Assembly: GCA_016705685.1 (NCBI GenBank)
Contig: JADJLB010000012.1
Location: forward strand, 124,001-188,000
DNA: 64,000 nucleotides
Source: Propionivibrio sp.
Lineage (GTDB): Bacteria; Pseudomonadota; Gammaproteobacteria; Burkholderiales; Rhodocyclaceae
Reading direction: 5' to 3'
The position numbers and the translations under genes were made by a program. Positions 1 to 64,000 of the stretch are shown in pieces. The notes beneath the pieces are model-generated. The model worked only from the letters and a program-made list of their open reading frames with translations, did not search any database and was not told the origin of the DNA. How positions within the stretch are numbered: position 1 is the stretch's first letter; each line of letters opens with the position of its first letter.

Positions 1-684
1 AATTTTTCGGCAAGCTGCGGCGACAAGGCGCTGAACCTCTCGCCATGGTCCGCCGATGTGCAGGTCGAACGGCTGTTTCGCGCGCTTTGGCGCGAGCTGG
101 GCGGCACCCTACGCGGCAAGGTTCGCGAAGGCGTGACGCCAGCCAACGCACAGGTACTGGCCGTACAGGAATCACCCGCGCTCGGCGAAGTGGTCCGTGA
201 GATCAACAAGTTCAGCAATAACGTCATGGCCCGCCAGGTGTTTTTGACCCTTGACGGAGACCGTCCGGCCACGGCAGAAGGCGCGCGCCGACGCCTCAAG
301 GGGTGGTTGGCCGACAAGCGATTGAAACTGCCCGAACTGGTTATCGACAATGGCTCGGGACTGTCGCGCAGCGAGCGCATCTCGGCCGACGGCCTGAGCC
401 AGTTACTTCTTTCGGCCTGGAAAAGCCCGGTGATGCCGGAGTTGATGTCCTCGTTGCCGCTTGCCGGTATCGACGGCACCTTGAAGAAACGTCTCGGCAA
501 CAGTGCCGCCGCTGGACGCGCGCACTTGAAAACCGGTTACCTGGACGGTGTTCGGGCCATTGCCGGCTACGTGCTAGACAGCAATGATCAGCGTTGGGTC
601 GTCGTTTTCCTGATCAACGACCCGAAATCAAGGAACGGCAAGCCGGCCATGGATGCGCTGCTGCGCTGGGTGGCGGAACGCTGA
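1..684 (+). CDS. dacB: D-alanyl-D-alanine carboxypeptidase/endopeptidase (PBP4 family), 3' part
   Basis: The frame is open to the left edge, so only the C-terminal 227 codons are present. PBP4-type (peptidase S13) enzymes trim and cleave peptidoglycan peptides in the periplasm. The SxN motif is seen in KFSNNVMA and the KTG motif in HLKTGYLDG. The SxxK serine motif must lie upstream of the window. The codons before position 58 continue the same frame, so the GTG at 58 is not the real start. It ends 4 bp before the convergent GGDEF/EAL gene. Family assignment is firm. Confidence 0.9.
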   Translation, partial: NFSASCGDKALNLSPWSADVQVERLFRALWRELGGTLRGKVREGVTPANAQVLAVQESPALGEVVREINKFSNNVMARQVFLTLDGDRPATAEGARRRLKGWLADKRLKLPELVIDNGSGLSRSERISADGLSQLLLSAWKSPVMPELMSSLPLAGIDGTLKKRLGNSAAAGRAHLKTGYLDGVRAIAGYVLDSNDQRWVVVFLINDPKSRNGKPAMDALLRWVAER

Positions 685-688
685 ACGA

Positions 689-3600
689 TCACCGCGGTCG
701 ATAGTCGCGCACGAACGCTTCCAGCTGTTCGGCCGACATGGGTTTGGCATAAAAATAACCCTGCACCTCATGGCATCCCTTGTCACGCAGGAAAGCGACC
801 TGCTCCGCCGTCTCCACACCCTCGGCAATGGTATGCAAGCCGAGACTTCGGGACAATCCGATGATGGCATCGACGATCGCTTCGTCTTCCGGATCGCTGG
901 AAATGTCCTGCACAAAGGACTGATCGATTTTAAGCTTGTTGACCTTGAAGCGTTTGAGATAACTCAGCGAGGAATATCCGGTGCCAAAGTCGTCGATCGA
1001 CATGCGGACGCCGCGCGCATGCAGATCGTTCATCACCTTGATCGCCGCGAGGGGATCGTCCATCGCCACGCCTTCGGTCAACTCCAGCTCCAGGCAGTGT
1101 GGCGGCAAATCGTATTCATTGAGAATCTGCGATATCAGCTCGGGAAGGCGACTCTGGCGGAACTGGACCGCCGAAAGATTGACCGCCATCACCATCGGCG
1201 CCAGACCGGCATGGGCCCACGCTTTCATCTGGCGAACCGCCGTCCGCAATACCCACTCGCCGATGGGCAGGATCAGGCCGCTATCTTCGGCCACAGGGAT
1301 AAAATCACTCGGGGAAACCGTACCGAGACCGGGGTGCTGCCAGCGCAGCAGTGCTTCAACACCGATGATATGGTCATTTTCCAGAGAAATCAGCGGCTGG
1401 TAATGGAGCTGGAACTGGTCGCGCTCCAAGGCGTGGCGCAAGGCGTTTTCAAGTTGCAGCGTGCGATCCGAGCGTTCCTGCATTTCCCGGGTAAAAAAGC
1501 GGAAAGTTTGACGTCCGCCTTGCTTGGCCCGGTACATGGCGGCGTCGGCACACATCGACAACGTTTCATAGGTATCCCCGTCGGCGGGGTACATGGCAAT
1601 GCCCAACGATGGTGTGATGGTCAATACATGCTGTTCGATTTGATAGGGGCGTGACAGTGCATTCAGGATTTTTTCCGCGACATGGGTGGCGCCATCCGCA
1701 CCGGTTCCCGGCAAGACAAGAATGAATTCGTCGCCACCCAGGCGCGAAACCGTATCCTCGTCACGCAAGGCCGCCTGCAAGCGCCCGGCCACCTGAATCA
1801 GCAGTTCATCGCCGATCCGGTGCCCGAGCGAATCATTGACATTCTTGAAGCGATCTAGATCGAGAAAAACCAGCGCCAGCGTTTCTCTATCACGTTCCGC
1901 CATGCTCAGCGCCTGACTGACACGGCCGGCCAACAAGCTGCGGTTCGGCAGACCAGTAAGCGCATCGAAATGGGCCAGGCGATGAATGTGCGCCTCATTT
2001 TCCTTGCGCTCGGAGATGTCGTTGAAAATGCCGACATAGTGGCTGACCCTGCCATCGCTGTCGCGCACCTGACTGATCGACACCAGTTCCGGATAGATGT
2101 TGCCGTCCTTGCGGCGGTTCCACAACTCGCCTTTCCAGTAACCATTATTGTTGATGTCATCCCACATGCTGCGATAGAACTGCAGGTCGTGATGTCCTGA
2201 AGCCAGCATGCGCGGGTTGCGCCCCAGGGCCTCGTCGGCGCTATACCCCGTGATTTCGGAGAAGGCCCGGTTGACCATCAGGATGGTGAGATCGGCATCG
2301 GTGACGACAATCCCCTCGGCGCTCTGTTCAAATACCTTGGCAGCAAGTTTGAGCTGCTCCTCGGCCTTATGACGTTCGGTCAAATCGATCATGATGCAGT
2401 GCGTGCGCAGAAAATTTCCTTCCGCGTCACGGCTGATCCGCCCGTTAATCATCACTAAACGCTGTGTCCCGTCCCGATGGATGAAATGGAACAGCGGTCC
2501 GTCGAGCTTCCCTTGATGTTGAAATTGCGGGAATTCCTTGTCGAGTGTTTTTACTGAAACATCGGTCAGGAAATCGCTGACAGGTCGGCCGATCACCTCG
2601 TCGCGAGTCCGTCCGAGCAAGCTCAACCAGGCGTCGTTAACCTCAAGAATGTTTCCGGTTATATCCAGCGACTGGTAAGCCAACGGGGCATTTTCGTAAA
2701 GGTCGCGAAAACGGCTTTCACTCTCGCGCAAGGCCACTTCGATTTGCCTGCGTTCCGCGTCCTTGGCGAAAGCGGTCAGGGCAAAGCTGATGTCATGGGC
2801 CATTTCGATCAACAGATTACGCACTTCCTCATCGAAGGTATCGCCCGCCACAGCATAGATGACCAGCGCGCCGACTACCTCATCTCTCCGAGTCAGCGGT
2901 AGCGCGCCCACGGCCCCCCATCCGGCTATAGCCGCATGGTCATGCCATGGTGCCGTTCTCGGATCGTTCAAGTAATCCAGAATCCACACGGGTTGACGCT
3001 CGCGAATCGCACTGCCGGTGGCACCTTTGCCGTAAGGGCTTTCGGCATCGGCTGATACCTGCGTACGCAGCAGATAATCCGCGCCTGCACCGAAAGTGGC
3101 CACAGGCCGAACGAGCCGGGAATTTTTGTCGAGCAATCCGATCCACGCCAGTTTCATGCCGCCGTACTCGACGGCGAAACGGCAGATTTGCGGAAACAAC
3201 TCTTCCTGGCTGGTGCAGCGCACGATGGCCTGGTTGCACTCGCTCAGCGCAGAATACATGCGCGTCAAGCGAAGAATCCGCTCTTCGGCCAGCTTGCGCT
3301 CGCTGATATCCTGCACCGTGGCAATCAAGTACTCCGGTGCGCCGTCAGGCGTGCGCACGCACTTGACGTCCAGGGAGGTCAGCACAGTGGTGCCATCCTG
3401 GCGAATGAAGCGTTTTTCCAGGGCATACCCTTCGGATTCGCCACGCATGACCCGCTCGAACTCGACAACATTTCCTGCCAGGTCGTCCGGGTGCGTTATT
3501 TCCTCCCAGGTGATACGCAGCATGTCTTCACGCGAATACCCGAGGATCTCGCACAGGCGGTCGTTGACCTGAATCCACTGCCTGGTCGTCGGCGAACTCA

Positions 3601-4948
3601 CGGCGATGCCGATGAAGGGAAGATCGAAGAATTGACGGAGCAGCCGGTCCGAGTGGGCCTGCATCTCCAACTGCAAGGTTCGACCGCGCTGTCGCCAAAG
3701 CAGCAGCATCACAGCGCTGAGCGTGACGATGGATAGCAAGGCGATCAGGCTAACCCAGAACGCCAGATTGCGCAGCGGCGCCATGACCTCGTCGCGATCG
3801 AGTTTGGCGATGATGACCCAGTCGGTCCCTTTCACCGGGCGGAAAGCCGTGAGCACCGACACGCCGCGATAATCATTACCTGTGGCAGTGCCAGGAAGTC
3901 CTGCATTGATCGCCACCACCGTCGGCAATTCCGTTCTGCTCAACGGCACCCGCTTGGCCGCATTTTCACCCTGTCGATGGCGCACATTGGTAAGGCAGAT
4001 CGCCGAATCGCCATCGCGGCGAACGAGCAGAGTTTCCCCACTGGCACTGGCGGTCGGCCAGCGCTCGATGTAGGGAAACAGGAAGCGTTCGGGCGATAGA
4101 TGGAGCACCACGGCACCGACCGGTTGAAGCACGCCTTTACCGGTCCGGAAAAGAGGAGCAACCAGATCGATATACTGATGCCGATCAGCATCCGCAAATA
4201 CTTCGCTGAGTTGCGGTTGTGCGCTCGCCAACGCCTTGGACAGCAGGTCCATCATTTGTGGCGACGGTGGTCGCGACGGCCCGACCTCCATGAGCGGCTT
4301 TCCTTGCGGATCGACCAGCAAAAGGGCATCGATATGCATCGCGTTCATGGCCGAGGTCAGACGCTCGCGCACATCGTCTGCTAGATCATCTCCACCCATC
4401 TGCTGTAAGGATGACACCTGTCTGATCAGACCGGGCTTGGACATGACGACAAGCCCATCGTTGTGGCGTTCTGCCAGCCAGTTTTCGATCTGGCTGGCCT
4501 TGAGCTCTACGATGACCGCAAGATCTTCAAAGACTTGATGCTCGACGTGGGGGCCATGCACTTTGACCACGACGAACCCGACTGCGGGCACCAGTGCCAG
4601 CACGCCCGCGCAGGCCAGAACGCGCCAGTACCACTGGCCAGGCAAGTTTAGCCAACGGCCCGGCGCGGACGACATTGAAAGCGCCAGGGGCGGGCGAGAC
4701 GCGGCAAGGGAGGGCAAAGGTTCACGCCACTGCTTGAGCAGGAAATAGAGCAGCACACTGGTTGCCAGGACGAACAGCAGGCCCTTGCCCAGTTCAATTC
4801 GCCCCTGCACCACCGGGTCGTCGACACTGAGCTTCAGCAAGGCTCCCGACACAACGATCCACAAGGCAGCGAAGGCTGCGTAGAGCAGGGCGATGCGCCC
4901 CGGAGACAGTCTCCGCCTCGTGGATGTCGGTTTAAGTGGCTGGTTCAT
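689..4948 (-). CDS. Membrane sensor with Cache, PAS, GAF, GGDEF and EAL domains (c-di-GMP turnover)
   Basis: This 1419-residue protein should make and/or degrade cyclic di-GMP in response to a signal. Hydrophobic segments near residues 18-37, 50-66 and 107-127 precede a large Cache-like extracytoplasmic region (about 140-390) and another membrane segment near 400-420. Then come a PAS domain, a GAF domain (about 575-725), two more PAS domains, GGDEF (about 995-1155) and EAL. The GGDEF motif is intact (RLGGDEFILV). The EAL domain keeps EALLRW, ELTEG, DDFGTGYSSL and QGYFYAKP, so both activities look possible. It is monocistronic, convergent with dacB. The ligand cannot be read from sequence. Confidence 0.93.
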   Translation of the reverse strand: MNQPLKPTSTRRRLSPGRIALLYAAFAALWIVVSGALLKLSVDDPVVQGRIELGKGLLFVLATSVLLYFLLKQWREPLPSLAASRPPLALSMSSAPGRWLNLPGQWYWRVLACAGVLALVPAVGFVVVKVHGPHVEHQVFEDLAVIVELKASQIENWLAERHNDGLVVMSKPGLIRQVSSLQQMGGDDLADDVRERLTSAMNAMHIDALLLVDPQGKPLMEVGPSRPPSPQMMDLLSKALASAQPQLSEVFADADRHQYIDLVAPLFRTGKGVLQPVGAVVLHLSPERFLFPYIERWPTASASGETLLVRRDGDSAICLTNVRHRQGENAAKRVPLSRTELPTVVAINAGLPGTATGNDYRGVSVLTAFRPVKGTDWVIIAKLDRDEVMAPLRNLAFWVSLIALLSIVTLSAVMLLLWRQRGRTLQLEMQAHSDRLLRQFFDLPFIGIAVSSPTTRQWIQVNDRLCEILGYSREDMLRITWEEITHPDDLAGNVVEFERVMRGESEGYALEKRFIRQDGTTVLTSLDVKCVRTPDGAPEYLIATVQDISERKLAEERILRLTRMYSALSECNQAIVRCTSQEELFPQICRFAVEYGGMKLAWIGLLDKNSRLVRPVATFGAGADYLLRTQVSADAESPYGKGATGSAIRERQPVWILDYLNDPRTAPWHDHAAIAGWGAVGALPLTRRDEVVGALVIYAVAGDTFDEEVRNLLIEMAHDISFALTAFAKDAERRQIEVALRESESRFRDLYENAPLAYQSLDITGNILEVNDAWLSLLGRTRDEVIGRPVSDFLTDVSVKTLDKEFPQFQHQGKLDGPLFHFIHRDGTQRLVMINGRISRDAEGNFLRTHCIMIDLTERHKAEEQLKLAAKVFEQSAEGIVVTDADLTILMVNRAFSEITGYSADEALGRNPRMLASGHHDLQFYRSMWDDINNNGYWKGELWNRRKDGNIYPELVSISQVRDSDGRVSHYVGIFNDISERKENEAHIHRLAHFDALTGLPNRSLLAGRVSQALSMAERDRETLALVFLDLDRFKNVNDSLGHRIGDELLIQVAGRLQAALRDEDTVSRLGGDEFILVLPGTGADGATHVAEKILNALSRPYQIEQHVLTITPSLGIAMYPADGDTYETLSMCADAAMYRAKQGGRQTFRFFTREMQERSDRTLQLENALRHALERDQFQLHYQPLISLENDHIIGVEALLRWQHPGLGTVSPSDFIPVAEDSGLILPIGEWVLRTAVRQMKAWAHAGLAPMVMAVNLSAVQFRQSRLPELISQILNEYDLPPHCLELELTEGVAMDDPLAAIKVMNDLHARGVRMSIDDFGTGYSSLSYLKRFKVNKLKIDQSFVQDISSDPEDEAIVDAIIGLSRSLGLHTIAEGVETAEQVAFLRDKGCHEVQGYFYAKPMSAEQLEAFVRDYRPR

Positions 4949-5067
4949 CGGGCTTTTGGCATCTTTTCCTGATCTTCCATCATACGCCGAAGCCTATATT
5001 TTCGGCATACGGCGTTCAAGAGGGCGCCTTCCCTGCGGACAACCCGCTTACCGGCGGCACGGTTCTG

Positions 5068-6531
5068 TCACAGGCCGAGATCCTGCCACAGCGCATCGAC
5101 GCGCTGCTTCACCGCGGCATCCATAACAATCGGCGTACCCCACCCGCGGCTGCTTTCGCCGGGCCACTTGTTGGTGGCGTCGATGCCCATCTTGCTGCCT
5201 AGCCCGGCCACCGGGCTGGCGAAATCGAGATAGTCAATCGGTGTATTTTCGGCGATCAGGGTATCGCGCGCGGCGTCGACGCGGGTGGTCATCGCCCAGA
5301 TGACTTCCTTCCAGTCGCGGATATTGACATCGTCATCGACGACGATGATGAACTTGGTGTACATGAACTGGCGCAGGAACGACCAGATGCCGAACATCAC
5401 GCGCTTGGCATGGCCGGGGTACTGCTTCTGGATGCTGACCGTCGCCAGACGATAGGAGCAACCTTCGGGCGGCAGATAGAAATCGACGATCTCCGGGAAT
5501 TGTTTCTGCAGCAAGGGCACGAACACTTCGTTGAGCGCCACGCCCAGCATCGCCGGCTCATCCGGCGGTTTGCCGGTATAGGTACTGTGATAGATCGGAT
5601 TCTTGCGCATCGTGATGCGCTCGATGGTGAACACAGGGAAGGGTGCCTGCTCGTTGTAATAACCGGTATGGTCGCCGTAGGGGCCTTCGAGCGCCGTTTC
5701 ATGCGGATCGATGAACCCTTCGAGGACGATCTCGCTGGACGCCGGCACCTGCAGACCCGAGCCGATGCATTTCACCACCTCGGTTTTCGCGCCGCGCAAC
5801 AGGCCGGCGAACTGGTATTCCGACAGGCTGTCCGGCACCGGCGTCACTGCGCCGAGGATGGTCGCCGGATCGCAGCCGATCACCGTCGCCACCGGGAAAG
5901 CCTCTCCCGGATTCTGCAGGCAGTGATCGCGAAAATCGAGCGCGCCGCCGCGATGCGCCAACCAGCGCATGATCACCTTGTTCGGAGCAATGACCTGCTG
6001 CCGATAGATGCCAAGGTTCTGTCGCGCCTTGTTCGGCCCGCGCGTCACGGTCAGTCCCCACGTAATCAGCGGCCCCACATCGCCCGGCCAGCAATGCTGG
6101 ATCGGCAGTCGCGACAAATCGACGTCCTGGCCTTCCCAGACGATCTCCTGGCAGGGTGCCGACGACACGACTTTGGGCGACATGTTGAGTACCTGCTTCA
6201 AAATCGGCAATTTGTCCCAGGCATCCTTGAGCCCTTTCGGCGGCTCGGGTTCCTTGAGAAAAGCGAGCAGCTTGCCGACCTCGCGCAACGCCCCGACCGA
6301 ATCCTGACCCATTCCCAAAGCCACGCGGCGCGGCGTGCCAAACAAATTGGCCAGCACCGGTATCTTGTGCCCCCTGGGGTTTTCGAAAAGAAGAGCCGGC
6401 CCCCCGCCGCGCAGCACGCGGTCACAGATTTCGGTCATTTCCAGCCGGGGGTCGACTTCGATGCCTATGCGCTTCAACTCGCCCAATTGTTCAAGTTGCG
6501 CGATGAAATCCCGCAGGTCGTGGTAACGCAT
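5068..6531 (-). CDS. ubiD: 4-hydroxy-3-polyprenylbenzoate decarboxylase UbiD
   Basis: UbiD removes the ring carboxylate in ubiquinone synthesis using prenylated FMN, the step after UbiA prenylation. The 487-residue length matches the family (about 490). The N-terminus [19 protein letters not shown], the [10 protein letters not shown] segment and the cofactor-site region around [11 protein letters not shown] are typical. No ubiX (prFMN maker) is in the window. The partner gene ubiA lies 1.6 kb away on the same strand, separated by a histidine kinase on the opposite strand. Start is the ATG at 6531, 69 bp from the divergent kinase start. Confidence 0.95.
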
Positions 6532-6600
6532 GTAAGAAAACCCATGGTAGGAATGTGGAAACAGGATTATCCTTGATCCGACGCCGATAGGGGAACCCGC

Positions 6601-8118
6601 ATGAGTACCGCGCTTGAGCTGGCCGCACTACCGCTGATCGCCTTTTCGGCGCGGGTCAGTCGTGGGGAACTGGAGGTTCTGCGCGCCGACGGCGGCATGC
6701 TTGAGCTATTTACTGCGGGTCAAACGGCGCCGACCTGGCTGAATCAAGCGATGCACGCCAATGAAACGGCGGCTTTCCTGGCCCCACCGGAAGGCGAGTC
6801 GCGCCAGTTGGTCCGGCTGCGCGACACCCGCGGCGCATGGCACTGGTTCAACCTGCGCATCGGCGACCTTGATCGCCATGCTGACGCGCTGTGTTATACC
6901 GCCCTGCTCACCGACGCCACCGAATTCAAGGCCATGGAAGAAGTCGCGCAGCGCTATCGCGACTACACCGAGATCACCTCCGACTGGTACTGGGAAACCG
7001 ACGCCGAACACCGTTTCAGCTATTTTTCACGCGAGTTTGAAGAAGTCTCCGGCGTTCCCAGCGCCAGTGTGCTGGGCAAAACGCGCTGGGATGGTATCGG
7101 CAAGGAGCGCCTCGGCAATATCGACTGGGAAGCGCACAAGCAGTTGATGTTCGACCAAAAACCTTTCCGCAATTTCGAATACCCCGGCCGCCGTGCCGAT
7201 GGGCGGATTTTCTGGTTTCGCATCAGCGGCCGACCGCGCTACGACGACGGCGGGAAATTTCTCGGCTACTACGGCATCGCCGCCGATATCACCACCACGC
7301 GGCGCATCGAGGAGCGTTTGCAGCAATCGGAACGGCTGGCCTCGATCGGGCAACTTGCCGCCGGTGTCGCCCATGAGATCAACAATCCCCTCAGCTTTAT
7401 CCGCTCCAACGTTGAAACGCTCGGCGAGTACCTGAGTTCGCTGTTGGTTCTGGTCGACCACTACGCGGCGGTCGAAGCCACTGGCCCGGCGCACGAGACG
7501 CTCACAGCGCTACAGGCGGCCAAGGAAAAGGCCGATCTCGACTTCGTGCGCCAGGACGCCCCCGCCCTGCTCGATGAATGCCGCAATGGCCTGGAACGGG
7601 TACGGAAAATCGTTGCCGATCTGCGTGAATTTTCCCGTGAGGGCGATACTGACTGGAGTGAGGTAGATATCCATACCTGTCTGGAGAGCGCCATCAATCT
7701 GGTAGTCGGTGGCTTGCCTTCGACGATCCGGCTGGAACGCCGTTACGCCAAACTGCCAACGCTGCGCTGCAAACCACTGCAACTTAACCAGGTTTTTCTG
7801 GCCTTGCTGCGCAACGCCGCGCTGGCGATTGGCGACCATCCCGGAACGATCACGGCCAGTAGCGGGCAGAACGACCAGGGCGAGCTGTGGTTTGAGATTG
7901 CCGACACCGGCGTTGGCATCGCTCCCGAAAACCTGCCGCGTCTTTTCGAGCCGTTCTTCACCACGCGCAAGGTCGGCCAGGGGACCGGCATGGGGTTGTC
8001 GATGTGTTTCGGCATCGTTGCCGACCATGGCGGCCGCATCGAAGTGCAAAGCACGCCCGGCGCTGGCGCCAGTTTCCGCGTTACGCTGCCGCAAAATACG
8101 GCGCGGAAGAATTGCTGA
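6601..8118 (+). CDS. PAS-domain sensor histidine kinase (soluble)
   Basis: This 505-residue kinase has no obvious membrane segment. A poorly conserved N-terminal sensory region (1-110) is followed by a PAS domain (about 115-235), a HisKA dimerisation helix with the phospho-acceptor in [14 protein letters not shown], and a HATPase domain. The N box is [10 protein letters not shown]1 is [13 protein letters not shown] box [12 protein letters not shown]2 [10 protein letters not shown]. There is no receiver domain and no adjacent response regulator, so the partner is encoded elsewhere. It is divergent from ubiD and convergent with ubiA, whose stop is 7 bp away. Confidence 0.9.
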
Positions 8119-8125
8119 GGGCCTT

Positions 8126-9010
8126 CTACGGCCGAATCAGATAATCCACGGCGATCCCGGCAAACACGCTGGCACCGATCCAGTTGTTATGCAGAAAGGC
8201 TTTGAAGCAAAGTGCCGGATCGCGTTCCCGGATCAGCGTGAAGTGATAGCCGGCGATGCCGGCGGCGAGTAAAAGCCCGGCGTAAAACGGCCACCCCGAA
8301 CGCAGCCCGTAACCGATCCAGGCGATCAATCCAAGCGTCATCGCATAACTCAACATGACCGCAGCGACGTCGTAACGGCCGAAGGTAATCGCCGATGTCT
8401 TGATGCCGATCTTCAGGTCGTCGATGCGGTCAACCATCGCGTATTCGGTGTCATAGGCAATCGCCCAGAAGACGTTGGCCAGCAGCAGCCACCACGCCTC
8501 CGCCGGAATCATGCCGAGCTGCGCCGCATAGGCCATTGGAATGCCAAAGCCGAAGGCGACACCGAGATACGCTTGCGGTACGGCGAAGAAGCGTTTGGTG
8601 AAGGGATAACTCGCCGCCAGAAACAGGGCGCCAACCGACAGCTCGACGATGAGCCAGCTTTGCAGCGGCAGGATCAGACAAAAGGCGCTGATAACCAGCG
8701 CCAGGAAAAGGATCGTCGCCTCCTTCACCGAGACCGTCCGCGCCGCCAGCGGGCGCGCCTTCGTGCGTGCCACATGCGGATCAAAATCACGATCCGCAAA
8801 ATCGTTGATCACGCAACCGGCCGAACGCATCAGCACCGTGCCAAGCGTAAATATCCACACCACAACCCAGTTCGGCCGCCCATGCGCCGACAACCACAAA
8901 CCCCAGAAGGTTGGCCAAAGGAGCAACAGGATGCCGATCGGCTTGTCGAGCCGCATCAGCTTTTCGTAACGATCGAAACGGTCGCGCCAATGTTCAAGGG
9001 AAATATTCAT
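8126..9010 (-). CDS. ubiA: 4-hydroxybenzoate polyprenyltransferase UbiA
   Basis: UbiA is an integral membrane prenyltransferase joining a polyprenyl chain to 4-hydroxybenzoate in ubiquinone synthesis. The two Asp-rich motifs are clear: [20 protein letters not shown] and [16 protein letters not shown]. Several hydrophobic helices are present. The reading frame is open to 9142, but the upstream part reads like non-coding GC-rich sequence and overlaps the cobalamin riboswitch on the other strand. I therefore choose the ATG at 9010 ([11 protein letters not shown], 294 residues); 9019 is an alternative. Confidence 0.93.
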
Positions 9011-9113
9011 GGACGCCATTTTAGTGCCAGCCGCTGTTTCTGTGGCCTGCTTCCAGCCTACTGGCACGCCGCCATCCCAAAAACTTTGACAACGCCGCCC
9101 CGCTCCTGGATCA

Positions 9114-9282
9114 TTCCGGCCTTCAGGTGCCCTGCGCCGCAAGGCGGGGGAGAATCGGGAAGGCGGTGCAACTCCGCCACGTGCCCAACGCTGTAAGGAT
9201 GATGCTCTGGCAACAAGCCACTGGTGAACACCGGGAAGGCGCCAGACGCAACTGAATCCGAGTCAGAAGACCGGCCTGAAAA
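9114..9282 (+). promoter_or_regulatory. Cobalamin (AdoCbl) riboswitch
   Basis: The segment shows the conserved order of a cobalamin riboswitch: an AGGTGCCC-type start near 9126, a GGGAA..GGTGCAACTCC block near 9157-9174, ACGCTGTAA (B12-box-like) near 9188, GCCACTG at about 9218, and a closing GAGTCAGAAGACCGGCCTG at 9260-9278. TTCAGG (9122-9127) can pair with CCTGAA (9275-9280) to close P1. It sits about 57 bp before bluB, a B12-synthesis gene, which is the expected target. Repression by adenosylcobalamin is inferred from the class. Confidence 0.92.
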
Positions 9283-9338
9283 ATTTCGCGCGCTGCAAGG
9301 CCCGGCAGGCGCTCACTTTTCACGCAAGGGGAATTGCA

Positions 9339-10118
9339 ATGAAAACAGAACAAGCCGAACAAGACATCCACGCCTTCACCGACGAAGCACGCGCGGCGAT
9401 CTACCAAGCCATCTTCTCGCGCCGCGACGTACGCGGCCAGTTTCTACCCAAAACTGTACCGGACGCGGTGATGAGCCGCATCATCACCGCTGCGCACCAC
9501 GCGCCTTCGGTTGGCTTCATGCAGCCGTGGAATTTTCTCGTCGTCCGTTCGGACGAAATTAAGCAGCGGGTGCACGCCGCTTTTGCCAAAGCGCACGCCG
9601 AAGCCGCCGAGATGTTTGATGGCGAGCAGCGCGCCATCTACAAAACACTCAAACTCGAAGGCATCCTGGAGTCGCCCATCGGCATCTGCATCACCTGCGA
9701 CCGCGAGCGGACCGGCCCGGTCGTCGTCGGCCGTACGCACATGAAAACCATGGACCTGTACAGCAGCGTCTGCGCTGTGCAGAACCTCTGGCTGGCAGCG
9801 CGCGCCGAAGGGCTGGGCGTCGGCTGGGTAAGCATTTTCAATCAATCCGCATTGCAAGAAGCGCTCGGCATCCCGAAGGGCATCACGCCGATTGCCTACC
9901 TGTGCGTCGGCTACGTCAGCCACTTCTACGCCAAACCCGAACTCGAAGCCGCCGGCTGGCTGCCGCGCCTGCCGATTGAAGACCTCGTGTACTTCGACCA
10001 GTGGGGGCAAAGCGATGCGCAACAACCGCTGATCAAACAACTAATGCACGACCAGGCCACCATTCAAGCCGAAGCGAGCGCCAGCACGCGCCAGCCGACC
10101 AGCGGGCGCCCCGTCTAA
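9339..10118 (+). CDS. bluB: 5,6-dimethylbenzimidazole synthase BluB
   Basis: BluB cannibalises reduced FMN in an O2-dependent reaction to make dimethylbenzimidazole, the lower ligand of vitamin B12. The nitroreductase-like fold is recognisable from IFSRRDVRGQFLP, HHAPSVGFMQPWNF and the ending LPRLPIEDLVYFDQWG. Length is 259 residues, with a C-terminal tail of about 35 residues beyond the usual core. An AAGGGGAA ribosome site precedes the ATG. The riboswitch upstream supports B12 control. A generic nitroreductase is the alternative but is unlikely. Confidence 0.94.
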   Translation: MKTEQAEQDIHAFTDEARAAIYQAIFSRRDVRGQFLPKTVPDAVMSRIITAAHHAPSVGFMQPWNFLVVRSDEIKQRVHAAFAKAHAEAAEMFDGEQRAIYKTLKLEGILESPIGICITCDRERTGPVVVGRTHMKTMDLYSSVCAVQNLWLAARAEGLGVGWVSIFNQSALQEALGIPKGITPIAYLCVGYVSHFYAKPELEAAGWLPRLPIEDLVYFDQWGQSDAQQPLIKQLMHDQATIQAEASASTRQPTSGRPV

Positions 10119-10177
10119 GCGCAAAAGTCGCAAACTTGGCCGGGGCAATCGCCTGAAAAGCGGTGGCGCTTAAAAAC

Positions 10178-10567
10178 TCAGCGCCCAGCCGCTGATCCGC
10201 CCTGGCCACCACCACCGCCCTGCCCGCCCCGTTCAGGACGGCACGCCAAAGGTTTTTCGCCCTGCCCCGACGCCCCACCCTGGCCGCCTTCTGAGGAGGA
10301 ATTCTGACGAGGTGGCGGCGAAAAACAGGAGCCGCTCACCTGATTGTTCTGGCGCCCGGCAAAGCTGCACGCCGCACCACTCGCTTTGCCTTTGCAGGCA
10401 GCGATGGCTTGCGGCGGTGGCCCTTGATGCTGCCCCCCGCCCTGCCCGCCGCCTTGATTGCCTGAATTCATATTCTGCCCGCCACCTTGCATGGGGCCGC
10501 TCTGTGCGCAAACACCCGCAGCAAAGCCCGCAAGCAGCAGCGCAATGCTGATCTTTTTCATGACCAT
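10178..10567 (-). CDS. Secreted Gly/Gln-rich protein with short Cys motif
   Basis: This 129-residue protein has a clear signal peptide (KKISIALLLAGFAAGVCAQ). After it come low-complexity Gly/Gln tracts and a central segment with the pattern ACKGKxxGxxCSFxGRxxxxVSGSC, ending LACRP. That Cys-spaced pattern is familiar from small secreted proteobacterial proteins of unknown role. Four cysteines after the leader could form two disulphides. The C-terminus is again Gly-rich. An alternative start is the internal ATG two codons in, and a GGAGAA ribosome site lies just upstream. It is convergent with bluB. Function unknown. Confidence 0.75.
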   Translation of the reverse strand: MVMKKISIALLLAGFAAGVCAQSGPMQGGGQNMNSGNQGGGQGGGQHQGPPPQAIAACKGKASGAACSFAGRQNNQVSGSCFSPPPRQNSSSEGGQGGASGQGEKPLACRPERGGQGGGGGQGGSAAGR

Positions 10568-10916
10568 GATGATTCTCCTTTAGCCAGGGTTACGGTGAGA
10601 TTCAATGTTCGAAGACAAAGCCGACGCCGTTGATATAGTGGCGCGGAATCGCCCTCCGTGGAACGCATTCTGAACGCCGATCTGGCACTTGCGATGGAGA
10701 AATATCGGAGGAATCGGGGAGCGGGCAGTTTCTCGTCGGCGGCGTTGCCTAGCGAGGGCGTCCCGCGCAATTTGAGAGCACAGCAGCCAGAGCCTCCGCA
10801 CCAAGTGCCGCCGATTTCAACTTGAACTGGGCAATCATGATTCTCATCACTTGATTCGGCTCTGCAAAACGCTCAAACAGCCTCGCTAAGCATCGCCGTG
10901 ATCGGCTCCCCGAAGC
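10568..10916. other. Intergenic stretch, no convincing gene
   Basis: About 350 bp between two minus-strand genes. Short frames exist on both strands, but none has a ribosome site plus recognisable protein character. It probably holds the promoter of the secreted protein gene ending at 10178. Confidence 0.4.
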
Positions 10917-11306
10917 TCATCTCTTCTGTTCCGATTCGGCAAGAAGTCTAGCCACGATTGGTTTCGCCTTGTCATACATCTCTTGAGTGCCAAAGCGCGC
11001 CTCCAACCGTTCGATTCCTCTGCTTAGTGATGGGGCGATGGCCACGCTAGCCTGATCCAAACTTAAATTGGACTGCTCAAGAGATGCCAAGAACTCCCGT
11101 GATGAACCTTTGACGCCATTCTCCAGAAGATAATAGAACGTATTTTTAGGAATTCCGTTGTGTGCCGCGAGCCTATTCCCGAACGCGCGGCCAGATCCAA
11201 TGCCGTAGCGTCTCCAAAAAAAGACAGCCAGTGCAACCAGAATCAAGAATCCTATGACTGCCTGAATATGTACCAAGGTTCCGATTTCCTCCTGAAGGTA
11301 TTGCAA
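10917..11306 (-). CDS. Small membrane-anchored protein of unknown function
   Basis: This 129-residue protein has one transmembrane helix near residues 15-30 (AVIGFLILVALAVFFWRR). A cytoplasmic part follows with a helix-turn-helix-like stretch (FGNRLAAHNGIPKNTFYYLLENG) and a helical C-terminus. Codon use is less GC-biased than in the neighbours, suggesting acquired DNA. I do not recognise a family. It stands alone, with about 500 bp of gene-free DNA upstream. Confidence 0.6.
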   Translation of the reverse strand: MQYLQEEIGTLVHIQAVIGFLILVALAVFFWRRYGIGSGRAFGNRLAAHNGIPKNTFYYLLENGVKGSSREFLASLEQSNLSLDQASVAIAPSLSRGIERLEARFGTQEMYDKAKPIVARLLAESEQKR

Positions 11307-11813
11307 TGATGAGCGTTGCGGCTCTCGCCGTGGTTCCTGTCCCGATGCCAGACTTTGTATTAGCCTAAAAAACGTCGGGCTAAATTCCGGATGGTTGATA
11401 TCGACAGCCGAACGTCGGTATAAAAATCCGGAATGTCCAATATTCCCCTTTTTGTCCGACTAAATGTTAACTGGAACACCGTCCATTCTGTCTTCTAAGT
11501 TCTAAGGCAGCCACTGGCTGCTTCCGCTGTATAGCCAAAATCACCGTACTCCATTGCCGACATTCGATCTAATCATCGGTCAAAGTAGAATCGAATGAGT
11601 GCTACAGACTGTTTGCTGCCGTTCCGTTTTCGATGCCAATAACTTTAATACGGCCTTTGTCGGTCTTCACCCAAGGCACGCAATCTAAAAGCATCACCAG
11701 ACTGGAGCGTGGCGCACCCCCTCCTCTCTAGCCAATTCAGCACCGTAGAACGCCAACTGGCGCGCTCTCCGGCGATGGTCGCGGCAGCACAACAAAGGCT
11801 AATCACCATTATT
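11307..11813. other. AT-richer intergenic stretch with dyads
   Basis: About 500 bp without a supported gene and lower in GC than the flanks. ATTCCGGAT (11384-11392) and ATCCGGAAT (11426-11434) form a 9-bp inverted repeat spaced 33 bp. A GCAGCCA/TGGCTGC hairpin lies at 11507-11522. These may belong to the control region of the gene at 10917-11306. Confidence 0.4.
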
Positions 11814-13298
11814 TTAACTGCCACACCCAGCGTCCACCGGGCTCACCTGGATCGCTCGCCCCGTCGCTCGCCGCTGCGTGGCCTGCGCAATGCCGGCACG
11901 GATTTCTTCGGTGCGCTGCGCGCGGTCGCCGCGATAGAAGAGGTTGAACGCCTCGAACGGGATGAGCCGGCCATCGGGCTGGGCGATATGCACACAGGAC
12001 TTCTTCAGCGCACGCAGGTCGAGGTTGTGCGCATCCATAAACTGCACGATGAGCACGCGGAAGACATTTTCATACGACAGCTGCGGCGCGTCGATGCGCG
12101 GCAGGCAGCACAGCAGATCCGAGAGACAACTGGCCTGACCTTCCGGCGACAGGTTGGTCGAAAAAAGGCGAAATACTTGCGCCTTGAGCGCCGGATCGCG
12201 CTCGAAAACGATGGTGCTGTGCGGCCCGGCGAGTAGCGCTTCGGGGCCGACGTGGCGGGTCAGCGGTTGCACATCATCGCCCAGTCGCAGCGCGTAGCCC
12301 ATGGCCAGCGTATCCGGATTGCATGGCACGGGAACAATGTCTTCCAGACTGAATACGCCCGACTGCTCGGCAATGCGCCGGCGCAACTCGCTTACCGTCA
12401 GCCGGCGATGCTGCGCGCCGGGCTGCGCATCGAGCCCCTCGTTGCGGCCGGCCGATTGCTCGGGCTGCAGCGTCACGCCGCGCACGCAGCGCCACTGCAG
12501 CGCGTGGCGGATCACTTCGCCGATTTCGTCTTGGTTCACGCCGCGCCGCACGGTCATCACCAGCGTTGTCGAGATGCCGTGCGCTTCAAGCTGTTCCAGC
12601 GCGCGCCGATGCACCTCGGCGAGATTGGCGCCGCGCATGGCTTGCAGCGCTTCGTCGCGCAACGAATCGAATTGCAGGTAGATCTCCAGCCCCGGCTTGT
12701 AATCGGCCAGACGAGCGACAAAATCGGGTTCGCGGCCAATGCGCAAACCATTGGTATTGACCATCAGATGGCGGATCGGTCGCGCCCGCGCCGCATCGAG
12801 GATGGCGAAGAAATCCGGATGCAGCGTCGGCTCGCCGCCCGAAATCTGCACCACATCGGGTTCGCCTTCGTTGGCCACCACGGCGTCGAGCATTGCCTCG
12901 ATCTCGGCCAACGTGCGGTGCTTCAGGCGCTCCGGCCCGGACTCGGCAAAACACACCGGGCAACGCAGATTGCAGTGCTCGGTGATTTCGATCAGCGTCA
13001 GGCAGGAATGCTGCATGTGGTCGGGACACAAGCCGCAGTCGTACGGGCAACCATACGTCATTTGCGTATTGAAGCGCTCGGGCATTTCCGGTGCTTTGAC
13101 ATACACCTCGCGCGCCAGTTTGTACCACGCCGCATCGTCGCTGATCAGCACGCGCTCGATACCATGCGCCGGGCACCATTTTTCCAGAAAGACCGATTCG
13201 TCCTTGATCAGAACCTTCGCTTCGACCACCTGCAGACAGGTCGAGCAGACCGAGGAAGTGGTGTCGTAGAACAGATAGGGGCGGTTCTTGCGGCTCAC
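11814..13298 (-). CDS. Radical SAM protein of the Tes/MJ0619-like type
   Basis: Numbering is from a GTG start at 13298, whose GTGA overlaps the stop of the Lgt-like gene; an in-frame ATG at 13382 would lie inside that gene. The protein has 494 residues. An N-terminal zinc/rubredoxin-like module has C18, C21, C42 and H45. A second cluster follows at C84, C88, C91 and C99 (CPYDCGLCPDHMQHSC). The radical SAM triad is C109, C113, C116 (CNLRCPVC), then the GGEPT SAM-binding motif. This layout matches my memory of archaeal tetraether synthase and its bacterial relatives, which join lipid alkyl chains. Substrate here is unknown. The pairing with an Lgt-like gene supports a lipid role. Confidence 0.82.
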   Translation of the reverse strand: MSRKNRPYLFYDTTSSVCSTCLQVVEAKVLIKDESVFLEKWCPAHGIERVLISDDAAWYKLAREVYVKAPEMPERFNTQMTYGCPYDCGLCPDHMQHSCLTLIEITEHCNLRCPVCFAESGPERLKHRTLAEIEAMLDAVVANEGEPDVVQISGGEPTLHPDFFAILDAARARPIRHLMVNTNGLRIGREPDFVARLADYKPGLEIYLQFDSLRDEALQAMRGANLAEVHRRALEQLEAHGISTTLVMTVRRGVNQDEIGEVIRHALQWRCVRGVTLQPEQSAGRNEGLDAQPGAQHRRLTVSELRRRIAEQSGVFSLEDIVPVPCNPDTLAMGYALRLGDDVQPLTRHVGPEALLAGPHSTIVFERDPALKAQVFRLFSTNLSPEGQASCLSDLLCCLPRIDAPQLSYENVFRVLIVQFMDAHNLDLRALKKSCVHIAQPDGRLIPFEAFNLFYRGDRAQRTEEIRAGIAQATQRRATGRAIQVSPVDAGCGS

Positions 13299-14053
13299 GA
13301 TTCCGCTTCCAGGGCCAACAAGCGAACCCCGCGCCAGTGGCGTACTACGGAGGGCAGATAGCTCACAAGGGCCAGAATACAAACGGCCTGGATACCCGAC
13401 AGACCGCCGGGAAATTCATACGGCACCGGCTTGAGAAAATCGACCAGCAGACGCCACAGCAGGTAGGCGCTCAGCATCAGCTTGAACAGCAAGCCCGGCG
13501 TTCCTGCCAGCATCGGTTGCATTCGGCGCAGCCATGCCCAGAGCAATCCCGCGAAAACAATTTCGTACAACTGTGTCGGGTGACGCGCAACGCCGTCGCC
13601 AAAATCGATTCCCCACGGCAGGTTCGTCGCGATGCCGTAGGTACCATCGGACAAGCCGGCGAGAAAGCAGCCCATACGACCGATCATCAAGCCCAGCAGT
13701 ACCGGGAAGACGAAATCGTCGCCGGTTGACCGTGTTATTCCGGTCAGCTTCTTTGCCAGCTCGACGCCAAGCAGGCCACCGAGCAGCCCACCGACCATCG
13801 ACTGCCCGGCAAGAAGAACTACCGGCTGATCCCAGTATTGGGTGAGCAGATGCGGGAACTCGGCCCAGAAGACGAGTTTGTTGCCCAGCGCGGCGCCAAA
13901 TACACAACCGAGCACCACGCCAAAATCCTTGCCCATGAGCAGGCCCGGGGCACCAGTTCGGCGACGCAAGATGCGGTAATACTGAACGCCGGTAAACAGC
14001 CCCAGCGCTTCGAAAAGAGGGTGAACCCACGGATAGGCCGTGACGGATGGCAC
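13295..14053 (-). CDS. Prolipoprotein diacylglyceryl transferase-like membrane protein, divergent
   Basis: This 252-residue polytopic membrane protein has the Lgt fold signature: GRMGCFLAG (R126), RHPTQLYE and a LLVDFLKP ending. True Lgt moves diacylglycerol from phosphatidylglycerol to a lipobox cysteine. Two residues held essential in E. coli Lgt look altered: the His of the FHGG motif is Val here (SMVGG, V87), and the Asn of GRxGNF is Cys (C129). It is therefore probably not the housekeeping Lgt, which should be elsewhere. It overlaps the radical SAM gene by 4 bp and follows the small membrane gene by 3 bp, so the three form an operon. Confidence 0.8.
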   Translation of the reverse strand: MPSVTAYPWVHPLFEALGLFTGVQYYRILRRRTGAPGLLMGKDFGVVLGCVFGAALGNKLVFWAEFPHLLTQYWDQPVVLLAGQSMVGGLLGGLLGVELAKKLTGITRSTGDDFVFPVLLGLMIGRMGCFLAGLSDGTYGIATNLPWGIDFGDGVARHPTQLYEIVFAGLLWAWLRRMQPMLAGTPGLLFKLMLSAYLLWRLLVDFLKPVPYEFPGGLSGIQAVCILALVSYLPSVVRHWRGVRLLALEAES

Positions 14054-14056
14054 GGG

Positions 14057-14359
14057 CTACTTGCCCTCCGCGTCATTCGAGTCGCTCGTGTTGTCCGCTG
14101 GCGATTTGCTCTCCTCCCGCTGCACGTTCTGCGCGGCAGATGTCTTCCGGATAATCCGTATCGCGGCCCAAAAGACAAGGCTGCCAATCAGGATCGATAC
14201 CAGCCCGACCGCTGCAAAAACACCTCCGAAGCCGTCCGATTTTTCGACCAGGGGCAGTACGACGCAGAAACCGCCGCCCAGGATGAGTGCGAAACCAAAC
14301 AGCAACAGAAATATCTTGATGATCCAGAAAACGAAATTGCCGAAAGCTTCCATGGTCAC
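14057..14359 (-). CDS. Small two-helix membrane protein, first gene of the Lgt-like/radical SAM operon
   Basis: The 100-residue protein has two hydrophobic helices (about residues 8-35 and 45-68) and a charged Ser/Asp/Asn-rich tail. No family is recognised. The 3-bp gap to the Lgt-like gene makes co-transcription very likely. It may be an accessory or anchoring subunit of the putative lipid-modifying pair. The ATG at 14353 (second codon pair) is an alternative start; a GGGAGTGACC ribosome site lies directly upstream. Confidence 0.7.
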   Translation of the reverse strand: MTMEAFGNFVFWIIKIFLLLFGFALILGGGFCVVLPLVEKSDGFGGVFAAVGLVSILIGSLVFWAAIRIIRKTSAAQNVQREESKSPADNTSDSNDAEGK

Positions 14360-14644
14360 TCCCCGATTTGCGTGTTTCCAATTGCGTGCTTAGGTTTCGC
14401 AATAAAGTCAAAGGCCAGCCGTGCGGAATGGTACAAGGCGTTTGCCGCAAAGGGAATCCCGAACTTGCGACGGTTTGGCCTGCCGGCAGGTCAGGCTCCC
14501 GACGAGTCGTGCAAATCTCCCGTTGTTTGCCGGTGATTGACCACGTTTCGAGGGCAATTCATTTATACTGGCAACCTTGACACAGGCGAGCTGATCGGAT
14601 CAGGTTCAACGCTTCGCCGTACGCTTGATCGAAAGGTAGAACGC

Positions 14645-15217
14645 ATGGGCATTTTCAATCCATTCCGGTCAATTCTCGGCAAGACCGAATCCGTGGCCCA
14701 GCCACCAATCGCAGCTCCTCAGCCCCAGGCGGGACCTTCCGTGCCGGTGGAGCGGCGCAGCCGCAAGCGACTGAATTCTCACCTCGAACGGCGTGTGCTC
14801 ATCATCGACGATTCGGCGACGATCGTCGCCGCGCTCCGTAAAATGCTGCGCTCGGCCGGCTGCGTCACGCTGGAAGCGATGGATGCCGAGAAAGGCCTGG
14901 AAATGGTCCTCCAGGAAAAACCCGAGCTGGTCTTTCTCGACATCGTGCTGCCCGGCATGAACGGATTCGCCGCCTTGCGGCTGATGCGGCGCAATCCGCT
15001 GACGCGGGACATTCCGGTCATCATGATCAGCGGAAACGAGCAGGCGACGGAACAGTTCTATGCCAAGCGGATTGGCGCCGACGACTTCATGAAAAAGCCG
15101 TTTTCCCGTTACGAGGTATTTGCCCGCATCGACGCCCTGATCGAAAGCAACAAGCTGAGGCGCCTTTATGCGGGGATTACCGAAGACAAACCGGTCGCTG
15201 CGGCGGCTTCGTCCTAG
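14645..15217 (+). CDS. Single-domain response regulator (CheY/PilG-like)
   Basis: This 190-residue protein has a basic, Pro-rich N-terminal linker of about 60 residues, then a receiver domain. Acidic pocket: IIDDSATI; phospho-acceptor Asp in LVFLDIVLPGMNG; switch Ser in IMISGNE; Lys in FMKKPFS. No output domain is present. It resembles the twitching/chemotaxis regulators PilG and PilH. I choose the ATG at 14645 because GAAAGGTAG precedes it; the frame is open from 14537. It sits 41 bp before a Ser/Thr kinase gene, suggesting shared transcription. Confidence 0.88.
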   Translation: MGIFNPFRSILGKTESVAQPPIAAPQPQAGPSVPVERRSRKRLNSHLERRVLIIDDSATIVAALRKMLRSAGCVTLEAMDAEKGLEMVLQEKPELVFLDIVLPGMNGFAALRLMRRNPLTRDIPVIMISGNEQATEQFYAKRIGADDFMKKPFSRYEVFARIDALIESNKLRRLYAGITEDKPVAAAASS

Positions 15218-15258
15218 CCGTCCGTTCTAACCCCGTATCGCTGGGGTTACGATAGGCC

Positions 15259-16614
15259 ATGCCCAACGCCGCGAAGCCGTTCGCAGCACTCCCCGCCGGC
15301 CTCAGCCAGCGTTACGAAATTCGTAGCGAACTCGGGCGCGGCGCCACGGGAACGGTGTATCTCGCCCAGGATACTTTTGCCCAGCGCGAGGTGGCGCTGA
15401 AAGTCGCTCATGCCAGCGTCTTCAACGATGACCCCGCGCAGGCCCTGGTACGTAAAGCCTGGTTGAACGAGGTGCATCTGGCCGGCAGTCTGCACCACCC
15501 CTACATCGTCGAAATATACGACGCCGGTTTTGGCGACAACAGCGCCTATCTGGCCATGGAATACCTTGCACACGGCACCCTGGAGCCTTACACCAAAGCC
15601 GATACGCTCAAGCCGGTCTCCGAAGTGCTGGAGATCGCCTACAAATGCGCCAGCGCGCTGAACTATGCTGGCCGCTCCGGGATCATTCATCGCGATATCA
15701 AACCGGCCAACCTGCAATATGTCGGCCCGGGCGAAGCCAAAGTTTGCGACTTTGGCGCCGCATACTGGTCTAGCAGCAACAACGAGGCCACGCAGGTCAT
15801 GGACATCGGTTCGCTGGCCTACATGGCGCCCGAGCTTTTTCGCCAATGGGTCACGCCGCAGGCGGACATCTACGCGCTGGGGGTTGTCCTGCACCAGTTA
15901 TTGACCGGCCAGCGCCCGTTCGACGCGCCCGATCAGGCGTCGCTGATGTACAAGATTCTGAACGGCGAGCGGGAACCGCTGACGAGTTTTCGCCACGATC
16001 TGCCAACCAACCTGAACGCATTGCTCGACAAAATGCTCGCGCGCAGTCTGGAAGACCGTTTTGCCAACTGGCCGTCGGTTCTCTCGGCGCTCTCATCGCA
16101 CATCACCGCGACCTTGAGAATGAAACCGGCGGCCAACCGACGACCTGCCGAAGCGGAACTGTATGACCAATTGCGCAAACTGCCCTTGCTCGCCTCGCTC
16201 AACGACGCCCAGCTGTGGGAACTCCTGCGCATTTCACGGTGGCGCAAAATCAAGGCTGGAACGGTGCTGATGCGCGAAGGTGACGACGCGCTTTCGTGTT
16301 ACCTGCTGCTCAAGGGCGAGGCCACAGTTACGCAGAAAGGTCAGCTGATCGCTCTGCTGAATCCGGGCACGCTGTTTGGCGAACTTGCCTTTGCCGAAGA
16401 AACGCCTGCGCCGCGCGCCGCAACATTGACCGCCACCTGCGACGGAATCATAGGCAAATGGCCCAACGCCCGACTCAATACGGCCTCGACCGGGCTGCAA
16501 TCGGAAATGCTCAAAATCTTCTTCCGGCTATCCACCGAACGGCTCAAACAGGCGGATGAGCGTTATCTGCGACTGTGTCGGCACTATAGCCCGAACGGGA
16601 ATTCCGACGCCTGA
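15259..16614 (+). CDS. Serine/threonine protein kinase fused to a cyclic-nucleotide-binding-like domain
   Basis: Residues about 18-280 form a Hanks-type kinase: glycine loop ELGRGATGTVY, lysine in REVALKVAH, catalytic loop HRDIKPANL, metal-binding DFGAAYW and substrate segment SLAYMAPELF. Residues about 310-430 look like a cNMP-binding (CRP/FNR effector) domain: AGTVLMREGDDALSCYLLLKGEA and GTLFGELAFAEE. There is no transmembrane segment, unlike PknB-type kinases. The fusion suggests kinase activity gated by a nucleotide. It lies between a receiver protein and a YhcC-like gene. Confidence 0.9.
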   Translation: MPNAAKPFAALPAGLSQRYEIRSELGRGATGTVYLAQDTFAQREVALKVAHASVFNDDPAQALVRKAWLNEVHLAGSLHHPYIVEIYDAGFGDNSAYLAMEYLAHGTLEPYTKADTLKPVSEVLEIAYKCASALNYAGRSGIIHRDIKPANLQYVGPGEAKVCDFGAAYWSSSNNEATQVMDIGSLAYMAPELFRQWVTPQADIYALGVVLHQLLTGQRPFDAPDQASLMYKILNGEREPLTSFRHDLPTNLNALLDKMLARSLEDRFANWPSVLSALSSHITATLRMKPAANRRPAEAELYDQLRKLPLLASLNDAQLWELLRISRWRKIKAGTVLMREGDDALSCYLLLKGEATVTQKGQLIALLNPGTLFGELAFAEETPAPRAATLTATCDGIIGKWPNARLNTASTGLQSEMLKIFFRLSTERLKQADERYLRLCRHYSPNGNSDA

Positions 16615-16636
16615 ATGCCACGCCAGTTAGCCTCCC

Positions 16637-17599
16637 ATGAACGCTTTTGACGAATGCGTGGCCCGTTTTTTTGGCCACCGTTACCACGCCTACAACGACT
16701 GGGCCAAACACGAATACGGCGGCCGTCTGCAAAAGGTCTCCATCGACGCTGGATTCACCTGCCCAAACCGCGATGGTTCGCTTGGCATCGGCGGCTGTAC
16801 TTACTGCAACAACGAGGGCTTTTCACCGAGTTACCTGCTCGAACAACGCGACATCTTCACCCAGATCGACACCGGTATCGAGTTCATGCGGCGGCGCTAT
16901 CCGAAAACCAAGGCATTCATTGCGTACTTCCAGAGCTATTCGAATACCTACGACGATCTTGATGCGCTGAAACAGGTCTATGGCCTCGCGCTGTCGCACC
17001 CGGACATAGCCGGAATCGCCATCGGGACGCGACCCGATTGCCTGCCTGAGGAAACGCTCGATTATCTTGCCGAGCTGGCGACCCGTACGATGGTGGAACT
17101 GGAAATCGGCATTGAATCCTGCAACGACGACGTACTCGAGGAATGCCTGCGCGGACACGATTTTGCCTGCACCCAGGACGCCATCCGGCGTGCGGCCAAG
17201 CGCGATCTGTTCGTCACCGGGCACCTCCTGCTTGGCCTGCCGCTCGAAAGCCGAGACAGCCTTATCGCTGGCGCCAGGGCGCTGGCAGCCTTGCCCCTCG
17301 ACGCGCTGAAGTTCCACCAACTGCAGATTGTGCGGGGTACGCGACTGGCCAATCTGTACCGCGCCGCGCCGGACAGCATTTCCTTGCTCACTCCCGAAAG
17401 CTACCTTGATGCGGTGATCGACATGCTCGAACTGCTTCCGCCGGGCATCAAGATTCAGCGGCTGGGCAGCGAGGTTCCACCGAGTGTGCTCGTCTCACCC
17501 GACTGGGGAATGCGACTTTTCAAGTTCCCGGCCATGCTCGAAGCAAAACTGGAAGCCCGAAACACCTGGCAGGGCAGGCTGTATTGCGCGCACGCGTAA
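16637..17599 (+). CDS. YhcC-like radical SAM protein (TIGR01212 type)
   Basis: This 320-residue radical SAM protein has cysteines in CPNRDGSLGIGGCTYCNN, the extended spacing typical of the YhcC/TIGR01212 group. GHLLLGLPLESRD and GIKIQRLGSEVPP are also group-like. The exact reaction is not established to my knowledge. It starts 22 bp after the kinase stop, so it probably shares its transcript. It is unrelated to the signalling genes by obvious function. Confidence 0.88.
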   Translation: MNAFDECVARFFGHRYHAYNDWAKHEYGGRLQKVSIDAGFTCPNRDGSLGIGGCTYCNNEGFSPSYLLEQRDIFTQIDTGIEFMRRRYPKTKAFIAYFQSYSNTYDDLDALKQVYGLALSHPDIAGIAIGTRPDCLPEETLDYLAELATRTMVELEIGIESCNDDVLEECLRGHDFACTQDAIRRAAKRDLFVTGHLLLGLPLESRDSLIAGARALAALPLDALKFHQLQIVRGTRLANLYRAAPDSISLLTPESYLDAVIDMLELLPPGIKIQRLGSEVPPSVLVSPDWGMRLFKFPAMLEAKLEARNTWQGRLYCAHA

Positions 17600-17768
17600 A
17601 ACCCCGCAGAGTCGCCTCAGCATGACACCACCCTGCGGGTTCAGTCGTCGTGCGCGGCAGAATACCGACTCGGCCCAACGCTACGCACCTGCGGGCAAGC
17701 CGGACGAATACGTTACAATTCACCCTGAAATTACGTACACCTGACAAAACACGCGACAGACTAAGGCC

Positions 17769-18650
17769 ATGAACAAAACACGCAGCAAGTATCTGGTCCA
17801 TGCCGTGATTCTGAGAACCGGGTTGGACACGACGGAGTTCGATGACGCCAAGGCCGGACACCCCCTGGAGCGGCGTTTGAATCGGCTGGAACGGATCACG
17901 GCTTCTTACCGGGGTCGCATCGACGGGCGAACCCGCAACACGCTGCAGATGACCTTCGACACGGCCGATGCCGCGCTACTCAGCGCATGCGAGATGCAGC
18001 ACCGCTGCGCCGTGCTGCCGCAGGTTGCCAAGCAAAGGCTTGCTTTGCGTATCGGCATTCACCAAGGACTCATCCGCCAACGCGCCAGGGATGGCGCGGA
18101 CAACACGCAAGATATCGCCATGCGTCTGGCCGTGGCCGACGATGGCATCGTGGTTTCCGAACTGGTCGTGCAATCGCTCAACCCCGAACTGCGCGAACTG
18201 ACTCGGCCATTTGACGACATCCCCCTCGACATTGCCGTGCACAAGGTCGACTGGCGGCGCGAGATACCTTCGGCCGCGTTTGGCGGCGAATCCTTCTGGC
18301 CGGCCAACATGGCCTCCAATCCCGTCGGACCCTACCTCGTGTTGCACCACGGGCTGAAAACCATAGAAGCCACTCAGGAAAACCCGTTGGTCACCATCGG
18401 CCGCGATCCGACATCCGACCTGGTCGTTGTCGACTTCTTTGTCTCGCGCAATCACTGTCTGATCGAAAGGCAGGCCAAGTACATCGTGTTGACGGACACG
18501 AGCACCAATGGCACCAGCGTTTTACCGGACACCGGCGAAGAATTTCTGGTCAAGAACAACTTCGTTGTCCTAAAAGGCAAAGGCCTGCTTTTCTTCGGCA
18601 GGCCTTTCAAGGGGGAACGACGCGGTGCCGTCAGGTTTGAAGCGTACTAA
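17769..18650 (+). CDS. Cyclase-like domain fused to an FHA domain
   Basis: The 293-residue protein starts with a class III adenylyl/guanylyl-cyclase-like region (about 8-165): RIGIHQGLIRQRARDGADNT resembles the cyclase core, but the metal-binding aspartates are not evident, so it is probably inactive. Residues about 205-285 form an FHA phosphothreonine-binding domain: TIGRDPTSDLVVVDFFVSRNHC and DTSTNGTSV. FHA domains read out Ser/Thr kinase targets, which fits the kinase 1.2 kb upstream on the same strand. Confidence 0.85.
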   Translation: MNKTRSKYLVHAVILRTGLDTTEFDDAKAGHPLERRLNRLERITASYRGRIDGRTRNTLQMTFDTADAALLSACEMQHRCAVLPQVAKQRLALRIGIHQGLIRQRARDGADNTQDIAMRLAVADDGIVVSELVVQSLNPELRELTRPFDDIPLDIAVHKVDWRREIPSAAFGGESFWPANMASNPVGPYLVLHHGLKTIEATQENPLVTIGRDPTSDLVVVDFFVSRNHCLIERQAKYIVLTDTSTNGTSVLPDTGEEFLVKNNFVVLKGKGLLFFGRPFKGERRGAVRFEAY

Positions 18651-18758
18651 GACCGCTCGATAAAATTTGAGTGTCTGGGCGAAGCCCAACCAAAACCCTC
18701 CGACGCAGAGGCCACAAGCCCTCCCCCACGCGGCAACCCCACCGACGTGCTACGTCCT

Positions 18759-19031
18759 TCAAGCCTTGGCTTTGTGCTTGGGGTGGGTATGCACGAAGTG
18801 CCGGAGCACCAGTTTCAGATGCAGCGCTTTTTTCTGATTGCCGAGCCGGCGCTCTTCCTCTATGTCATCCAGAATGATTCGCTTGATCATCGGAACGCCG
18901 TCAGAGCTATGAACCAGATAGCTCCCCAGTTCAAGTGCCACAATTTCGGGTACATGCTCGTGCTGGGCAATGGCTTCGACCTCTTCTTCGGTCAGGTCGC
19001 TCAGTTCGAGGCAATCTTCATAGGTCAACAT
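18759..19031 (-). CDS. Conserved-looking small acidic protein, unknown function
   Basis: I choose the ATG at 19031 (MLTYEDCLELSDL, 90 residues) because GAGGGGAGC precedes it; the frame is open to 19094. The protein is helical and acidic at its N-terminus (SDLTEEEVEAIAQHEHVPEI) and basic at its end (HTHPKHKAKA). No signal peptide or membrane segment. I do not recognise the family, though the composition looks like a genuine conserved betaproteobacterial protein. Monocistronic. Confidence 0.7.
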   Translation of the reverse strand: MLTYEDCLELSDLTEEEVEAIAQHEHVPEIVALELGSYLVHSSDGVPMIKRIILDDIEEERRLGNQKKALHLKLVLRHFVHTHPKHKAKA

Positions 19032-19334
19032 TTTGCTGCTCCCCTCGGTTTGCTTGCTGGTTAAAAATTTCAGCGACGAACCGTCAGAACACACACCGTC
19101 TGAGCAAGTCCGCTCTTCACTTGAATATTAACCCAGAAACGCGGATTGAAGCCACTCACTGCGGCCGGAAAGCGCACAATTACTGGCTGCCACGGTGGGG
19201 CCAGTGCAAGCGCTGGCCGTCAGGTCGTGGCGCTTGAACGACACCCCACCGCCGACAGTCTTGCCGCCTGTACACTGACCTCTTCAGCCTACTGTAAGCT
19301 GCGTTATCCGGCCAACTGAAGGAACCCTTTTGAC
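19032..19334. other. Divergent intergenic region
   Basis: About 300 bp between the minus-strand gene at 18759-19031 and the plus-strand spermidine synthase-like gene. It should contain both promoters. No clear -35/-10 pair or RNA gene was identified. Confidence 0.35.
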
Positions 19335-21428
19335 ATGCCTGCCTCTGACGCAATCAAAGCACCGGAAACCCTATGGCTGAAGGCCCAATACGGCGGGACT
19401 ATTTTCCTTAGCGCGTTCCTTCTGTTTCAGGTCCAGCCAGTCATGGGCAAGATGATCCTCCCGTGGTACGGGGGTGCGGCATCGGTCTGGACGACCTGTC
19501 TGCTGTTCTTTCAGTCGATGCTGCTATTGGGCTACATCTATACCCATTTCCTTGTGCGCCGACTTTCACCCAGGCCGCAGGCTGTCTTGCACATTGCTCT
19601 GCTCGCGCTTGCCGTGGCGATGCTTCCGATCTCACCAAATCTGACATGGAAGCCCCTGGGAAATTACAGCCCGAGCCTTCATCTGCTTGGGGTTCTTGCC
19701 TTGAGCGTGGGACTGCCCTATTTCGTTCTATCCACCACGGGTCCGCTGGTCCAAGTCTGGTTTTCACGAGAACGGCCGGGTACCTTGCCTTATCGGCTCT
19801 TTGCACTTTCCAATGTTGGCTCGATGATTGGTTTGTTGAGCTACCCCTTCGCCATCGAGCCCGTTTCGAGTATTTCCGAGCAGTCGTCCGGATGGTCATT
19901 TGGTTTCATTTCTTTCGCTTTGTTGTGCGGATCGCTCGCTTGGCGTGGGTCGAAGCGCGCTTCTCTGGCGTCGAACGCGGTCCAACCTCAGCACCCATCC
20001 GCTCCGCCGAGTCTGATGACCCAGCTAACCTGGGTATTCCTGGCGGCGTGTCCGTCCTTGCTTCTGGTGTCCTTGACGAGTCATCTAACTCGTGATGTCG
20101 CGCCGATACCCATGCTGTGGATCGCTCCTCTCACCATTTACCTGCTGAGCTTCAGCATCAGCTTCGACCATCGCCGATGGTACAAGCGCATCGTATTCGC
20201 CCCTCTATTGATCATCGCGGTGGTCGCTGTGTGCTATTTGGCGGCGGTCGACTTTGGGGATCTCGATATCAAGATCGTGGTTTCGGCGTACTTGCTTGCT
20301 TTCTTTGTTTTTTCCATGGTCTGTCACGGCGAACTGGCCCGTCTGGCACCACCGACGGATCACCTGACGACTTTCTACCTGTTGATCGCCGGAGGGGGGA
20401 CACTCGGCGGGTTGTTTGTAGCGATCTTGGCGCCGCAAGTATTCTCCGGCGACTACGAATTCCAAATCGGCGTGGTCTTGACCATTGCTGTGGCGTCAGT
20501 CGTGTACGCATACGATCGGCAGCGAGGCGCGATGCGTTACGTGAAATATCCTCGCACCTTGATCTTGCTGACCGGAATGTGTGCAGCGATTGGCTCGGGT
20601 TACATCTTCGTGAGCAGCGAAATGCAACGGCGCAACGACACGTTACTGGCATCGCGCAATTTCTATGGCTCCCTGCGTGTCGACCATGATGGATCGGAGA
20701 ACGATCTGAAAGTCACCTTGATGCACGGAGTGATCGTCCATGGCGCGCAATTCGTTGACCCTGACCGATTGCACTGGCCAACAACCTACTATGGCGAATC
20801 GAGCGGTATTGGCATTACGCTAAATTACTTTAACAAGCGCTTGCCTGTGGTGCGAGTCGGGGTTATCGGGCTCGGGGCAGGCACCATCGCCAGCTATGGT
20901 CGCACAGGAGATCAATATCGGTTCTATGAGATCAATCCTGCTGTTCAGGGCATTGCCCATTCGTACTTTAGCTTCTTGCGGGATTCTCACGCGGCGGTGA
21001 ATCTGGTCTCTGGCGATGCGCGCCTTTCCCTTGAGCGGGAGGCGCCGCAGCGATTCGATGTACTCGCAATCGATGCCTTCTCCGGAGACTCTATTCCTAT
21101 GCATTTGCTGACTCGAGAGGCGTTTCGGGAATATATCCGGCACATGGCTCCTGGCGGTGTGCTGGCGGTCCATGCTTCCAACCAATACCTGAACCTGGCC
21201 CCCATCGTAATGATGGCGGCCAACGAATTCGGCATGAAGGCCCGTATTGTGACGAGCGAGGCCAATGAAGACCAAGGGGTCGACGCCGCCGATTGGGTAC
21301 TCGTGACGGCGAATCCGCACTTTCTTTCCAATCCCGACGTCAAGGGCGTGGCCAGGACGATTTACGTTCCATCCGGCACCCAGACATGGACTGATGACTT
21401 CAGCAGCATCCTCCCAATCTTGCTATAG
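19335..21428 (+). CDS. Fused MFS-type membrane domain and spermidine synthase-like domain
   Basis: This 697-residue protein begins with about 12 hydrophobic helices (residues about 20-440) and ends with a SpeE-like aminopropyltransferase fold. The latter shows a SAM-type glycine loop (VGVIGLGAGTIASYG), an acidic strand (YRFYEINP) and DAFSGDSIPMHLLT. Proteins of this fusion type are widespread; their substrate is unsettled. The N-terminus FLSAFLLFQVQPVMGKMI is characteristic. It is less GC-biased than neighbours. It stands alone, ahead of the tRNA-Met terminator on the other strand. Confidence 0.88.
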   Translation: MPASDAIKAPETLWLKAQYGGTIFLSAFLLFQVQPVMGKMILPWYGGAASVWTTCLLFFQSMLLLGYIYTHFLVRRLSPRPQAVLHIALLALAVAMLPISPNLTWKPLGNYSPSLHLLGVLALSVGLPYFVLSTTGPLVQVWFSRERPGTLPYRLFALSNVGSMIGLLSYPFAIEPVSSISEQSSGWSFGFISFALLCGSLAWRGSKRASLASNAVQPQHPSAPPSLMTQLTWVFLAACPSLLLVSLTSHLTRDVAPIPMLWIAPLTIYLLSFSISFDHRRWYKRIVFAPLLIIAVVAVCYLAAVDFGDLDIKIVVSAYLLAFFVFSMVCHGELARLAPPTDHLTTFYLLIAGGGTLGGLFVAILAPQVFSGDYEFQIGVVLTIAVASVVYAYDRQRGAMRYVKYPRTLILLTGMCAAIGSGYIFVSSEMQRRNDTLLASRNFYGSLRVDHDGSENDLKVTLMHGVIVHGAQFVDPDRLHWPTTYYGESSGIGITLNYFNKRLPVVRVGVIGLGAGTIASYGRTGDQYRFYEINPAVQGIAHSYFSFLRDSHAAVNLVSGDARLSLEREAPQRFDVLAIDAFSGDSIPMHLLTREAFREYIRHMAPGGVLAVHASNQYLNLAPIVMMAANEFGMKARIVTSEANEDQGVDAADWVLVTANPHFLSNPDVKGVARTIYVPSGTQTWTDDFSSILPILL

Positions 21429-21581
21429 CAGCGCATGCGCTGAACGTGCGATGACCCGCCACAGGTCAAATGGAGCAAAGAGTGGATTCGGAGTGCTGGC
21501 GGCCAAGAAGATGGGGTGTTCGTCGGACGGGTCGGCACCGCATCGCTACCCGGGGCAGCGCCAATGCGGGTACGACAAGCA

Positions 21582-21616
21582 GAAAAAAGCCCAACCGATA
21601 AGGGTCAGGCTTTTTC
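21582..21616 (-). terminator. Rho-independent terminator of tRNA-Met
   Basis: On the minus strand AAAAAGCC pairs with GGCTTTTTT around an internal partly paired loop, 4 nt after the tRNA end. The T-run is on the tRNA transcript's 3' side. The symmetric A-run could also stop transcription from the plus strand gene ending at 21428. Confidence 0.8.
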
Positions 21617-21619
21617 AAT

Positions 21620-21696
21620 TGGTGGTGATGGGCAGAATTGAACTGCCGACCTATGGGTTATGAATCCATCGCTCTAACCAACTGAGCTACATCACC
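21620..21696 (-). tRNA. tRNA-Met (anticodon CAT)
   Basis: The reverse complement folds as a 77-nt cloverleaf: acceptor GGTGATG/CATCACC, D-loop AGCTCAGTTGGTTAGAGC, anticodon loop TTCATAA, and T-arm GGCAGTTCAATTCTGCC. The CCA end is encoded. The sequence resembles elongator tRNA-Met rather than initiator (the acceptor starts with a paired G). A CAT-bearing tRNA-Ile2 cannot be fully excluded by eye. Confidence 0.95.
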
Positions 21697-21786
21697 GGGA
21701 AGGGCGCGAGATTATACGGTTCGGCACGGGATGCGGTCAAGTTTTTACGGCCACACAAGGCACCCAAGCTTGACTATAATGGGGCC

Positions 21787-22143
21787 ATGCCGATTCCCGC
21801 CTCACTCATCGCCTCGATTGTCAGCGCCATCATCGAAACTGCGGCGCAAAGCCCTACGAGGGATCCCTCGCAATACGAGATTTATGCCACGACCCGCACG
21901 TTGCCGCCGGAGGCCAAGACGGGCGTCATGCTGCCGCCATTGGGGGATGGCCTCGTCGTGATCAACGGCCAGCCGATGCGGCTGGCGCCGACCGCCCAGT
22001 TTCGCAGCGAGCGCAATCTCATCGTCATGACCATGAGCATCCAGAAGCCGTCCGAGGTCGTTTACCTCACCGATACCTCCGGTGCGATATACCGCGTATG
22101 GATGCTCAGCCTGTCCGAATCTTCAGCTCATCAAAAAAACTGA
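21787..22143 (+). CDS. Small protein of unknown function upstream of miaB
   Basis: This 118-residue protein has a weakly hydrophobic start ([16 protein letters not shown]) and a beta-rich remainder ([37 protein letters not shown]). It could be a small beta-sheet protein; no family recognised. TATAAT lies at 21775-21780, only 6 bp before the ATG. If that is the -10 box, the mRNA would be nearly leaderless. It ends 8 bp before the miaB start, so it may lead the miaB operon. Confidence 0.65.
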
Positions 22144-22151
22144 TCCGCAAT

Positions 22152-23495
22152 ATGCCAAAAAAACTGTTCATCCGCACCTTCGGGTGCCAGATGAACGAGT
22201 ACGACTCGGACAAAATGGCCGATGTGCTCGCTGCCTCTGAAGACATCGTCAAGACCGACAACCCTGAAGATGCGGATATCATCCTGTTCAACACCTGTTC
22301 GGTGCGCGAAAAGGCGCAGGAGCGTGTTTTTCACGACCTCGGCCGGGTGCGCCTGCTCAAGCGGACCAAGCCCGATCTGGTGATCGGCGTTGGCGGTTGC
22401 GTCGCCAGCCAGGAGGGAGCCGCCATCATCGCCCGGGCGCCTTATGTTGATATCGTTTTCGGCCCGCAGACCCTGCATCGCCTGCCGCAATTGATTGCTG
22501 ACAAGCGGCGTCTTGGCCGATCGCAAGTCGATATCTCCTTCCCGGAAATCGAGAAATTCGACCGGTTGCCACCGGCCAAGGTTGACGGCGCGTCGGCTTT
22601 CGTCTCGATCATGGAGGGTTGCAGCAAGTACTGCACCTTCTGCATCGTTCCCTACACGCGCGGCGAGGAAGTCTCGCGCCCCTTCGACGACGTCCTGACC
22701 GAAGTGGCCGGTCTGGCCGCGCAGGGTGTCAAGGAAATCACGCTGCTCGGGCAGAACGTCAATGCCTACCGTGGGGCAATGGCGGCGGGCAACGATCATT
22801 CCGGCGACACCGCGGACCTGGCCTTGCTTATCGAATATATCGCCGAAATTCCGGGCATTGAACGAATCCGCTTTACGACCTCGCATCCGCGCGAAGTCAC
22901 GCCGCGGCTGATCGAGGCTTTCGCCACCGTGCCCAAACTGGTTTCGCATCTGCACCTGCCGGTGCAATCGGGCTCGGATCGCGTGCTGGCGGCGATGAAG
23001 CGCGGCCACACGGCGATCGAATACAAAAGCCTGGTACGGAAACTGCGCACCGCGCGCCCCGATTTATCCCTGTCTTCCGACTTCATCGTCGGCTTTCCCG
23101 GTGAAACTGCCGAAGATTTCGAGAAGACCATGAAGCTGATCGATGCCGTCGGTTTCGACGCCTCCTTTTCTTTTCTTTACAGCTCCCGACCCGGCACGCC
23201 GGCCGCCGAACTGCACGACGACACGCCGCACGCGCTTCGTCTCGAACGATTGATGCGCCTGCAAAAGCGCATCGAAGAACTTTCGCAAAGCGTCTCGCAA
23301 TCGATGGTCGGCAGCGTCCAGCGCGTGCTGGTCGAAGGCCAGTCGAAAAAGGACAAGACCGAATTGGCCGGGCGTACCGATAACAACCGCATCGTCAATT
23401 TCATCGGCGATCCCCGGCTGATGCACAGTTTCGTCGACCTGAGCATCAGCTCCGCCATGCCGCATTCGCTGCGAGGCGAAATGTTGCCCGCCTGA
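22152..23495 (+). CDS. miaB: tRNA-2-methylthio-N6-dimethylallyladenosine synthase MiaB
   Basis: MiaB inserts a methylthio group at tRNA position A37 using two [4Fe-4S] clusters. The N-terminal UPF0004 domain carries [23 protein letters not shown] and GGCVASQEG; the radical SAM motif is [22 protein letters not shown]-like C-terminal segment follows. I use the ATG at 22152 ([11 protein letters not shown], 447 residues); the frame is open from 22098 within the preceding gene. The next gene, phoH-like, starts within 20 bp, the usual betaproteobacterial order. Confidence 0.96.
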
Positions 23496-23496
23496 A

Positions 23497-24504
23497 ATGC
23501 AGCGTTCCAGGATCATGAATAGCAAAGCCACGGCAAAACCCCGAACCATCGAGCTGTTGCTCTCGCCCGTCAACAACAGCCAACTCGCCAATCTGTGCGG
23601 TGCGCTCGACGAAAACCTGCGCCAGATCGAAACCGCACTCGATGTTTCCATCGCTCGTCGCGGCGAGCGTTTCACGCTGCGCGGCGAAGCGATACAAACG
23701 GCGCGCGCCGCCGAAGCGCTGCAAAAGTTCTACGCGCTGGCCAAGGATTCCCTGTCGGTCGATGAAATCCAGCTCGGCCTGATCGAACTGATCAACCGGC
23801 CGGCACGCAAAGATGCGCAGGGCGGCATGCCTTCGCCGGCGCTGATGACCCGCAAGACCGAGCTGCACGGCCGCACGCCGCGCCAAGTCGAATACCTCAG
23901 GCATATTCAGGAACACGACATCACCTTCGGCACCGGCCCGGCCGGCACCGGAAAGACGTATCTGGCCGTGGCGTCAGCAGTCGACGCGATCGAGCGCGAA
24001 CTCGTTCAGCGCATCGTGCTGACACGCCCGGCGGTGGAAGCCGGCGAACGACTCGGCTTCCTGCCCGGCGATCTGGCGCAGAAGATCGACCCCTACCTGC
24101 GGCCACTCTATGACGCTCTCTATGACCTGATGGGTTTTGACCGGGTCGCCAAGCTTTTCGAGCGCGGCGCCATCGAAATTGCGCCGCTGGCCTATATGCG
24201 CGGCCGCACGCTGAATCATGCCTTTATCATCTTGGACGAGGCACAGAACACCACCCCCGAGCAAATGAAGATGTTCCTCACGCGCATCGGCATCGGCGCC
24301 AAGGCGGTAGTCACCGGCGACGTGACGCAGATCGATCTGCAACGTGGACAGAAAAGCGGGCTGATCGAAGCGCGTCAGATTCTCAAGGAAGTGCGCGGCA
24401 TCGCCTTCACCGAGTTCGAGAAAGAGGATGTCGTCCGCCACCCGTTGGTCGCCCGCATCGTATCGGCCTATGAAGCGCACACCCTCGCGATGGAGGGTAA
24501 ATGA
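23497..24504 (+). CDS. PhoH-like ATPase
   Basis: This YbeZ-type P-loop ATPase (335 residues) shows Walker [18 protein letters not shown] and Walker [16 protein letters not shown]. The family is linked to RNA metabolism and works with the endonuclease YbeY, encoded next with an ATGA overlap. Two starts are possible: 23497, immediately after the miaB stop but lacking a ribosome site, or 23515 (MNSKATAKP), with AGGA just before it. Confidence 0.94.
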
Positions 24505-24962
24505 TCAGCAGGCGCCTCAATCTTTGCGTGCAGTATGCCTGCGATCCCAGCGGATTGCCCTTGCGCCCGCTGGTTCGTGCGTGTGCCCGCGCGGCCTTGA
24601 GTGTCGACGGCGCGCGCGGCGGACGCATCACGGTGCGTTTTGTCGGCATCGAGGAAGGTCAGTCGCTCAATCGCCATTTTCGCGGCAAAGACTACGCCAC
24701 CAACGTATTGTCATTCCCCTACGAAACCGAGCCGGTCGTCTGCGGCGACCTGGTCATCTGCGCGCCGGTGGTCGAACATGAGGCGGACGAACAGTCCAAG
24801 GCGCCGGAAGCCCATTTCGCCCATCTGATCGTCCATGGCGTGCTGCACTTGCTCGGCTACGACCACGAAGCCGGCAAGAAGCAGGCTCGCCTGATGGAAA
24901 AGCAGGAGTGCGCCATATTGGCCGAACTCGGATACACGGACCCTTATTGCGGAATCACCTGA
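24501..24962 (+). CDS. ybeY: Endoribonuclease YbeY (rRNA maturation)
   Basis: YbeY is a zinc-dependent single-strand RNase for 16S rRNA processing and ribosome quality control. The zinc-binding motif is intact: [12 protein letters not shown]. Length 153 residues is typical. The start overlaps the phoH-like stop by 4 bp, and the CorC gene begins 3 bp after the stop, so this is one operon. Confidence 0.95.
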
Positions 24963-24965
24963 CCT

Positions 24966-25808
24966 ATGGACATCAACCCAGCCAACAAGCGCGGTTTCTT
25001 TGAACGACTGTCCTCGATCCTCGTGCGCGAGCCGGAGGATCGGGAACAACTCGTGGAACTGCTGCATTCAGCCTGTGAACGCAATCTGCTGGACGCCGAC
25101 GCCCTGTCGATTACCGAAGGCGCGCTCGCCGCCTCCGAGATCAGCGTGCGCGATGTGATGGTGCCACGCGCGCAGATGGAGGTTGTCGACATCGACGATC
25201 CACTGAGCGACATCATTGCCCAGGTCAACCGCACGGCGCACTCGCGCTTTCCGGTCATCGACGGCAATCGTGACAATGTCATCGGCCTGCTGCTGGCCAA
25301 GGACTTGTTGCGCTTGCAGACCGTCGTCAAATTCAACCTGCGCGACTGGCTACGCCCGGCCGTATTCATCCCCGAGTCCAAGCGCTTGAACGTTCTGCTG
25401 CGCGAGTTCCGCGTTTCGCACAACCACATGGCGGTGGTGGTCGATGAATACGCTGGCGTGAGCGGTTTGATCACCATCGAAGACGTGCTCGAACAGATCG
25501 TTGGCGACATCGAGGACGAATACGATTTCGACGAAGCCGACGACAACATCCGGCTGGACCAAACCGGCCGCTACCGGGTCAAGGCGCAAACCAGCATCGA
25601 GGATTTCAACACGCACTTCGGCACGAATTTCTCCAATGACGATTGCAATACCGTGGGCGGACTGATTTTGAATCATCTGGGGCGGGTGCCGAAACGCAGC
25701 GAATCGATCGACTTTGGCGGCTTTCATTTCACGGTTCTGCGTGCCGACAGTCGCCGGATCTACACGCTGTTTGTCAGCCCTCTACCGGACGCCAATGCAG
25801 CGGCCTGA
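24966..25808 (+). CDS. CBS-domain protein of the CorC/YbeX family
   Basis: The 280-residue cytoplasmic protein has two CBS modules (about 65-185; VRDVMVPRAQMEVVDIDD, HNHMAVVVDEYAGVSGLI) and a C-terminal CorC_HlyC domain (about 200-275). CorC/YbeX has been linked to Mg/Co efflux and to ribosome function. It sits 3 bp from both ybeY and lnt, the conserved ybeZ-ybeY-ybeX-lnt order. There is no membrane domain, so it is the short form. Confidence 0.93.
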   Translation: MDINPANKRGFFERLSSILVREPEDREQLVELLHSACERNLLDADALSITEGALAASEISVRDVMVPRAQMEVVDIDDPLSDIIAQVNRTAHSRFPVIDGNRDNVIGLLLAKDLLRLQTVVKFNLRDWLRPAVFIPESKRLNVLLREFRVSHNHMAVVVDEYAGVSGLITIEDVLEQIVGDIEDEYDFDEADDNIRLDQTGRYRVKAQTSIEDFNTHFGTNFSNDDCNTVGGLILNHLGRVPKRSESIDFGGFHFTVLRADSRRIYTLFVSPLPDANAAA

Positions 25809-25811
25809 GCC

Positions 25812-27341
25812 GTGCACATCCCGCGCCTGACCATTGCTCTGCTGCTCGGTGCAGCCAGTGTGCTGGCCTTTGCGCCGATGGGCGGGTTCCCGTTGATCTG
25901 GCTGACCCTCGGCGGCCTGTACGCATTGCTTGAACGCACCACGGACGGCACCCGTGGCGCAGCAAGCAACGCCCGAACCGGCGCGCTTCTTGGCGCCGCG
26001 TATGGCTTTGGCCTGTTCATCGTCGGCGTATCCTGGGTCTATGTCAGCCTCAGCGCATTCGGCGGCATGCCCGCCCCCGTGGCGGCACTGGCCACCTTGT
26101 TGTTCTGCGGTGTCCTGTCGATCTTCCCGGCAGTTGCCTGTGCTGTTCATGTTCGTTTTTCCCCGCCGGGATGGTGGCAACGCGGTCTGTTGTTTGCTTC
26201 GTTATGGATGCTCGCCGAATGGCTGCGCGGCTGGGTCCTGACCGGTTTTCCCTGGCTGGCCGCCGGCTATTCGCAGGCGCCACCCAGCCCGCTCGCGGGT
26301 TATGCTCCGGTGCTGGGCATCTATGGCGTAACGCTGATAACGGCATTTCTCGCAACGCTGATCGCCGAGGCAGCCCGGCGCTGGATTTCAGGCAAAGCGG
26401 GATGTGGCACGCCACGGCGCTGGCGTGCGCTGCTGCCGGTGGTCATCGCCGGTCTGCTGCTGGGTGGCGGCGGCTTGCTGCGCGCGGCGCACTGGACTGC
26501 GCCACGCGGTGAGCCGTCCAGCGTTGCCCTGCTGCAAGGCAATGTCGCGCAGGATCTGAAATGGCGACCCGAAAAATTCAGCGAATCGCTGCGTATCTAT
26601 TACCGTCTGGCGCTGGAAAATCCGGCGCAACTGACCGTCCTGCCGGAAACGGCGCTGCCCGCCTTTCTGAGTCAGGTGCCCGGCGAATACCTCGACGAAT
26701 TGAAAAGCCTCGCCGAACGCCAGCACGGCGACATGCTCCTGGGAATTGCCGTCGGTGATTTTGCCAGCTACGCCAATGCGGCCATCAGCCTGGGCCAATC
26801 GACGCGGCAGCGCTACAGCAAGTCGCATCTGGTGCCCTTTGGTGAATTCGTCCCGCCCGGCTTTGTCTGGTTCATGAATCTGGCCCACATCCCGATGTCG
26901 GACTTTACCCCCGGTGCGAAACAACAAACCCCACTGGAGATCGCCGGCCAGAAAGTCGCCGTGAATATCTGCTACGAAGATGCCTTCGGCGAGGAAATCA
27001 TCCGACAATTGCCCGCAGCCACTTTGCTGGTGAACATTTCCAACGTCGCCTGGTTTGGCGACTCGCTGGCCCCGGCGCAACACCTGCAGATCGCCCAGTT
27101 GCGCGCGCTTGAAACGGGTCGCATGATGCTGCGCGCCACCAATACCGGAATGACCGCCATTGTCGCCGCCGACGGTACCGTCATCGGCGCGCTTAAACCT
27201 TTTACCCGTGCGGCATTGCGCGGGGAAGTTCAAGGCTACGTCGGTGCCACCCCCTATGTGCGCTGGGGCAACTGGCCGGCGGTCATCTTGGCCCTGCTGG
27301 TGTCGATTGCTTTCGTCCACCCGCGTAACACGGTATCCTGA
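25812..27341 (+). CDS. lnt: Apolipoprotein N-acyltransferase
   Basis: Lnt adds the third acyl chain to the N-terminal cysteine of lipoproteins in the inner membrane. Six to eight hydrophobic helices cover residues 1-220; a nitrilase domain follows. The Glu-Lys-Cys triad is visible in LPETALPAF, YSKSHLVPFGEF and NICYEDAFGEE. The start is GTG at 25812 (VHIPRLTIALLLG), 3 bp after corC. Length 509 residues is normal. Confidence 0.95.
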   Translation: MHIPRLTIALLLGAASVLAFAPMGGFPLIWLTLGGLYALLERTTDGTRGAASNARTGALLGAAYGFGLFIVGVSWVYVSLSAFGGMPAPVAALATLLFCGVLSIFPAVACAVHVRFSPPGWWQRGLLFASLWMLAEWLRGWVLTGFPWLAAGYSQAPPSPLAGYAPVLGIYGVTLITAFLATLIAEAARRWISGKAGCGTPRRWRALLPVVIAGLLLGGGGLLRAAHWTAPRGEPSSVALLQGNVAQDLKWRPEKFSESLRIYYRLALENPAQLTVLPETALPAFLSQVPGEYLDELKSLAERQHGDMLLGIAVGDFASYANAAISLGQSTRQRYSKSHLVPFGEFVPPGFVWFMNLAHIPMSDFTPGAKQQTPLEIAGQKVAVNICYEDAFGEEIIRQLPAATLLVNISNVAWFGDSLAPAQHLQIAQLRALETGRMMLRATNTGMTAIVAADGTVIGALKPFTRAALRGEVQGYVGATPYVRWGNWPAVILALLVSIAFVHPRNTVS

Positions 27342-27371
27342 ACGGATATCAAATCACCGGAGATTGGCTCC

Positions 27372-27818
27372 ATGGCACTGCTTTCCTGGTCGAACCAGTA
27401 TTTGATCGGCAATGACCTGATCGATGCCGAGCACGAGGAACTGTTCCGTCTGATCAACGACTTTCACACGCTTTGGGTTGAAGCGCGAAATCGTCAGGAT
27501 ATCGCCAAGATCCTGCATCAGCTTATCGTCTACGCCCAGATGCATTTCCAGCATGAAGAAAAGATCATGGAGGACGCCGGCTACCAAATGCTCGCCGAGC
27601 ATCAGAAGATTCACGAATCGATGATCGACAAGATTTTCGAACTGCACGCTTCCTATGCGGAAGGCCATCTTCGACTGGAGATCGAGACCATGAAGTTCGT
27701 CAAGTCCTGGCTGCTTGATCATATCCTGGACCACGATTACCGTTTCCGTAATTATCTGGCGCGCACGCAGAATGCTAGTGGAGAAGCAGCACCACAAACG
27801 GCTGAGGGAAAATCCTGA
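27372..27818 (+). CDS. Bacteriohemerythrin
   Basis: A 148-residue four-helix O2-binding di-iron protein. All seven ligands are in the expected spacing: H21, H58, E62, H77, H81, H117 and D122. Such proteins carry or sense oxygen in microaerophiles and many Rhodocyclales. It starts 30 bp after lnt and may be read from the same transcript. No signalling domain is attached. Confidence 0.95.
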   Translation: MALLSWSNQYLIGNDLIDAEHEELFRLINDFHTLWVEARNRQDIAKILHQLIVYAQMHFQHEEKIMEDAGYQMLAEHQKIHESMIDKIFELHASYAEGHLRLEIETMKFVKSWLLDHILDHDYRFRNYLARTQNASGEAAPQTAEGKS

Positions 27819-27985
27819 AGAATTGCGTTTTCAAGTCTGTGTTCCAAACATCATGCCGCGTCTTCCTTTAGTCGAAAAACACCCGCCGGAACCTCCGTCT
27901 CACACTGTGCAAGTGGCAAAGCGCCTTCAAGTCAGGGGAAAAACCAAGTAAGATCGACCCTTGTTCAGCGCTTACGAAATCATTC

Positions 27986-28887
<902 letters not shown>

Positions 28888-28891
<4 letters not shown>

Positions 28892-30987
28892 ACGGCAGTG
28901 TGCTGATCGAGCTGCGTACCGAGGAACTGCCGCCGAAGGCTTTATCGCTTCTCGGCGAAGCTTTTAAGGACGAAATTTTCAACGGCTTGGTGCGCTACCA
29001 GCTCAGCCAGAGAGTACCGGCAAACGTATCATGGTTCGCCACGCCGCGCAGACTGGCCGTCTCGATTCGTGAAGTCGAGACAACCGCAGCTGACCGCGTC
29101 GAAGAATTGAAACTCATGCCTGTCTCCGTCGCACTCGATGCAAACGGTCAACCGACACAAGCGCTGCTCAAGAAGCTCGAAGCGTCAGGGATCCCGGTTT
29201 CTGAAATCGCCAAGTTTGAGAAGCGCATGGATGGCAAAGCTCAGGCTCTGTTCTATAAGGCAACGGTCAAGGGTGTTGATCTCGACGCAGTGCTCGCTGG
29301 CATCGTCACACAGGCGCTCAAGAAGCTGCCGATCCAGAAGGTCATGCGCTGGGGCGATTCAGAAGACCAGTTCGTACGCCCGGTGCACAGCCTGATCATG
29401 CTGCACGGAAAGCGCGTCGTTCCGGGCAAGGTGCTTGGCCTCACGAGCAGCAACAAGACGCTGGGACACCGCTTCCTTTCTGCGGGCGATATCGTCATTG
29501 CGAACCCCGAAGAGTACGCAGCGAAGCTTGAAGCCGGAAAGGTCATCGCCTCGTTCGCCGAACGGCGCGCGTCGATTGCCGCGCAGCTCGACATCAAGGC
29601 CGCCGAACTGAACGCGCGCCTGAATCCGGCTGAAGGCCTGCTCGATGAAGTCACCTCGCTGGTCGAATGGCCGGTGGTCTATGTCGGCGAGTTTGAAACG
29701 GATTACCTCGAAGTGCCGCAGGAATGCCTGATTCTGACCATGCAACAGAACCAGAAATACTTTCCGCTGCTGGATGGCAACGGCAAGTTGATGAACAAGT
29801 TCCTGATCGTCTCCAACATGCAGGTTGACGACCCGACGAATATCGTCAGCGGCAACGCGCGGGTGGTTCGTCCGCGCCTGTCCGACGCGCAATTCTTTTA
29901 CAACCAGGACCGCAAGCATTCGCTGGCCTCGCGCCTTGACCGTTTGAGCAGCGTCGTCTACCACAACAAGCTCGGTTCAGTGCTGCAACGCGTCGAACGC
30001 CTCGAAGGACTGGCCCAGAAAATTGCCGTTCGACTCGGCGCCAACGCCTCGCTGGCCGCACGCGCCGCACGGCTGGCCAAAGCCGATCTGGTCACCGACA
30101 TGGTCGGCGAATTCCCTGAGTTGCAGGGCATCATGGGGTGCTATTACGCGCTGCACGATGGCGAGGATGCACGGGTTGCCGAGGCCATCCAGAGTCATTA
30201 CCAACCGCGCTTTGCCGGCGACGCCCTGCCCCGCGGCGCCATTGCCTGCGCCACCGCATTGGCCGACAAGCTCGACGCGCTGGCCGGATTCTTCGGCATC
30301 GGCCAGATTCCGACCGGCGACAAGGACCCCTTCGGCCTGCGCCGCGCCGCGCTCGGCATCTTGCGCATCCTGATGGAGTCACCGCTACCCCTCGATCTGC
30401 GAGAGCTTCTTGGCGATGCGGCCGCCGGCTTCGCGCCTGGTCTGCTGAACCTGACCGACGGTTTGCCTGCCGGTCTGGAAGACTTCATCCTCGACCGCCT
30501 GCGCGGCCTGCTCAAGGAAGCGGGACACGCTCAGGATGCGATCGAGGCCGTGCTGGTCCAGCGCCCGACCCGGATCGATCTCGTCCCCGCCCGACTCGAC
30601 GCCGTACGCGCCTTCCTGATCCTGCCCGAAGCGCTGGCGCTGGCTGCGGCGAACAAGCGCATCGGCAACATCCTGAAGAAGAGCGAAGGCGCGACCGGAA
30701 TCAGCTACGCACCCCCCGATGCAGCCCTGCTTCAAGAAGACGCCGAGAAGGCGCTCTACCAGCGGATTCAGGCGATTTCACCGGTGGTCAAAGCGCACGT
30801 CGCCAACGACGCTTATGCCGACGCGCTCAAGGCGCTGGCCTCGGTTCGCCTCGAGGTCGATCTTTTCTTTGACAAGGTGATGGTCAACGTCGATGATTCA
30901 AGTGTGCGGGCCAATCGACTTGGCCTGCTCAAGGCGCTGTTCGACCAACTCAATGCAGTAGCCGATATTTCGAAGCTGGGCGTATGA
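28888..30987 (+). CDS. glyS: Glycyl-tRNA synthetase beta subunit
   Basis: The 699-residue tRNA-binding partner of GlyQ. It begins [14 protein letters not shown], contains the HD-like central region and ends in a DALR-type anticodon-binding domain ([19 protein letters not shown]). I use the ATG at 28888, overlapping the glyQ stop; the longer frame from 28858 lies inside glyQ. Its end overlaps gmhB by 4 bp. Confidence 0.97.
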
Positions 30988-31520
30988 AACTCGTTATCCT
31001 CGATCGCGACGGCGTCATCAATTACGACTCGGACCAATACATCAAATCGCCGTCGGAGTGGAAGCCCCTGCCCGGCAGTCTCGAGGCCATAGCCAGGCTG
31101 ACGCATGCCGGTTACCGCGTCGTCGTCGCCTCCAACCAGTCCGGTATCGGCCGCGGCCTGTTCGACATGGACACGCTCAATGCCATTCACGACAAAATGC
31201 ACCGCGCCGTGCAGGGTCTTGGCGGACGCATCAACGCCATCTTCTATTGCCCGCACACCGCCGAATCGAAGTGCAAATGCCGCAAGCCCAAGACCGGCAT
31301 GTTTGAACGCATCGGCACGTGTTTCAATACCGACTTGAGCGAAGCCTATGTCATTGGCGATTCCCTGCGCGACCTGAGCCCGGGCGTAGCCGTCGGCGCC
31401 CGGCCGATTCTGGTACTCACCGGGAAAGGCCAGATTACGCAGCGCGACAATGTACTACCCGAAGGCACGCGGGTTTGTGCCGATCTCGCCGAAGCGGTTG
31501 AATACATACTGAAGTCATGA
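30984..31520 (+). CDS. gmhB: D-glycero-D-manno-heptose 1,7-bisphosphate 7-phosphatase
   Basis: A HAD phosphatase in ADP-heptose synthesis for lipopolysaccharide core. Nucleophile motif is DRDGVIN, and VIGDSLRDL carries the distal aspartate. The zinc-loop cysteines [15 protein letters not shown] distinguish GmhB from other HAD enzymes. Overlaps of 4 bp on both sides place it in the glyQS-gmhB-plsC operon. Confidence 0.94.
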
Positions 31521-32263
31521 CCGCCTTTTTTCGTTCCACCCTGTTTCTGCTACTCGCCATCCTGATCACCGCACCTTTCGGCTTGATCGTGACGCTGGCC
31601 ATTGTCTTGCCGATCAAATTGCGCTTCCGCCTCATCGCGTTCTGGCGCGCCATCTTCATGGCCCTGTGCGAATACGTGCTTGGACTGCGTTACCAGGTCG
31701 TCGGCCGTGAAAACATCCCGTCAACGCCCAGCGTCATCTTGTCCAAACACCAGTCGGCCTGGGAAACGGTCAGTCTGCAGTCCATTTTTCCGCCGCTGGT
31801 TTTCGTCCTGAAGAAGTCCCTGCTGATGATTCCTTTTCTCGGCTGGGCATTCGCCGCCGTCAAGATGATTTCGATCGACCGCAGTGCCGGCACGGACGCG
31901 CTGCGCCAGGTGATTAACCAGGGTTGCGATCGGCTCAAGGCCGGTTACTGGGTTGTCATATTCCCCGAAGGCACGCGTATCGCTCCCGGAGAAAAACGCC
32001 GCTTCAAGACCGGCGGCGCGCACCTGGCGATTCACGCAGGCGTTCCGACCGTCCCGGTGGCGCACAATGCCGGTGAGTTTTGGGGAAGGAACGCCTTCGT
32101 CAAACATGCCGGTCTGATCACGGTCAGCATCGGCCCGGCCATTGATCCAAACGGCAAATCCGCGGCCGAAATCACCACGCTGGCCGAGCAGTGGATCGAT
32201 GGCGAAATGCACCGCCTGTCGCCGCACCGATATCCGCATAAGGCTCATGCCCTGGCAGGCTGA
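31517..32263 (+). CDS. plsC: 1-acyl-sn-glycerol-3-phosphate acyltransferase
   Basis: PlsC makes phosphatidic acid at the inner membrane. An N-terminal hydrophobic helix (LFLLLAILITAPFGLIVTLAI) precedes motif I in SKHQSAWET, where the usual HxxxxD ends in Glu, a known variant. Motif III is FPEGTRIAPGEKRR. Length 248 is typical. It overlaps the next gene by 17 bp. Confidence 0.92.
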   Translation: MTAFFRSTLFLLLAILITAPFGLIVTLAIVLPIKLRFRLIAFWRAIFMALCEYVLGLRYQVVGRENIPSTPSVILSKHQSAWETVSLQSIFPPLVFVLKKSLLMIPFLGWAFAAVKMISIDRSAGTDALRQVINQGCDRLKAGYWVVIFPEGTRIAPGEKRRFKTGGAHLAIHAGVPTVPVAHNAGEFWGRNAFVKHAGLITVSIGPAIDPNGKSAAEITTLAEQWIDGEMHRLSPHRYPHKAHALAG

Positions 32264-33014
32264 CCTGTTCGGATCGCGTGAGCAAACGCTGGCGGCAAAT
32301 GAAACGCCGCGACGAATCGTGCTCGGCGACCGGGTCATTCCCTACGTTCTGCGTCGCGCCCGACGCCGCACCATCGGCCTTTCGATCGACCAGCGCGGTC
32401 TGCGCGTTGGCGCACCACGCCGGGCATCGCTCGTCGACGTCGAATCGCTGATTCTTCGTCATGGCGACTGGGTAAAACAGAAGCTCGACGAATGGCATCA
32501 CCGCCTGTGCCAGGAGTCGCTGGCCATTGTCGATGGCGTTCGCCTGCCGATGCTCGGCGAATCGCTGCTGATCCGCCTGGCGGCGGGAAACAACCGTGCC
32601 TTGTGGACCGAAGCGCCGGGGCAATCTGCCCCGATTCTCACCCTGTGCTTGTGCTCGCCAGAAGATGCGGCCGGCCTGTTGGAAAAAGCGCTACGGGAAA
32701 AGGCGCGAACATTGTTTGATATGCGCCTTGGATACTACGCGGGACCACTTGGCTTGGCGACTCCGCGGCTGACTCTGTCGAGCGCGCGAACACGCTGGGG
32801 CAGTTGCAGCCTGAAAACCGGCATCCGTCTGAACTGGCGGCTGATTCACTTCCCTCAGCACGTGATCGACTACGTGGTGGTGCATGAACTCGCCCATCTT
32901 CGCGAAATGAACCACAGCCCGCGCTTCTGGGCTATCGTCGGGCAGATTTATCCCGATTACAAAACGGCGCGCACCGAATTGCAACAGCTCGCCGCCCGCT
33001 GTCCGCGCTGGTAG
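32247..33014 (+). CDS. YgjP/SprT-like zinc metallopeptidase
   Basis: The 255-residue protein has the zinc motif VVVHELAHLREMNHSPRFW and the SSARTRWGSCS segment typical of DUF45/YgjP (M48-like) proteins. The role in the cell is not established. I use the ATG at 32247 (MPWQADLFGSREQ), inside the end of plsC, since the extension from 32142 only reads plsC in another frame. A second protein of the same family is in the island at 48673-49392. Confidence 0.9.
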   Translation: MPWQADLFGSREQTLAANETPRRIVLGDRVIPYVLRRARRRTIGLSIDQRGLRVGAPRRASLVDVESLILRHGDWVKQKLDEWHHRLCQESLAIVDGVRLPMLGESLLIRLAAGNNRALWTEAPGQSAPILTLCLCSPEDAAGLLEKALREKARTLFDMRLGYYAGPLGLATPRLTLSSARTRWGSCSLKTGIRLNWRLIHFPQHVIDYVVVHELAHLREMNHSPRFWAIVGQIYPDYKTARTELQQLAARCPRW

Positions 33015-33077
33015 GCGGCGCCTTGGACCGGTCTGAACAATCCGGAGTCCTTGCATGTCGGATTCTCGATACTGACA

Positions 33078-33809
33078 TCAACCCAGCCCGCGCAAAAGCA
33101 GCGGCATCAACCACGGCAGCAGCAGAGCGGTTAGCAAACCGTTCAGCCCCATCGCCAGGGCAGAAAAGGCGCCGGTCTGCTCATTGACCTGAAAGGCGCG
33201 CGCGGTGCCAATACCGTGCGACGCCGTACCGAGGGCGAAGCCTCGCACGGCAGGATCGTCGATCTTGAGCAGGGCATAAACGCCATTGGCGCCGACCGCA
33301 CCGAGGATGCCGGTAAGAATGACCAGCACGGCAGTCAGCGACGGCAGGCCGCCAAGGTGTTCGGCGATGCCCATGGCAATCGGCGTGGTCACCGATTTGG
33401 GTGCCAGCGACAGCAACGTGGCAGCGCTGGCTCCGAACAGGCGACCGATCAATACCGCGGAACATGCCGCCGTAATCGAACCGGCCAGCAAGGCGACGAG
33501 CAAGGGCACGGCCATGCGCTTAAGCCGGCCAAGCTGGGCATAGAGCGGGATGGCGAGGGCGACCGTGGCGGGGCCGAGGAGAAAGTGCACGAATTGCGCC
33601 CCGTCGAAATAGGTACGGTACGGCGTGCCCGTCGCCCACAACGCCATGACCACCACGGCAACGGCGAGCAGCACCGGATTGGCCAGCGGATGCGCGTGGC
33701 AGCGCTTATTGACAAACAAGGCACCCTGATAGGCCAGCAGCGTGAACGTCAGGCCGAGCAAGGGCGACGCGGCGAGATAGACCCACAATTCGCTGATGCG
33801 CGGACTCAT
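33078..33809 (-). CDS. lrgB: LrgB/CidB family membrane protein
   Basis: This polytopic membrane protein (243 residues from MSPRISELWVYLA) belongs to the LrgB/CidB family, partner of the holin-like LrgA. Characteristic is SLAPKSVTTPIAMGIAEHLGG and GTASHGIGTARAFQVNEQTGAF. The family is tied to murein hydrolase control, or in plants and some bacteria to glycolate/organic-acid export. The ATG at 33809 overlaps the lrgA stop (ATGA); a longer frame to 34187 is out-of-frame lrgA. Confidence 0.93.
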   Translation of the reverse strand: MSPRISELWVYLAASPLLGLTFTLLAYQGALFVNKRCHAHPLANPVLLAVAVVVMALWATGTPYRTYFDGAQFVHFLLGPATVALAIPLYAQLGRLKRMAVPLLVALLAGSITAACSAVLIGRLFGASAATLLSLAPKSVTTPIAMGIAEHLGGLPSLTAVLVILTGILGAVGANGVYALLKIDDPAVRGFALGTASHGIGTARAFQVNEQTGAFSALAMGLNGLLTALLLPWLMPLLLRGLG

Positions 33810-34174
33810 GGCAATGGATCCATGGTGTCCTGCTTTAGGCCATGCCGGATCAGTGCGCGTAGCACCCAGGCCGTGACGGCGATGGTGACGAAGGTGCTGG
33901 CGACGAGCGAGACGACAATGGGCAGCCATTCGTCGGCCATGCGCTGCCAATGCAGCATGACACCCACGCCGGCCGGCACAAACAGCAGCGAGAGATGCTG
34001 CAACAGTTGTTGCGCCGTTTCGCGCAGTTCGATGCCCGGCCCGCCACGTAGCGCCAGAACAGCGAACAACAAGGCCATGCCAATCACCGGGCCGGGTATC
34101 GGCAGCTTGAGAAGGAGGCTGATCGCTTCCCCTGCCAGTTGAAACAAGAGAAGAAGCGTAATCGCTTTCAACAT
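33806..34174 (-). CDS. lrgA: LrgA/CidA family holin-like protein
   Basis: A 122-residue protein with four hydrophobic helices; LPIPGPVIGMALLFAVLAL and LLFVPAGVGVMLH are family hallmarks. It partners LrgB, encoded next with an ATGA overlap. I choose the ATG at 34174 (MLKAITLLLL), preceded by GGAGAG; the frame runs to 34207. Confidence 0.92.
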   Translation of the reverse strand: MLKAITLLLLFQLAGEAISLLLKLPIPGPVIGMALLFAVLALRGGPGIELRETAQQLLQHLSLLFVPAGVGVMLHWQRMADEWLPIVVSLVASTFVTIAVTAWVLRALIRHGLKQDTMDPLP

Positions 34175-34259
34175 GTTTTCTCTCCAAATTGCGGGATCCG
34201 ACAGCACGGGTGTCCCCGGCCTATTTGTCGATGCGATATTGTATGCGTTTGACGATGGC

Positions 34260-34265
34260 TATAAT
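34260..34265 (+). promoter_or_regulatory. Candidate -10 box (TATAAT)
   Basis: A perfect TATAAT lies 48 bp before the secreted protein gene at 34313. A matching -35 box at standard spacing is weak (TATTGT-like), so this is tentative. Confidence 0.35.
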
Positions 34266-34312
34266 CCCGACTGCACACACCTCTTGATTTGCAGCTCAAC
34301 GTTTTTTAGGAA

Positions 34313-34783
34313 ATGAACATGAAGCGATTTCTACTTTCAGCAGCCCTGGCCCTGACCTTTGTTTCCCCGGTATTTGCTGCCAATGTGGGTGTCTCGGTCA
34401 GCGTCGGCCAACCCGGTTTCTACGGCCGTCTCGACATCGGCGGCTATCCGCCGCCCCAGGTCATCTATGCTCAACCGGTGTTCATCGGGCCTGCCCCGAT
34501 GAATCGCCCGCCCATCTATCTGCGCGTTCCGCCCGGTCACGCCAAACACTGGAGCAAGCATTGCAGTCGATACAACGCCTGTGGCGAGCCGGTCTACTTT
34601 GTTCAGGATGACTGGTATACCCGTGAATTTGCGCCCAGGTATCAGGACCGGCATCGCGAACATTGGGAAAACGAGCGCCACGATAACCGGGGATACGATC
34701 GCGGCAACGACCGGGACGAGGGACGAGGCAATAGCCAAGGAAAAGGCAAAGGTCATGGTCGTGGCCATGGGCATGACGGCTGA
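34313..34783 (+). CDS. Secreted His/Arg/Gly-rich protein of unknown function
   Basis: The 156-residue protein has a signal peptide (MKRFLLSAALALTFVSPVFA), a Pro/Tyr-rich middle (YPPPQVIYAQPVFIGPAP), a segment HAKHWSKHCSRYNACGEPVYFV with two cysteines, and a charged Arg/Gly/His tail (GKGKGHGRGHGHDG). Such proteins recur in betaproteobacteria without assigned function. The His-rich tail could bind metals; this is a guess. A second ATG two codons in is an equal start candidate. Confidence 0.75.
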   Translation: MNMKRFLLSAALALTFVSPVFAANVGVSVSVGQPGFYGRLDIGGYPPPQVIYAQPVFIGPAPMNRPPIYLRVPPGHAKHWSKHCSRYNACGEPVYFVQDDWYTREFAPRYQDRHREHWENERHDNRGYDRGNDRDEGRGNSQGKGKGHGRGHGHDG

Positions 34784-34821
34784 AGCGGTCGATTGACTGT
34801 TTCCATGACTCCGCTCCAAAC

Positions 34822-35514
34822 GTGTTCGCGATAAGCCCATCGGCAATGCGCGGGCAACTCGGCAAGGTGGCGGCGCTCTTTGCCGGCAGCATCCGCCCGC
34901 TTACCCCGAACAATCGGCCCAGCGGTATATTCAAAACTCCGGTAGAGCAGGCCGTGTGGATTGGCCGCAACGGTCTGGAAGGTGACGCGCAGGCTGACCT
35001 TCGTGTGCACGGCGGTCCGGAAAAGGCCTTGCACCAGTACCCGGCGGGCCATTATTCCGTATTGGCCCAGGCCTTCCCCGACGTTCGGAGCGAGCTTTTT
35101 CCTGGCGCGCTCGGTGAGAACCTGTCGGTAAGCGGTTGGGACGAATCGACCGTGTGCATCGGCGACATCTTCCAGCTGGGCGATGCGGTCATCCAGGTGT
35201 CGCAACCCCGAACGCCGTGCTGGAAGATTGACAGCCGCTTCGGCGTGGAAGGGATGACGCAGCATATTCACCAGAACGATTTGACGGGGTGGTATTTTCG
35301 GGTGCTCAGTGAGGGGCTGGTCGCACCCGGCGGCGAGTTTTGCCTGATCGAACGCGATCCGCGCAAAACAAGCGTCAAACAGCTATTGAGCCTATGGCGA
35401 GCGCATCGGCCATCGCCCGAGGCGCTGGAATCCATCGCGGCGATATCGACGCTGTCCCCCAATTGGGTGAAGAAGATGAACGATCGCGCGCAACAACTCA
35501 GACATCTCCCTTGA
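34822..35514 (+). CDS. MOSC-domain protein (YiiM-like)
   Basis: MOSC proteins bind molybdopterin-type cofactors; YiiM-type members reduce N-hydroxylated bases. Motifs are GDAQADLRVHGGPEKALHQYP, PGALGENLSV and the cysteine-bearing QPRTPCWKID. A C-terminal 3-alpha domain follows. The start is uncertain: GTG at 34822 or ATG at 34846 (MRGQLGKVAAL). Length is 222-230 residues. Confidence 0.88.
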   Translation: MFAISPSAMRGQLGKVAALFAGSIRPLTPNNRPSGIFKTPVEQAVWIGRNGLEGDAQADLRVHGGPEKALHQYPAGHYSVLAQAFPDVRSELFPGALGENLSVSGWDESTVCIGDIFQLGDAVIQVSQPRTPCWKIDSRFGVEGMTQHIHQNDLTGWYFRVLSEGLVAPGGEFCLIERDPRKTSVKQLLSLWRAHRPSPEALESIAAISTLSPNWVKKMNDRAQQLRHLP

Positions 35515-35590
35515 CCCAGGCGACTGGAAGCACGGGCCAAGTCGCAAACTTTACGCCTGACAAGACAGGCATATTTTGGGAACGCACAGA

Positions 35591-36514
35591 ATGAAAATCG
35601 CCGTCATGGGAGCGGGTGCTGTCGGTTGCTATTACGGCGGCATGCTGGCGCGCGCCGGACATGAAGTTACAATGATCGGACGCCCTACCCACGTTGAAGC
35701 CATGCGTCGCAATGGCCTGCTCCTCGAAACGCAAGCGTTCAGCTTGCACGTGCCGGTACAGGCCAGTACCGACGCGCGTTGTATCAAGGGCGCCGGGCTC
35801 GTCCTCTGCTGCGTCAAGTCGACCGATAGCGAGAGCGCGGCGGCGGACATGGCACGCCACCTTGACCCCGACGCTCTCGTGCTGAGCATGCAAAACGGCG
35901 TGGACAATGCGGCGCGGCTGCAAGCGCTGCTCAAACAAGACGTGATCGCCACCGTCGTCTACGTCGCCACCGAAATGGCCGGGCCGGGTCATGTCCGACA
36001 CCACGGCCGCGGCGAACTGGTCATGGGCCCAACGGCGAGCGGTCAGGCACTGGTCACGCTGTTCGTCGAAGCCGGCATTCCGGCAGCAATCTCCGACAAC
36101 GTGACGGGTGAGCTGTGGGCCAAGCTGATCCTCAATTGCGCCTACAATGCGCTGTCCGCGATTACTCAAATCCCCTATGGTCGTCTGGTGCAAAGCGACG
36201 GTGTAGACGGCGTGATGCGCGATGTGGTCCAGGAATGCCTGGCCGTCGCGCAGGGCTTGGGCGTGAGTGTTCCGGGAGACACCTGGGAGGCAGTTCAGCG
36301 CATCGCACGAACCATGCCGAATCAATATTCTTCAACCGCCCAGGATCTGGGGCGCGGCAAATGCAGCGAGATCGACCATCTGAACGGCCATGTCCTGCGC
36401 CAGGGCGAGGCACTGGGAATCGCCACACCGGTCAATCGCGTCCTGCACACCCTGGTCAAAGTGCTTGAGGCAAGAGCGGCAATGACCAAGACATCCACGA
36501 AGGAGAATCCATGA
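35591..36514 (+). CDS. panE: 2-dehydropantoate 2-reductase
   Basis: NADPH-dependent ketopantoate reductase of pantothenate synthesis. Rossmann motif is [38 protein letters not shown] contains the catalytic Lys region and TPVNRVLH ends the substrate domain. I use the ATG at 35591 rather than 35576, as the shorter form starts directly on the Rossmann strand. Its stop overlaps gloA (ATGA). Related ketoacid reductases are an alternative. Confidence 0.88.
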
Positions 36515-36900
36515 GAGTCCTGCACACCATGATCCGCGTCGGCAACCTTGAAAATTCGCTGGCCTTTTACACCGGCGTACTGGGCATGCGCCTGCTGCGC
36601 CGACAGGACTATCCCGAAGGCCGGTTCACGCTGGCCTTCGTCGGTTATTGCGCGGAAAGCGAGGGGGCCGTGCTCGAACTTACGCACAACTGGGACACGC
36701 CGTCCTACGATCTTGGCAATGCCTTCGGGCACATCGCACTTGCCGTCGACGATGCCTACGCGGCCTGCGAGCAGATCAAAGCCAAGGGCGGTAAGGTCAC
36801 ACGCGAAGCCGGTCCGATGAAACACGGCACGACCGTTATCGCTTTTGTCGAAGATCCGGACGGCTACAAAATCGAGCTGATCCAAAAGAAGGCGGCCTGA
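36511..36900 (+). CDS. gloA: Lactoylglutathione lyase (glyoxalase I)
   Basis: GloA converts the methylglyoxal-glutathione adduct to lactoylglutathione. The 129-residue protein keeps all four metal ligands at E. coli positions: H5, E56, H74 and E122. It belongs to an operon with panE upstream (4-bp overlap) and an FmdE-like gene 3 bp downstream. Confidence 0.95.
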
Positions 36901-36903
36901 TCC

Positions 36904-37509
36904 ATGACGTTTCCGTCGTTCTTTTCCGAAGTCCAGCCCATCGTCATGCATGACCGGCTGGCCGAGTTTCTCGGCGCGGCGGACGCCGGCATCATCGAAT
37001 ATCGCTATGTCGATGCGGTGAAGCTCGCCGGGCATTCCTGTCCGACGGTCGCCGGCGCCTACCTGTTAACCCGTCGCGCACTGGCCGCGCTTTATGCGGA
37101 TGAATTGCCGGAGCGCGGCGAGATCGAGGTCAACTTTCGCGAAGCACAGGATGCCGGCGTCGCCGGCGTGATGGGCGCCGTTGTCGGGCTGATCACCGGC
37201 GCCGCCGGCCTTGGCGGCTTCAAGGGCATCGGCGGGCATTTCTCGCGGCGCAACCTGCTCGGCTTCGAGGCACTCGATCTGCCCGGCGGGATCGGTTTCA
37301 CACGCCGGGACAATGGACGCACCTTGACCGCTTCCTTGCATCTCGAACGCGTTGCGCCCGACCCACGCACCGGGCCCTTGCTGCAACGGCTGCTGGCCGG
37401 CGAGCGCGACCCGGCAGTAGCCGAAGCCTTTGCCGGTCTGTGGCAGGATCGCGTGCGGCGTATTCTTGTCGATCACGGCGACGACCCAGAGCTGATCGGC
37501 ATCGCTTGA
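36904..37509 (+). CDS. FmdE-like protein of unknown function
   Basis: The 201-residue protein has LAGHSCPTVAGAYLLTRRAL, close to the GHxCP motif of FmdE (formylmethanofuran dehydrogenase subunit E) proteins. A Gly/Ala-rich central segment (GVMGAVVGLITGAAGLGGFKG) could be a glycine-rich loop. No methanofuran pathway is implied; bacterial members have unknown roles. Its 3-bp spacing from gloA suggests a link to aldehyde or one-carbon handling, which is inference. Confidence 0.6.
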   Translation: MTFPSFFSEVQPIVMHDRLAEFLGAADAGIIEYRYVDAVKLAGHSCPTVAGAYLLTRRALAALYADELPERGEIEVNFREAQDAGVAGVMGAVVGLITGAAGLGGFKGIGGHFSRRNLLGFEALDLPGGIGFTRRDNGRTLTASLHLERVAPDPRTGPLLQRLLAGERDPAVAEAFAGLWQDRVRRILVDHGDDPELIGIA

Positions 37510-37634
37510 GGCAGCCATGACCTCAACAACGACAGGGACGCCAAGCGGCGCGCATCGACCTCTGGTTTTGCGCCATTGATCGGATTAAACTGAGAACCTG
37601 CCTGCGCACGCTGGCATTGACAAGGAGCAAGATC

Positions 37635-37760
37635 ATGGGCAAGGCCAAGGAATCCAGCAAGGAATCGAAGAAACAACCGGTAAAGACAGCCAAGGAAAAA
37701 AAGGCTGCCAAGCAAGCCAAGAAACACCCGACGGACACGATTCCGCCGGCCGCGCGCTGA
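37635..37760 (+). CDS. 41-residue Lys/Ala-rich basic protein
   Basis: A short gene with a strong ribosome site (AAGGAGC, 5 bp before the ATG). It starts MGKAKESSKESKKQ, is dominated by Lys, Ala and Ser, and ends TIPPAAR. I recall similar tiny lysine-rich proteins in betaproteobacteria and pseudomonads, function unknown. The charge would suit nucleic-acid or ribosome binding. It is easily missed because of length. Confidence 0.72.
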   Translation: MGKAKESSKESKKQPVKTAKEKKAAKQAKKHPTDTIPPAAR

Positions 37761-37792
37761 GCCTGAAGTATCCCTAAGCTCCGCTGGCGAAT

Positions 37793-38278
37793 TTACCTGA
37801 CGTCGAACTCAAAGCTCGCCGCCACCTGGCCTTCAATGATCACCTGGAGATGCCGGTGTCCGGCTGGCTCGCTTGAGCCGATAGCCCATTCGCCATAGAT
37901 TTTCCCCTCGACGGGCACCAGTTGTCTCTGGCTGACCTGGTTGCGTCGCTGTGCGGGAACGTCGAGGCTTTCGCTCACCGGATCGGCAGCATCCTTGGTC
38001 TTGGTGGGATTTGGCAGAACGTATTCCTCCTGGACACTCACGGCTCGCCTGCTCGTGCGCACTTCGATGGTCCAGCCATAGCGCTGACCGACGCGATGAG
38101 GTACCACCCGGGTCGGCTCAAAGACCAGTTCGAGCGGGTTGCTGTCGTCAAAGATGCCGAATTCCGCACTGACGATTTCGACGGGCGCTCCCTTGGGATC
38201 CGCAGGCGCGGCCAGTGAAAACCCAGCCAGAAAGATAATGACCAGAAACAGCGTATTACGGATGGAGCGAATCTTCAT
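37793..38278 (-). CDS. Secreted protein of unknown function
   Basis: From the ATG at 38278 (MKIRSIRNTLFLVIIFLAGFSLAAP) the protein has 161 residues and a signal peptide. The mature part is beta-rich (VEIVSAEFGIFDDSNPLELV, GWTIEVRTSRRAVSVQEEYV, LQVIIEGQVAASFEFDV) and looks like a small beta-sandwich. The frame extends to 38338 but without signal-like character. No family recognised. Confidence 0.7.
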   Translation of the reverse strand: MKIRSIRNTLFLVIIFLAGFSLAAPADPKGAPVEIVSAEFGIFDDSNPLELVFEPTRVVPHRVGQRYGWTIEVRTSRRAVSVQEEYVLPNPTKTKDAADPVSESLDVPAQRRNQVSQRQLVPVEGKIYGEWAIGSSEPAGHRHLQVIIEGQVAASFEFDVR

Positions 38279-38389
38279 ATTGATTTCCGATTGCTGCCGA
38301 TTCAGTCCCGGATCGTGGCTGCCTGGCGATCGTTCCACAGCACCCTTGGCACAGGGCCTCCCGACATCCTAACGAAATAACTTAACGTC

Positions 38390-41155
38390 ATGAATATCGC
38401 CCTGCTGAAAGACTTCTTCGCGAGTTTCGTTCGAACCCGGGGCATCGGCCGCCATTTCCGACGCCTCGTCATGCTCGACTCTATCACGGGCACCAGCGTC
38501 AGTCGTGAATTGCCGCCCGCCTTGTCGCAAAGCCTGGTCAATGCCGCCCGGAGCGAACCTGAAGCCTTGCTCAAGCAACTTGATTCCCACCCCCACGGAC
38601 TGAGCGAAGCGCAAGCCGACACCGCGCGCGAGCGCTTTGGCTTGAATGAAGTCGAACACGAAAAGCCGCCGTCCTGGATGCTGCATCTGTGGCATTGCTA
38701 CAAGACGCCATTCGATCTGCTGCTCACATTGCTCGCGGCGATTTCCTACGTCACCGAAGACCACAAGGCGACCATCGTCATCAGCACCATGGTGGTGATC
38801 TCGGTATTCATCCGGTTCTGGCAAGAAAGCAAGTCCAACCGCGCCGCCGACAAACTGAAGGCGATGGTGAGCAACACCGCTACGGTCATTCGACACGATC
38901 TTGCGGAAGATGCTTTGGAGGTCGCCCGCCGGTATTTCGAGATCCAGCTCCACCCGAAACCCCCGCGCAAAATCGAACTGCCGATCAAACTGCTTGTCCC
39001 GGGCGATCTGATCGTGCTCTCCGCCGGCGACATGATTCCCGCCGATTGCCGCTTGCTCTCCGCCAAGGATCTGTTCGTTGCCCAGGCGGCCATGACAGGC
39101 GAATCGCTTCCGGTTGAAAAGTATGTTCTGCAGCGGGATGACAATGCCGAGAACGTCCTGGAACTGGACAACATTTTGTTCATGGGCACCAACGTCGTCT
39201 CGGGTTCGGCGACGGCCATCGTGGTCAACACTGGCAACCGCACGTATTTTGGCGCTCTGGCTCAGCGCGTGACCCTGAGCGATCGCACCCCGACCCAGTT
39301 CCAGGCCGGAGTCAACAAGGTCGCCTGGCTGCTGATCCGCTTCATGTTTGTCATGACGCCGCTGGTACTGTTCATCAACGGCTTTACCAAAGGTGACTGG
39401 GCCGAGGCTTTCCTCTTCGCCATGTCCGTTGCCGTCGGACTGACTCCGGAAATGCTGCCGATGATCGTCACATCGACGCTAGCCAAAGGCGCCGTGATGC
39501 TGTCGCGCCAGAAAGTGATCGTGAAACGACTGGACGCCATCCAGAATTTTGGCGCCATGGACGTGCTGTGTACCGACAAGACGGGAACGCTGACCCAGGA
39601 CAAGATTTTCCTGGCTCACCATACCGACGTCTGGGGCGAGGAATCCGACGACGTCCTGGAATCGGCTTACCTCAATAGTTACTACCAGACCGGCCTGAAG
39701 AACCTGCTCGATGTCGCCGTGCTCGAACACGTTGAAGTCCATCGCGAACTCGAAGTGGCCACGGCTTTTCGCAAGGTCGATGAAATTCCCTTCGATTTCA
39801 CCCGGCGTCGCATGTCGGTGGTGGTGGCCGAACACGACGAGCATCACCTGCTGATCTGCAAGGGCGCGGTCGAGGAAATTCTCAGTATCTGTAGTTGGGT
39901 CCGTCACGGCGACACGGACGAACCCTTGACCGCCGAATTGCTAGAGCGCGTCCGCACCGTCACCGCCGAGCAGAATGCCGATGGTCTGCGCGTGGTGGCC
40001 GTGGCTTCCCGGGAATTGCCGCCAACTCAGGAGGCCTATGGCGTCGCCGACGAAAGCGGGCTGACCCTGGTTGGCTACGTGGCTTTTCTCGACCCGCCCA
40101 AGGAATCCACGGCGCCGGCACTCAAGGCCCTGGCCGCGCACGGCGTCTCAGTCAAGGTTCTGACCGGCGATAACGAACTGGTGACCGCCAAGATTTGCCG
40201 TGAAGTGGGGCTGGAAGCGGACGCCATCCTTCTGGGCTCAGCCGTCGAGCGGATGAACGACGCCGAATTGTCCTTGGCAGTGGAAACCCATCAGGTGTTT
40301 GCCAAACTGACGCCTGCGCACAAAGAACGCATCGTCGGATTGCTCAAGTCCAACGGACACGTGGTCGGCTTCATGGGCGACGGGATCAACGATGCGTCTG
40401 CGCTGCGCACCGCCGACATCGGCATATCGGTTGACACCGCAGTGGATATAGCCAAGGAAGCCGCCGATATCATCCTGCTGGAAAAGAGCCTGATGGTGCT
40501 GGAAGAAGGCGTGGTCGAAGGCCGCAAGACCTTTGCCAACATGCTGAAGTACATCAAGATGACGGCCAGTTCCAATTTCGGCAACGTGTTTTCGGTACTG
40601 GTGGCGAGCGCCTTCATCCCGTTTCTGCCCATGCTACCGATGCACCTGCTGGTGCAAAATCTGCTGTACGACATCTCGCAAATCGCCATCCCGTTCGACA
40701 ACGTTGACGAAGAACTCGTGAAAGAGCCTCAGCGCTGGAATCCCGGCGATCTGGGCCGCTTCATGCTCTTCTTCGGGCCGGTCAGTTCCATCTTCGACAT
40801 AACGACTTACTGCGTCATGTGGTTTATCTTCGGCGCGAACACGCCGGAACAACAAACCCTGTTCCAGTCGGGTTGGTTCATCGAAGGGCTGATGACCCAG
40901 ACCCTGGTCGTGCACATGATCCGCACCCAGAAAATCCCCTTCCTGGAGAGTCGTCCAGGCACGGCCCTGCTGGCGACGACCGGCCTGATCATGATGATCG
41001 GCATTTCCATTCCGATGGGTCCGCTCGCACACTATTTCAAGCTGCAAGCGCTGCCGCTGACTTACTTCCCGATTCTGCTGGTCATCCTGGCGGGCTACAT
41101 GATCCTGACGCAGGCCATGAAGCGCTACTACACTCGCCGCTTTGGTTGGCGCTAG
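38390..41155 (+). CDS. mgtA: Mg2+-transporting P-type ATPase (MgtA type)
   Basis: A 921-residue P3B-type ATPase importing magnesium. Phosphorylation site is CTDKTGTLTQDKIF, actuator AAMTGESLPVEK, hinge VGFMGDGINDASALR, and the gate helix reads AVGLTPEMLPMIV. Ten membrane segments are expected. The N-terminal DSHPHGLSEAQADTARERFG region is typical. Length fits MgtA (about 900). No mgtC lies next to it. It is divergent from the secreted protein gene, 111 bp away. Confidence 0.94.
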   Translation: MNIALLKDFFASFVRTRGIGRHFRRLVMLDSITGTSVSRELPPALSQSLVNAARSEPEALLKQLDSHPHGLSEAQADTARERFGLNEVEHEKPPSWMLHLWHCYKTPFDLLLTLLAAISYVTEDHKATIVISTMVVISVFIRFWQESKSNRAADKLKAMVSNTATVIRHDLAEDALEVARRYFEIQLHPKPPRKIELPIKLLVPGDLIVLSAGDMIPADCRLLSAKDLFVAQAAMTGESLPVEKYVLQRDDNAENVLELDNILFMGTNVVSGSATAIVVNTGNRTYFGALAQRVTLSDRTPTQFQAGVNKVAWLLIRFMFVMTPLVLFINGFTKGDWAEAFLFAMSVAVGLTPEMLPMIVTSTLAKGAVMLSRQKVIVKRLDAIQNFGAMDVLCTDKTGTLTQDKIFLAHHTDVWGEESDDVLESAYLNSYYQTGLKNLLDVAVLEHVEVHRELEVATAFRKVDEIPFDFTRRRMSVVVAEHDEHHLLICKGAVEEILSICSWVRHGDTDEPLTAELLERVRTVTAEQNADGLRVVAVASRELPPTQEAYGVADESGLTLVGYVAFLDPPKESTAPALKALAAHGVSVKVLTGDNELVTAKICREVGLEADAILLGSAVERMNDAELSLAVETHQVFAKLTPAHKERIVGLLKSNGHVVGFMGDGINDASALRTADIGISVDTAVDIAKEAADIILLEKSLMVLEEGVVEGRKTFANMLKYIKMTASSNFGNVFSVLVASAFIPFLPMLPMHLLVQNLLYDISQIAIPFDNVDEELVKEPQRWNPGDLGRFMLFFGPVSSIFDITTYCVMWFIFGANTPEQQTLFQSGWFIEGLMTQTLVVHMIRTQKIPFLESRPGTALLATTGLIMMIGISIPMGPLAHYFKLQALPLTYFPILLVILAGYMILTQAMKRYYTRRFGWR

Positions 41156-41212
41156 GGTTGGCGTCAATGCGCGTAGCGGCGGCGATTCAGCCCGGCCCGC
41201 AATGGCCGACGA

Positions 41213-41581
41213 TCAAAAGTCGTCGGGCGCTTCCCAGAGGATGAACCCCTCCTCCTGAAGCGTTAGGTTCATCATCTTGAGCAAAGGATGGGCTCGCTGG
41301 CCCAGGTGAATGCCGGCACGTCCGGATTTGTGTTCTTCGTCGTCGCCCTTCGTGTCGTCATCGACGACACCTTCCTGCCGAGCTTTATGCTCGGCTTCGC
41401 GCAGTGCCAGTTTTTCCTCATCAACGGCTTTCTGCAATGTCGCCATGGCCTCCGGCAACTGGTCTTTGGTGAATACGCCGCGTGCTGTACATTCCTTGCC
41501 GACGATCTCCAGCAGTTGTCGCATATCCTTGGCGAACATGATGATCTCGCCGGAAGCGCTCGAAGTCAGTCTGACCAACAT
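41213..41581 (-). CDS. DUF1840-type protein
   Basis: The 122-residue protein starts MLVRLTSSASGEIIMFAKDM and ends FILWEAPDDF, a layout typical of the DUF1840 family of beta- and gammaproteobacteria, function unknown. The ribosome site GGGAGAA precedes the ATG. It lies just outside the left end of the genomic island. Confidence 0.85.
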   Translation of the reverse strand: MLVRLTSSASGEIIMFAKDMRQLLEIVGKECTARGVFTKDQLPEAMATLQKAVDEEKLALREAEHKARQEGVVDDDTKGDDEEHKSGRAGIHLGQRAHPLLKMMNLTLQEEGFILWEAPDDF

Positions 41582-41649
41582 GATTATTTTCTCCCTATAT
41601 AGCTTCTATTCCGCCACCTCGCCGATCATCGGTATGGTCGACGTACAGC

Positions 41650-41710
41650 TTGACCATTGTACGCCTGCTTATCGCATCATCTAGCACACCTGACCGGTTA
41701 GAATGGTCAA
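41650..41710. promoter_or_regulatory. TTGACCATT/AATGGTCAA dyad before the displaced ROK 5' end
   Basis: A 9-bp perfect inverted repeat (41650-41658 and 41702-41710) spaced 43 bp lies 39 bp upstream of the ATG of the displaced ROK start. It may have been the operator of the sugar kinase gene before the island entered. The function is inferred only from position. Confidence 0.35.
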
Positions 41711-41748
41711 CGTCATAAGGCCACTCTCGGATGCGAAGACTTGCTGCC

Positions 41749-41883
41749 ATGCCCAGTTCGGACACTTCACTCCCAACATCGTTGTCGCTCGGCGTCGACC
41801 TTGGCGGCACCAAGATCGAATATGCCAGAGAATTGCGAATTCTTTCCGCTGCCCTCCACTTGCATCCGATGCATACTTCGTAA
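41749..41883 (+). pseudogene. Displaced 5' end of a ROK sugar kinase gene
   Basis: The frame reads MPSSDTSLPTSLSLGV and then DLGGTKIE, the N-terminal ROK phosphate-binding motif. It then runs into 20 unrelated codons and a stop. The intact ROK gene carries the same DLGGTKIE codons at 59255. The fragment is best read as the original gene start left behind at the island's insertion point. Confidence 0.75.
41797..41819 (+). repeat. Left island attachment repeat (attL candidate)
   Basis: 23 bp starting GACCTTGGCGGC and ending AAGATCGA, identical to 59255-59277 and in the same coding frame of the ROK motif. Flanking bases differ on both sides, as expected for a recombination core. Confidence 0.78.
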
Positions 41884-42024
41884 CATACTGATTTATATCG
41901 ACACTGATATTGATCGGACGGATATGGAGTTATCTGAGTCCGCTTGCAACCGATGCTTTTGATGTAGCTATTGGTGTAGCTGCAACGTGCTACAGTGTAG
42001 TTAGCTACACTTTTAGTCAAAAAC

Positions 42025-42084
42025 ATGGGACAACTCACTGACGTACAAATCCAGTCATGGATTAGGCAAAGCAAACCTGTCGCG
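42025..42084 (+). pseudogene. Truncated phage/P4-type tyrosine integrase, 5' end only
   Basis: The first 20 codons (MGQLTDVQIQSWIRQSKPVA) resemble the N-terminus of P4-type integrases, which often begin with LTDxQIRAW. The frame is cut exactly where the IS21 left end begins. No remainder is seen on the other side of the IS, so a deletion accompanied or followed the insertion. Its place just inside the left repeat is where an island integrase is expected. Confidence 0.6.
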
Positions 42085-42289
42085 TGTTCGCGCCGATTGA
42101 ATCTTGACCCAGGGTGCTGATTGAAATATGACCCAGGACGGGTAGCTACTGTTTGAGTTAGCAACTGTGGATAAGTGTAGCAAACGGTGGGTAGTGATGT
42201 TCTCCTTTCTCGGTCTCGCGGGGCAATCGGAATGCGCTGGGAAGGCGCGAAGGGCGTAGCCCGAAGCGAATTTCCCAGCGCGCGACGAC

Positions 42290-43098
42290 TCAGAGCGGTT
42301 CTTCAATTGGTGCGTCTTCTTTGCCACCCTTGCGTTTGAGCTCCCGTGATTTGATGCGCGACTTGGCGGCAATGCTGCTGTGCTGGAATCGATAGGACTC
42401 GTTCCCTGTTTCCACGATATGGCAGTGATGGGTGAGGCGATCCAGGAGTGCTGTCGTCATCTTGGCATCGCCAAACACGCTGGACCACTCCGGAGAAGCT
42501 CAGGTTCGTCGTAATCACCACGCTCGTGTGCTCGTATAGCTTGGACAGCAGATGAAACAGCAAGGCGCCACCGGCCTGGCTAAACGGGAGGTAGCCCAGT
42601 TCATCGAGAATGACCAGATCCATCCGTAGAAGCGACAGTGCTATTCGCCCGGCCTTGCCATCGCGCTTCTCCCGTTCCAGCACATTGACCAGATCCACCG
42701 TGGAGTAGAAGCGCACCCGTTTGCCCTGCAAGGCAATCCCGGACACGGCAATGGCGGTGGCCAAAGTGCGTCTTGCCCGTGCCCGGCCCACCAATAAACA
42801 CCGCGTTCTGCGCCGTGTCGGTAAAGGACAGCGTCGCCAGTTCCTTGATCAGGGGCTGATCCGCACTCGACGCATCGAAGTCAAATCCCGCCAGATCACG
42901 ATGCACGGGGAACTTGGCCATGTTCATCTGGTGACTCACGGAGCGCATCGCGCGGTCGGTGTGCTCTTCTTGCAGCAGGTGCTCAATCAACCACCGCGAC
43001 GACTCAGTCGATGTCGTGCCCTGAGCCATCAATTCGGTCCAGGCAATGGCCATCCCTTGCAATCGCAGTTCCTTGAGTTCAATCGCGATATCACGCAT
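42290..43098 (-). pseudogene. istB: istB transposition helper ATPase, two frameshifts
   Basis: IstB is the AAA+ helper of IS21 transposition. The N-terminal part reads MRDIAIELKELRLQGMAIAW, then Walker A FIGGPGTGKTH. One extra base near 42763-42765 shifts the frame; ATAIAVSGIALQGKRVRFYS continues in another. A second extra base near 42490 shifts it again before FGDAKMTTALLDRLTHHCHI. Repairing both gives an intact protein of normal length. Its start overlaps the istA end. Confidence 0.88.
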
Positions 43099-44618
43099 GG
43101 TTCACCTCTGCTGCGTCAGCCCCCACGTCGTCGGGATCCCGCAGGCTGTCGTAACGACTGGGGTTGGCCAGCGGCGCTTCCTTGAGCTGCAAACTGGTTT
43201 CCACGCAGGCCGGCGTTGGCGTGGCATTCAGACGAGCCAGCACATTGAGGACATGCTCGGCACTCAGGGCCCCGGATTCGATCACCAGTTCCACCGCGAC
43301 CAAGACCGCATCCAACCCCGATGTCGGTACAGCGGCCAGTACCTGCGACATGATCTTATCTCCACCCGTGTGTCGCATCAGGCCTTGCTTTAACAACTAG
43401 GGGTGCAGGCAAGTCAGCGAACGGCGCGCCATTTCTGAGCGCCCCGGGTTTGCGTTCCACTATCGAGATGTAGTGCTGCCAGTCGTAGCAGATCTCGCCC
43501 CGCTCGGTCAGGCGATCATGACTGGCGACCACCGCATCGCCAGCCACAATGCTCACCCGGGTCGGATAGAGTCGGGTGCTGACTCGCTGCCCGGCAAACT
43601 CGCAGGGCACTGAGTAGCGATTACGCTGCACGCTGACCAGGCAGGTGCTCGATACCCGTGCCGGTTTCTCTACGTAGCCGTCAAACGGCGTGGGCATCGG
43701 CATCATCTCGGCGCCTTCCTGCTCGAGCATTTCCGCGACGCTGAAAGTCTTGTGTTCCGGATGACGCAGTTCACTCCACAGCGACCGGCAACGCTCGCCC
43801 AGCCACAGGTTGAGTTCCGTGAACGAGCGAAACTGCCGATTCTGCGCATCCAGCCAGATACGCCGCCGACTGTCTTGCACGTTCTTCTCGACGACGCCTT
43901 TCTCCCAGCCCGAGGCGACATTGCAGAAGTCGGCGTCAAACAGGTAGTGCGCGCACATGACGGCAAAGCGCGCATTGACCACACGTCCCTTACCCTTGTT
44001 GACCTTGTCCACTGCCGTCTTCATATTGTCATAGATGCCGCGACGGGGAATGCCGCCCAGCGCGGTAAAGGATCGCGTGTGGGCATCGAACAGCATTTCG
44101 TGGCCTTGGCTCGGGTAGGCTACCAACCAGAACGCGCGGCTAGCGCACAGCTTGAGATGAGAAACTTGCATGCGTCGGTAGATGCCGCCAATCACGAGTC
44201 CTTCTTCGCTCCAGTCAAACTGGAATGCTTCGCCCAACTCGAAACTCAGGGGAACAAAGGCGTGCGGGGCTTTGCCTTCTTGACCGCGCCAGGCGCGGAT
44301 GAAGGCAGTGAGTTGGCTGTAGCCGCCTACGTAACCTTCGATCTTGATTTGCGCCAATAAATCCTTGGCAGTGCGCCGGTTCTGTTTGGCGCGGTGCGAA
44401 TCGGCTTTGAGCGCCTGCTCAATGACTCCGTGGAACCGCGTGAGTCGGCTTGGTCCCGGAACCCTGAGGTAAGTCGGTGGGGCAGCTTCCTTGGGCTCTC
44501 TCACCCATTTGCGGATCGTGTTGCGCGACAACCCCGTGCGCTTTGTGATTTCGTGCAGCGACTGCTTGTCGCGGAAATACATCCGTCGAATCTTGCCTAT
44601 CATTTCCATGGTGATCAC
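43091..44618 (-). pseudogene. istA: istA transposase of IS21 family, one frameshift
   Basis: IstA has an N-terminal HTH (IRRMYFRDKQSLHEITKRTG) and a DDE integrase core (FQFDWSEE, GIYDNMKTAVDK, WEKGVVEKNVQDSRR). The main frame covers 420 residues (43356-44618). An extra base near 43398 diverts it to a stop; the true C-terminus (KQGLMRHTGGDKIMSQVLAA...) continues in another frame to 43091. The DDE core itself is complete. Confidence 0.9.
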
Positions 44619-44723
44619 CTTTTATCTCCCGCCTAAAAATTAGGCGGAACTAGTGGAACACCTGGGTCAGTTTTACGTCAGCATTTCGCCTATTGCTGGG
44701 TCACTATTCGGTCAGCGTCAACA

Positions 44724-45103
44724 CACTTGCCCCAAAGAGAACAACGGGCCCTCATTGTGCGGGGGTGGCATTGAATGCGAGTTGGCGGGTAAATCTGGAA
44801 TTTCGTTTGACATGGCAGTGGCTCCTATTGGTTGAGCCGCACCGCCAAAAAGCGCCGAGTCCGTAAACGCAAAAAGCCACAACTCGGGGAGTCATGGCTT
44901 TTGATACAAGCGTCGGAAACTGCGCGCTTTCTGGCACGTCGCGACTACGGCGCTATACGCCGTAGTGTAATGCTAATCGGATACCACCGCTGGGCCAAGC
45001 ATCAAAAAACTTTGGCACTTGCTTACCAGTTCTCGACACTGCCCACACATCACCGACGATACATGTTGGCTATTGCCGGGTTACGCATGAATTTCATTCG
45101 CAG
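44724..45103. other. Region between IS21 and gajB, with hairpins
   Basis: No gene is supported here. Beside the terminator at 44871-44903, a perfect 9-bp hairpin (ACTACGGCG, loop CTATA, CGCCGTAGT) lies at 44944-44966, 138 bp after the gajB stop. A plus-strand open frame (44832-45197) overlaps gajB and both hairpins and is basic and low in protein character, so I do not call it. Confidence 0.45.
44871..44903 (-). terminator. Strong intrinsic terminator downstream of gajB
   Basis: On the minus strand AAAAGCCATGACTC pairs with GAGTTGTGGCTTTT around a CCC loop (14 bp including two G-T pairs), followed by a T-run. It is the first clear terminator after the long hsdM-to-gajB gene series, about 200 bp beyond the gajB stop. 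Confidence 0.75.
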
Positions 45104-46837
45104 TCAAAGAAATGAACACGGGTCATTTGCCGGAGTAAGAATTGTCGCCCTCCTCATTGCTCGGGTGACGCCAACACGCAACGCAAGTAATGCCTGACCT
45201 CTTTCGCGGTCGGACGCATTGCCCCGAAGAATCTTGCCTTGGTGGCTTCCTTCGTAGATGACCACCTCACTAAACTCTTTCCCCTTGGACTTATGGATAG
45301 TCATCACATGAATCCCCTTCCAGTCTTTCAACGAAGCGGAAAAGTGCTCTTGTACGAGAGCATCGCGAACAGCGCTCTCCGCTCCGAAATAGCTTCCAGT
45401 GGATCGCCATAGTTCACTTAACCGGGATCGGAGCGCTGCCCCTTTGTGCAACAACCTCAGGTATTTTGCGTCGGAGGCCACTTGCTGCAGGACATCAATT
45501 CCACTCGCGTCAAGCAAATCCCTCATTGACAGCCAATCAACCCATGGATCGCCAAATAGCTCCGTGCCGAATCGCTTTTCGGCAAGCGCATGGGCAGCAG
45601 TTATTAGCTTCTTTTTCTTTGGCCCCTTAATGTCGCCCGACGCCAAGAATCCATCCAGCGCTCCAACTAGATCAAGTTCGACCTGATTTGGAAGTTTTGA
45701 GCCTTTGCGTCCTCTTATGTGCACGCACAGGTTATTGATAAGGCGCTGTGCAATGATCCCCGAGCTTGTTCCCCCTTCCAGCAACGATGCGATCAGGACC
45801 GCTGCCAATGATGGAGCTTCAGTGTCCAGTGCGACATCGTGAGGTAAAACGGGCAAACCATCTGTTGCAACACCAAGGTAATCCGAAACCTGAAGCATCA
45901 ACTGTTTAGTAGGGACGAGAACCGCGAGCGACCATCCATCACCACCATCCTTAATCAGCCTCTTTAGGCTCTTAATGACGGCAGTCTTTAACGGATATAG
46001 CTGGTTGAGCCCACGATAAAAGCGGTATCCATCGACGGCGACGTGGGTGTAGGCCTTTCCCTTATTTGCACCAGTAAGCAGATCATTTCCAAAATCCGCA
46101 ATGTCGGTCCCGCTGCTGCGATGATTTTCAGAACCAAAATCGAAGGTTTGAGGAGAAAAGACAGAAATGAACTCCCCTATACGCCTAGGATCAGCCCCCC
46201 GAAATTCATAGATGCGTTGTTCTGCATCAGCGAGCGCTAAGATTTTGCTTCGCTGGCCGAGTGACTGAATCAACGCCCACTCGTCTTGATTTGTGTCCTG
46301 AAATTCATCCAAAATGATGAAGGGATACGCATCGCTGATAATCTGAGAAAGGGCATTGCTCCGCGCCAGAAGCGCCGCAGCCGTTTCTGCAAACAGGTCG
46401 AAATGCAGAAGGCCATCTTCGACGAACAAGCGACGCTTTTCAGACAGCCTATCGCCTTCACTTTTTATCGCAGAGAGCTTTGCGGCGGCCTCTGGTGGCG
46501 GCAATAGCGTGATGCGGCGGCCTTCGCGCATCAGATAGCCATGACTCCGAAGCAAATTCCAAGTAAAGCCGTGGTATGTATTTACCTCAAGACAACTGAA
46601 GTCTTTCGCAGACAGCAATTTCCCTGCATGTTGAGCCACGCGAGCAATCGTTGCCCTGGCAAAGCTCAGGAACAGAATTTTTTGCCCTGATTTCAGAATG
46701 CCCGCTCGAATTTCCTGATCGGCTTTGAGCAAGGCAATGGTGGTCTTACCCGATCCCGGCCCGCCAAGGACGACAGCATTCCCGGAAGCCCCAAGCAGTG
46801 CCTTTCTCGACTCAGATAGCTCGATAACAGCCGTCAT
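45104..46837 (-). CDS. gajB: Gabija protein GajB, UvrD-like helicase
   Basis: The 577-residue SF1A helicase-like protein has Walker A LGGPGSGKTTIAL, motif II FIILDEFQDTNQDE, motif III LADAEQRIYEFRGADP, motif V VMTIHKSKGKEF and motif VI VGVTRAMRRA. Its start (TAATG) overlaps the gajA stop by one base, the arrangement of Gabija anti-phage systems. In Gabija, GajB senses nucleic-acid ends or nucleotide state and works with the GajA nuclease. The DNA is less GC-rich than the core chromosome. Confidence 0.87.
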   Translation of the reverse strand: MTAVIELSESRKALLGASGNAVVLGGPGSGKTTIALLKADQEIRAGILKSGQKILFLSFARATIARVAQHAGKLLSAKDFSCLEVNTYHGFTWNLLRSHGYLMREGRRITLLPPPEAAAKLSAIKSEGDRLSEKRRLFVEDGLLHFDLFAETAAALLARSNALSQIISDAYPFIILDEFQDTNQDEWALIQSLGQRSKILALADAEQRIYEFRGADPRRIGEFISVFSPQTFDFGSENHRSSGTDIADFGNDLLTGANKGKAYTHVAVDGYRFYRGLNQLYPLKTAVIKSLKRLIKDGGDGWSLAVLVPTKQLMLQVSDYLGVATDGLPVLPHDVALDTEAPSLAAVLIASLLEGGTSSGIIAQRLINNLCVHIRGRKGSKLPNQVELDLVGALDGFLASGDIKGPKKKKLITAAHALAEKRFGTELFGDPWVDWLSMRDLLDASGIDVLQQVASDAKYLRLLHKGAALRSRLSELWRSTGSYFGAESAVRDALVQEHFSASLKDWKGIHVMTIHKSKGKEFSEVVIYEGSHQGKILRGNASDRERGQALLALRVGVTRAMRRATILTPANDPCSFL

Positions 46838-48645
46838 TAGGCTGGCAATTCCAGAATCAAGCTCTCGTCGACCGTCACAACCGGCTCGCTGACCGTTGGC
46901 GGATCGATTACTCCTTGGATGGCGAGCAGCGTATCAACTATGAATTTTGGCATTTCATCGCGTGTGCAAGCGTTCAGAAAGTCCGCCGCCGCCCCGTGAC
47001 CCTTTCCCCATATGAAGTAATCGCGCATCGCGCCGAGCAAATCCTCATGCAACGTATCTGGTTTTGGTGTTTTAGCGATCAAGTGGTTGGGCCACAGCCC
47101 GTCCTCGACCAAAGACAATGCGTACCGTCGGAGTGCTGCTTCAGGAGTGCCTTTTAGCAGAACATTTTCAAACCCTTTTTCTGCTGCTTCAAATGGATGA
47201 TGTACTGCGTGGGATATAGCCTCGCGCTGCTCTGGTGTCTGTAGGTCAAATACCGCGAATACGGTTTTGCCCAGCGTCTTGTAGTGCGCTCCCAACGGTC
47301 CAACTTGCGCGTCCGTGGTTGCATCAACTATGGCAACTCCAAGTGCCTCAAGTGATCGAAACTCTTCCGGGTGCAGTTCGTGCAAACGACGTGCAGCAGC
47401 GGGATATGCGTCGTATTCAGTTCGACCTTCTGCAATCAGGACTCTGCGCGACAGCAACGCCTCACAAAAGCGCTTCCTGACCTCGGCTTTGTAGCCTTTT
47501 GGTTTAACGGCAGGCGGATACGATGCGGGGATTGCCGCCAAAACACCCTCGTTTCGCGTCAGAACCAACACCTGGTCTGGAGCGAATTCCTCCAGCACAT
47601 ACGGGGAATGCGAAGTAAAAAGTGCTTGGGCAGACTTCTTCCGGACCCCATCAATAATTCGCTTCTGCGTATGAGGTGGAATAGCGATCTCCGGTTCTTC
47701 CATCGCAAAAATCACGTTCTGCTTGAGGTCGGCGATCAGCGACAACAGCGCCAATACAAGAGTATTGATCGTGCCAGTGCCTTGATGCTGAAAAGGTGCG
47801 GCGTACTCAGTGCCGTCTTCGCGCTTCGCGCCGGTCTCCATGAAAACGGTCAAGGTACGGCGCAAAGTGTCTCTTGTAAGATCAGACACGCGCATATGCG
47901 GATTGCTGACGGAATCGGCAGGCATGAAGCCGCGAATTGCAGACTGCACGCTGCTTAAGATCTCGGATATGCCGAGTTCTGGCTTTTCAGCTACCGGAAG
48001 CACACGCAGCTGTTCCAGAACGTCTTCCCATATTTTGAAGCTCTTGTCCTCTTGCAGTCTTAGGATGATATCCAGCAGAGAACCTCTCTCAAGGCTCAAC
48101 GCACGACTGCCGGTCCTCAGCGTTCTGAGGTAGAGGAAACCACAAAGCCGTTTGTCGGATGTTTTAAAGGTGTCGTAACCTCCGTCATCTTTTTGCGGCG
48201 ACAAGAAATGAGTCGATCCGACGAAGTCGTCCTCTTCGGAATCGTAAGTGCCAGTGAAACCAACTCGTAGGGCTGGTTTCACCGTCGGCTTATCCGTTCC
48301 CTCGGGGGGCGGTCCTTCGAGAAGCGTTTGCGCAGCTTCATCCCACCATTCGATGTGATCTCGAAAATGCCGGGCTTGGTCTTCCGACAAATCCGCAACA
48401 ATCACCTCTACGTGAATCGGAACAGGCTTGCCGTCACCGTCGATATACCGTCCCGCATAAAAGTCGTGCTCGTCGATGACAGGTCGGCGGGCAAGGCGCT
48501 CTGGCCCGAGCACCAAATCCACCGCCTCCAGCAATGACGACTTGCCGATGTTGTTATCACCAACCAGGACAGCGTGCGACGGAATCAGCAGCTGACCTTG
48601 CTTGATGCCCCGAAAATTTTGAACCTTAAGCTTGGCGATTCGCAT
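46837..48645 (-). CDS. gajA: Gabija protein GajA, OLD-family ATPase/TOPRIM endonuclease
   Basis: 602 residues. N-terminal ABC-type ATPase: Walker A GDNNIGKSSLLEAV, Walker B VIFAMEEPEIAIPPH, H-loop FTSHSPYVLEEF. C-terminal TOPRIM: VLIAEGRTEYDAYPAAARRL with the catalytic Glu, then VAIVDATTD and VFAVFDLQT. This is the class 2 OLD layout, defined by a following UvrD-like gene. GajA is the DNA-cutting part of Gabija. It begins 27 bp after the metallopeptidase gene, so it may be co-transcribed with the restriction system. Confidence 0.88.
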   Translation of the reverse strand: MRIAKLKVQNFRGIKQGQLLIPSHAVLVGDNNIGKSSLLEAVDLVLGPERLARRPVIDEHDFYAGRYIDGDGKPVPIHVEVIVADLSEDQARHFRDHIEWWDEAAQTLLEGPPPEGTDKPTVKPALRVGFTGTYDSEEDDFVGSTHFLSPQKDDGGYDTFKTSDKRLCGFLYLRTLRTGSRALSLERGSLLDIILRLQEDKSFKIWEDVLEQLRVLPVAEKPELGISEILSSVQSAIRGFMPADSVSNPHMRVSDLTRDTLRRTLTVFMETGAKREDGTEYAAPFQHQGTGTINTLVLALLSLIADLKQNVIFAMEEPEIAIPPHTQKRIIDGVRKKSAQALFTSHSPYVLEEFAPDQVLVLTRNEGVLAAIPASYPPAVKPKGYKAEVRKRFCEALLSRRVLIAEGRTEYDAYPAAARRLHELHPEEFRSLEALGVAIVDATTDAQVGPLGAHYKTLGKTVFAVFDLQTPEQREAISHAVHHPFEAAEKGFENVLLKGTPEAALRRYALSLVEDGLWPNHLIAKTPKPDTLHEDLLGAMRDYFIWGKGHGAAADFLNACTRDEMPKFIVDTLLAIQGVIDPPTVSEPVVTVDESLILELPA

Positions 48646-48672
48646 CGAAGCCCTCCTTGATAACCGTCACCA

Positions 48673-49392
48673 TCAATACCCCCACTCCTGATGCGCCAGC
48701 GGCAGGCTGTTCAGCATCTCGCGGCACTGCCGCCACTGCGGCATGTGGGCATCCATCAGCGCGGTAAATCTGTCGTTGTGGTGCCGCTCCAACAGGTGCG
48801 TCAGCTCATGCGCCACGATGTATTCCAGACACTGCACGGGCTTCTTGGCTAGATCGGTGTTGAGGCGGACATTCCCGGCACCGGGGCTGCAACTACCCCA
48901 CTTGGTTTTCATCTTCTGTACGAACACCTTGCCGGCTTTCACGCCGAGAGCCTTCTCCCACTTGGCAACCAGCGCCGGAACAGCGGCCTTAAGCTGTTCG
49001 CGATACCACGCATCAAGCACCTCTTGCTTCTTCTCGTGGCTGGCCGCAGGGCGAAGCTGGAGGATCATTTTGTTGTGCTTCAGTTCGACGCTCGGCGCGG
49101 CTTCCCTCTCTACCAGCGTAAGCAGGTAGCGCTTGCCCCAAACGTAGTGGCTTTCCCGGTCGAGGTATTCACGCGCGGTTTCGCGTTCCTGCTCGCGGAG
49201 CTTCTTCTGCTGGCTTTTGATCCACGCCAGTTTGGTGATGGCGAATACGCGGATGGTGTCGATGTCCATGCGCAGCGGCGCGGCGATGCGCACCTTGCCC
49301 GCCGGGGGATGCACGCTCAGGTGGATGTTCTTGATGTCCTTGAGCACCACGTCGACGGGAATGTTGCCCAGCTTGAACTGCGCCAAGGTCAA
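48673..49392 (-). CDS. YgjP/SprT-like zinc metallopeptidase linked to type I R-M
   Basis: The 239-residue protein carries HELTHLLERHHNDRF and KTKWGSCSPGAGN, the DUF45/YgjP signature. Homologues are often the last gene after hsdR in type I restriction loci. A role in regulating HsdR by proteolysis is a plausible guess (ClpXP does this for EcoKI), not known. Its start overlaps the hsdR stop by 4 bp. Compare the chromosomal relative at 32247-33014. Confidence 0.88.
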   Translation of the reverse strand: MTLAQFKLGNIPVDVVLKDIKNIHLSVHPPAGKVRIAAPLRMDIDTIRVFAITKLAWIKSQQKKLREQERETAREYLDRESHYVWGKRYLLTLVEREAAPSVELKHNKMILQLRPAASHEKKQEVLDAWYREQLKAAVPALVAKWEKALGVKAGKVFVQKMKTKWGSCSPGAGNVRLNTDLAKKPVQCLEYIVAHELTHLLERHHNDRFTALMDAHMPQWRQCREMLNSLPLAHQEWGY

Positions 49393-52300
49393 TATTCCTT
49401 CTGCTGCCGGATGATGAGGAAGATGCGCTCGACCTCGGCCACGTCCTGCAATATCCCGTAGAGCGCCGCCTTGATGACGTTTTCCTTGGCCTGAACCCCG
49501 CGCCAGCCATCAGGCCGCGTGTGTTTGACGGTTTCGTCGATCTTCAGGGCCAGCGCCAGCATGTCGCCCTTTCCCGCTACATCATAGTGCGCAGCAGGTT
49601 CCGCCACATGAAGTACCTTGTCATTCGCCGCACCTTGCAGCAACAGGTTGTAGAGCGCACGCCGTCCGGGCGTATCCAGTTGCTTCGGCGTGTCTTCGGC
49701 TTGCCCCGCCTCGACGCGCTTCGCCAGTTCGGCCACCTGCTTCAGGTATTCCTCGTACTCGATGGCCTTGGCCTTGCGGGCCGCGATGATCTCGTCAAGT
49801 AGCGCCGACATCTTGGCGTAGTAGGCCGGGTCGTTCAGGTGTTCCTTAATGATCTTGCTGCGGACGTTGTTCTCTATGGTTTCGGCCACCGCCTCCTTGT
49901 TGCCCTTGAGCCCGGCAGGCAGGCTGTTGATCGCGCTGGCGATGCCGGTCTTGACGATCAATTCCAGCAGCGGCATGTCGTCGAAGGGCGAAATCGTCCT
50001 CGGTTCGCTGGCCTCGATATAGGTGTCGATCAGGTGCCGCATGTCGGCCTCGTAGGCTTTCATGTCCAGCTTTTCGTCGGCGGCGTTGCGGATGATCTCG
50101 CGCAGCTTCAGGTAACGATCAATCGTCTGTTTGATGCGCAGGATGTCGGCATCGCTGTAACCAGCCCGCGCCAAGTCGTCCGAGATATTGGCGTAGGCCC
50201 GCACCAGCGCGACCATCGCCTTGTAGAAGGCGGCGCGTTGCGTCTCGTGCGCCTTCAGGTCTTCGGGGATTTCGGTATTGCCGCAGAAATAGTGGATGTG
50301 CTCCAGCTCGCCTTTGGGCGGCGCCACCGGCTCGCAGAGCAGCGCGACGGCCTCCAGCGCGTTATCCAGCCGTTCGCGCCCCTTGCTCATGCGGTCTTGC
50401 AGCAATACCTCGGGATCGACGCCGCCAGAACTCTTGTCCAGTTCGGACGTATAGACGGCGATGGCGTTCTCGACCTTCCTGAACAAGTCCTTGTAGTCGA
50501 CGATGTAGCCGAAGTCCTTGTCGTCGCCGTCGAGTCGGTTGGTACGGCAGATGGCCTGAAACAGGCCGTGATCCTGCATGCTCTTGTCGATGTAGAGGTA
50601 GGTGCAGCTGGGCGCATCGAAGCCGGTCAGCAGCTTGTCGACCACGACCAGCAGGCGCATGTTTGCCGGTTGCTCCTTGAACAGCTTTTTGGCGCGGTCT
50701 TCGTAGGTTTCGGTTTTCGACTTACCGGGTAGCGCCTCGACATCTTTCAGCAGTGCCGTGTAGATGTTGTAGATGAACTGCTTGTCGGTCTCGGTATTGG
50801 CACCGGTGTCTTCGAGCGTGATGTCCTGCGCCTGCGGGTTGTACGAGGTAACGACGGCGCACCGACCCTTGAACAACGTCTTCTGGAACAGCTCGAAATA
50901 CTTGCACGCCTCGTAAATGCTGGAAGCGACCAAGATGGCATTGCCGCGCTGGTTGGACAGGCGCGGTTTGACGCCGAAGTCGAACACGATGTCGGCCACT
51001 ACCCGATCCATCCGGGATTTTGAACTGAGCACGTTCTGCATGGTGCCCCACTGCTCGCGTAGCGCCGCCTTCTGCCAATCGTTCAGTCCCTTGGTTTTGG
51101 CGTCGAACCAGGCGTCGATTTTGTCGACAGAGCCAAGGCGCTGGTCGATGTCCCGCGCCTCATAGATGAGGTCGAGCACGACTTCATCTTCGACCGCTTC
51201 GCTGAACTTGTAGGTATGAATGTAGCCGCCGAACACTTCGAGGCTGGTCTGCTTGTCCTGCTTGAGCAGAGGCGTGCCGGTAAAGCCGACGAATACCGCA
51301 TTGGGCATCAGCGCCTTCATCGTCCGGTGCAGCTTGCCGCTCTGCGTGCGGTGGCATTCATCGACGAAGACGAAAAGCTCGCCGACGGTCGGGCAGGGTT
51401 CGGCCTCCAGTTCCTTGATGAACTGCTCGAAGTCGTCGACACCCTTCTTGCCGAACTTGTGCACCAGCGAGCACAACAGGCGCGGCGTCGCCTGCCCGAG
51501 CTTGCTCATCAGGTCGCGCCCGCTGCTGGCGCGGGTCATTGGGTAGCCGGCGGCGATGAAAACGCCTTCGATCTGCTTATCGAGTTCGTCGCGGTCGGTA
51601 ACGATCACGACGCGGGCATTGGGCTGGTTTTCCAGAATCCACTTGGCGAGCAGCACCATGACGATGCTCTTGCCGCTGCCCTGCGTGTGCCAGATGATGC
51701 CGCCCTCGCGGCGATGCACATGCGCCTGCGCCGCCTTGATGCCGAAATACTGATGGACGCGGGGCAGCTTCTTGATGCCGCCGTCGAAGAGCACGAAGTC
51801 GTGCATCAATTCGATCAACCGCGCCTTGTTGCACATCTTGAGCAGGTACTTGTCGAGCTTGAAGCGGCTGTTGTCGGTCTCGTCTTCCTTCCATTTCAGG
51901 AAGTATTTCTCGCCGGTGTCGATGGTGCCGTATTGCAAGCCCTCGGAATCGTTGCCGGCAAAGACGAATTGCACCGTGCTGAAGAACCACGCATTGAATT
52001 CCGGCTTCTGGTTGGAAATGCTCTGCCGGATGCCGTGACCAATCGAGACGCGGCTGTTTTTGAGTTCCAGCACGCCGACGGCGATGCCGTTGACGTAGAG
52101 CACGACGTCTGGCCGCCGCTCAAGATTGCCGTGCAGAGTCACTTCCTCGGCCACGGCGAAATCGTTCTGCGCCGGGTCGTTCCAGTCGATCAGCCAGACC
52201 GTTTCGGTGTTCTCGCCTGCCGCTGCCTGCACCTGAACGCCGTAGCGCAGCAGGCTGTACACCGCCTTGTTGTTGTCGTAGAGGCTGCGATTCGGGTTGT

Positions 52301-52508
52301 TGGCCTCGACGCGCAAGCGGTCAAGGGCACGGGAAATCTGCGCCGTGCTGTAGCCGCGCTTCTTCAGATTGGCGGTGAGCAGATCGACTTCGACGTTGCT
52401 GTTGTTCGGGCGGTCGGTCCAATCGCCGAGCGTGCGATAGCCCAGTTCGTCGCGGAACAGGGCGATGACGCGGTTTTGCGTGGCGCGTTCTGGCTGGCCG
52501 ATGGTCAT
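49389..52508 (-). CDS. hsdR: Type I restriction enzyme R subunit
   Basis: The 1039-residue motor/nuclease subunit cuts DNA after translocation when the target is unmethylated. The nuclease motif region is GVLELKNSRVSIGHGIRQ; helicase motifs are WHTQGSGKSIVMV (Walker A), FVDECHRTQSG (DEAD-like) and GFTGTPLL. I use the ATG at 52508 (MTIGQPERATQNR), which overlaps the hsdS stop (ATGA); the extension to 52655 reads hsdS in another frame. Confidence 0.94.
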   Translation of the reverse strand: MTIGQPERATQNRVIALFRDELGYRTLGDWTDRPNNSNVEVDLLTANLKKRGYSTAQISRALDRLRVEANNPNRSLYDNNKAVYSLLRYGVQVQAAAGENTETVWLIDWNDPAQNDFAVAEEVTLHGNLERRPDVVLYVNGIAVGVLELKNSRVSIGHGIRQSISNQKPEFNAWFFSTVQFVFAGNDSEGLQYGTIDTGEKYFLKWKEDETDNSRFKLDKYLLKMCNKARLIELMHDFVLFDGGIKKLPRVHQYFGIKAAQAHVHRREGGIIWHTQGSGKSIVMVLLAKWILENQPNARVVIVTDRDELDKQIEGVFIAAGYPMTRASSGRDLMSKLGQATPRLLCSLVHKFGKKGVDDFEQFIKELEAEPCPTVGELFVFVDECHRTQSGKLHRTMKALMPNAVFVGFTGTPLLKQDKQTSLEVFGGYIHTYKFSEAVEDEVVLDLIYEARDIDQRLGSVDKIDAWFDAKTKGLNDWQKAALREQWGTMQNVLSSKSRMDRVVADIVFDFGVKPRLSNQRGNAILVASSIYEACKYFELFQKTLFKGRCAVVTSYNPQAQDITLEDTGANTETDKQFIYNIYTALLKDVEALPGKSKTETYEDRAKKLFKEQPANMRLLVVVDKLLTGFDAPSCTYLYIDKSMQDHGLFQAICRTNRLDGDDKDFGYIVDYKDLFRKVENAIAVYTSELDKSSGGVDPEVLLQDRMSKGRERLDNALEAVALLCEPVAPPKGELEHIHYFCGNTEIPEDLKAHETQRAAFYKAMVALVRAYANISDDLARAGYSDADILRIKQTIDRYLKLREIIRNAADEKLDMKAYEADMRHLIDTYIEASEPRTISPFDDMPLLELIVKTGIASAINSLPAGLKGNKEAVAETIENNVRSKIIKEHLNDPAYYAKMSALLDEIIAARKAKAIEYEEYLKQVAELAKRVEAGQAEDTPKQLDTPGRRALYNLLLQGAANDKVLHVAEPAAHYDVAGKGDMLALALKIDETVKHTRPDGWRGVQAKENVIKAALYGILQDVAEVERIFLIIRQQKEY

Positions 52509-53707
52509 AGCAGACGAATCTCCCCAGTGAGCAGTTTCTGCATTGCGCCCTGCTTGAGCGAGCGGGTTTTGGTGAGCTGGGCTTCCAGTTCGGCGATTTC
52601 GGCGTCCATGTCGGAGAGGATGGTGGCGATGGCGGCTTGCTCTGTGGGGTCGCAAGGCAGGCTGATTTCGAGTGCCATCACGTCGACCGAGTTCACAGAG
52701 TCAAACGTGGAGCCTTTTGAAAGCTTTGCCCAGCTTGGTTCTTGGCTGATAAGGCAGTGATACATGAAATCATTTGCGTAACGGACAGCGCAAACACCTC
52801 TGCCAAGACACACGTCGAATACGGCGCGAGAAATTTCACCAACTGGTGCGCGAACCGACATCAGAATGTCTCCGCATTTGCCAACCTTTGGAGCCTCAGT
52901 CGTGTAAATGCGCCTGATGGTCTTCCGATTGGCAATATCGGCATTTCCCTGAATCAACGGCAGCCCAACCCCTTTCGTGTTGTAGTTGGATGAACTCGGA
53001 GATTGCCCCATCACTATTTCAGCTACATCCCCTAACCGCACCACTTCCCAGTTCTCACTGAACCCCGGCAGGCGCTTTTTGCCGGTGAGCAATTCCTGCA
53101 TGGTGGCTTGTTTGAGGTGGCATTTTTTGGCGAGCAGTTGCTCCAGCGACTCGACGAGGGCATCCGTTTCGCTCAGGACTTCGGCGATGGCTTCTTGTTC
53201 GGCTTTGGTGGGTGGCAATTGGAGAAGAATTCCTCCAATCTGAGTCAACGACAAAAATGGTTGTGCACCGCCGCTAGACAAGTCCTTCGTTATGCTTGTC
53301 TTTCTCAGCCCGAGTGCGTAATTCAGATATGGGCCGCACACTTTGCGACGATGAGGTTTGAGAAGCGCGACGTTTTTCAAACTGAATTCATAGTCAACGA
53401 CTACGAGCGCAGTGGTGGCAACTCCAGCGCCGATATTCACCATGAGTACATCGTTTCGCTCTGGATTGCATCTCTTGTAGATTATTTCGTGGTCGGCCTC
53501 TGTTAGATAGAGACAGGAGTCATAGTCGATCCAATTGTCCTTTACGTGTATCGCTGTCAAGAAAGGAATACCCGCAGAAACTGGTTTGGGCGTGTCATGT
53601 GTGCCATCAGTAATCTTGCTGCAACAATCCCGAAGGTATGTTGCGTCCCAATCTTGAGGAATTACGCCCACCTCGGTCTGCTTGTAGCCCGCTCGAATCG
53701 CGCTCAT
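52505..53707 (-). CDS. hsdS: Type I restriction enzyme specificity subunit
   Basis: This 400-residue protein has two target-recognition domains, each followed by a conserved helix: EAIAEVLSETDALVESLEQL...KQATMQELLTGKKRLPGF after the first and AAIATILSDMDAEIAELEAQ...KQGAMQKLLTGEIRLL after the second. The duplicated half-and-half design is the HsdS signature. The first TRD is AT-richer than its surroundings, which suggests domain exchange. Start is the ATG at 53707 (MSAIRAGYKQTEVGVIP). Confidence 0.93.
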   Translation of the reverse strand: MSAIRAGYKQTEVGVIPQDWDATYLRDCCSKITDGTHDTPKPVSAGIPFLTAIHVKDNWIDYDSCLYLTEADHEIIYKRCNPERNDVLMVNIGAGVATTALVVVDYEFSLKNVALLKPHRRKVCGPYLNYALGLRKTSITKDLSSGGAQPFLSLTQIGGILLQLPPTKAEQEAIAEVLSETDALVESLEQLLAKKCHLKQATMQELLTGKKRLPGFSENWEVVRLGDVAEIVMGQSPSSSNYNTKGVGLPLIQGNADIANRKTIRRIYTTEAPKVGKCGDILMSVRAPVGEISRAVFDVCLGRGVCAVRYANDFMYHCLISQEPSWAKLSKGSTFDSVNSVDVMALEISLPCDPTEQAAIATILSDMDAEIAELEAQLTKTRSLKQGAMQKLLTGEIRLL

Positions 53708-53837
53708 CGCCCAAGCCCCCAATCAAAAGTCGGCGCTGGCGGTACGGCGGCATTGCCCTGATTTTTTTGCAAGCGCCGTGCGAGAGGATCGCGGCTGCGC
53801 AATTGTTGCGACACCGTCGCACGAATTGGGTAAGCGT

Positions 53838-54692
53838 TCATGCGGCGGGCTCTTCGTCGGCTCCGCCCAAGCGGCGCAGGGCAAAGTTGGCGCTAAGACT
53901 CTGCAACTGGCGGATGGCGGTCGCGTTGAGTTTTTGCAGGCGTTCGCCCTGCGTCAGTCCCATGCGGATGAATTCGGCGTTGAGGCTTTCCAGATTGGCG
54001 AGCACCAGCAGTTGCTCGATGCCGGCCTCGTCGCGCATGTTGCCAGCCGCCTTTGGGTGAGCATCGCGCCACGCCTTGGCGGTCTGGCCGAACATGGCGA
54101 CGTTGAGCACGTCGGCCTCGTTGGCGTAGGTGATTCGCGCCTGTTCGGGCGTGATCGCCGCTGGAATCAGGTGCGCCTTGATGGCGTCGGTGTGGATGCG
54201 GTAGTTGAGCTTGGACAGCGTGCGGTTGAGGTTCCATGCCAGCGACAGTCGACTGTTTTCGTCGTCCTTGAGGCGCTGGAATTCCTTGATGAGGTAGAGC
54301 TTGAATTCGACCGAAACCCAGGAGGCGAACTCAAACGCGATGTCCTTGTGGGCAAAGGTGCCGCCGTAGCGACCAGGCTTCGAGATCAAGCCAGTCGCTC
54401 CCGTCCCTTCGATCCATCGCTTTGCCGTCATGACGAAGCTGTTCAGGCCGATCTGGTTTTTAATCCCATCGAATTCGATGGGATTAAAACCGGGGTTGTT
54501 CAAGCGCTCCCAGAGGCCGAGGAATTCGATGGTATTTCTGTTCCGCATCCAGTTCTGGATGATGTAGTCCGTCCGCTCGCTATCCTTGTAGCGGGCAATG
54601 TCGGTCAGCGAAATGTAGTCGTCTTCGCGCTGCGACAGGATGGTGATGGCCGTGCCTTGCACGCTAATGCTGGATTTTTTGTCCTTGCTCAT
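53838..54692 (-). CDS. KilA-N domain protein between hsdM and hsdS
   Basis: The 284-residue protein (from MSKDKKSSISVQG) has a KilA-N DNA-binding domain: DDYISLTDIARYKDSERTDY, IIQNWMRNRNTIEFLGLWE and KPGRYGGTFAHKDIAFEFASW. KilA-N/RhuM-type genes often ride in type I R-M loci; their function is unknown. The ATG overlaps the hsdM stop by 4 bp. The 130-bp gap to hsdS is the only sizeable break in the operon. Confidence 0.87.
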   Translation of the reverse strand: MSKDKKSSISVQGTAITILSQREDDYISLTDIARYKDSERTDYIIQNWMRNRNTIEFLGLWERLNNPGFNPIEFDGIKNQIGLNSFVMTAKRWIEGTGATGLISKPGRYGGTFAHKDIAFEFASWVSVEFKLYLIKEFQRLKDDENSRLSLAWNLNRTLSKLNYRIHTDAIKAHLIPAAITPEQARITYANEADVLNVAMFGQTAKAWRDAHPKAAGNMRDEAGIEQLLVLANLESLNAEFIRMGLTQGERLQKLNATAIRQLQSLSANFALRRLGGADEEPAA

Positions 54693-57094
54693 GGCTGGAA
54701 CCCCATTTTCTTCAGATGCGCCGCCACCTTGGCGGAGAGGTCCGCGACCTTGCCGGTCAGCATCGGCAGCGGCGTCTCGTAGCGTTCGGCCAGTTCCTTG
54801 ACGCGCTGGGTCAGTGCCTGACTGATGCGGTCCATTTCGCTGTGGATGTCGGCGGCGATGGCGGCGAGCCATTTGTCCTCGACGACCAGCGCCTTGATGT
54901 CGGCCTCGGTCAGCTTGGGGTATTTGGCGTAGGCCAGCGCGTCGAGTTCAGCATCAAGCTCCTTGACGGCTTTCTTGAGGTCGGCCTCCTGCGTGCAGAG
55001 CTTCAGCCAGGCATTGAGCGCAGCGGCTTCGTCCTTGGCTTCCTTGTCGTGTTTGATTTCCTTCAGCCGGGCGGCGACGTTGGCCTTATTGACCTTGTCG
55101 AGTTCGGCGAACGCGCCGTCTTCGCCGCCATGCTCTTCTTCCATTTCGGCCATTTGCGCGGCAACGCTTTCCAGTGCTGATTCCTGCTCGCGAATGGCGG
55201 CCTGCTGGGTAGCGAAGTAGCGATTGACGATCAGTTCCTTCGGCACGAGATCGCAGGCCCAGCCCTTGTCGACTTCCTTGCCCTTCTTGTTGGTTTCGAT
55301 CACACGGTAGGTGTCGGCCTTCCAGCCATCGGCGGCGACCAGATAGCAATCGTCCTGCATCGTCGTCGCCCAATAGTCCATCAGGTGCTGATAGACCGCG
55401 TATTTGTCGATCAGCGGCTTGCCGGTGTAGTGCCCGAGAAGGTCTTCGGCAAGGTCGAGAATGACGGTCTTGGGATGGCAGCCGATTTGCAGGCCCTTGA
55501 GCGTTTGCGCGGTGCGCTCCCGCCAGTCGGCGAACAGGGCATTCATGCCGTTGATGAAGGTGACGAATTCCGGGTGCTCGTAGATGGTCGGCTTGATGGC
55601 CTGTTTGGCGACAACCAGATCGACGTAACCGGGACGACTGGACTTGAATAGTGACTGCCGCAGTTGCGGGCAGACGGTCCAATAGGCTTGCAGTGCATCC
55701 ACGTCGCGGCTCGGAATGCCGCCTTTCAGGTGCCCCTCGATGTCCTGGATGTCCTCGGCCTGCTGGCTGTCGATGTAGCGCGGGATGTTGAGGTTGAAAT
55801 CGTTCTTCTCGATTTCCTCGATGCTGACCATCCGGGCGTATTTGGGATTGCTGTCGTCGCGCCGGTTGAACACGTCGACAATCTGGTGGATGTCGCAGTC
55901 GCGCAGGCGGTTCTTCGGGCCGTCCTTCATGAAGCCGGCACTGGCGTCGATCATGAAGATGCCTTTGCGCGTATGGGCATTTTCCTTGTCGATGACGACG
56001 ATGCAGGCGGGGATGCCGGTGCCGTAAAACAGGTTGGCGGGTAGCCCGATGATGCCTTTGATATAGCCCTTGCGAATGAGGTTGCGGCGGATGTCGGCCT
56101 CGGCATTGCCGCGAAACAGGACGCCGTGCGGCAGGATGCAGGTTCCCTTGCCGGTGCTCTTGAGCGAACGGACGATGTGCAGCAGGTAGGCGTAATCGCC
56201 CTGTTTGGCGGGCGGCGTGCCGAAATGCTTGAACCGCTCGTGCGGGTCGTTGATGGTGTCGAGGCCGGTGCCCCAGCGTTTGTCGCTGAATGGGGGATTG
56301 GCGACGACATAGTCGAAGGTCTTGAGTTGGCCGTCTTCGCTGGTGAAAAGCGGATTCGCCAAGGTGCTATGCCCGCCCTTGATTAGCGCCGTAGGATTGT
56401 TGTGCAGGATCATGTTCATCCGTGCCAGACCGGAGGTGGTGGTGTCTTTCTCCTGCCCGTACAGCGTGACCTTGGCGCTGGCTTCGTCACCCACCTTGAG
56501 CAGCAACGAACCCGAACCACAGGTCGGGTCATAAACCGTGGTGTCGTTGGTCGTGATCGCTCCACGGATGCCGATGATCTGCGCCATGATGCGACTGACT
56601 TCGGCGGGGGTGTAGAACTGGCCCTTGCTCTTACCGCTTTCGGCGGCGAAGTGGCGCATCAGATATTCGTAGGCGTCGCCGAGAATGTCGTCGCCGTCTG
56701 CGCGGTTCTTGCTGAAGTCGAGCGACTTGTTCTCGAAGATCGAAATCAGGTTGGTCAGCCGTTCGACGATTTCCTGACCGCTACCGAGCTTGCCCGGATC
56801 GTTGAAGTCGGGCATGTCCGATAGCTTGTTGGCGTTCGCCAGCGGGCCGATGATTTTCTTGTTGATCTGGTCGCCGATGTCCGGCTTGCCCTTGAGCGCG
56901 ACCATGTCCTTGAAGCTGGCGCCTTCGGGGATCGTGATCGGCGCATAGGGGACGCCAGCGTACTTGTCGGAGACGTATTTGACGAACAGCAGGACGAGAA
57001 CGTAGTCCTTGTACTGGCTGGCATCCATGCCGCCGCGTAGCTCGTCGCAGGAAGCCCAGAGGGAAGAATAAAGTTCAGATTTCTTGATTGCCAT
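54689..57094 (-). CDS. hsdM: Type I restriction enzyme M (adenine methyltransferase) subunit, long form
   Basis: 801 residues. SAM-binding motif VYDPTCGSGSLLLKVGD, catalytic NPPF in FDYVVANPPFSDKRWG, and the N-terminal helical HsdM_N domain (SSLWASCDELRGGMDASQYK) are present. The last 300 residues or so form a helical, charged extension (AALNAWLKLCTQEADLKKAV and similar) beyond the usual 500-530-residue HsdM. This long type is known in many loci. It leads the operon; a promoter should lie in 57095-57226. Confidence 0.93.
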   Translation of the reverse strand: MAIKKSELYSSLWASCDELRGGMDASQYKDYVLVLLFVKYVSDKYAGVPYAPITIPEGASFKDMVALKGKPDIGDQINKKIIGPLANANKLSDMPDFNDPGKLGSGQEIVERLTNLISIFENKSLDFSKNRADGDDILGDAYEYLMRHFAAESGKSKGQFYTPAEVSRIMAQIIGIRGAITTNDTTVYDPTCGSGSLLLKVGDEASAKVTLYGQEKDTTTSGLARMNMILHNNPTALIKGGHSTLANPLFTSEDGQLKTFDYVVANPPFSDKRWGTGLDTINDPHERFKHFGTPPAKQGDYAYLLHIVRSLKSTGKGTCILPHGVLFRGNAEADIRRNLIRKGYIKGIIGLPANLFYGTGIPACIVVIDKENAHTRKGIFMIDASAGFMKDGPKNRLRDCDIHQIVDVFNRRDDSNPKYARMVSIEEIEKNDFNLNIPRYIDSQQAEDIQDIEGHLKGGIPSRDVDALQAYWTVCPQLRQSLFKSSRPGYVDLVVAKQAIKPTIYEHPEFVTFINGMNALFADWRERTAQTLKGLQIGCHPKTVILDLAEDLLGHYTGKPLIDKYAVYQHLMDYWATTMQDDCYLVAADGWKADTYRVIETNKKGKEVDKGWACDLVPKELIVNRYFATQQAAIREQESALESVAAQMAEMEEEHGGEDGAFAELDKVNKANVAARLKEIKHDKEAKDEAAALNAWLKLCTQEADLKKAVKELDAELDALAYAKYPKLTEADIKALVVEDKWLAAIAADIHSEMDRISQALTQRVKELAERYETPLPMLTGKVADLSAKVAAHLKKMGFQP

Positions 57095-57226
57095 GGGCCG
57101 CTTTTTATAGGTCTGGTGCTGAATACCGGAAGGCGGTTACTTTACCTTATAGGCGGTATTGAATGAAGGGTTTGAATGGATTTGTCATGGCATAGCGAGG
57201 GGCAACGAAATATCCGATTGCCGCGC

Positions 57227-57919
57227 TCAGCCTCTGTACTGAAAGGCCCGGCGCATGGTGCTCTGAATCGAGTTCGCGATATGGCGATCCAGCGCATCGA
57301 AAACATCAAACAGCGGGGTGTCGTCCCTGTAGCGGTTGAACCATTCTTCGTTGGAAAACGCCATCACCAAGTCCGCGTCGCGCTGAAGACGGTCGATTGC
57401 GGCGTCAGCCCTCCGGTTACGGACACCCTCATAAGCGAAGGGCGTCACCACGGCGGCAACCGTCACCGCCCCGGTAGCACGGGCTGCATGTGCACAGATC
57501 GGCGTAACGCCGCTGCCTGTTCCACCGCCGAGTCCAGCAAGCAGAACGACCATATCGGAGCCGGTGAGCATTTCCGTCAAGATGGCGCGATGGCGCAAAC
57601 AGGCTGCGCGTGCCGCATTGACTCGTCCGCCAGCACGGACCGGCGCGAGCATCAGCGTCTTGATCGGTGGCAACGCAGGATTGGCATCGTTGGCAATATC
57701 AACGAACTCCAACGCGTGCGGGCCGAGATCGACGCAAACATAGCTCAGCAACGCGCCCGCTTGATGCAGAACATTAACCGCCCGCATCGCAGTGACAAGG
57801 TTGCAGCCTGCTGCGCCGATACCGATGATCTTGCATGAGGGCGCTGGCGATCCGAAAGCGGGAAAACTCAGGGCGGCAACACCAGCGCCGAGACCTATCA
57901 AGAACTTTCGTCGATTCAT
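57227..57919 (-). CDS. Truncated FtsZ-like GTPase-domain protein with twin-arginine leader
   Basis: 230 residues. The start MNRRKFLIGLGAGVAALSFP looks like a Tat signal (RRKFL, then a hydrophobic stretch). Directly after it comes an FtsZ-type nucleotide fold: KIIGIGAAGCNLVTAM (30-45), the tubulin signature LGGGTGSGV (130-138), TVAAVVTPFAYEGVRN and a helix like FtsZ H7 (LFDVFDALDRHIANSI). It stops there, so the T7 catalytic loop and the C-terminal domain are missing. GAGAG precedes the ATG. An AbrB-type gene lies 37 bp upstream. Function unknown; polymerisation as in FtsZ is unlikely. Confidence 0.78.
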   Translation of the reverse strand: MNRRKFLIGLGAGVAALSFPAFGSPAPSCKIIGIGAAGCNLVTAMRAVNVLHQAGALLSYVCVDLGPHALEFVDIANDANPALPPIKTLMLAPVRAGGRVNAARAACLRHRAILTEMLTGSDMVVLLAGLGGGTGSGVTPICAHAARATGAVTVAAVVTPFAYEGVRNRRADAAIDRLQRDADLVMAFSNEEWFNRYRDDTPLFDVFDALDRHIANSIQSTMRRAFQYRG

Positions 57920-57956
57920 TTTGCACTCTCAATTTGGCCCAACAGCCGGCGGAGGG

Positions 57957-58178
57957 CTACCAACCAACAAGGATTTCCGCTTCGGTCATTTCCCTGACCA
58001 CCACTTCGACTTGTCGCGCTGAGGTATTACAGGCCTTAACGGGGGTGACCAATAAATCACCGCTGTCAAGGACCCGCACCAGGACCTTGTCGCCGATTTT
58101 CAGGCCGGCAACATCCATAACCGCGCTAGGAATTCTCAAACCCGCGCTGTGCCCCCAACGATTTAATTTCAATGGCAT
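57957..58178 (-). CDS. AbrB/MazE-type DNA-binding protein
   Basis: The 73-residue protein has the swapped-hairpin AbrB/MazE fold: LNRWGHSAGLRIPSAVMD and LKIGDKVLVRVLDSGDLLVT, plus a C-terminal tail. MazE antitoxins have this form, but no MazF-like toxin is adjacent. The next gene on the same strand is the FtsZ-like gene, so the two may be one operon and the AbrB-like protein its autoregulator. Confidence 0.85.
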   Translation of the reverse strand: MPLKLNRWGHSAGLRIPSAVMDVAGLKIGDKVLVRVLDSGDLLVTPVKACNTSARQVEVVVREMTEAEILVGW

Positions 58179-58346
58179 ATTTGCCTCCTATGGCTATTCA
58201 TTGGCTATTAGTGGCAAATTGCCGTAATCGTCGCGGTAATGAGTGGCATGCGCGGCTTGCCAACGTGCCGAAGATGGTGCGGGAAGCCGTTTGGAGGCAT
58301 GCGTAGCCGGTCAAAAGTACCTGCCGGCTACGCTAGCTTGAGTCGG

Positions 58347-58832
58347 CTACTTCCCAGCGGGGCGCATCGGTGTGATTCCTATGAACCACGCGATTGGCAC
58401 GGCCTTGACGTCAGTTCGCGCCTGGCGGTCAGCTGAAACCCAGTAGGCTGTATCTATCAACCACTCCTGAACCACCTTGCCGGCACCGTCGCGCTGGCGG
58501 ACGAAAACCACGTGCCGACCAATTTCGGTTTCCGGGTTGTAGTCGATCAAACCGATGCACACGTCCGGCAGAGAGGCGATACCGGTGCTTTCTTTCCAGA
58601 CGGTGCCGGTTAGGCTCCAGTGGGCCAGCAGCTTCGCGATCAGAATGTCGTCCATGAACGGGTAGGGTCCGTTCTTCGGCAGCTTGAAATTATCGACGGC
58701 GACTTGGCGAACTTCGGCCAAGGGGCGGGCAACAATCGTCGCCACTGCGGCCAGCCAGCAATCGAAGTCGTTGGTCTGTGCCACGCGTTTAAACGGAGGT
58801 TGTGGGGTGGGTGCGGTAGAGGTGGTAGCCAT
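58347..58832 (-). CDS. C39/papain-like protein of unknown function
   Basis: From the ATG at 58832 (MATTSTAPTPQPP), preceded by AGGAGCGCC, the protein has 161 residues. TNDFDCWLAAVATIVARPL resembles the Cys motif of C39-like cysteine peptidases and RHVVFVRQRDG the downstream His motif. There is no export signal. It could be a peptidase or a non-catalytic relative. It sits between the island's right end and the AbrB-like gene. Confidence 0.68.
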   Translation of the reverse strand: MATTSTAPTPQPPFKRVAQTNDFDCWLAAVATIVARPLAEVRQVAVDNFKLPKNGPYPFMDDILIAKLLAHWSLTGTVWKESTGIASLPDVCIGLIDYNPETEIGRHVVFVRQRDGAGKVVQEWLIDTAYWVSADRQARTDVKAVPIAWFIGITPMRPAGK

Positions 58833-59236
58833 TTGGCGCTCCTTGAAAAGTAGTGCGAGAAAAGCGCGCAGCACTACCCGCCCGATGGACGAGGCCTCGG
58901 GTTTGGTTTCAACGAGTAGTGAATTTGCCAGTCGGCGACGCCGTGCCCGATATGATTTTCGGGGGCCGTCCGATCAAGCGAGTGATGCTGCGCAGTGAGT
59001 CACGTTCTGGTCTGCAAGCCGGTGGCCTGCTGCAAACGCGACGATGAATTGTTACTCAGTCCACCAAAAAGTGCTGAACTGAAAAACTTTGCCGTATGAC
59101 AACAAGATATATTGTCACCTGTGATTTATCCATTACGATTAGCCTGTTAACGCCATGAACGTTCATCAACGCCAAGCGTGTAGCCAATTGCGTAGCCATG
59201 TGATTTTCGAAATATTAAAAGACAATAATAATTAAT
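58833..59236. other. Right-end island region, no gene
   Basis: About 400 bp with no supported gene, turning strongly AT-rich towards the ROK start. GTGTAGCC (59178-59185) and CGTAGCC (59191-59197) resemble TGTAGCY motifs just inside the left end. It presumably supplies the promoter now driving the ROK gene. Confidence 0.45.
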
Positions 59237-60133
59237 ATGTTACGTATTGGAATTGACCTTGGCGGCACCAAGATCGAGATCGTCGCCCTCGATGCGTCGG
59301 GCAATGAACGGCTCCGACGCCGGGTTCCAACGCCGCAGGGCGACTACAGGGGTACGGTCGCGGCCGTTGCCGCGCTGGTTGAGGCGGTCGAACTCGAACT
59401 TGGGCAGCGCGGGAGCGTCGGCCTGGGCATCCCCGGTGCGGAATCGGCCACGGGCGGGCTGATCAAGAACGCCAATTCGACCTGGCTGATCGGCCAGCCG
59501 CTGCGCCGCGATTTGCAGACGCTGTTGCAACGCGAGATTCGTATCGAAAATGACGCCAACTGTTTTGCGCTTTCCGAAGCCGTTGACGGCGCCGGACAAG
59601 GCGCCCAAGTCGTCTTTGGCGTCATTCTTGGCACGGGCGTCGGCGGCGGCATCGTCGTCAATGAGCGGGTACTCACTGGCGCCAACCGCATTTGTGGGGA
59701 ATGGGGGCACAACCCCTTGCCGAACCCTGGGGAAGAAACCTTGCCGCCTGCGATTTGCTACTGCGGTCGCCACGGCTGCATCGAAACCTGGCTGTCCGGC
59801 CCGGGACTGATCGCCGATCACGCGCGGCACAATGACAAAACCCTGACGCCGCAGGAAATCGACGTTCGGGCCAAACACGGCGATGCCGCCTGCGAAGCGA
59901 CCTTGCAACGCTATGAACGCCGCCTGGCCAAGGCGCTCGCGCTGGTCATCAACATCCTCGACCCCGACGTCATTGTTCTGGGCGGCGGCCTGTCCAATAT
60001 GGAACGGCTGTACTCCAATGTGCCGGCGCTTTGGAACGGCGCGGTATTTTCCGACAGCGTGCGTACCCGCTTGCTGCAAAACCGGCACGGCGACTCGTCA
60101 GGCGTGCGTGGCGCCGCCTGGCTATGGCACTGA
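59237..60133 (+). CDS. ROK-family sugar kinase (fructokinase-like)
   Basis: 298 residues. ATP-binding motif GIDLGGTKIE, catalytic region IENDANCFALSEA, GVILGTGVGGGIV, and zinc-binding CYCGRHGCIETWLSGPGL identify a ROK hexokinase. Sugar specificity (fructose, mannose or N-acetylglucosamine) is not readable by eye. The 23-bp island repeat lies at codons 7-14. The first six codons and promoter were probably supplied by the island. The right-end join leaves the kinase intact. Confidence 0.92.
   Translation: MLRIGIDLGGTKIEIVALDASGNERLRRRVPTPQGDYRGTVAAVAALVEAVELELGQRGSVGLGIPGAESATGGLIKNANSTWLIGQPLRRDLQTLLQREIRIENDANCFALSEAVDGAGQGAQVVFGVILGTGVGGGIVVNERVLTGANRICGEWGHNPLPNPGEETLPPAICYCGRHGCIETWLSGPGLIADHARHNDKTLTPQEIDVRAKHGDAACEATLQRYERRLAKALALVINILDPDVIVLGGGLSNMERLYSNVPALWNGAVFSDSVRTRLLQNRHGDSSGVRGAAWLWH
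59255..59277 (+). repeat. Right island attachment repeat (attR candidate)
   Basis: Identical to 41797-41819 over 23 bp and in the same reading frame of the ROK DLGGTKIE motif. Confidence 0.78.
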
Positions 60134-60134
60134 A

Positions 60135-60350
60135 CCGAAAGGCAGGAAATCAATACATTCACCTCGCCTTTGCCCAGTTCTGCCGGATAACGCATTCCAT
60201 GAAATGAAAACGGATAAAACGCCGAATCCAGCCTGTATATGCCGATTCAGTACGTATGCTATAGTGCTTAAACCGTAGCCCGGCAGGTAGCCGATCAAGC
60301 AGTTTGGGCGGATCCGAAGAAGCAGGAACCGTAAACAGATTATCCGACAT
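60135..60350 (-). pseudogene. Integron-type integrase N-terminal remnant, frameshifted
   Basis: The minus strand reads PPKLLDRLPAGLRFKHYSIR and TESAYTGWIRRFIRFH, the N-terminal SAM-like part of integron integrases (IntI). A tandem duplication of TTCAT then shifts the frame; removing one copy restores RFHGMRYPAELGKGEVN, the expected continuation. The remnant ends near the ROK stop. The catalytic domain is missing. Confidence 0.75.
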
Positions 60351-60407
60351 GACGCACTCCGATCCATTGCATTCTGTTTTGATAGACAGCCTGTTGCGGC
60401 AGGCCGC

Positions 60408-60434
60408 CAGATTATTGGACAGTCCAATAATCTG
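60408..60434. promoter_or_regulatory. 27-bp perfect palindrome upstream of a membrane protein gene
   Basis: CAGATTATTGGAC, one central A, then GTCCAATAATCTG. It ends 54 bp before the gene at 60489. It lacks a T-run, so an operator is more likely than a terminator. CTACTTCAAGTAG follows as a second small dyad. Confidence 0.5.
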
Positions 60435-60488
60435 TCGACTGGACGAAGTGGTGTCTACTTCAAGTAGGCATTCCTAAGGAGGAACTAG

Positions 60489-60938
60489 ATGTATTTCTGG
60501 AAGACACATCTACTGGTGGACGATCTGAAGAGAAGCTCGCTCGGTGAGACGGATTTCAAGAATTACTATTTGGCAACTTCCATCTTTACTTCCGCTTGCC
60601 TCTATCTCGTAATGTTGGGCTCGCGGGAAAACATGTTTTCGTTAGCCACTGAGGCTATCGGAACGGTGCTTGTCACGGTCCTTGGTATCAATGCGGCCTT
60701 CACGGCAAACGGCGGTCCAACAGGCATTCGCTTCCTTGAAAAGGCCGTTTCAATTTCTTTCCCTCTATTAGTCAAGGTCTTAGTTGGTGGTTTTGCCGTG
60801 GGTTTTCTGGTTGCTGTATTAGAGATATCCGGACTCAGCAAGTATCAAACGGAGTGGGCTACCGCAATTGGAATTGTTGCCGTTCAGTGTGTTTTTTTCT
60901 GGCGTCTGGTTGTCCATGTGAGACATACCAATGCATAA
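60489..60938 (+). CDS. Four-helix membrane protein of unknown function
   Basis: 149 residues with hydrophobic helices near 27-43, 50-70, 88-112 and 122-142. The start is firm: AAGGAGGAACTAG directly precedes the ATG. Codon use is AT-richer than the chromosome. Neighbouring integrase and transposase debris suggests acquired DNA. No family recognised. Confidence 0.78.
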   Translation: MYFWKTHLLVDDLKRSSLGETDFKNYYLATSIFTSACLYLVMLGSRENMFSLATEAIGTVLVTVLGINAAFTANGGPTGIRFLEKAVSISFPLLVKVLVGGFAVGFLVAVLEISGLSKYQTEWATAIGIVAVQCVFFWRLVVHVRHTNA

Positions 60939-61019
60939 CTACCAAGGTTAGATCGTGCGCAGCCATGATCTAAACCGGTTGCCGGACAGTCCCAGGTCTG
61001 GAGTTGGGTATTACCCTGC

Positions 61020-61260
61020 AAATATCTTTTTGTCCTTGCCCGCCGCAACAGTTTGTCGCGGCAAACTGCGCTTGAGCGCCTGAGCAGGTCATCCGTGCCG
61101 ATCTGGCACGGCGGGAACTGCGCGTTTGAAGAAGTTGTGCGCAAGGAACCTTGAGCCTGATCAGCGTGGCTTTGCCCTTTTGCTTGACACCCTGGATCGA
61201 GAATATGTTCTTGGCCAGATCGATTTCTGCCGTGATCCCATTGGGATTCGTTTCAGTCAT
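61020..61260 (-). pseudogene. IS110-family transposase N-terminal remnant
   Basis: The minus strand reads MTETNPNGITAEIDLAKNIF then SIQGVKQKGKATLIR, the DEDD-transposase start typical of IS110 (usually IGIDLAKNVF.VHG). PPCQIGTDD and CSGAQAQFAATNCC follow in shifted frames, matching the usual LPPCLIGMEACSGAH region. The rest of the transposase is absent. Confidence 0.7.
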
Positions 61261-61393
61261 AATGCTGATGAACTTCACCTTTCGCGGTTTCCCAATGGGC
61301 ACCTTCAGAATCACCCTTCTGGCACTTTGCTGCCGTGCGGCTTCAACTCCGTTCGCTCGGGTCGGGGAAGTCCCTTTCATTCTTTAGGCCACC

Positions 61394-62599
61394 ATGCTCC
61401 AGATCAGGCTGTTCCTGCCGTTCGCCGCGGCCTATTTTCTCTCGTATCACTTTCGCACCGCCAATGCGGTCATCGGCCCGGTACTCAGCGAGGAAATGTT
61501 CCTCGGCGCAGCCGATCTGGGTTTGCTGACCAGCGCCTACTTTCTCGCCTTCGGCGCCGCCCAGCTGCCGCTGGGCGTTCTCCTCGACCGCTTCGGCGCG
61601 CGCCGGGTCGAAGCGGCGCTGCTGCTGATCGCTGCCGCCGGCGCGGCGCTCTTCGCCTGTGGCCATGGCATCGGCACGCTGGCCTTCGCCAGAGGCCTGA
61701 TCGGCCTGGGCGTATCGGCCTGTCTGATGGCGTCGTTCAAGTCCTTCTCGCAATGGTTCCCTTTGGAAAGGCAGGCCGCACTGACCGGCTGGATCATGAC
61801 CTCCGGCACGCTCGGCGCGTTGGCGGCGTCGACACCGCTCAATGCCGCCCTGCAGTTCGCCACCTGGCGCGAGATATTTTTTGCCCTGTCCGCAGCCACC
61901 CTGATGGTCGCCGGCTGGCTGTTCTTCAGCGTTCCCGACAAGCCGGGCACCCCCACACCCCAGCCCTTGTCGGCACAATGGTCGGGCATCAGGCGGGTGC
62001 TGACCGACCGTCACTTCTGGCGCTTTGCACCCCTGGGTTTCGCCAACATCGGTGGTTTCATGGCCATTCAAAGCCTCTGGTCGAGCGCCTGGCTGATGCA
62101 TGTGAACGGGCATTCGCGCGCCGTCGCGGCCAACCATCTGGCCGCCATGAGTGCGGCCATGGTGGCGGGATACATCCTGATCGGCCTGCTCGCGACCGGA
62201 CTCAGCCGGCACGGAATCGGACCGATTCATCTTCTCAAGTGGGGGCTTACGTTGGCTTTGCTGACCTTGCTGCTGATCATCAGCCAAGTCTCCGACCAGC
62301 ACTACCTGCTGTGGATCGGCTACGGCGTTTTCTCAAGCTCCGGCACGCTCGCCTACTCGGTAATGTCCGCCGGATTCCCGGTCGCGCTTTCCGGGCGCGC
62401 CAACACGACGCTGAACCTGATCGTCTTCATTGGGGCCTTCGGCCTGCAATGGGGCATGGGCATTGTCATCGACTTCTTCCTGGCTCACGGCAACGCCACC
62501 GAGATCGCCCACCGTAACGCCTTTCTCATGCTGTTCGTGTTGCAAGCGGCGGCTTGTTTCTGGCTGCTGATCAGCGAGCGGCGGACGGCAAGGTCATAG
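61394..62599 (+). CDS. MFS transporter
   Basis: 401 residues with about 12 hydrophobic helices. LGVLLDRFGARRVE between helices 2 and 3 is the MFS signature loop, and FRTANAVIGPVLSEEM is typical of nitrate/sugar-phosphate-like members. The substrate is not identifiable. It overlaps the convergent Cys-rich gene by 6 bp. Confidence 0.88.
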   Translation: MLQIRLFLPFAAAYFLSYHFRTANAVIGPVLSEEMFLGAADLGLLTSAYFLAFGAAQLPLGVLLDRFGARRVEAALLLIAAAGAALFACGHGIGTLAFARGLIGLGVSACLMASFKSFSQWFPLERQAALTGWIMTSGTLGALAASTPLNAALQFATWREIFFALSAATLMVAGWLFFSVPDKPGTPTPQPLSAQWSGIRRVLTDRHFWRFAPLGFANIGGFMAIQSLWSSAWLMHVNGHSRAVAANHLAAMSAAMVAGYILIGLLATGLSRHGIGPIHLLKWGLTLALLTLLLIISQVSDQHYLLWIGYGVFSSSGTLAYSVMSAGFPVALSGRANTTLNLIVFIGAFGLQWGMGIVIDFFLAHGNATEIAHRNAFLMLFVLQAAACFWLLISERRTARS

Positions 62600-62833
62600 C
62601 GCCACGCGCCGCAACTGCGGCACTACACGCACACGGGACGCCCACGTCTTCGTTGAAAGTCCTCGCGCATGCTCCTCACTCAAGCCGGAAACCCTGGCGA
62701 AACATCCGTCCAGCGGACAATCGCGCCCCGCAGGACAGCCATGCTCCAGCGCGCATTCACGCTGCGTTTGATCGGTCAGCACAATCGTGTGCTCCGCTTT
62801 GCAGATACCAATTGGGGAATCGATGTAGCTCAT
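62594..62833 (-). CDS. Small Cys-rich protein of unknown function
   Basis: 79 residues. AAGGAG lies 6 bp before the ATG, supporting translation. Five cysteines occur in ICKAEHTI, ECALEHGCPAGRDCPLDGCF; the closely spaced group could bind a metal or Fe-S cluster. No signal peptide. It is upstream-adjacent to nothing on its strand except phaC's end region 100 bp away. Confidence 0.7.
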   Translation of the reverse strand: MSYIDSPIGICKAEHTIVLTDQTQRECALEHGCPAGRDCPLDGCFARVSGLSEEHARGLSTKTWASRVRVVPQLRRVAL

Positions 62834-62938
62834 GATGCACTCCTTACTGATGGTGCACTACCAGTATAGGTCGCATTACAACATCATTCAATGCGACCGC
62901 CATGCCACCGGAAAAACCCGACGGCTTACGGCGGTTCA

Positions 62939-64000
62939 CTATTTTTCGAAGACGTAAGTACCGGGAGCCGGGCCGAGGTCGGGAAATGAACCCGCCCCGG
63001 AATTGGGCGGCTTCACCAGAGGTCCGCATTGCGGTGAAAGCCAGGCCAGCCAGTCTTGCCACCACGAACCGGGCTGCTTGTTCGCGCGTGCCAACCAGTG
63101 TTCGTAATGCTCGTTCCGCTCGGGTTCGGCCACCCAGAAACTTTGCTTCGGCGGATCGACAACCGGGTTGACGATGCCAAAAATGTGGCCGGAAGTCGAT
63201 AAGACGAAACGCACCGGCGCCTTGACGTTGATGTATTTGTGAATACGATAGGATTGGCGCCAGGGAACGATATGATCGTCTTCGGCGCTCACCGCATAGA
63301 GCGGCTGGGTGATGCGATCCAGGTCGATCGGCTCGTCGGCGATGGTCAGCGCATCGCGTTTCATCAGGTTGTTGTACAGATACATTTCGCGCAGGTAGAA
63401 CGAGTGCATCGCTGCCGGCATGCGCGTCGTGTCCATGTTCCAGAACAGCACGTTAAATGCAGGCAGCGGCTCGCCGAAGAGATAGCTCTTCTCGAAGAAG
63501 TGCCAGACCAGACTGTTCGAGCGCAACAGCCGGAAGCTTGACGCCATGTCGCTACCGTCAAGATAGCCCACTTCCGCCATCTTCTCCTCAAGCGCGCGAA
63601 TCGCGCCCTCATCGATGAACACATCGATGTCGCCCGGCCTGGAGAAGTCGGTCAGCGTGGTGAACAAGGTCCAGTGCGCGACCGGCACTTTCTTCTCGCC
63701 GTAGTGGCGGCTGGCCCAGGCCATGTAGGTCGCCACCATGGTGCCGCCGATGCAGTAGCCGACAAGATGCACCTGGGTCACCTTGCACAGCTTGCACGCC
63801 GTGGTAACCACTTGGTCGACACCTTCTTGGAGATAATCGCCAAAACCGACATCGGCCATTTCGGCCGTCGGGTTTTTCCAGCTCGTAATGAACACGCTGT
63901 AGCCCTGATCGGTGAGGTATTTGACCATGCTCTTTTTCGGTGTCAGATCGAGGATGTAAAACTTGTTGATCCACGGCGTGACGATCACAATCGGCGTTTT
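62939..64000 (-). CDS. phaC: Class I polyhydroxyalkanoate synthase, C-terminal part
   Basis: PhaC polymerises hydroxyacyl-CoA into storage granules. The frame is open to the right edge: codons before the GTG at 63988 read KTPI, so the start lies outside. The catalytic triad is present: Cys in VGYCIGGTM, Asp in SAEDDHIVPW and His in STSGHIFGIVNP. PWINKFYILDL and SWKNPTAEM are class I hallmarks. Confidence 0.95.
   Translation of the reverse strand, partial: KTPIVIVTPWINKFYILDLTPKKSMVKYLTDQGYSVFITSWKNPTAEMADVGFGDYLQEGVDQVVTTACKLCKVTQVHLVGYCIGGTMVATYMAWASRHYGEKKVPVAHWTLFTTLTDFSRPGDIDVFIDEGAIRALEEKMAEVGYLDGSDMASSFRLLRSNSLVWHFFEKSYLFGEPLPAFNVLFWNMDTTRMPAAMHSFYLREMYLYNNLMKRDALTIADEPIDLDRITQPLYAVSAEDDHIVPWRQSYRIHKYINVKAPVRFVLSTSGHIFGIVNPVVDPPKQSFWVAEPERNEHYEHWLARANKQPGSWWQDWLAWLSPQCGPLVKPPNSGAGSFPDLGPAPGTYVFEK

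Follow-up and report, generated by a model that had tools for sequence, protein, structure and literature searches.

A three-gene locus in Propionivibrio sp., which encodes a radical SAM enzyme, an Lgt-like integral membrane protein and a small membrane protein, is probably a new route by which a modified lipid is attached to a dedicated small protein, since similar trios recur in distant bacteria. The reading we prefer, to which we assign a rough probability of 0.45, is that the Lgt-like protein would lipidate a cysteine of the small protein and the radical SAM enzyme would tailor the lipid. That the three genes form one functional module is almost certain, and we infer that their products act jointly. 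The small third gene is a module member that is new here, its cysteine having been overlooked in the original prediction, which was based on the 64,000-nucleotide stretch of DNA analysed here (the window).

Gene organization and conservation of the module

The coordinates of the open reading frames (Table 1) agree with the three tightly packed minus-strand genes described before: 3 bp (14054-14056) separate the genes of P0003 and the Lgt-like protein, and the Lgt-like and radical SAM genes overlap by the 4 bp GTGA at 13295-13298. P0003 has 100 residues if read from GTG, and the ATG at 14353, preceded by GGGGAG, is its likelier start.

Table 1. Features of the module, in positions of the window.
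Feature	Position	Strand	Remark
Radical SAM enzyme, Tes/TrsS superfamily, 494 aa (P0001)	11814..13298	-	GTG start
CX3CX2C radical SAM cluster motif, C109/C113/C116	12951..12974	-	Invariant, 31/31 rows
N-terminal domain with rubredoxin-like metal site (C18/C21/C42/H45), residues 10-53	13140..13271	-	PF23545; aligns with Tes C9/C12/C33/H36
Lgt-like integral membrane protein, 252 aa (P0002), Y26H/N146C/H103V type	13295..14053	-	GTG start
Codon of Cys129 (E. coli Lgt Asn146 position)	13667..13669	-	Cys in 92/92 Lgt-like copies
Small two-TM membrane protein, 98-100 aa (P0003), predicted lipid acceptor or partner	14057..14359	-	
Codon of Cys32 (Cys30 from ATG) within motif GGGFC, where TM1 is predicted to end on the outer side	14264..14266	-	Window row ALILGGGFCVVLPL; aligned with relatives' Cys

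Among 398 Pseudomonadota genomes, for each of which only the best 4 or best 6 first-look candidates were scored, the radical SAM and Lgt-like genes were both found in the same 12, at most 0.9 kb apart in every case, and no other genome of this set matched either gene at equal strength. A chance operon is thereby ruled out. An Lgt-like neighbour was present at 91 of the 96 loci examined, the exceptions being L012 and L025, which are truncated by contig ends at the Lgt-like position, L034, which has about 900 bases of upstream sequence, and L023 and L036. Furthermore, the pairing extends to Actinomycetota and Bacteroidota. Conservation of the pair in other genomes, on which the original prediction depended, was thus confirmed, and neither of the refuting outcomes that it had named (a clear placement in a non-lipid family or an unconserved pair) came about. 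The clustering of neighbours rests on a home-made codon-usage gene finder, as raw open reading frames gave shadow ORFs; 7 of the 10 matched plasmid records were examined. Spread in a viral collection was considered and rejected, as 29 IMG/VR stretches matched a pattern and none was a relative.

The radical SAM protein

P0001 matches PF04055 (1.4e-27) and PF23545 (Zn_ribbon_HMPTM, 2.2e-17) in Pfam. Its best NCBIfam match is TrsS (NF045646), with 322.1 bits over nearly the whole model against a cut-off of 490, and the Tes model NF045702 gives 256.5 bits against a curated cut-off of 450, so that it was accepted as an orthologue of neither. The Tes-type architecture that had been proposed is nevertheless borne out by phmmer (PDB 7tol, E 3.5e-58), by the alignment to Tes and by Foldseek, in which the AlphaFold model matches 7tom over its full length (E 5e-36, TM 0.74) and the best non-Tes match reaches 2e-9. 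An identity with Tes itself does not hold, because the curated cut-off is missed and Tes Met439 and Tyr459 are replaced by V418 and I438; both residues are fully conserved in 1000 archaeal homologues, and the M439A variant of Tes retains activity (excerpts of PMC9433317).

All the residues of the predicted metal sites (C18/C21/C42/H45, C84/C88/C91/C99 and C109/C113/C116) sit where they had been claimed in the 494-residue protein. C42, H45, C84, C88, C91, C99, C109, C113 and C116 are invariant in an alignment of P0001 with 30 relatives (31 rows) and C18/C21 are kept in at least 90% of them, which argues against a chance pattern. In the alignment, three metal sites of Tes are kept, namely the rubredoxin-like CX2C..CX2H, the cysteines of the N-terminal auxiliary cluster and CX3CX2C. 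C99, conserved in the P0001 family, aligns with an Ile of Tes, the fourth ligand of whose N-terminal cluster is a His (PMC9433317, in part). The C-terminal cysteines are C326, C397, C398 and C435, of which only C435 aligns with a Tes Cys. The radical SAM tree sets apart three groups: proteobacterial, myxococcal and Persicobacter rows, united by a branch with support of 88/93, under the programme's strong mark; three Actinomycetota rows; and Tes together with the methyltransferase-linked rows. Its branches are long (5.0 for Tes and 2.5 for one TrsS-like row).

The Lgt-like protein

P0002 exceeds the gathering score of PF01790 (9.4e-20, 71.4 bits against 24.9) and misses the equivalog cut-off of TIGR00544 (34.3 bits against 118.9), and its sole Foldseek match at E <= 0.001 is Lgt (5azb, E 3.8e-5). 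The phosphate-binding arginines are kept (R143 = R126, R239 = R201), as is the equivalent of Y235, and three essential residues are changed: H103 corresponds to V87, N146 to C129 and, by motif order only, since MAFFT aligned the canonical N-terminus poorly, Y26 to H11. This mapping supports the earlier description of the protein as non-canonical, and diacylglyceryl transfer may be lost because Y26, H103 and N146 are essential in E. coli. The housekeeping Lgt was discarded as the identity of P0002, as the same genome encodes a separate canonical Lgt (281 bits). Cys stands at the N146 position in all 92 Lgt-like copies, which come from 90 of the 95 scanned loci; among the 90 copies in which the Y26 position is readable, 84 have His there. 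E98, K101 and D112 are invariant in 21 Lgt-like rows and not in the canonical Lgt of this genome.

The small membrane protein and its cysteine

P0003 reaches the cut-off of no Pfam or NCBIfam family and has no match to TIGR03901 (MYXO-CTERM) at E 0.1 and no paralogue elsewhere in its genome (best other match, E 0.06). Cys32 is a trait retained by the small proteins at related loci. A lipobox reads [LVI][ASTVI][GAS]C within a cleavable N-terminal signal; P0003 departs from it, reading GGFC with Phe at -1 and Gly at -3, and having a second TM helix downstream. Small Cys proteins accompany the gene pair in Pseudomonadota, Bacteroidota and Actinomycetota. Depending on the lineage, they lie upstream, between or downstream of the pair and carry the Cys on the first or last TM helix, with the geometry kept in proteins otherwise unlike in sequence; in several loci they are paired.

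Of the 275 small ORFs that module blocks contributed from one strand, 68 have an outer-end Cys on an in-to-out TM helix, against 5 of 1155 from both strands of the flanks, 'adjacent' meaning starts at most 3.5 kb apart on either strand. At block level, such a protein occurs in 76 of 85 module blocks, a count that scores L037 and L076 as misses though candidates were found there otherwise, versus 3 of 26 gene-pair controls. The p-values overstate the enrichment, as related loci are not independent.

A small Cys protein is present in 57 of 86 complete blocks under strict rules and in 79 under loose ones. Candidates are only loose or accepted by eye in 25 of the 86, including L041, L042 and L057 by eye (L041 and L057 have no small residue at -1 or -2, and L042 failed the rule otherwise), and they are only lipoprotein-like or doubtful in L027, L030 and L037. 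The Cys-bearing neighbours resemble ordinary lipoproteins in L021, L022, L037, L040 and L046. The four complete blocks with no same-strand candidate (L055, L073, L079 and L083) have a Tyr26-type protein as their sole Lgt-like protein, and L076 and L080, with both Tyr- and His-type proteins, do have a candidate. By Lgt type, the small Cys protein accompanies 79 of 82 His-type versus none of 4 Tyr-type (Fisher p 3e-5, computed on 78/82 vs 0/4). In L055, L079 and L083, where the Lgt-like gene is antiparallel, neither strand has a small Cys protein; in L073, there is none on the same strand, the one inspected. The opposite strand of L073 has a gene with a lipoprotein-like start, and two genes behind its radical SAM gene score 16.7 and 19.5 for MYXO-CTERM, just below the model cut-off of 20; MYXO-CTERM genes are common in Myxococcota (PMC11980579, in the part available).

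Proposed mechanism and alternative explanations

We lean slightly towards the Cys of the small protein as the candidate lipid acceptor, and the chances are about even that a lipid is the putative substrate of the radical SAM enzyme. The cytoplasmic Tes-type enzyme would make a 5'-deoxyadenosyl radical and alter the hydrocarbon part of the lipid. The Lgt-like protein would bind a phospholipid via the kept Arg126 and Arg201 and transfer its lipid part to the conserved Cys. This residue is predicted to lie where an in-to-out TM helix reaches the outer side, which is also where canonical Lgt recognizes a prolipoprotein. Tailoring would precede transfer, because an Fe-S enzyme works in the cytoplasm and the Cys is exposed on the outer side. 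The original prediction left open an unusual membrane lipid or a lipid-modified product; no direct support was found for a free membrane-spanning lipid as product, and the Cys conserved in the small protein shifts the balance to a lipid-modified protein. A bolder form, which we consider quite improbable, is that phospholipid tails are coupled by the Tes-type enzyme through a radical C-C bond, either across the membrane or between two lipids, and that the Lgt-like protein attaches one of the two heads of the product to the Cys, so that a membrane-spanning or doubled lipid would anchor the protein.

A rather unlikely alternative is that the product is itself a lipid, such as tail-coupled phospholipids, the Lgt-like protein positioning or remodelling the phospholipid and the small Cys protein being accessory or structural. 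The full-length Tes-like fold of P0001 is in keeping with it, as Tes couples lipid tails (PMC9433317 and PMC8941075, in excerpt) and bacterial Tes homologues have been proposed, without confirmation, for brGDGT synthesis (excerpt of PMC11868695). However, the replacement of Met439 and Tyr459 and the different C-terminal Cys set argue against it, no Lgt partner is mentioned in the available portions of the literature on Tes and Mss, and the retention of the outer-end Cys in otherwise dissimilar small proteins would go unexplained.

There is a small chance that the Lgt-like protein is an S-acyltransferase, in which a putative Cys129/His11 thiol site would move one acyl chain of a phospholipid to the Cys of the small protein, LplT/Aas-type enzymes reacylating the lysophospholipid. 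The near-constant Cys and His at the two positions fit this reading, as does an LplT/Aas-type lysophospholipid transporter-acyltransferase gene on the same strand at 27 of the 80 closest loci (at most 725 bp upstream in 25), but H11 is assigned to Y26 by motif order only, and no such gene lies near most loci or in the window, a 69% identical copy being found on another contig of this genome. The link may therefore be plain synteny, and its support for the module reading is weak. A second, broken-looking copy was also seen in this genome.

A RiPP-like pathway, in which the cytoplasmic target of the radical SAM enzyme would be the small peptide itself (for example, its Cys) and the Lgt-like protein would serve to anchor or export this peptide, appears similarly improbable. 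The pairing of a radical SAM enzyme with a small peptide that varies in sequence and has one conserved Cys would suit it, and the Foldseek matches ranked below Tes include the peptide maturases SkfB (2e-9) and SuiB (about 1e-8); yet neither SPASM nor RRE families are among the Pfam matches of P0001 to E 0.1, the peptides are integral to the membrane, and by far the best structural relative of P0001 is a lipid enzyme. Finally, it is highly improbable that the Lgt-like protein is a second ordinary lipoprotein lipidation enzyme of altered specificity with a hitch-hiking radical SAM gene since, despite its PF01790 fold, the proteins resembling lipoproteins that are encoded next to or between this gene pair in some loci and a mycobacterial second Lgt with Y26H and N146C (PMC13251419, in part), the genes co-occur exactly in the 398 genomes and are paired as far as Actinomycetota and Bacteroidota.

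Comparison with known systems

With regard to Tes (GDGT-MAS MJ0619; 7tol, 7tom), P0001 has the same domain order and differs in its C-terminal Cys and its Lgt-like and small-protein partners. Bacterial Tes homologues, reported as 456 (PMC8941075, in part) and in 281 MAGs (PMC11868695, in part), have been read in these sources as possible makers of membrane-spanning lipids, which serve as climate proxies. Should the present branch serve to lipidate a dedicated protein, homologues of this kind would have to be left out of any count of tetraether makers, and three small genes would allow a new protein-lipid chemistry to be tested; if the tail-joining form were true, proteins would be lipidated by a radical-C-C-coupled lipid from Pseudomonadota to Actinomycetota.

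A neighbouring methyltransferase, TrsM, is a mark of TrsS. Plasmid-borne relatives in Mycolicibacterium and two haloarchaea adjoin a methyltransferase, and the Mycolicibacterium relative is likewise below the TrsS cut-off (335 bits). With three such methyltransferases (from L090, L091 and L094) as queries, tblastn at E <= 1e-3 gave no match in the window or at any of the 95 module loci; in L030, a different, PEMT/ICMT-type methyltransferase adjoins the radical SAM gene.

The invariant Cys of MYXO-CTERM proteins, anchored in the myxosortase system, is a predicted target of lipidation by an unidentified, perhaps Lgt-like, enzyme, which resembles the case of P0003, but it is of GCGC type and precedes a C-terminal TM helix and an Arg-rich cytoplasmic tail, a layout that P0003 does not have (excerpt of PMC11980579). 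P0002 has its Pfam family, fold and the R143, R239 and Y235 equivalents in common with Lgt (5azb), and differs from it by H103V, N146C and, by motif order, Y26H. Y26H and N146C are shared with the atypical second Lgt of M. smegmatis, MSMEG_5408, which is presumed to be weakly active in the available part of PMC13251419, and the module would give such N146C proteins both a partner and a substrate.

Gene layout and conservation of the pair

Three minus-strand genes encode a small membrane protein (P0003), an Lgt-like protein of 252 residues and a radical SAM protein of 494 residues. The original prediction had placed them at the same coordinates, and a renewed reading reproduced these together with the 3-bp gap, the 4-bp GTGA overlap and the positions of the metal-site residues of the radical SAM protein.

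Features of the window and of related loci, with the basis of each reading
Feature	Position	Strand	Basis
Small membrane protein gene P0003	14057-14359	-	ORF reading
Lgt-like protein gene	13295-14053	-	ORF reading
Radical SAM protein gene	11814-13298	-	ORF reading
129-aa protein, export-signal-like start, very high Gly, Gln, Ser	10178-10567	-	No Pfam match to E 1e-5
Ser/Thr protein kinase domain fused to cyclic-nucleotide-binding domain	15259-16614	+	PF00069, PF00027
Ordinary radical SAM gene, MnmL/YtqA family	16637-17599	+	TIGR01212
Ordinary radical SAM gene, MiaB	22098-23495	+	TIGR01574
Two DUF3558-annotated proteins, lipoprotein-like N-termini, immediately ahead of Lgt-like gene (M. branderi plasmid)	L093:3060-4174		
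PEMT/ICMT-type methyltransferase overlapping radical SAM gene end	L030:4996-5454		PF04191, 25.4 bits (cut-off 25)
Two genes after radical SAM gene, GCGC-type MYXO-CTERM-like tails	L073:7526-10233		TIGR03901, 16.7 and 19.5 bits (cut-off 20)

Scored on the best four first-look candidates per genome, the radical SAM family profile had matches in 12 of the 398 Pseudomonadota genomes searched, spread over 8 of 213 genera and each reaching at least 613 bits; since one genus accounts for 5 of the 12, these are not an independent sample. The Lgt-like profile, scored on the best six candidates per genome, gave 12 matches above 120 bits in exactly the same 12 genomes, at most 0.9 kb from the radical SAM gene, and the next-best score was 90 bits. 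We also compiled 96 radical SAM loci, namely 80 genome contigs (the best kept of at least 571 matching stretches), 11 G genomes, four plasmid-collection records and the window, and an Lgt-like gene was near the radical SAM gene in 91 of them (on the opposite strand in three). The neighbourhood survey that had been suggested finds the pair conserved. Outside Pseudomonadota, it is present in Persicobacter (Bacteroidota), Myxococcota and Actinomycetota, the latter represented by plasmids of two Mycobacterium species and by Nonomuraea. Plasmid-borne radical SAM relatives in Mycolicibacterium and in two haloarchaea adjoin a methyltransferase, of which no relative was seen in the window or at 95 module loci (including the best 80 of at least 571 stretches). 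Among the matches listed by searches of open PMC articles, no paper on the pair was found; bacterial Tes homologues are already presented as possible brGDGT enzymes (PMC8941075, PMC11868695).

The Lgt-like protein

The description of the partner as a non-canonical Lgt-like protein holds. Pfam recognized the Lgt fold (PF01790, 71.4 bits), and in a Foldseek search with the predicted structure, Lgt (5azb, E 3.8e-5) was the sole match with E at or below 0.001. In a mapping by hand onto E. coli Lgt, whose residue roles were taken from PMC13251419, R126, Y197 and R201 correspond to R143, Y235 and R239, whereas V87 and C129 stand at H103 and N146. The canonical N-terminus aligned poorly, so H11 was matched to Y26 by motif order. 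A separate, canonical Lgt (281 bits) is encoded elsewhere in the genome. A scan of 95 loci (including the best 80 of at least 571 stretches), with a profile some of whose rows were chosen by the GRxGC motif, detected 92 Lgt-like copies at 90 loci; position 146 is Cys in all 92, and position 26 is His in 84, Tyr in 6 and cut off in 2. The Y26H/N146C pair is also reported for MSMEG_5408, whose activity is presumed low (PMC13251419). As both H103 and N146 are lost, the transferred group may not be diacylglyceryl.

Small cysteine proteins

P0003 consists of a Lys, a first transmembrane segment ending in GGGFC (Cys32, GTG numbering), a short loop, a second segment and a basic tail, an order by which the Cys should lie on the outer face. 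Counterparts exist at related loci, yet they differ from P0003. In beta- and gammaproteobacteria they are mostly encoded ahead of the Lgt-like gene and the Cys ends the first segment (GFGLCG and similar). Their genes follow the radical SAM gene in the Alphaproteobacteria-like G genomes (LPGLCA, CGGCG, SGLCS; a tandem pair in several) and in Rhodanobacteraceae and loci L076 and L080, where the Cys lies within the last segment (VAACFG, NGACFG). In Actinomycetota the Cys ends the last segment (GxCTGLNP or GxCTGINP), with two such genes on each of both Mycobacterium plasmids, and Persicobacter has a 59-aa ORF overlapping the radical SAM gene end (IGTGICGSLLS). Lys or Arg precedes the Cys-bearing helix in these examples. 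At cut-off, Pfam gave no family for nine representatives and one lipoprotein-like neighbour, and NCBIfam gave none for seven of these proteins. Lipoprotein-like proteins lie beside or between the two large genes at some loci.

For a statistical comparison, ORFs of 45-230 aa were scored for a Cys preceded by at least 12 uncharged residues, a mean hydropathy of at least 1.6 over the preceding 16, Gly, Ala or Ser at -1 or -2, and Lys or Arg farther upstream. This rule was passed by 68 of 275 small same-strand ORFs in module blocks versus 5 of 1155 on both strands of the flanks (Fisher p 8e-46, overstated by kinship of the loci), and four of those five resemble ordinary lipoproteins. Among complete blocks, 57 of 86 passed (nine with two or more such ORFs); of the other 29, a looser criterion gave candidates in 22 and three further were taken by eye. 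A block-level control gave 76 of 85 module blocks versus 3 of 26 gene pairs elsewhere in the loci. The blocks without a small Cys protein (L055, L073, L079, L083) are those whose sole Lgt-like protein has Tyr26, and L076 and L080, each with one His-type and one Tyr-type protein, possess one. Although only four loci of two lineages show it, we regard this pattern as the strongest indication of joint action by the Cys protein and the Lgt-like protein of His type.

Separately, loci L051, L058, L065 and L077 of Rhodanobacteraceae encode a TPR protein with a Cys ending its first hydrophobic stretch. Near the pair, for example in Rhodanobacteraceae, a 2OG-Fe(II) oxygenase-like gene occurs at 10 and a TPR gene at 7 of the best 80 of at least 571 loci.

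Lipid-gene neighbours

Lysophospholipid reacylation is the job of LplT and Aas. Among the best 80 of at least 571 loci, a same-strand MFS-acyltransferase fusion gene was present at 27, and a cluster of Aas-type ligase genes at 11. At 25 of the 27, the fusion gene lies upstream of the Lgt-like gene at a distance of no more than 725 bases. The fusion matched Pfam MFS_1 and Acyltransferase, and its top NCBIfam model was acyl-[ACP]--phospholipid O-acyltransferase (555 bits, under cut-off). Its support for a lipid setting is weak, since the loci are akin, the window lacks the gene and the window's genome carries a 69% identical copy on another contig.

The corresponding neighbour in core Myxococcaceae is instead a fatty acid hydroxylase (L083, PF04116); in L083 it lies between the Lgt-like and radical SAM genes, and a similar-looking gene occurs there in L055. 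The divergent Tyr26-type N146C Lgt-like gene of L055, L079 and L083 points away from the radical SAM gene. A Tyr-type N146C protein of the L073 kind could be the enzyme predicted to lipidate MYXO-CTERM. Lipidated cysteines are substrates of ICMT enzymes; the L030 methyltransferase had no relative at other module loci (95 scanned, including the best 80 of at least 571).

Proposed mechanism and comparison with Tes

Considering the observed co-occurrence, residue changes, folds and Cys enrichment, we propose that the Lgt-like enzyme would lipidate the Cys of the small protein and that the radical SAM enzyme would alter the lipid chain. We place the probability that this Cys is the lipid acceptor at about 0.55, and the chances that a lipid is the radical SAM substrate appear evenly balanced.

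The radical SAM protein matched PF04055 and Zn_ribbon_HMPTM in Pfam. Its top NCBIfam model was TrsS (322 bits, cut-off 490), and the Tes model gave 256.5 bits, also short of its cut-off (450). Tes is its sole close PDB relative (phmmer E 3.5e-58; profile E 9.4e-80). An AlphaFold model built from 30 sequences (pLDDT 79.9, pTM 0.82; residues 358-405 of low confidence) resembled 7tom (E 5e-36) and 7tol (E 3.7e-35) with TM 0.74-0.76, the next match being no better than 2e-9. Candidatus Propionivibrio aalborgensis (L025) has a 92% partial match over residues 102-477, by which the host is probably close to Propionivibrio.

The metal ligands of Tes given in PMC9433317 are C9/C12/C33/H36, C73/C77/C80 plus a His, and CX3CX2C; they align with C18/C21/C42/H45, C84/C88/C91 and C109/C113/C116, respectively. 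The Tes-like layout of the original prediction is therefore supported by these sites and by the modelled fold, but identity as a Tes is not, given the score and two substitutions: Met439 and Tyr459 of Tes are replaced by V418 and I438. Of the C-terminal cysteines of the family (C326, C397, C398, C435), Tes has a Cys opposite C435 only. Together with the sub-threshold scores and the predicted fold, these differences make the protein a relative of Tes rather than a Tes.
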